From Nitrospirota bacterium (lineage in GTDB: Bacteria; Nitrospirota; Thermodesulfovibrionia; Thermodesulfovibrionales; SM23-35): a stretch of 10,134 nt of DNA. The number at the start of each line of letters is the position of its first letter. Position 1 is the first letter of the stretch. Where the stretch lies: the NCBI GenBank assembly GCA_029883145.1, contig JAOUJR010000039.1, forward strand, positions 1-10,134. Direction: 5' to 3'. The notes under the pieces are model-generated. The model was not told the DNA's origin and made no database searches. It saw only the letters and a program-made list of their open reading frames with translations. Position numbers and translations under genes: made by a program. Below are positions 1 through 10,134 of the stretch, piece after piece.

Positions 1-2
1 TG

Positions 3-185
3 CTGAAAGTAATAGGTAAAGGGAAAGAAATTCCTATGAAGAATCACTATTCAGATGCTGAAGACAAAAGACTTTATTCGTTAATAAATAGCTTCAACTG
101 TCTTGAACTTTTTGTATACAAGGGAAGTGCTTCATCAGATTTTGATATAGGAATCGGTGAAAAGGTACGTGTAGTAAAAGCATAA
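3..185 (+). CDS. C-terminal fragment of SAM hydrolase / SAM hydroxide adenosyltransferase (DUF62 family)
   Basis: Only the last 60 residues are in the window; the gene begins upstream. The open frame starts at base 3 and ends at a TAA at 183-185. Family knowledge: these enzymes split S-adenosylmethionine into adenosine and methionine, and their C-terminal beta-barrel typically ends with a 'hxIPLxxTYSDVxxGxxhAhINSFGyLEIAVNxGSA..hG..hGDxVxV' pattern. Here I see KEIPMKNHYSDAEDK, then SLINSFNCLELFVYKGSAS, then GIGEKVRVV. This matches the family in order and spacing, with the glycine of 'SFG' replaced by Asn. The catalytic N-terminal domain is not visible, so activity cannot be judged. It lies 59 nt before coaE in the same direction. 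The call rests on recalled motif similarity only. Confidence 0.72.
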   Translation: MKVIGKGKEIPMKNHYSDAEDKRLYSLINSFNCLELFVYKGSASSDFDIGIGEKVRVVKA

Positions 186-208
186 TTTTAATCCTGCCTC
201 GATTCTCA

Positions 209-237
209 TTTTTCCATAACTTTAGTTAGTGTATAAT
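209..237 (+). promoter_or_regulatory. Putative sigma70-type promoter for coaE, predicted leaderless
   Basis: A perfect TATAAT lies at 232-237, only 7 nt before the coaE ATG at 245, so transcription would be expected to begin at about 244-245, on the start codon. The upstream element is weak: TTTCCA at 211-216 gives a 15-nt spacer, and a 17-nt spacer gives only a T-rich hexamer. No Shine-Dalgarno sequence precedes the ATG, which fits leaderless translation. An in-frame TAG at 227-229 rules out an earlier start. Confidence 0.5.
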
Positions 238-244
238 ATCGTTT

Positions 245-883
245 ATGCTTCTTGTTGGACTGACAGGTAATTATGGGATGGGGAAAAGCACTGTTCTTCC
301 CATGTTCAAAAAATTTGGCGTGGTTACTATTGATGCTGATAAAATTGTTGAATCCCTCCTTGATGAGAAGAATGTTCTCGAAAAGGTCAGGGGGCTCTTA
401 GGTGATAAGGTATTCGATAAAGATGACAGTCTCAACAAAAAAAAGGTTGGGGAGGTAATTTTTAAAAATGATATGTTAAGACATTCTCTTGAGGATATCC
501 TTCATCCTCTTGTATTTCAAAGGGTAAAAAACTTTTTGGAAAAGATGAACGGAAAAAATAAGATCGCAATGATCGAGGTACCGTTGCTTTATGAGAGAGG
601 ATATGAAGATAGGTTTGATAGGACGATTACAATATATACAAAACAGGAAATTGCTTTGAATCGCCTGAAGAAGGATGGAGTGGATAGGGAAGAGGCAATT
701 CTTCGACTAAAGGCGCAGCTTCCCATTGAGGAGAAAATCAGAAGGGCTGATTACGTCATAGATAACAATGGGACGACTGAAGAGACAATGAAACAGGTTG
801 AGATAATTTATAATAAACTTTTACAAGAGACAGAAGATGGAAATAATAAACGGACTCGAGGAATTAAGAAAAAGTTATCATAA
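245..883 (+). CDS. coaE: Dephospho-CoA kinase
   Basis: Phosphorylates the 3'-hydroxyl of dephospho-CoA with ATP, the final step of coenzyme A synthesis in the cytosol. The P-loop is residues 8-15 (GNYGMGKS), a variant of the usual GGIGSGKS that still has the G-x4-GKS spacing. Asp30 and Asp32 (DAD) follow, then His87-Pro88, EVPLLYE at 111-117 in the substrate-side LID/CoA region, and ADYVIDNNG at 168-176, the typical end of the fold. The length of 212 aa is slightly above the usual ~200. The extra residues form a basic tail (about 196-212) encoded by the part that overlaps ribF. The start at 245 is the only possible one: an in-frame stop lies at 227 and the P-loop follows at once. There is no ribosome binding site, but a TATAAT sits 7 nt upstream. 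It is probably co-transcribed with ribF. Confidence 0.94.
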   Translation: MLLVGLTGNYGMGKSTVLPMFKKFGVVTIDADKIVESLLDEKNVLEKVRGLLGDKVFDKDDSLNKKKVGEVIFKNDMLRHSLEDILHPLVFQRVKNFLEKMNGKNKIAMIEVPLLYERGYEDRFDRTITIYTKQEIALNRLKKDGVDREEAILRLKAQLPIEEKIRRADYVIDNNGTTEETMKQVEIIYNKLLQETEDGNNKRTRGIKKKLS

Positions 884-1781
884 CACAGTTCTCACCATAG
901 GCAATTTTGACGGTATCCACCGCGGCCATCAAATGATACTCCTCTGGGTAATCAAAAAGGCCAAAGAGCTTGAAGGGACATCAATGGTCATCACCTTTGA
1001 GCCTCATCCGGTAAAGGTTCTTGCTCCTGAAAAGGAATTAAAGATGCTCACGACCTTCAAAGAGAAGGCGAGAATATTGGAAGCAATTGGCATAGAGGTC
1101 TTGTTATGCGTAAACTTTACGAGAGAGTTTGCTGACCTTTCCCCCGACGCTTTTATCGAGGATGTGCTTGTGAAGAAAATAGGTGCTAAGGAGGTTATTA
1201 TCGGTTACGATTATGCCTTTGGAAAAAATAAAAAAGGAACGACAGAGCTTTTATGCAGAAGGGGGAGGGAGCTGGGGTTTAAAGTCAAGACGATAAGGAG
1301 CGTGAAGCTTGATGGGGATGTGGTGAGCAGCAGCAGGATCAGAAGGCTCTTGCAAAAAGGAAAAGTCAATGAGGTTTCAACCGTTCTTGGAAGAGCGTAC
1401 TCAATAGAGGGAGAAGTTATACAAGGCACTGGCAGGGGTAGTAAAATCTTGAACGTCCCTACAGCAAATATTAAAACCCCTGACGTGATTGTCCCGAGGG
1501 AAGGAGTATATGCAGTAAGGGTTATGGCTAAGGATAGCTTCTTTGATGGGGTTGTCAATATCGGCAGAAGGCCGACATTTGGTGGTTCCGATGTGAGTTA
1601 TGAGGCGCACCTATTCAATTTTTCTGGTAATCTCCTCGGTGAAACGATAAGGGTATATTTTATTGATTGGATTAGGGGTGAACGGTCCTTCCCAGATGCT
1701 CTTAGCCTTGAGACCCAGATACGAAATGATATTGAACGAGCCAGGACAATCCTGAGCGCAAAACACCCTAAATTGATATAG
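837..1781 (+). CDS. ribF: Bifunctional riboflavin kinase / FAD synthetase
   Basis: Converts riboflavin to FMN (C-terminal kinase) and FMN to FAD (N-terminal adenylyltransferase). The nucleotidyltransferase signature GNFDGIHRGHQ is at residues 22-32 with the His-x-Gly-His motif intact, and SSSRIRR at 164-170 matches the family's ISSTxIR motif. The riboflavin kinase domain (about 183-305) shows the glycine-rich segment leading to NVPTAN at 206-211, GVYAV at 223-227, NIGRRPTF at 241-248 and the E-x-H at 256-258. The length of 314 aa is normal. The ATG at 837 is chosen because the protein then begins like its relatives, with IGNFDG near residue 21; only a weak AGAGA lies upstream. It starts 47 nt inside coaE, suggesting translational coupling. 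Its stop lies inside the convergent priA gene. I see no FMN riboswitch upstream. Confidence 0.95.
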   Translation: MEIINGLEELRKSYHNTVLTIGNFDGIHRGHQMILLWVIKKAKELEGTSMVITFEPHPVKVLAPEKELKMLTTFKEKARILEAIGIEVLLCVNFTREFADLSPDAFIEDVLVKKIGAKEVIIGYDYAFGKNKKGTTELLCRRGRELGFKVKTIRSVKLDGDVVSSSRIRRLLQKGKVNEVSTVLGRAYSIEGEVIQGTGRGSKILNVPTANIKTPDVIVPREGVYAVRVMAKDSFFDGVVNIGRRPTFGGSDVSYEAHLFNFSGNLLGETIRVYFIDWIRGERSFPDALSLETQIRNDIERARTILSAKHPKLI

Positions 1782-3714
1782 GGTCAACGTCCACCTTTAT
1801 TTTCACCTCTTTTAAGTCTTTGAATGTCTCTATAAAGATTTTGGCAGCAGAGTGAAGGCTTCCGCGAATAGATGACTTGAGAAGTAATCTATACTCATGT
1901 TTTCCCTGAGTACTTTTTGATAGAGATGGTCCAAGGATTTCAACATCTTTTTTATTTATTTTTCCGATGACCCCTGAGACTTCCATTGAGATGTCTCTCC
2001 TACAGATAATTTTAAAGAGCAAAAGTTTTGAATAGGGAGGATAGGAGAGTGATTTTCGCCTGTGGAGTTCTTCGATGAAGAAAGACTGATAATCATATTT
2101 TTTTAAGTAGTTAAAGAGATAGTGTTGTGGCATCCGTGTCTGAATGAATAGTTCACCATGAGATGCGATTTTGTCAATTATGAACAGGATTTCCTGATAA
2201 GCCTTTTCAGCAGATCTGAAGTCAGGGAGGTTGAGGTAAAGGTCTGTATTTAAAAGAGCTGCCATTGAAAATCCATCAGTAATGCCTAACCTTTTTGTCA
2301 TAAGTTTTGTCCCGATTATTATTCTTACATCATTCCTGTATGTTGCTCCGATTAACTCTTCTATGTCTGACCTTTTCTGTGTCATATCACTGTCAAGCCT
2401 GAGAGTTTTTATCCCGAGGAGTTCTTCAATACCTTCCTGAACCCTCTGTGTACCTGCACCAATTAACTCCATGGTATAGCCTTTGCATTTCTGACATATT
2501 TCAGGAATTCGTGATACTGTGTATTTGCAATAGTGGCATTTCAGAGACATCTTCTGTTTGTGGAAAACAAGGGGAATTCCACAATCAGGGCATTCTTCAA
2601 TATTGTGACATTCACTGCATTGAAGAAGGGTTGAATGGCCTCTTCTGTTTATCACAAACATTACCTTTTTATCATTCTTGATATATCTTGTAGAGGCATC
2701 AATAACGGTCTTTGAGAGACAAGGCTTCGGGAGTTTTTCATATCTCATGTCTATTATTTTAATCCTGGGTTTTTTCGTTTCTCCTGCTGATTTTAAAAGG
2801 GTGTATTTGCCAGATCTGCAATTATAGAGTGATTCAATGGACGGGCTTATAGATGAAAGGAGCACAGTAGCCTTTTCGAGATAGCCTCTCATTACTGCAA
2901 CATCTCTACCACTATACCTGAGGCCGTTCTCCTGTTTGTAAGAACTGCTGTGTTCGCGGAGGACCGCAATGAATGAGACCTTTTTCAAAGGGGCAAAGAC
3001 AGCAGACCTTGTGCCAAGCATAATATCAGAATAGCCTGATGAAATTCTTTCAATTGCCTCTGACCTCTTTCCCCTGCTTAATCCACTGTGGAAAATACAT
3101 ACCCTTTCTCCAAACGTATCTTTTAAAAGAGGATAAAGGTTATCGGCATAGGAGACTTCTGAGACAAGAAGGATTACATTTTTCGTTTCTGTGAGTATCT
3201 TTATCACAAAGGAGTATTCATATACCGTGGATGGGGCATGAAGTAAAAACGTCCTGTAGGTATTTTTTTGTAGTGAATCAGTGAGATTTGAAACTGTTTC
3301 ATCATTGATTGTGATAATAGGGAGCAAATGATCCTTACGTCCCTCCTTTGGGTGAGGAAAGATTTTTGTTTTTCTTGCGTGTACCTTTGTAAAGGCTTCT
3401 TTAGGAAGCATATTTTTTAAAACAATACCCTGTTCTGTCAGGTAATATTCCGACATCCACTTGAGAAGACCGAGCATCTTACTGCTCAATACCGGGGTTT
3501 CACCATGGACTTTTTGAATGTCTTTAATATCTCCAGAAGGGGCTTTAAAAGACCGTCCGATGATAATCCCTTTAAACGTTCTATTCTTAAGCGGTGCACT
3601 CACCATCATGCCTGGTTCCATGTGCTCTAAAAGTTCTTCAGGACACCTGTACGTCAGGGGGTTGAGATTTATTGGAAAGACGATATCAAAGAAATCCATA
3701 GAGGATTTTATCAT
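1768..3714 (-). CDS. priA: PriA-like replication restart protein, predicted ATPase/helicase-dead
   Basis: A 648-aa PriA homologue. Classic PriA (about 730 aa) recognises stalled forks with an N-terminal 3'-DNA-binding domain, unwinds with a DExH helicase core and loads the primosome. Seen here: an N-terminal domain with FDIVFPINLNPLTY (9-22) and the typical beta-barrel segment to about 55, and a zinc module with four intact CxxC pairs (C366/C369, C375/C378, C393/C396, C407/C410). Retained scaffold pieces include HSGLSRGKR (209-217), GTRSAVFAPL (234-243), SSYKQENGLRY (257-267), NRRGH (356-360), LNTDLYLNLPDFRSAE (488-503) and SYPPYSKL (557-564). The catalytic motifs are replaced: Walker A is APSTVYEY (160-167, Lys to Glu166), DEEH is LREH (252-255), GSATPS is SSISPS, and GRAGR is DKIAS (514-518). 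The frame is open throughout, so this is not a recent pseudogene. The ATG at 3714 gives a usual N-terminus; Met6 is an alternative. It is convergent with ribF and divergent from the TPR gene. Function as a non-enzymatic primosome scaffold is inference. Confidence 0.9.
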   Translation of the reverse strand: MIKSSMDFFDIVFPINLNPLTYRCPEELLEHMEPGMMVSAPLKNRTFKGIIIGRSFKAPSGDIKDIQKVHGETPVLSSKMLGLLKWMSEYYLTEQGIVLKNMLPKEAFTKVHARKTKIFPHPKEGRKDHLLPIITINDETVSNLTDSLQKNTYRTFLLHAPSTVYEYSFVIKILTETKNVILLVSEVSYADNLYPLLKDTFGERVCIFHSGLSRGKRSEAIERISSGYSDIMLGTRSAVFAPLKKVSFIAVLREHSSSYKQENGLRYSGRDVAVMRGYLEKATVLLSSISPSIESLYNCRSGKYTLLKSAGETKKPRIKIIDMRYEKLPKPCLSKTVIDASTRYIKNDKKVMFVINRRGHSTLLQCSECHNIEECPDCGIPLVFHKQKMSLKCHYCKYTVSRIPEICQKCKGYTMELIGAGTQRVQEGIEELLGIKTLRLDSDMTQKRSDIEELIGATYRNDVRIIIGTKLMTKRLGITDGFSMAALLNTDLYLNLPDFRSAEKAYQEILFIIDKIASHGELFIQTRMPQHYLFNYLKKYDYQSFFIEELHRRKSLSYPPYSKLLLFKIICRRDISMEVSGVIGKINKKDVEILGPSLSKSTQGKHEYRLLLKSSIRGSLHSAAKIFIETFKDLKEVKIKVDVDPISI

Positions 3715-3715
3715 A

Positions 3716-3745
3716 TTGTTATCAATCTTATCTTTGTGTCATAAT
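3716..3745 (+). promoter_or_regulatory. Putative extended -10 promoter for the TPR lipoprotein gene
   Basis: TTGTTA at 3716-3721 and CATAAT at 3740-3745 are separated by 18 nt, and the -10 is preceded by TG at 3737-3738, giving an extended -10. Transcription would start at about 3751-3752, essentially on the ATG at 3751, so the message would be leaderless; no Shine-Dalgarno sequence is present. The element lies in the 36-bp gap to the divergent priA start. For priA itself I see only a weak TAAGAT on the opposite strand (about 3725-3730). Confidence 0.42.
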
Positions 3746-3750
3746 GAATT

Positions 3751-5457
3751 ATGCGTGATAAAATAGCCATTTTATTTCTTTTTATTATCCTTATAGTTTC
3801 ATGCACTGTAAAACAGATTAAGGAAGGAGAAGGAAGGCCTGTCCCTTCAAAAGACGCATATTATCTTTATGCCATAGGCTATAATGCAGAAAGAGAAGGG
3901 AGATGGGAAGATGCGCTTGAATATTATCATGAAGCCCTTAAGATAGACCCTTCATCTCCATATTTAAAGATCCAGATTAGTTATATGCTCCTCAGAACAG
4001 GGAAGGTTACCGAGGCCATAACAGCTGCTGAGGAGATTGTGAAGACAGAGACTGATTATGTGCCAGCACTCATGCTCCTTGGTGAGCTTTACAACAGTCA
4101 GAAGAGGCCTGAAGAGGCAATAAAGGTATATGAGAGAGTTCTTGAGATAGAACCAGACAAGCAGGAGGCAGCACTTTTTTTAAGTGTACTCTATGCTTCT
4201 CAGCAGGACTACGATAAAGCTATCGAACTTCTTGAGAGACTAGTAAGAAAAACCCCTGATAACTATATGGCGATGTATTTTCTTGGTTCAGCGCATATCA
4301 ATAAGGGTGAGATTGAAAAGGCATCAGAGTATTTCCAAAAAGCATTAGACCAAAAACCAGGCTTTGATGCAGCGTATATTAATTTAGGATTAATCAGTGA
4401 GATGAAGGAAGACCTGAAAAAAGCAGAAGAATATTACCGCAAGGCAGTTGACATAAACCCGCATAATATCCAGGCCAGAGAAAGGCTCGCACAGATTTAC
4501 ATAAAGATGAAGACAAAAGATAAAGCTATAGAGCAATTTGAAAAAATGAGTACTCAGATACCTGCAAACACAGATATACATAGGATTCTCGGGGTGCTCT
4601 ATTTTGAAGATAGACAATATGACAGAGCGATAGAAGAATTCAGAATCGTTCTTGAGGCGAAACCCGGAAATGTCCCTGCACGATACTATCTTGCAATATC
4701 TCTTGAGGAAATAGGAAGAAATGAAGAAGCAATTTCGGAATTAAGGAAGATAATCTTGCAGGAGCCGAAAAATATCAGTGCCTTCATCCATCTCGGTTAT
4801 TTATATTCAAAACTGAAAAGGGAAGATGATGCAATCGCCATTTATGAAGAAATACTCAGTTTTGAAAAGGATAAGCCCGAGGTGTATCTCTACCTCGGCA
4901 TTTCGTATCTCTATAAAAAAGATTATGAGAAGGCAGAAGCAGTTTTTAAGGATGCACTGAGCCGTTTTAAAGACAATGATGAATTAAACTTTAATCTTGC
5001 CATAGTGTTCGAAAAAACAAATAGGTTTGATGAGATGGTACTCTACCTGAAGAAGACAATCGAGATTAACCCAAAACATGCTGATGCGCTTAATTACCTC
5101 GGCTACAGCTATGCAGATAAAGGAATAAATCTTGAAGAGGCGCGGGCGCTTATCAACAAGGCACTCGAACTCAAACCGGATAGCGGCTATATAATAGACA
5201 GTCTCGGATGGGTTTATTTCAAAATGGGTCACTATGACGAGGCAATGAAAGTTCTCCAGAGGGCTGCAGAGATAGTTAAAGATGATCCGGTTTTATATGA
5301 ACATATAGGAGATGTATATAGCTCGAGAGGCCTTAAGGAAAGGGCAAAAGAATTCTGGGAGAAAGCACTTAAGCTTCATGAAAAAGAAGAAGGTCTTAAA
5401 GAGAGAGTCGAGAGAAAGATAAAAGAACTTGGACATGGAGAGGTGGAAAAAAAGTAA
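3751..5457 (+). CDS. TPR-repeat lipoprotein (about 15 tetratricopeptide repeats)
   Basis: A 568-aa secreted lipoprotein of unknown partner. Residues 2-17 form a short basic-hydrophobic signal ending in a lipobox I15-V16-S17-C18, so Cys18 should be lipidated. The +2 residue is Thr, which under enterobacterial sorting rules would send it to the outer membrane, facing the periplasm. From about residue 35 to 545 I count 15 consecutive 34-residue TPR units, for example the DAYYLYAIGY... and VPALMLLGEL... units, most ending in the helix-B pattern 'A...YE..L...P'. One unit, near LNYLGYSYADKG, has 35 residues. The tail is charged and helical (ERVERKIKELGHG). TPR arrays bind other proteins, so a role in assembling or recruiting envelope machinery is plausible but unproven. 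The stop lies 23 nt inside ispE, suggesting coupling. There is no ribosome binding site. Confidence 0.88.
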   Translation: MRDKIAILFLFIILIVSCTVKQIKEGEGRPVPSKDAYYLYAIGYNAEREGRWEDALEYYHEALKIDPSSPYLKIQISYMLLRTGKVTEAITAAEEIVKTETDYVPALMLLGELYNSQKRPEEAIKVYERVLEIEPDKQEAALFLSVLYASQQDYDKAIELLERLVRKTPDNYMAMYFLGSAHINKGEIEKASEYFQKALDQKPGFDAAYINLGLISEMKEDLKKAEEYYRKAVDINPHNIQARERLAQIYIKMKTKDKAIEQFEKMSTQIPANTDIHRILGVLYFEDRQYDRAIEEFRIVLEAKPGNVPARYYLAISLEEIGRNEEAISELRKIILQEPKNISAFIHLGYLYSKLKREDDAIAIYEEILSFEKDKPEVYLYLGISYLYKKDYEKAEAVFKDALSRFKDNDELNFNLAIVFEKTNRFDEMVLYLKKTIEINPKHADALNYLGYSYADKGINLEEARALINKALELKPDSGYIIDSLGWVYFKMGHYDEAMKVLQRAAEIVKDDPVLYEHIGDVYSSRGLKERAKEFWEKALKLHEKEEGLKERVERKIKELGHGEVEKK

Positions 5458-6292
5458 GCCAGCATTGTTACTGAGTGCCCCTGCAAAGATAAATTGGTTT
5501 CTTTTAGTACTTGGTAAAAGGCAAGACGGTTACCACAATATTATGAGCCTAATGCAATGCATTAGGCTTTATGATGACCTGATTTTTGAGCATGCAGATA
5601 CCATTGAGGTGGAGAGTGATTCAACTATACCTGTTAAGGATAATCTTGTATACAGGGCTGCCTCTCTTCTTAAAAAATATACATCTTACAAGAAGGGTAT
5701 CAAGATAATAGTAAAGAAGAATATACCAATTGGTGCCGGGCTTGGAGGAGGGAGTAGCGACGCTGCATATACACTTTCAGGTCTGAATATGGTATGGGGA
5801 CTCGAGTTAAATAATAGAGATTTAAGCTCAATTGGTGCAGAAATAGGTTCGGACGTCCCTTTTTTTTTAAATAGTCCAGTTGCTCTTGTTGAGGGAAGAG
5901 GAGAAAAGGTTTCTTCTCTTAAAATTGGGTCATCTGTTGACATTCTTCTTGTAAAACCTTTTTTCTCTATTTCCTCGGCATGGGCTTATAAGCATGTGAA
6001 AGAGTTGACAAAGAAGACTATTGATATTAAACTGTTCTGTCAAGCCGTGGAGAAGAAGGATTTTGCTTCTCTCGGTACCATGCTCAATAATGACCTTGAA
6101 AAGGGTGTTGTGACAAGATACCCTGTTGTGGACAGGATTAAAACGAGTATGCGGGAAAACGGGGCAGTAATTTCTGCGATGAGCGGAAGTGGCCCCACAG
6201 TCTTTGGTATTTTTGAGAGTAAAGATAGAGCAAAAAAGGCTGCAAAGGCAATGAAGCCACATTGGTGCAGGCTGGTAGAGACAATTATTTAA
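5435..6292 (+). CDS. ispE: 4-diphosphocytidyl-2-C-methyl-D-erythritol kinase
   Basis: A GHMP-family kinase that phosphorylates CDP-ME in the MEP pathway to isopentenyl diphosphate. Numbered from the ATG at 5435 (285 aa), I see SAPAKIN with the active-site Lys18, GKRQDGYH at 27-34, the ATP-binding loop GAGLGGGSSDAA at 100-111, GSDVPFF with the catalytic Asp140, and the GHMP C-terminal motif MSGSGPT at 249-255. The length is normal. I prefer ATG 5435; an in-frame TTG at 5429 is the other option, and neither has a clear ribosome binding site. Either start lies inside the TPR lipoprotein gene, so translation is probably coupled. The reading frame contains a 23-bp near-perfect palindrome (5546-5568) and a run of nine T (5860-5868) just after the catalytic Asp codon. 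tRNA-Gln follows 86 nt downstream. Confidence 0.95.
   Translation: MERWKKSKPALLLSAPAKINWFLLVLGKRQDGYHNIMSLMQCIRLYDDLIFEHADTIEVESDSTIPVKDNLVYRAASLLKKYTSYKKGIKIIVKKNIPIGAGLGGGSSDAAYTLSGLNMVWGLELNNRDLSSIGAEIGSDVPFFLNSPVALVEGRGEKVSSLKIGSSVDILLVKPFFSISSAWAYKHVKELTKKTIDIKLFCQAVEKKDFASLGTMLNNDLEKGVVTRYPVVDRIKTSMRENGAVISAMSGSGPTVFGIFESKDRAKKAAKAMKPHWCRLVETII
5546..5568. repeat. 23-bp palindrome inside ispE
   Basis: The arms AGCCTAATGCA (5546-5556) and TGCATTAGGCT (5558-5568) are exact reverse complements around one central A. In RNA the tip could not close with a 1-nt loop, so the effective hairpin would have about 10 bp. The segment codes for the SLMQCIRL region of IspE in frame. Confidence 0.8.
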
Positions 6293-6306
6293 GTGAAAAG
6301 TGAAAT
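6293..6306. repeat. Two 7-bp units after the ispE stop
   Basis: GTGAAAA and GTGAAAT stand in direct tandem immediately after the ispE TAA. They differ only at the last base. This is the shortest example of the 7-bp periodicity found in this cluster's spacers and is weak on its own. Confidence 0.45.
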
Positions 6307-6339
6307 ACAATAACAAATTTTTATGAAAGATGTTTTTTA

Positions 6340-6374
6340 GATTCGTAATTCTTAACTTTGAACTTTGAACTTTT
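6340..6374. repeat. Degenerate 7-bp tandem array left of tRNA-Gln
   Basis: Five phased 7-mers: GATTCGT, AATTCTT, AACTTTG, AACTTTG, AACTTTT. The last three are nearly identical. The array stops 4 nt before the mature tRNA 5' end at 6379. No convincing tRNA promoter is recognisable here, so the array may simply be spacer in an ispE-tRNA-prs transcript. Confidence 0.65.
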
Positions 6375-6378
6375 GTTT

Positions 6379-6453
6379 TGGGGCGTCGACAAACGGCAAG
6401 TCAGGAGACTTTGGATCTCCCATCTGGAGGTTCGAATCCTCCCGCCCCAGCCA
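6379..6453 (+). tRNA. tRNA-Gln (anticodon UUG)
   Basis: A 75-nt cloverleaf including an encoded CCA. The acceptor stem TGGGGCG (6379-6385) pairs with CGCCCCA (6443-6449), the D stem is GAC/GTC (6388-6390 with 6400-6402), and the anticodon stem GGAGA/TCTCC (6404-6408 with 6416-6420) encloses loop CTTTGGA with anticodon TTG at 6411-6413 (loop positions 34-36). The variable loop is CATCT, and the T stem GGAGG/CCTCC encloses TTCGAAT. The discriminator is G73 (6450) and CCA is 6451-6453. The weak U1-A72 pair with G73 matches the known identity elements of glutamine tRNA. It reads CAA and, by wobble, CAG. It lies between ispE and prs on the same strand and is probably cut from a shared transcript. 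Confidence 0.95.
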
Positions 6454-6458
6454 TGATT

Positions 6459-6512
6459 AGTGAACAGTTATTAGTTATCAGTTGTCAGTAAACTAAAAAC
6501 TAACAACTGAGA
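6459..6512. repeat. Phased 7-bp array between tRNA-Gln and prs, with stem-loop
   Basis: Five 7-mers starting AGT (AGTGAAC, AGTTATT, AGTTATC, AGTTGTC, AGTAAAC; 6459-6493) are followed by three starting ACT (ACTAAAA, ACTAACA, ACTGAGA; 6492-6512). Because ACT is the complement of AGT, the two halves fold on each other: CAGTTGTCAGT (6479-6489) pairs with ACTAACAACTG (6499-6509), 10 of 11 positions, with a 9-nt loop. The hairpin sits just before the prs ribosome binding site. It has no U-tract, so it is not a terminator. Confidence 0.72.
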
Positions 6513-6526
6513 AAAGAGGGGGTACA

Positions 6527-7471
6527 ATGCCTGAGGGGATGAAGCTTTTTACTGGTAATGCACACAAGGAGCTTGCAAAGGAAGTTGGAAACTATCTTGG
6601 TATTGCAGTTGCAGATGCTACTGTAACGACATTCAGTGATGGTGAGATTATGGTGCATATAAATGAGAATGTGAGGGGCACCGACGTTTTTATTTTACAG
6701 CCGACCTGCACTCCGGTAAATAAGAATATTATGGAACTTCTTCTCATGGTAGATGCTTTAAAAAGAGCATCTGCGGGGAGGATCACTGCTGTAATTCCAT
6801 ACTATGGATATGCGAGGCAGGACAGAAAGGTTCAACCGAGGGTTCCGATATCTGCAAAACTGGTTGCTGACCTTATCACCGCAGCAGGGACGAATAGACT
6901 TCTTACCGTAGACCTTCACGCAGGCCAGATTCAGGGTTTTTTTAACATACCTGTTGACAATTTATACGCAGCACCTGTACTTCTCGAGTATATACGAAAA
7001 AATTATGATCTTAAAAACCTTGTCATTGTTTCACCTGATGCAGGTGGTGTTGAGAGGGCAAGGTCATTTGCAAAGAGACTTCAATGCACAATCGCAATTG
7101 TTGATAAGAGACGCGAGGCAATGAATATCTCGCAGGTGATGAATGTGATAGGAGAAGTGGAAGGAAAAGATGCTATGATACTTGATGATATGATTGACAC
7201 CGGTGGTACAACTATTCAGCCTGCTGGTGCTCTGAAGGACAAAGGGGTTAAACAGGTTTTCGCAGCATGTACACATGCAGTGCTCTCAGGTTCTGCAGTT
7301 GAGGGACTGAATAACTCAATTATAAAGGAACTGATTGTCACAAATACAATCCCCCTTGATAGCAAAAAAGAGCAGTGCAAGAAACTTACTGTATTGAGTA
7401 TAGCGCCTCTTCTCGGAGAGGCAATAAAGAGGATTCATGAGGAATCTTCAATAAGTTCACTTTTTGTATAG
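6527..7471 (+). CDS. prs: Ribose-phosphate pyrophosphokinase (PRPP synthetase)
   Basis: Transfers pyrophosphate from ATP to ribose 5-phosphate, making PRPP for purine, pyrimidine, NAD, histidine and tryptophan synthesis. The 314-aa length is that of class I enzymes. Visible motifs: FSDGE at 36-40, YARQDRK at 95-101 in the ATP site, DLHAGQ with His131, SPDAGG at 169-174 (metal/ribose-phosphate side), DKRR at 193-196 with the catalytic flexible-loop Lys/Arg, and the PRPP loop [10 protein letters not shown] at 220-229. The ATG at 6527 is preceded by a purine-rich AGAGGGGG (6515-6522), one of the few clear ribosome binding sites in the window; Met5 at 6539 is a less likely start. It follows tRNA-Gln and precedes rplY, an order common in bacteria. 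The stop codon TAG lies at the edge of a 16-bp tandem repeat. Confidence 0.97.
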
Positions 7472-7503
7472 TCTACGACTCATAGAGTCTGCGATTCATA
7501 GAG
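7470..7503. repeat. 16-bp tandem duplication between prs and rplY
   Basis: AGTCTACGACTCATAG at 7470-7485 is followed directly by AGTCTGCGATTCATAG at 7486-7501 (14 of 16 identical) and a further AG. The first copy includes the last two bases of the prs stop codon, and the second abuts the rplY ribosome binding site. The junction also forms GACTC-ATA-GAGTC (7477-7489), a perfect 5-bp inverted repeat. Confidence 0.75.
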
Positions 7504-7513
7504 AGGAGGAAAG

Positions 7514-8173
7514 ATGGAGAGAATAACAATTAATGCAGAGAAGCGGGAGGAGTTCGGAAAGGGAGCTGCGAGATCACTGAGAAGGAAGGCCATGATTCCC
7601 GCAGTCCTGTACAGGGGTGGAGAGGCCCTTCCTATTAAGCTTTCAAAAAAGGAGCTCACTCAATTTATTAATACGACTGCTGGTGAGCAGGTTATGGTGA
7701 GCCTTCAATTTGCAGATAGCTCAAATAGGCTCGCAATTATGAAGGAATATCAGTTAGATCCTGCAATAGGTGAGTTGCTCCATGCAGATTTCTTTGAGGT
7801 ATTGCTTACAGAGGAGGTAAAAGTTATAGTACATGTAACTCCTGTTGGAGAGTCAATAGGGGTGAAGAGAGATGGCGGGATACTCCAGCACCTGCTCAGA
7901 GAGATAGAAGTTGAATGTCTTCCTGATAAGATACCGGGCCACATCAAGATTGATATATCAGGACTTGAGATAGGACAATCTTTCCATGTGAAAGACCTGA
8001 AACTTGGAGAAGGTATAAAAGTTCTTAATGACCCACAAGAAGTTATAGTGAATGTGATAGCTCCTGTTGTTGAGGAGGTAGCAGCACCTGCTGAGGCTGT
8101 TGTTACCCCGGAAGTTACAGAGCCAGAATTGATAAAGAAGGGTAAAAAAGAAGAGGAGGAGGAGAAAGCTTAA
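7514..8173 (+). CDS. rplY: Large ribosomal subunit protein bL25, long TL5/Ctc form
   Basis: Binds 5S rRNA in the 50S subunit central protuberance. The 219-aa protein is the long (general stress protein Ctc/TL5) form, not the ~95-aa Escherichia coli form. The N-terminal L25 domain (about 4-92) shows GKGAARSLRRKAMIPAVLY at 16-33, the usual RNA-binding start, and LDPAIGELLHADF at 81-93. The TL5 beta-domain spans about 99-182, with the typical GGILQHLLREIEVECLP at 121-137 and PGHIKIDISGLEIGQS at 141-156. The tail (about 183-219) is Val/Ala/Glu-rich and ends in a lysine/glutamate run, as in many long L25 proteins. The ATG follows a strong GAGGAGGA ribosome binding site. It sits between prs and pth, a frequent arrangement. 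Confidence 0.95.
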   Translation: MERITINAEKREEFGKGAARSLRRKAMIPAVLYRGGEALPIKLSKKELTQFINTTAGEQVMVSLQFADSSNRLAIMKEYQLDPAIGELLHADFFEVLLTEEVKVIVHVTPVGESIGVKRDGGILQHLLREIEVECLPDKIPGHIKIDISGLEIGQSFHVKDLKLGEGIKVLNDPQEVIVNVIAPVVEEVAAPAEAVVTPEVTEPELIKKGKKEEEEEKA

Positions 8174-8178
8174 TCAGT

Positions 8179-8241
8179 AGTTTTTGGTTTATAGTTGTTA
8201 GTTTTGGACTAATGACTAATGACTAATAGCTATTGGCTATT
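8179..8241. repeat. Nine phased 7-mers filling the rplY-pth gap
   Basis: From 8179 the spacer reads in steps of seven: AGTTTTT, GGTTTAT, AGTTGTT, AGTTTTG, GACTAAT three times (8207-8227, perfect), AGCTATT, GGCTATT. It covers almost all of the 70-nt gap and ends 2 nt before the pth ATG. The last part can also fold: AATAGC (8225-8230) pairs with GCTATT (8236-8241) around a 5-nt loop, where the ribosome binding site would normally be. AGTTGTTAGTTTT (8193-8205) is the exact reverse complement of 6496-6508. Confidence 0.72.
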
Positions 8242-8243
8242 TT

Positions 8244-8807
8244 ATGTGGGTTATCGCAGGTCTTGGAAATCCCGGGAGTAAGTATTCGAGGACCAGACAC
8301 AATATTGGCTTTATGGTCACAGAGGAAATTGCACGCATATATGGAATAGACCTTAAGGAAAAACAGGAGAAATATAAAATAGGAAGGGGCTCGATTGACA
8401 GAGAACACGTTCTGCTCTTAGAGCCACTTCTTTATATGAACAGAAGTGGCTTTGTCATCAGAGATATAGTAAGTAAATTTAATATACAGCCTGAAAATCT
8501 TATAGTCATTCATGATGACCTCGATATGGAGGTTGGTAAAATAAAAATCAGAAAAAAAAGTTCATCAGGAGGTCATAAAGGCGTTGAGTCTATAATACAG
8601 AACATTGTTTCAAAAGATTTTGTAAGAGTAAAAATAGGCATAGGAAGAGACAATGATATTTCTGCAGAAGATTATGTACTGAAAAGGTTCAGAAAGGACG
8701 AGATTCCTTTAATAAAAGCAGCAATTACAAGAGCATCAGATGCAGTAACCTCAATTATTCTTGACGGACCTGATAAAGCAATGAATGTATTTAATAAAAG
8801 TGAATAA
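8244..8807 (+). CDS. pth: Peptidyl-tRNA hydrolase
   Basis: Releases peptides from peptidyl-tRNA that has dropped off the ribosome, recycling tRNA. The 187-aa length is normal for bacterial Pth. Motifs: GLGNPG at 6-11 with Asn9, TRHNIGF at 17-23 with the catalytic His19, MNRSG at 65-69 with Asn66, HDDLD at 90-94, and SGGHKGVESI at 108-117. In that last motif the family's usual Asn after GGH (Asn114 in Escherichia coli) is Lys112; the rest of the active site looks intact. The ATG at 8244 is fixed by homology because GLGNPG follows at once. There is no Shine-Dalgarno sequence, and a small hairpin abuts the start. Context with rplY and tRNA-Gln fits a translation-related operon. moeA follows after 5 nt. 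Confidence 0.95.
   Translation: MWVIAGLGNPGSKYSRTRHNIGFMVTEEIARIYGIDLKEKQEKYKIGRGSIDREHVLLLEPLLYMNRSGFVIRDIVSKFNIQPENLIVIHDDLDMEVGKIKIRKKSSSGGHKGVESIIQNIVSKDFVRVKIGIGRDNDISAEDYVLKRFRKDEIPLIKAAITRASDAVTSIILDGPDKAMNVFNKSE
8422..8451. repeat. 10-bp perfect inverted repeat inside pth
   Basis: AGCCACTTCT (8422-8431) and AGAAGTGGCT (8442-8451) are exact reverse complements around a 10-nt loop; a G-U and an A-U pair could lengthen the RNA stem. The segment codes for the EPLLYMNRSGF region containing the conserved Asn66. Only a short T run follows, so it does not look like a terminator. Confidence 0.78.
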
Positions 8808-8812
8808 ACAAA

Positions 8813-10066
8813 ATGCGGGATATGCTTGGCAGAGAAGAGGTTATCACTGTAGAGAATGCCCTTGAGCTTATTTTCAATAACCTTCCTCATAAACTCCCTC
8901 CTGACATAAAACTAAAGATCGAAGAATCATACGGGAGAATCATATCAAAGGACGTCATTTCTCCTGAAGACCTTCCCAATTTTTCACGTTCTACAGTTGA
9001 TGGATTTGCAGTATCTGCCGCTGATACTTTTGGCTCTACTGAAGGGATGCCTGCATATCTGAATATCGGATATGAGATAGTTATGGGTGAAGAGCCTGAT
9101 TTTGAACTGAAGAAAGGCGAGGTCGCAAAGATTGCAACAGGTGGAATGCTCCCAAAGAATGCTGATGCAGTGGTGATGCTTGAGCATACCCAGAACGTTG
9201 ATGAAAATATGATAGAGGTTGTAAAACCTGTTGCCCCTGGAGAAAATGTGATACAGACAGGTGAGGATACAAAGAAAGGCGAGGTTATTTTAAGGAAGGG
9301 GCATAAATTAAGGCCTCAGGATATAGGGGTGCTCGCAGGCCTTGGTATAACTGCTATCTGGGTTTATGAGAAGCCAAGGTGCTCGATACTTTCAACAGGT
9401 GACGAGATAGTTCCTCCTGATAAACCGATAAAGCCAGGGCAGGTGAGAGATATCAATTCTTATAATCTTGCAGGGTTAATCTACAATGAAGGTGCTGTCC
9501 CTCTTTTAAAAGGCATATTCAAAGACGAGTACACTACCATAAAAAATGTTATGCAGAAGTCTTTAGAAGACTCAGATATGGTTTTGATTACAGGCGGTAG
9601 TTCGGTTGGTACGAAAGATGTTACCGCGCAGGTAATAAACGACATTGGGAAACCCGGTGTCCTATTTCATGGAGTATCATTGAAGCCAGGCAAACCTTTG
9701 ATAGGTGGTATTGTAAATGGCATTCCTATTTTTGGTCTTCCCGGACATCCTGCAGCCGTTACAGTGTGTTTTGAGCTGTTTATCAAGCCTGTTTTAAAAA
9801 GACTGTCAGGTTTGAGTAAAGAGAGATTTGACAAGAAAAAAGGGACTATCAAAGCAAGAATTACGAAAAATATCTCTTCGAGTCCTGGTCGTGAAGAACA
9901 TATAAGTGTTTACCTTGAAGAGAGGAATGGAGAGATATGGGCTATACCCATACTCGGCAAATCAGGTCTCATCACCACACAGATTAAGGCAGATGGAATG
10001 GCAGTGATTCCATTGAGGAAGCTTGGTGTCCAGGAAGGCGAGATCGTCGATGTGAGACTTTTTTGA
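8813..10066 (+). CDS. moeA: Molybdopterin molybdenumtransferase
   Basis: Inserts molybdate into adenylylated molybdopterin to form molybdenum cofactor. The 417-aa protein has the full MoeA layout: NFSRSTVDGFAV at 56-67 with the conserved Asp63; GGMLPKNADAVVMLEHT at 110-126; GEDTKKGEVIL at 150-160; LSTGDEIV at 193-200; GQVRDINSYNL at 209-219; the molybdopterin-binding ITGGSSVGTKDVT at 259-271; SLKPGKPLIGG at 289-299; and GLPGHPAAV at 308-316. The C-terminal domain IV runs from about 345. It starts 5 nt after pth, so it is almost certainly in the same transcript. ATG 8813 lacks a ribosome binding site; ATG 8822 (Met4) has a weak CGGGA before it. It implies molybdo- or tungstoenzymes in this organism. 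I see no sign of transfer. Confidence 0.95.
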   Translation: MRDMLGREEVITVENALELIFNNLPHKLPPDIKLKIEESYGRIISKDVISPEDLPNFSRSTVDGFAVSAADTFGSTEGMPAYLNIGYEIVMGEEPDFELKKGEVAKIATGGMLPKNADAVVMLEHTQNVDENMIEVVKPVAPGENVIQTGEDTKKGEVILRKGHKLRPQDIGVLAGLGITAIWVYEKPRCSILSTGDEIVPPDKPIKPGQVRDINSYNLAGLIYNEGAVPLLKGIFKDEYTTIKNVMQKSLEDSDMVLITGGSSVGTKDVTAQVINDIGKPGVLFHGVSLKPGKPLIGGIVNGIPIFGLPGHPAAVTVCFELFIKPVLKRLSGLSKERFDKKKGTIKARITKNISSSPGREEHISVYLEERNGEIWAIPILGKSGLITTQIKADGMAVIPLRKLGVQEGEIVDVRLF

Positions 10067-10099
10067 CAAAAATTGTAAAAGCAAAGACTTAATCTTTTC

Positions 10100-10105
10100 T
10101 ATAAT
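10100..10105 (+). promoter_or_regulatory. Possible -10 element after moeA
   Basis: A perfect TATAAT lies in the tail after moeA. A perfect TTGACA occurs at 10063-10068, overlapping the moeA stop codon, but it is 31 nt away, too far to pair with it in a sigma70 promoter. TTGACA could instead pair with CTTAAT at 10088-10093 at a 19-nt spacing. It may serve a gene beyond the window; the evidence is thin. Confidence 0.25.
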
Positions 10106-10134
10106 CTGAGCAAAGTTGAACAATTTTCCTGTAT

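Follow-up and report, generated by a model that had tools for sequence, protein, structure and literature searches.

A PriA homologue without ATPase motif residues, kept by selection across an apparent order of Nitrospirota, is probably a fork-recognition pseudohelicase

Why should a bacterium keep a full-length gene for the replication restart protein PriA after the catalytic residues of its motor have gone? The question is raised by a 10,134-nucleotide stretch of DNA (hereafter the window), contig C265 in a 444-contig metagenome-assembled genome (MAG) of 86.6% completeness. A priA-like gene occupies positions 1768..3714 of its reverse strand and was read as 648 codons from the ATG at 3714 with zero internal stops, so the coordinates, residues and uninterrupted frame given by the first-pass annotation were correct. 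The 648-aa product matched TIGR00595 over model positions 18-509 of 509 with 368 bits, above the curated cut-off of 230.35, and thus belongs to the PriA (primosomal protein N') family; its best similarity to solved PriA structures in the PDB reached E 6.7e-71. Profile search identified the 3' DNA-binding domain (3'BD, residues 11-104, 3403..3684; PF17764, E 1.8e-19), a Zn-ribbon in the cysteine-rich region that carries the eight zinc cysteines (residues 366-410, 2485..2619; PF18319) and the PriA C-terminal domain (residues 588-645, 1780..1953; PF18074, E 1.5e-6), all encoded on the reverse strand. The neighbouring gene, ribF (837..1781, forward strand), is convergent with priA, and the 3' ends of the two genes share 14 bases (1768-1781). 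Among named relatives, the nearest four (70-88% identity) are MAGs that carry the labels Nitrospira sp., Thermodesulfovibrionales bacterium (two) and Nitrospirae bacterium. Judged from these labels, the window apparently belongs to the order Thermodesulfovibrionales of the Nitrospirota (hereafter the order), in agreement with the earlier view that the lineage lies outside Actinobacteria.

The window protein resembles canonical PriA (E. coli and other orders of the class) in domain order, zinc cysteines, 3'BD and C-terminal domain, but canonical PriA retains a complete ATPase and the window protein does not. In the PriA alignment, APSTVYEY (residues 160-167, 3214..3237, reverse strand as for all motifs here) takes the place of the Walker A sequence GVTGSGKT, with Glu166 aligned to E. 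coli Lys230. Walker B is lost, as LREH (residues 252-255, 2950..2961) aligns to DEEH. Meanwhile SSISPS (residues 287-292, 2839..2856) aligns to GSATPA of E. coli motif III, GTKLMTKRLGI (residues 468-478, 2281..2313) to motif V, and DKIAS (residues 514-518, 2161..2175), followed by a deletion of the second Gly-Arg, to GRAGR of motif VI. The alignment bears out each of these replacements as first described. The statement that every helicase motif is erased holds for motifs I, II, III, V and VI and the Q-motif, but not for motif Ib (GTRSAVFAP, residues 234-242, 2989..3015), motif IV (NRRG, residues 356-359, 2638..2649) or E322, the third residue of DEEH, which are kept. The Walker A Lys, the DExH Asp/Glu and the motif VI Arg expected of an active SF2 DNA helicase are all missing.

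The same erasure is common to all 73 PriAs sampled from the order. They were aligned with 18 sequences of clade B, a second motor-less PriA clade described below, and with a comparison set of 67 from other orders of the class, other members of the phylum and E. coli (158 PriAs in total). K230, D320/E321 and R584/R587 were all present in 66 of the 67 comparison PriAs, a set skewed to high TIGR00595 scorers with loci taken best first; the exception was L128. Within the order, neither the acidic pair D320/E321 nor the arginine pair R584/R587 occurred in any sequence (0/73 each). Position 230 was Lys in one sequence and Glu in 62; D320 and G545 of motif V were each kept in 1%, and R587 was gapped in 72/73. 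E322 was retained in 72/73, and the eight zinc cysteines, reported earlier for the window, were found there and in every PriA aligned (73/73 order, 18/18 clade B and 67/67 others).

Among the 146 columns with at least 90% conservation in the 67 comparison PriAs, a column was scored as lost in the order when the canonical residue fell below 20%. By this measure 21 of 22 ATP-site columns were lost versus 21 of the 124 columns elsewhere (Fisher p 8e-13, for ATP-site positions picked post hoc and adjacent columns that are not independent). The bias of column loss towards the ATP site is not due to chance. R688 and R380, both outside the ATP-site set, are also lost, and hence some other PriA functions have changed in the order. 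The linker from the 3'BD to Walker A, where E. coli has its winged-helix domain, is short in the order, but this was rejected as part of the loss: its median is 46 aa there and 48 aa in intact relatives, many of which also have a short linker.

Loss of catalytic residues in a MAG of 444 contigs could reflect a decaying pseudogene or an assembly artefact, and the window copy does carry private changes, for instance S185 in place of a Pro kept in 97% of the 73 sequences. However, the reading frame is full length, and pairwise Nei-Gojobori dN/dS of priA within the genus of the window was 0.152, 0.171 and 0.189. Three further pairs from the order gave 0.102-0.230, and the motif-equivalent stretches of the genus pairs gave 0.18-0.31; one intact sister pair gave 0.123 and another was saturated. 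As these values are far below 1, the priA of the order is kept by selection, rebuilt cleft included. It is under purifying selection, as had been proposed for a PriA without catalytic residues. An artefact is further contradicted by the identical state in 73/73 PriAs of the order, including those of the single-contig genomes G024, G030, G033 and G040. Purifying selection together with the order-wide spread rules out both a pseudogene and an artefact.

An intact copy elsewhere in the cell could still supply the motor. Each of the 61 order genomes searched, of which 56 reach 90% completeness or more with contamination of 5% or less, contained one PriA locus. An intact second priA, named by the first reading as a find that would refute it, was not found in the window's own genome either (86.6% complete), where the other matches obtained were partial and below the cut-off. 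These weak matches fell on contig C403, a 680-aa frame on C160 and a 664-aa frame on C20. C403 was dismissed as a hidden PriA, its matching contig and frame being RecG. The C160 frame was dismissed as well, since it matches the RecG model in the manner of the ~1,040-1,100-aa frames of relatives; we infer that it is Mfd-like. A class-wide search with TIGR00595 at E 1e-30 gave matches in 65 of the 66 genomes of the order and in 49 of the remaining 54. Matches in the order started at model position 13 or later, without the Walker A part, and scored 156-377 bits, with 55 of the 65 genomes exceeding the cut-off; full-length matches in other orders started at position 1 or 2 and mostly scored 570-640 bits (498.6 in G064). 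Cut or split matches outside the order were seen in G070, G081, G097 and G112. At E 1e-20 no PriA match was obtained in G137, G144, G186 and G220 (93-99% complete), possibly owing to assembly gaps.

The former P-loop has been replaced in the order by a stretch of the form HAPSxxYExS, modelled as a short turn and a helix from residue 163. Its conservation, with Glu in 62 of 73 sequences, implies that the P-loop stretch does something, and this might be ATP binding through a re-invented site. Such a cryptic motor is nevertheless very improbable, as the Q-motif Gln, the Walker Lys, the Mg-binding Asp, the catalytic Glu and both motif VI arginines have been lost jointly. A compensating pair of Glu230 and Arg545 was also considered and is suggestive at most, Arg or Lys being found at 545 in 51 of 62 rows with Glu and in 6 of 11 others. 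As a whole, the AlphaFold2 model of the window PriA has a confident PriA fold which is nearest to fork-bound PriA.

The earlier claim that the N-terminal DNA-binding domain is kept requires qualification. The domain is recognised by PF17764, and Y22, G35, Y91 and G96 are kept in 73/73 order PriAs; F16, R31 and F36 of intact PriAs, on the other hand, are replaced. F16 has become Leu in 71/73 and F36 in 59/73 (window residues 20 and 42), fixed or near-fixed changes which may indicate an altered 3'-end pocket.

Given these consistent replacements in the 3'BD, PriA might have left replication restart and moonlight as a DNA- or protein-binding scaffold, with another system performing restart. Searches with PriB, PriC and DnaD models, which gave no match over the cut-off, can be read in the same direction. 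Yet this protein is the sole PriA found, and it keeps the zinc module, the DNA-contact motifs and the fork-bound-like fold. Moreover, these searches did not recover the partners from intact sister lineages either, which makes their absence unspecific. We thus regard a role outside restart as unlikely. The PriB-model matches, below the cut-off in 59 of 61 genomes and absent in two, are presumably SSB. In the window's own genome, DnaB was represented by two contig-end pieces below the cut-off, and DciA was not found at 86.6% completeness.

Other helicases were considered as the missing motor. RecG was rejected as a universal stand-in, since 10 of 55 order genomes (6/7 in family f3, 3/4 in f4 and one in f7) lack RecG over the cut-off, as do 3 of 26 others (all f15). 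PcrA/UvrD was rejected as a discriminating motor, with matches in both groups (61/61) and none over the cut-off. RecG matches below the cut-off, of Mfd-like or partial type, were the only ones in several genomes of 95-100% completeness, namely G021, G033, G044, G053, G119 and G130 (f3), G022, G034 and G054 (f4), and G062, G065 and G068 (f15). In seven f10 genomes (G028, G040, G058, G078, G080, G087 and G128), recG and priA are encoded on opposite strands, ~3 to 4 kb apart.

With a probability of roughly 80%, we consider the PriA of the order to be an inherited pseudohelicase, a platform for fork recognition and DnaB recruitment that has no ATPase of its own. This reading is drawn from sequence: the Q-motif and motifs I, II, III, V and VI are replaced, the zinc module is kept and the relatives searched yielded no intact copy. 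The protein would bind abandoned forks or D-loops through its 3'BD, its cysteine-rich region and those DNA-contact motifs that remain. It would then recruit DnaB, directly or with DciA, and would leave the lagging arm wound; if that arm needed clearing, another helicase or a nuclease would do so. The ATPase would have been lost once, in place and no later than the base of the order, and the former ATP cleft would then have settled as the new conserved structure HAPSxxYExS.

The genomic position of priA bears on this history. Convergent priA and ribF were found in 31 of the 61 first and 6 of the 12 further order loci (37/73), and also, of the 38 loci from elsewhere in the class, in four (L068, L075, L080 and L089), all motor-intact; the window PriA thereby shares an orthologous position with intact sister PriAs. 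The other 34 class loci outside the order showed no ribF within the short flanks examined (~1.5 kb or less, as for all synteny here). As the order shares the ribF neighbour of priA with these four intact sister loci, the motor was probably eroded in place at an ancestral ribF-adjacent locus. In PriA trees built with the motif columns omitted, the order formed one side of a branch with support 99 (starred), and 100 in a second tree. It grouped with intact orders of the class at support 93, not starred, after eight long rows were removed, and was not joined to them in the tree with these rows included. The tree and the spread of the motor-less state point to this single loss of the ATPase, by the base of the order at the latest.

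Clade B of the same phylum (L145-L162, including G174, G245 and G214; families f29, f31 and f36), which may represent Nitrospira and its kin, also formed one side of a branch, with support 94 and then 99. All 18 inspected members have lost the catalytic Lys and the motif VI Arg pair, and 16 lack the acidic pair, which the other two keep alone. Among the conserved columns, 17/22 at the ATP site were lost, versus 18/124 others. Clade B PriAs are longer than those of the order (median 766.5 aa), with a longer linker before the helicase domain, and their AlphaFold2 model is closer to the apo and ADP forms, unlike that of the window PriA. Could both groups share a single loss, spread by horizontal transfer? 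An AU test with the order and clade B as one clade does not reject this (p 0.351). On the other side, the best tree joins the order with intact orders of the class at the support of 93, not starred, given above; ribF adjoins priA in the order and four intact sisters but in none of the 18 clade B loci; and Lys230 became Glu in the order but Arg in clade B (15/18). A shared loss is therefore improbable, and on taxonomy and synteny the two groups likely lost the motor separately. Family f14, from a different order in the class (L128, L177, L178 and L179), provides a graded case, in which G061 and G070 retain Walker A with an altered motif VI, and G064 is without Walker A and keeps DEEQ. In L177 of this family, the linker preceding the helicase domain is interrupted by an in-frame stop. 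Motor loss in PriA thus looks recurrent within the phylum, given the order, the second clade and the graded case.

UniProt notes that helicase motifs are absent in actinobacterial PriA. The PriA of Tsukamurella tyrosinosolvens (L181) resembles that of the window in its lost ATP motifs, the gap at motif VI and the remnants of motif Ib and RRG, but is far more distant in sequence (21.4% identity with the window protein; 128 bits with TIGR00595, below the cut-off). Its record, NZ_LR134460.1, is a 360 kb 'plasmid 18' which carries coaBC-metK-priA, and these housekeeping genes suggest chromosomal DNA. The actinobacterial PriA orthologue has been characterised as 'smaller and very divergent' (PMC1193525).

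The helicase motifs of PriA have been presented as well conserved, with Deinococcus-Thermus as the notable exception (PMC4504706). D. radiodurans PriA is a pseudohelicase by experiment, with no measurable ATPase and negligible unwinding; its binding of single-stranded DNA and forks differs by no more than about two-fold from that of E. coli PriA, and it forms a complex with DnaB (PMC4504706). Its motif I GKT has Arg for Lys, and motifs I and II match poorly (PMC4504706). The window PriA likewise has Walker A and B lost, and no intact PriA was found in the cell, which is the sequence pattern of a D. radiodurans-type pseudohelicase. It comes from another phylum, and unlike the D. radiodurans protein (as described in that paper) it has lost the whole P-loop, the Q-motif and motifs III, V and VI. 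Fork binding and DnaB recruitment were demonstrated for D. radiodurans PriA and are, for the window PriA, predicted from its sequence. No motor-less PriA from Nitrospirota was reported among the titles and abstract openings listed from the open-access literature. Hence the PriA pseudohelicase is a kind already known; its order-wide extent, its completeness and the apparently repeated loss are new.

For annotation, TIGR00595 labels the window protein 'replication restart helicase PriA' despite its lost motor motifs. A single phylum with a motor-less order, a second such clade and a graded case offers natural experiments on which parts of PriA are indispensable, and the purpose of the PriA helicase becomes testable by comparison of sister orders. 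That the motor was lost and the gene preserved suggests that the lasting job of PriA is the marking of broken forks, not the unwinding of DNA.
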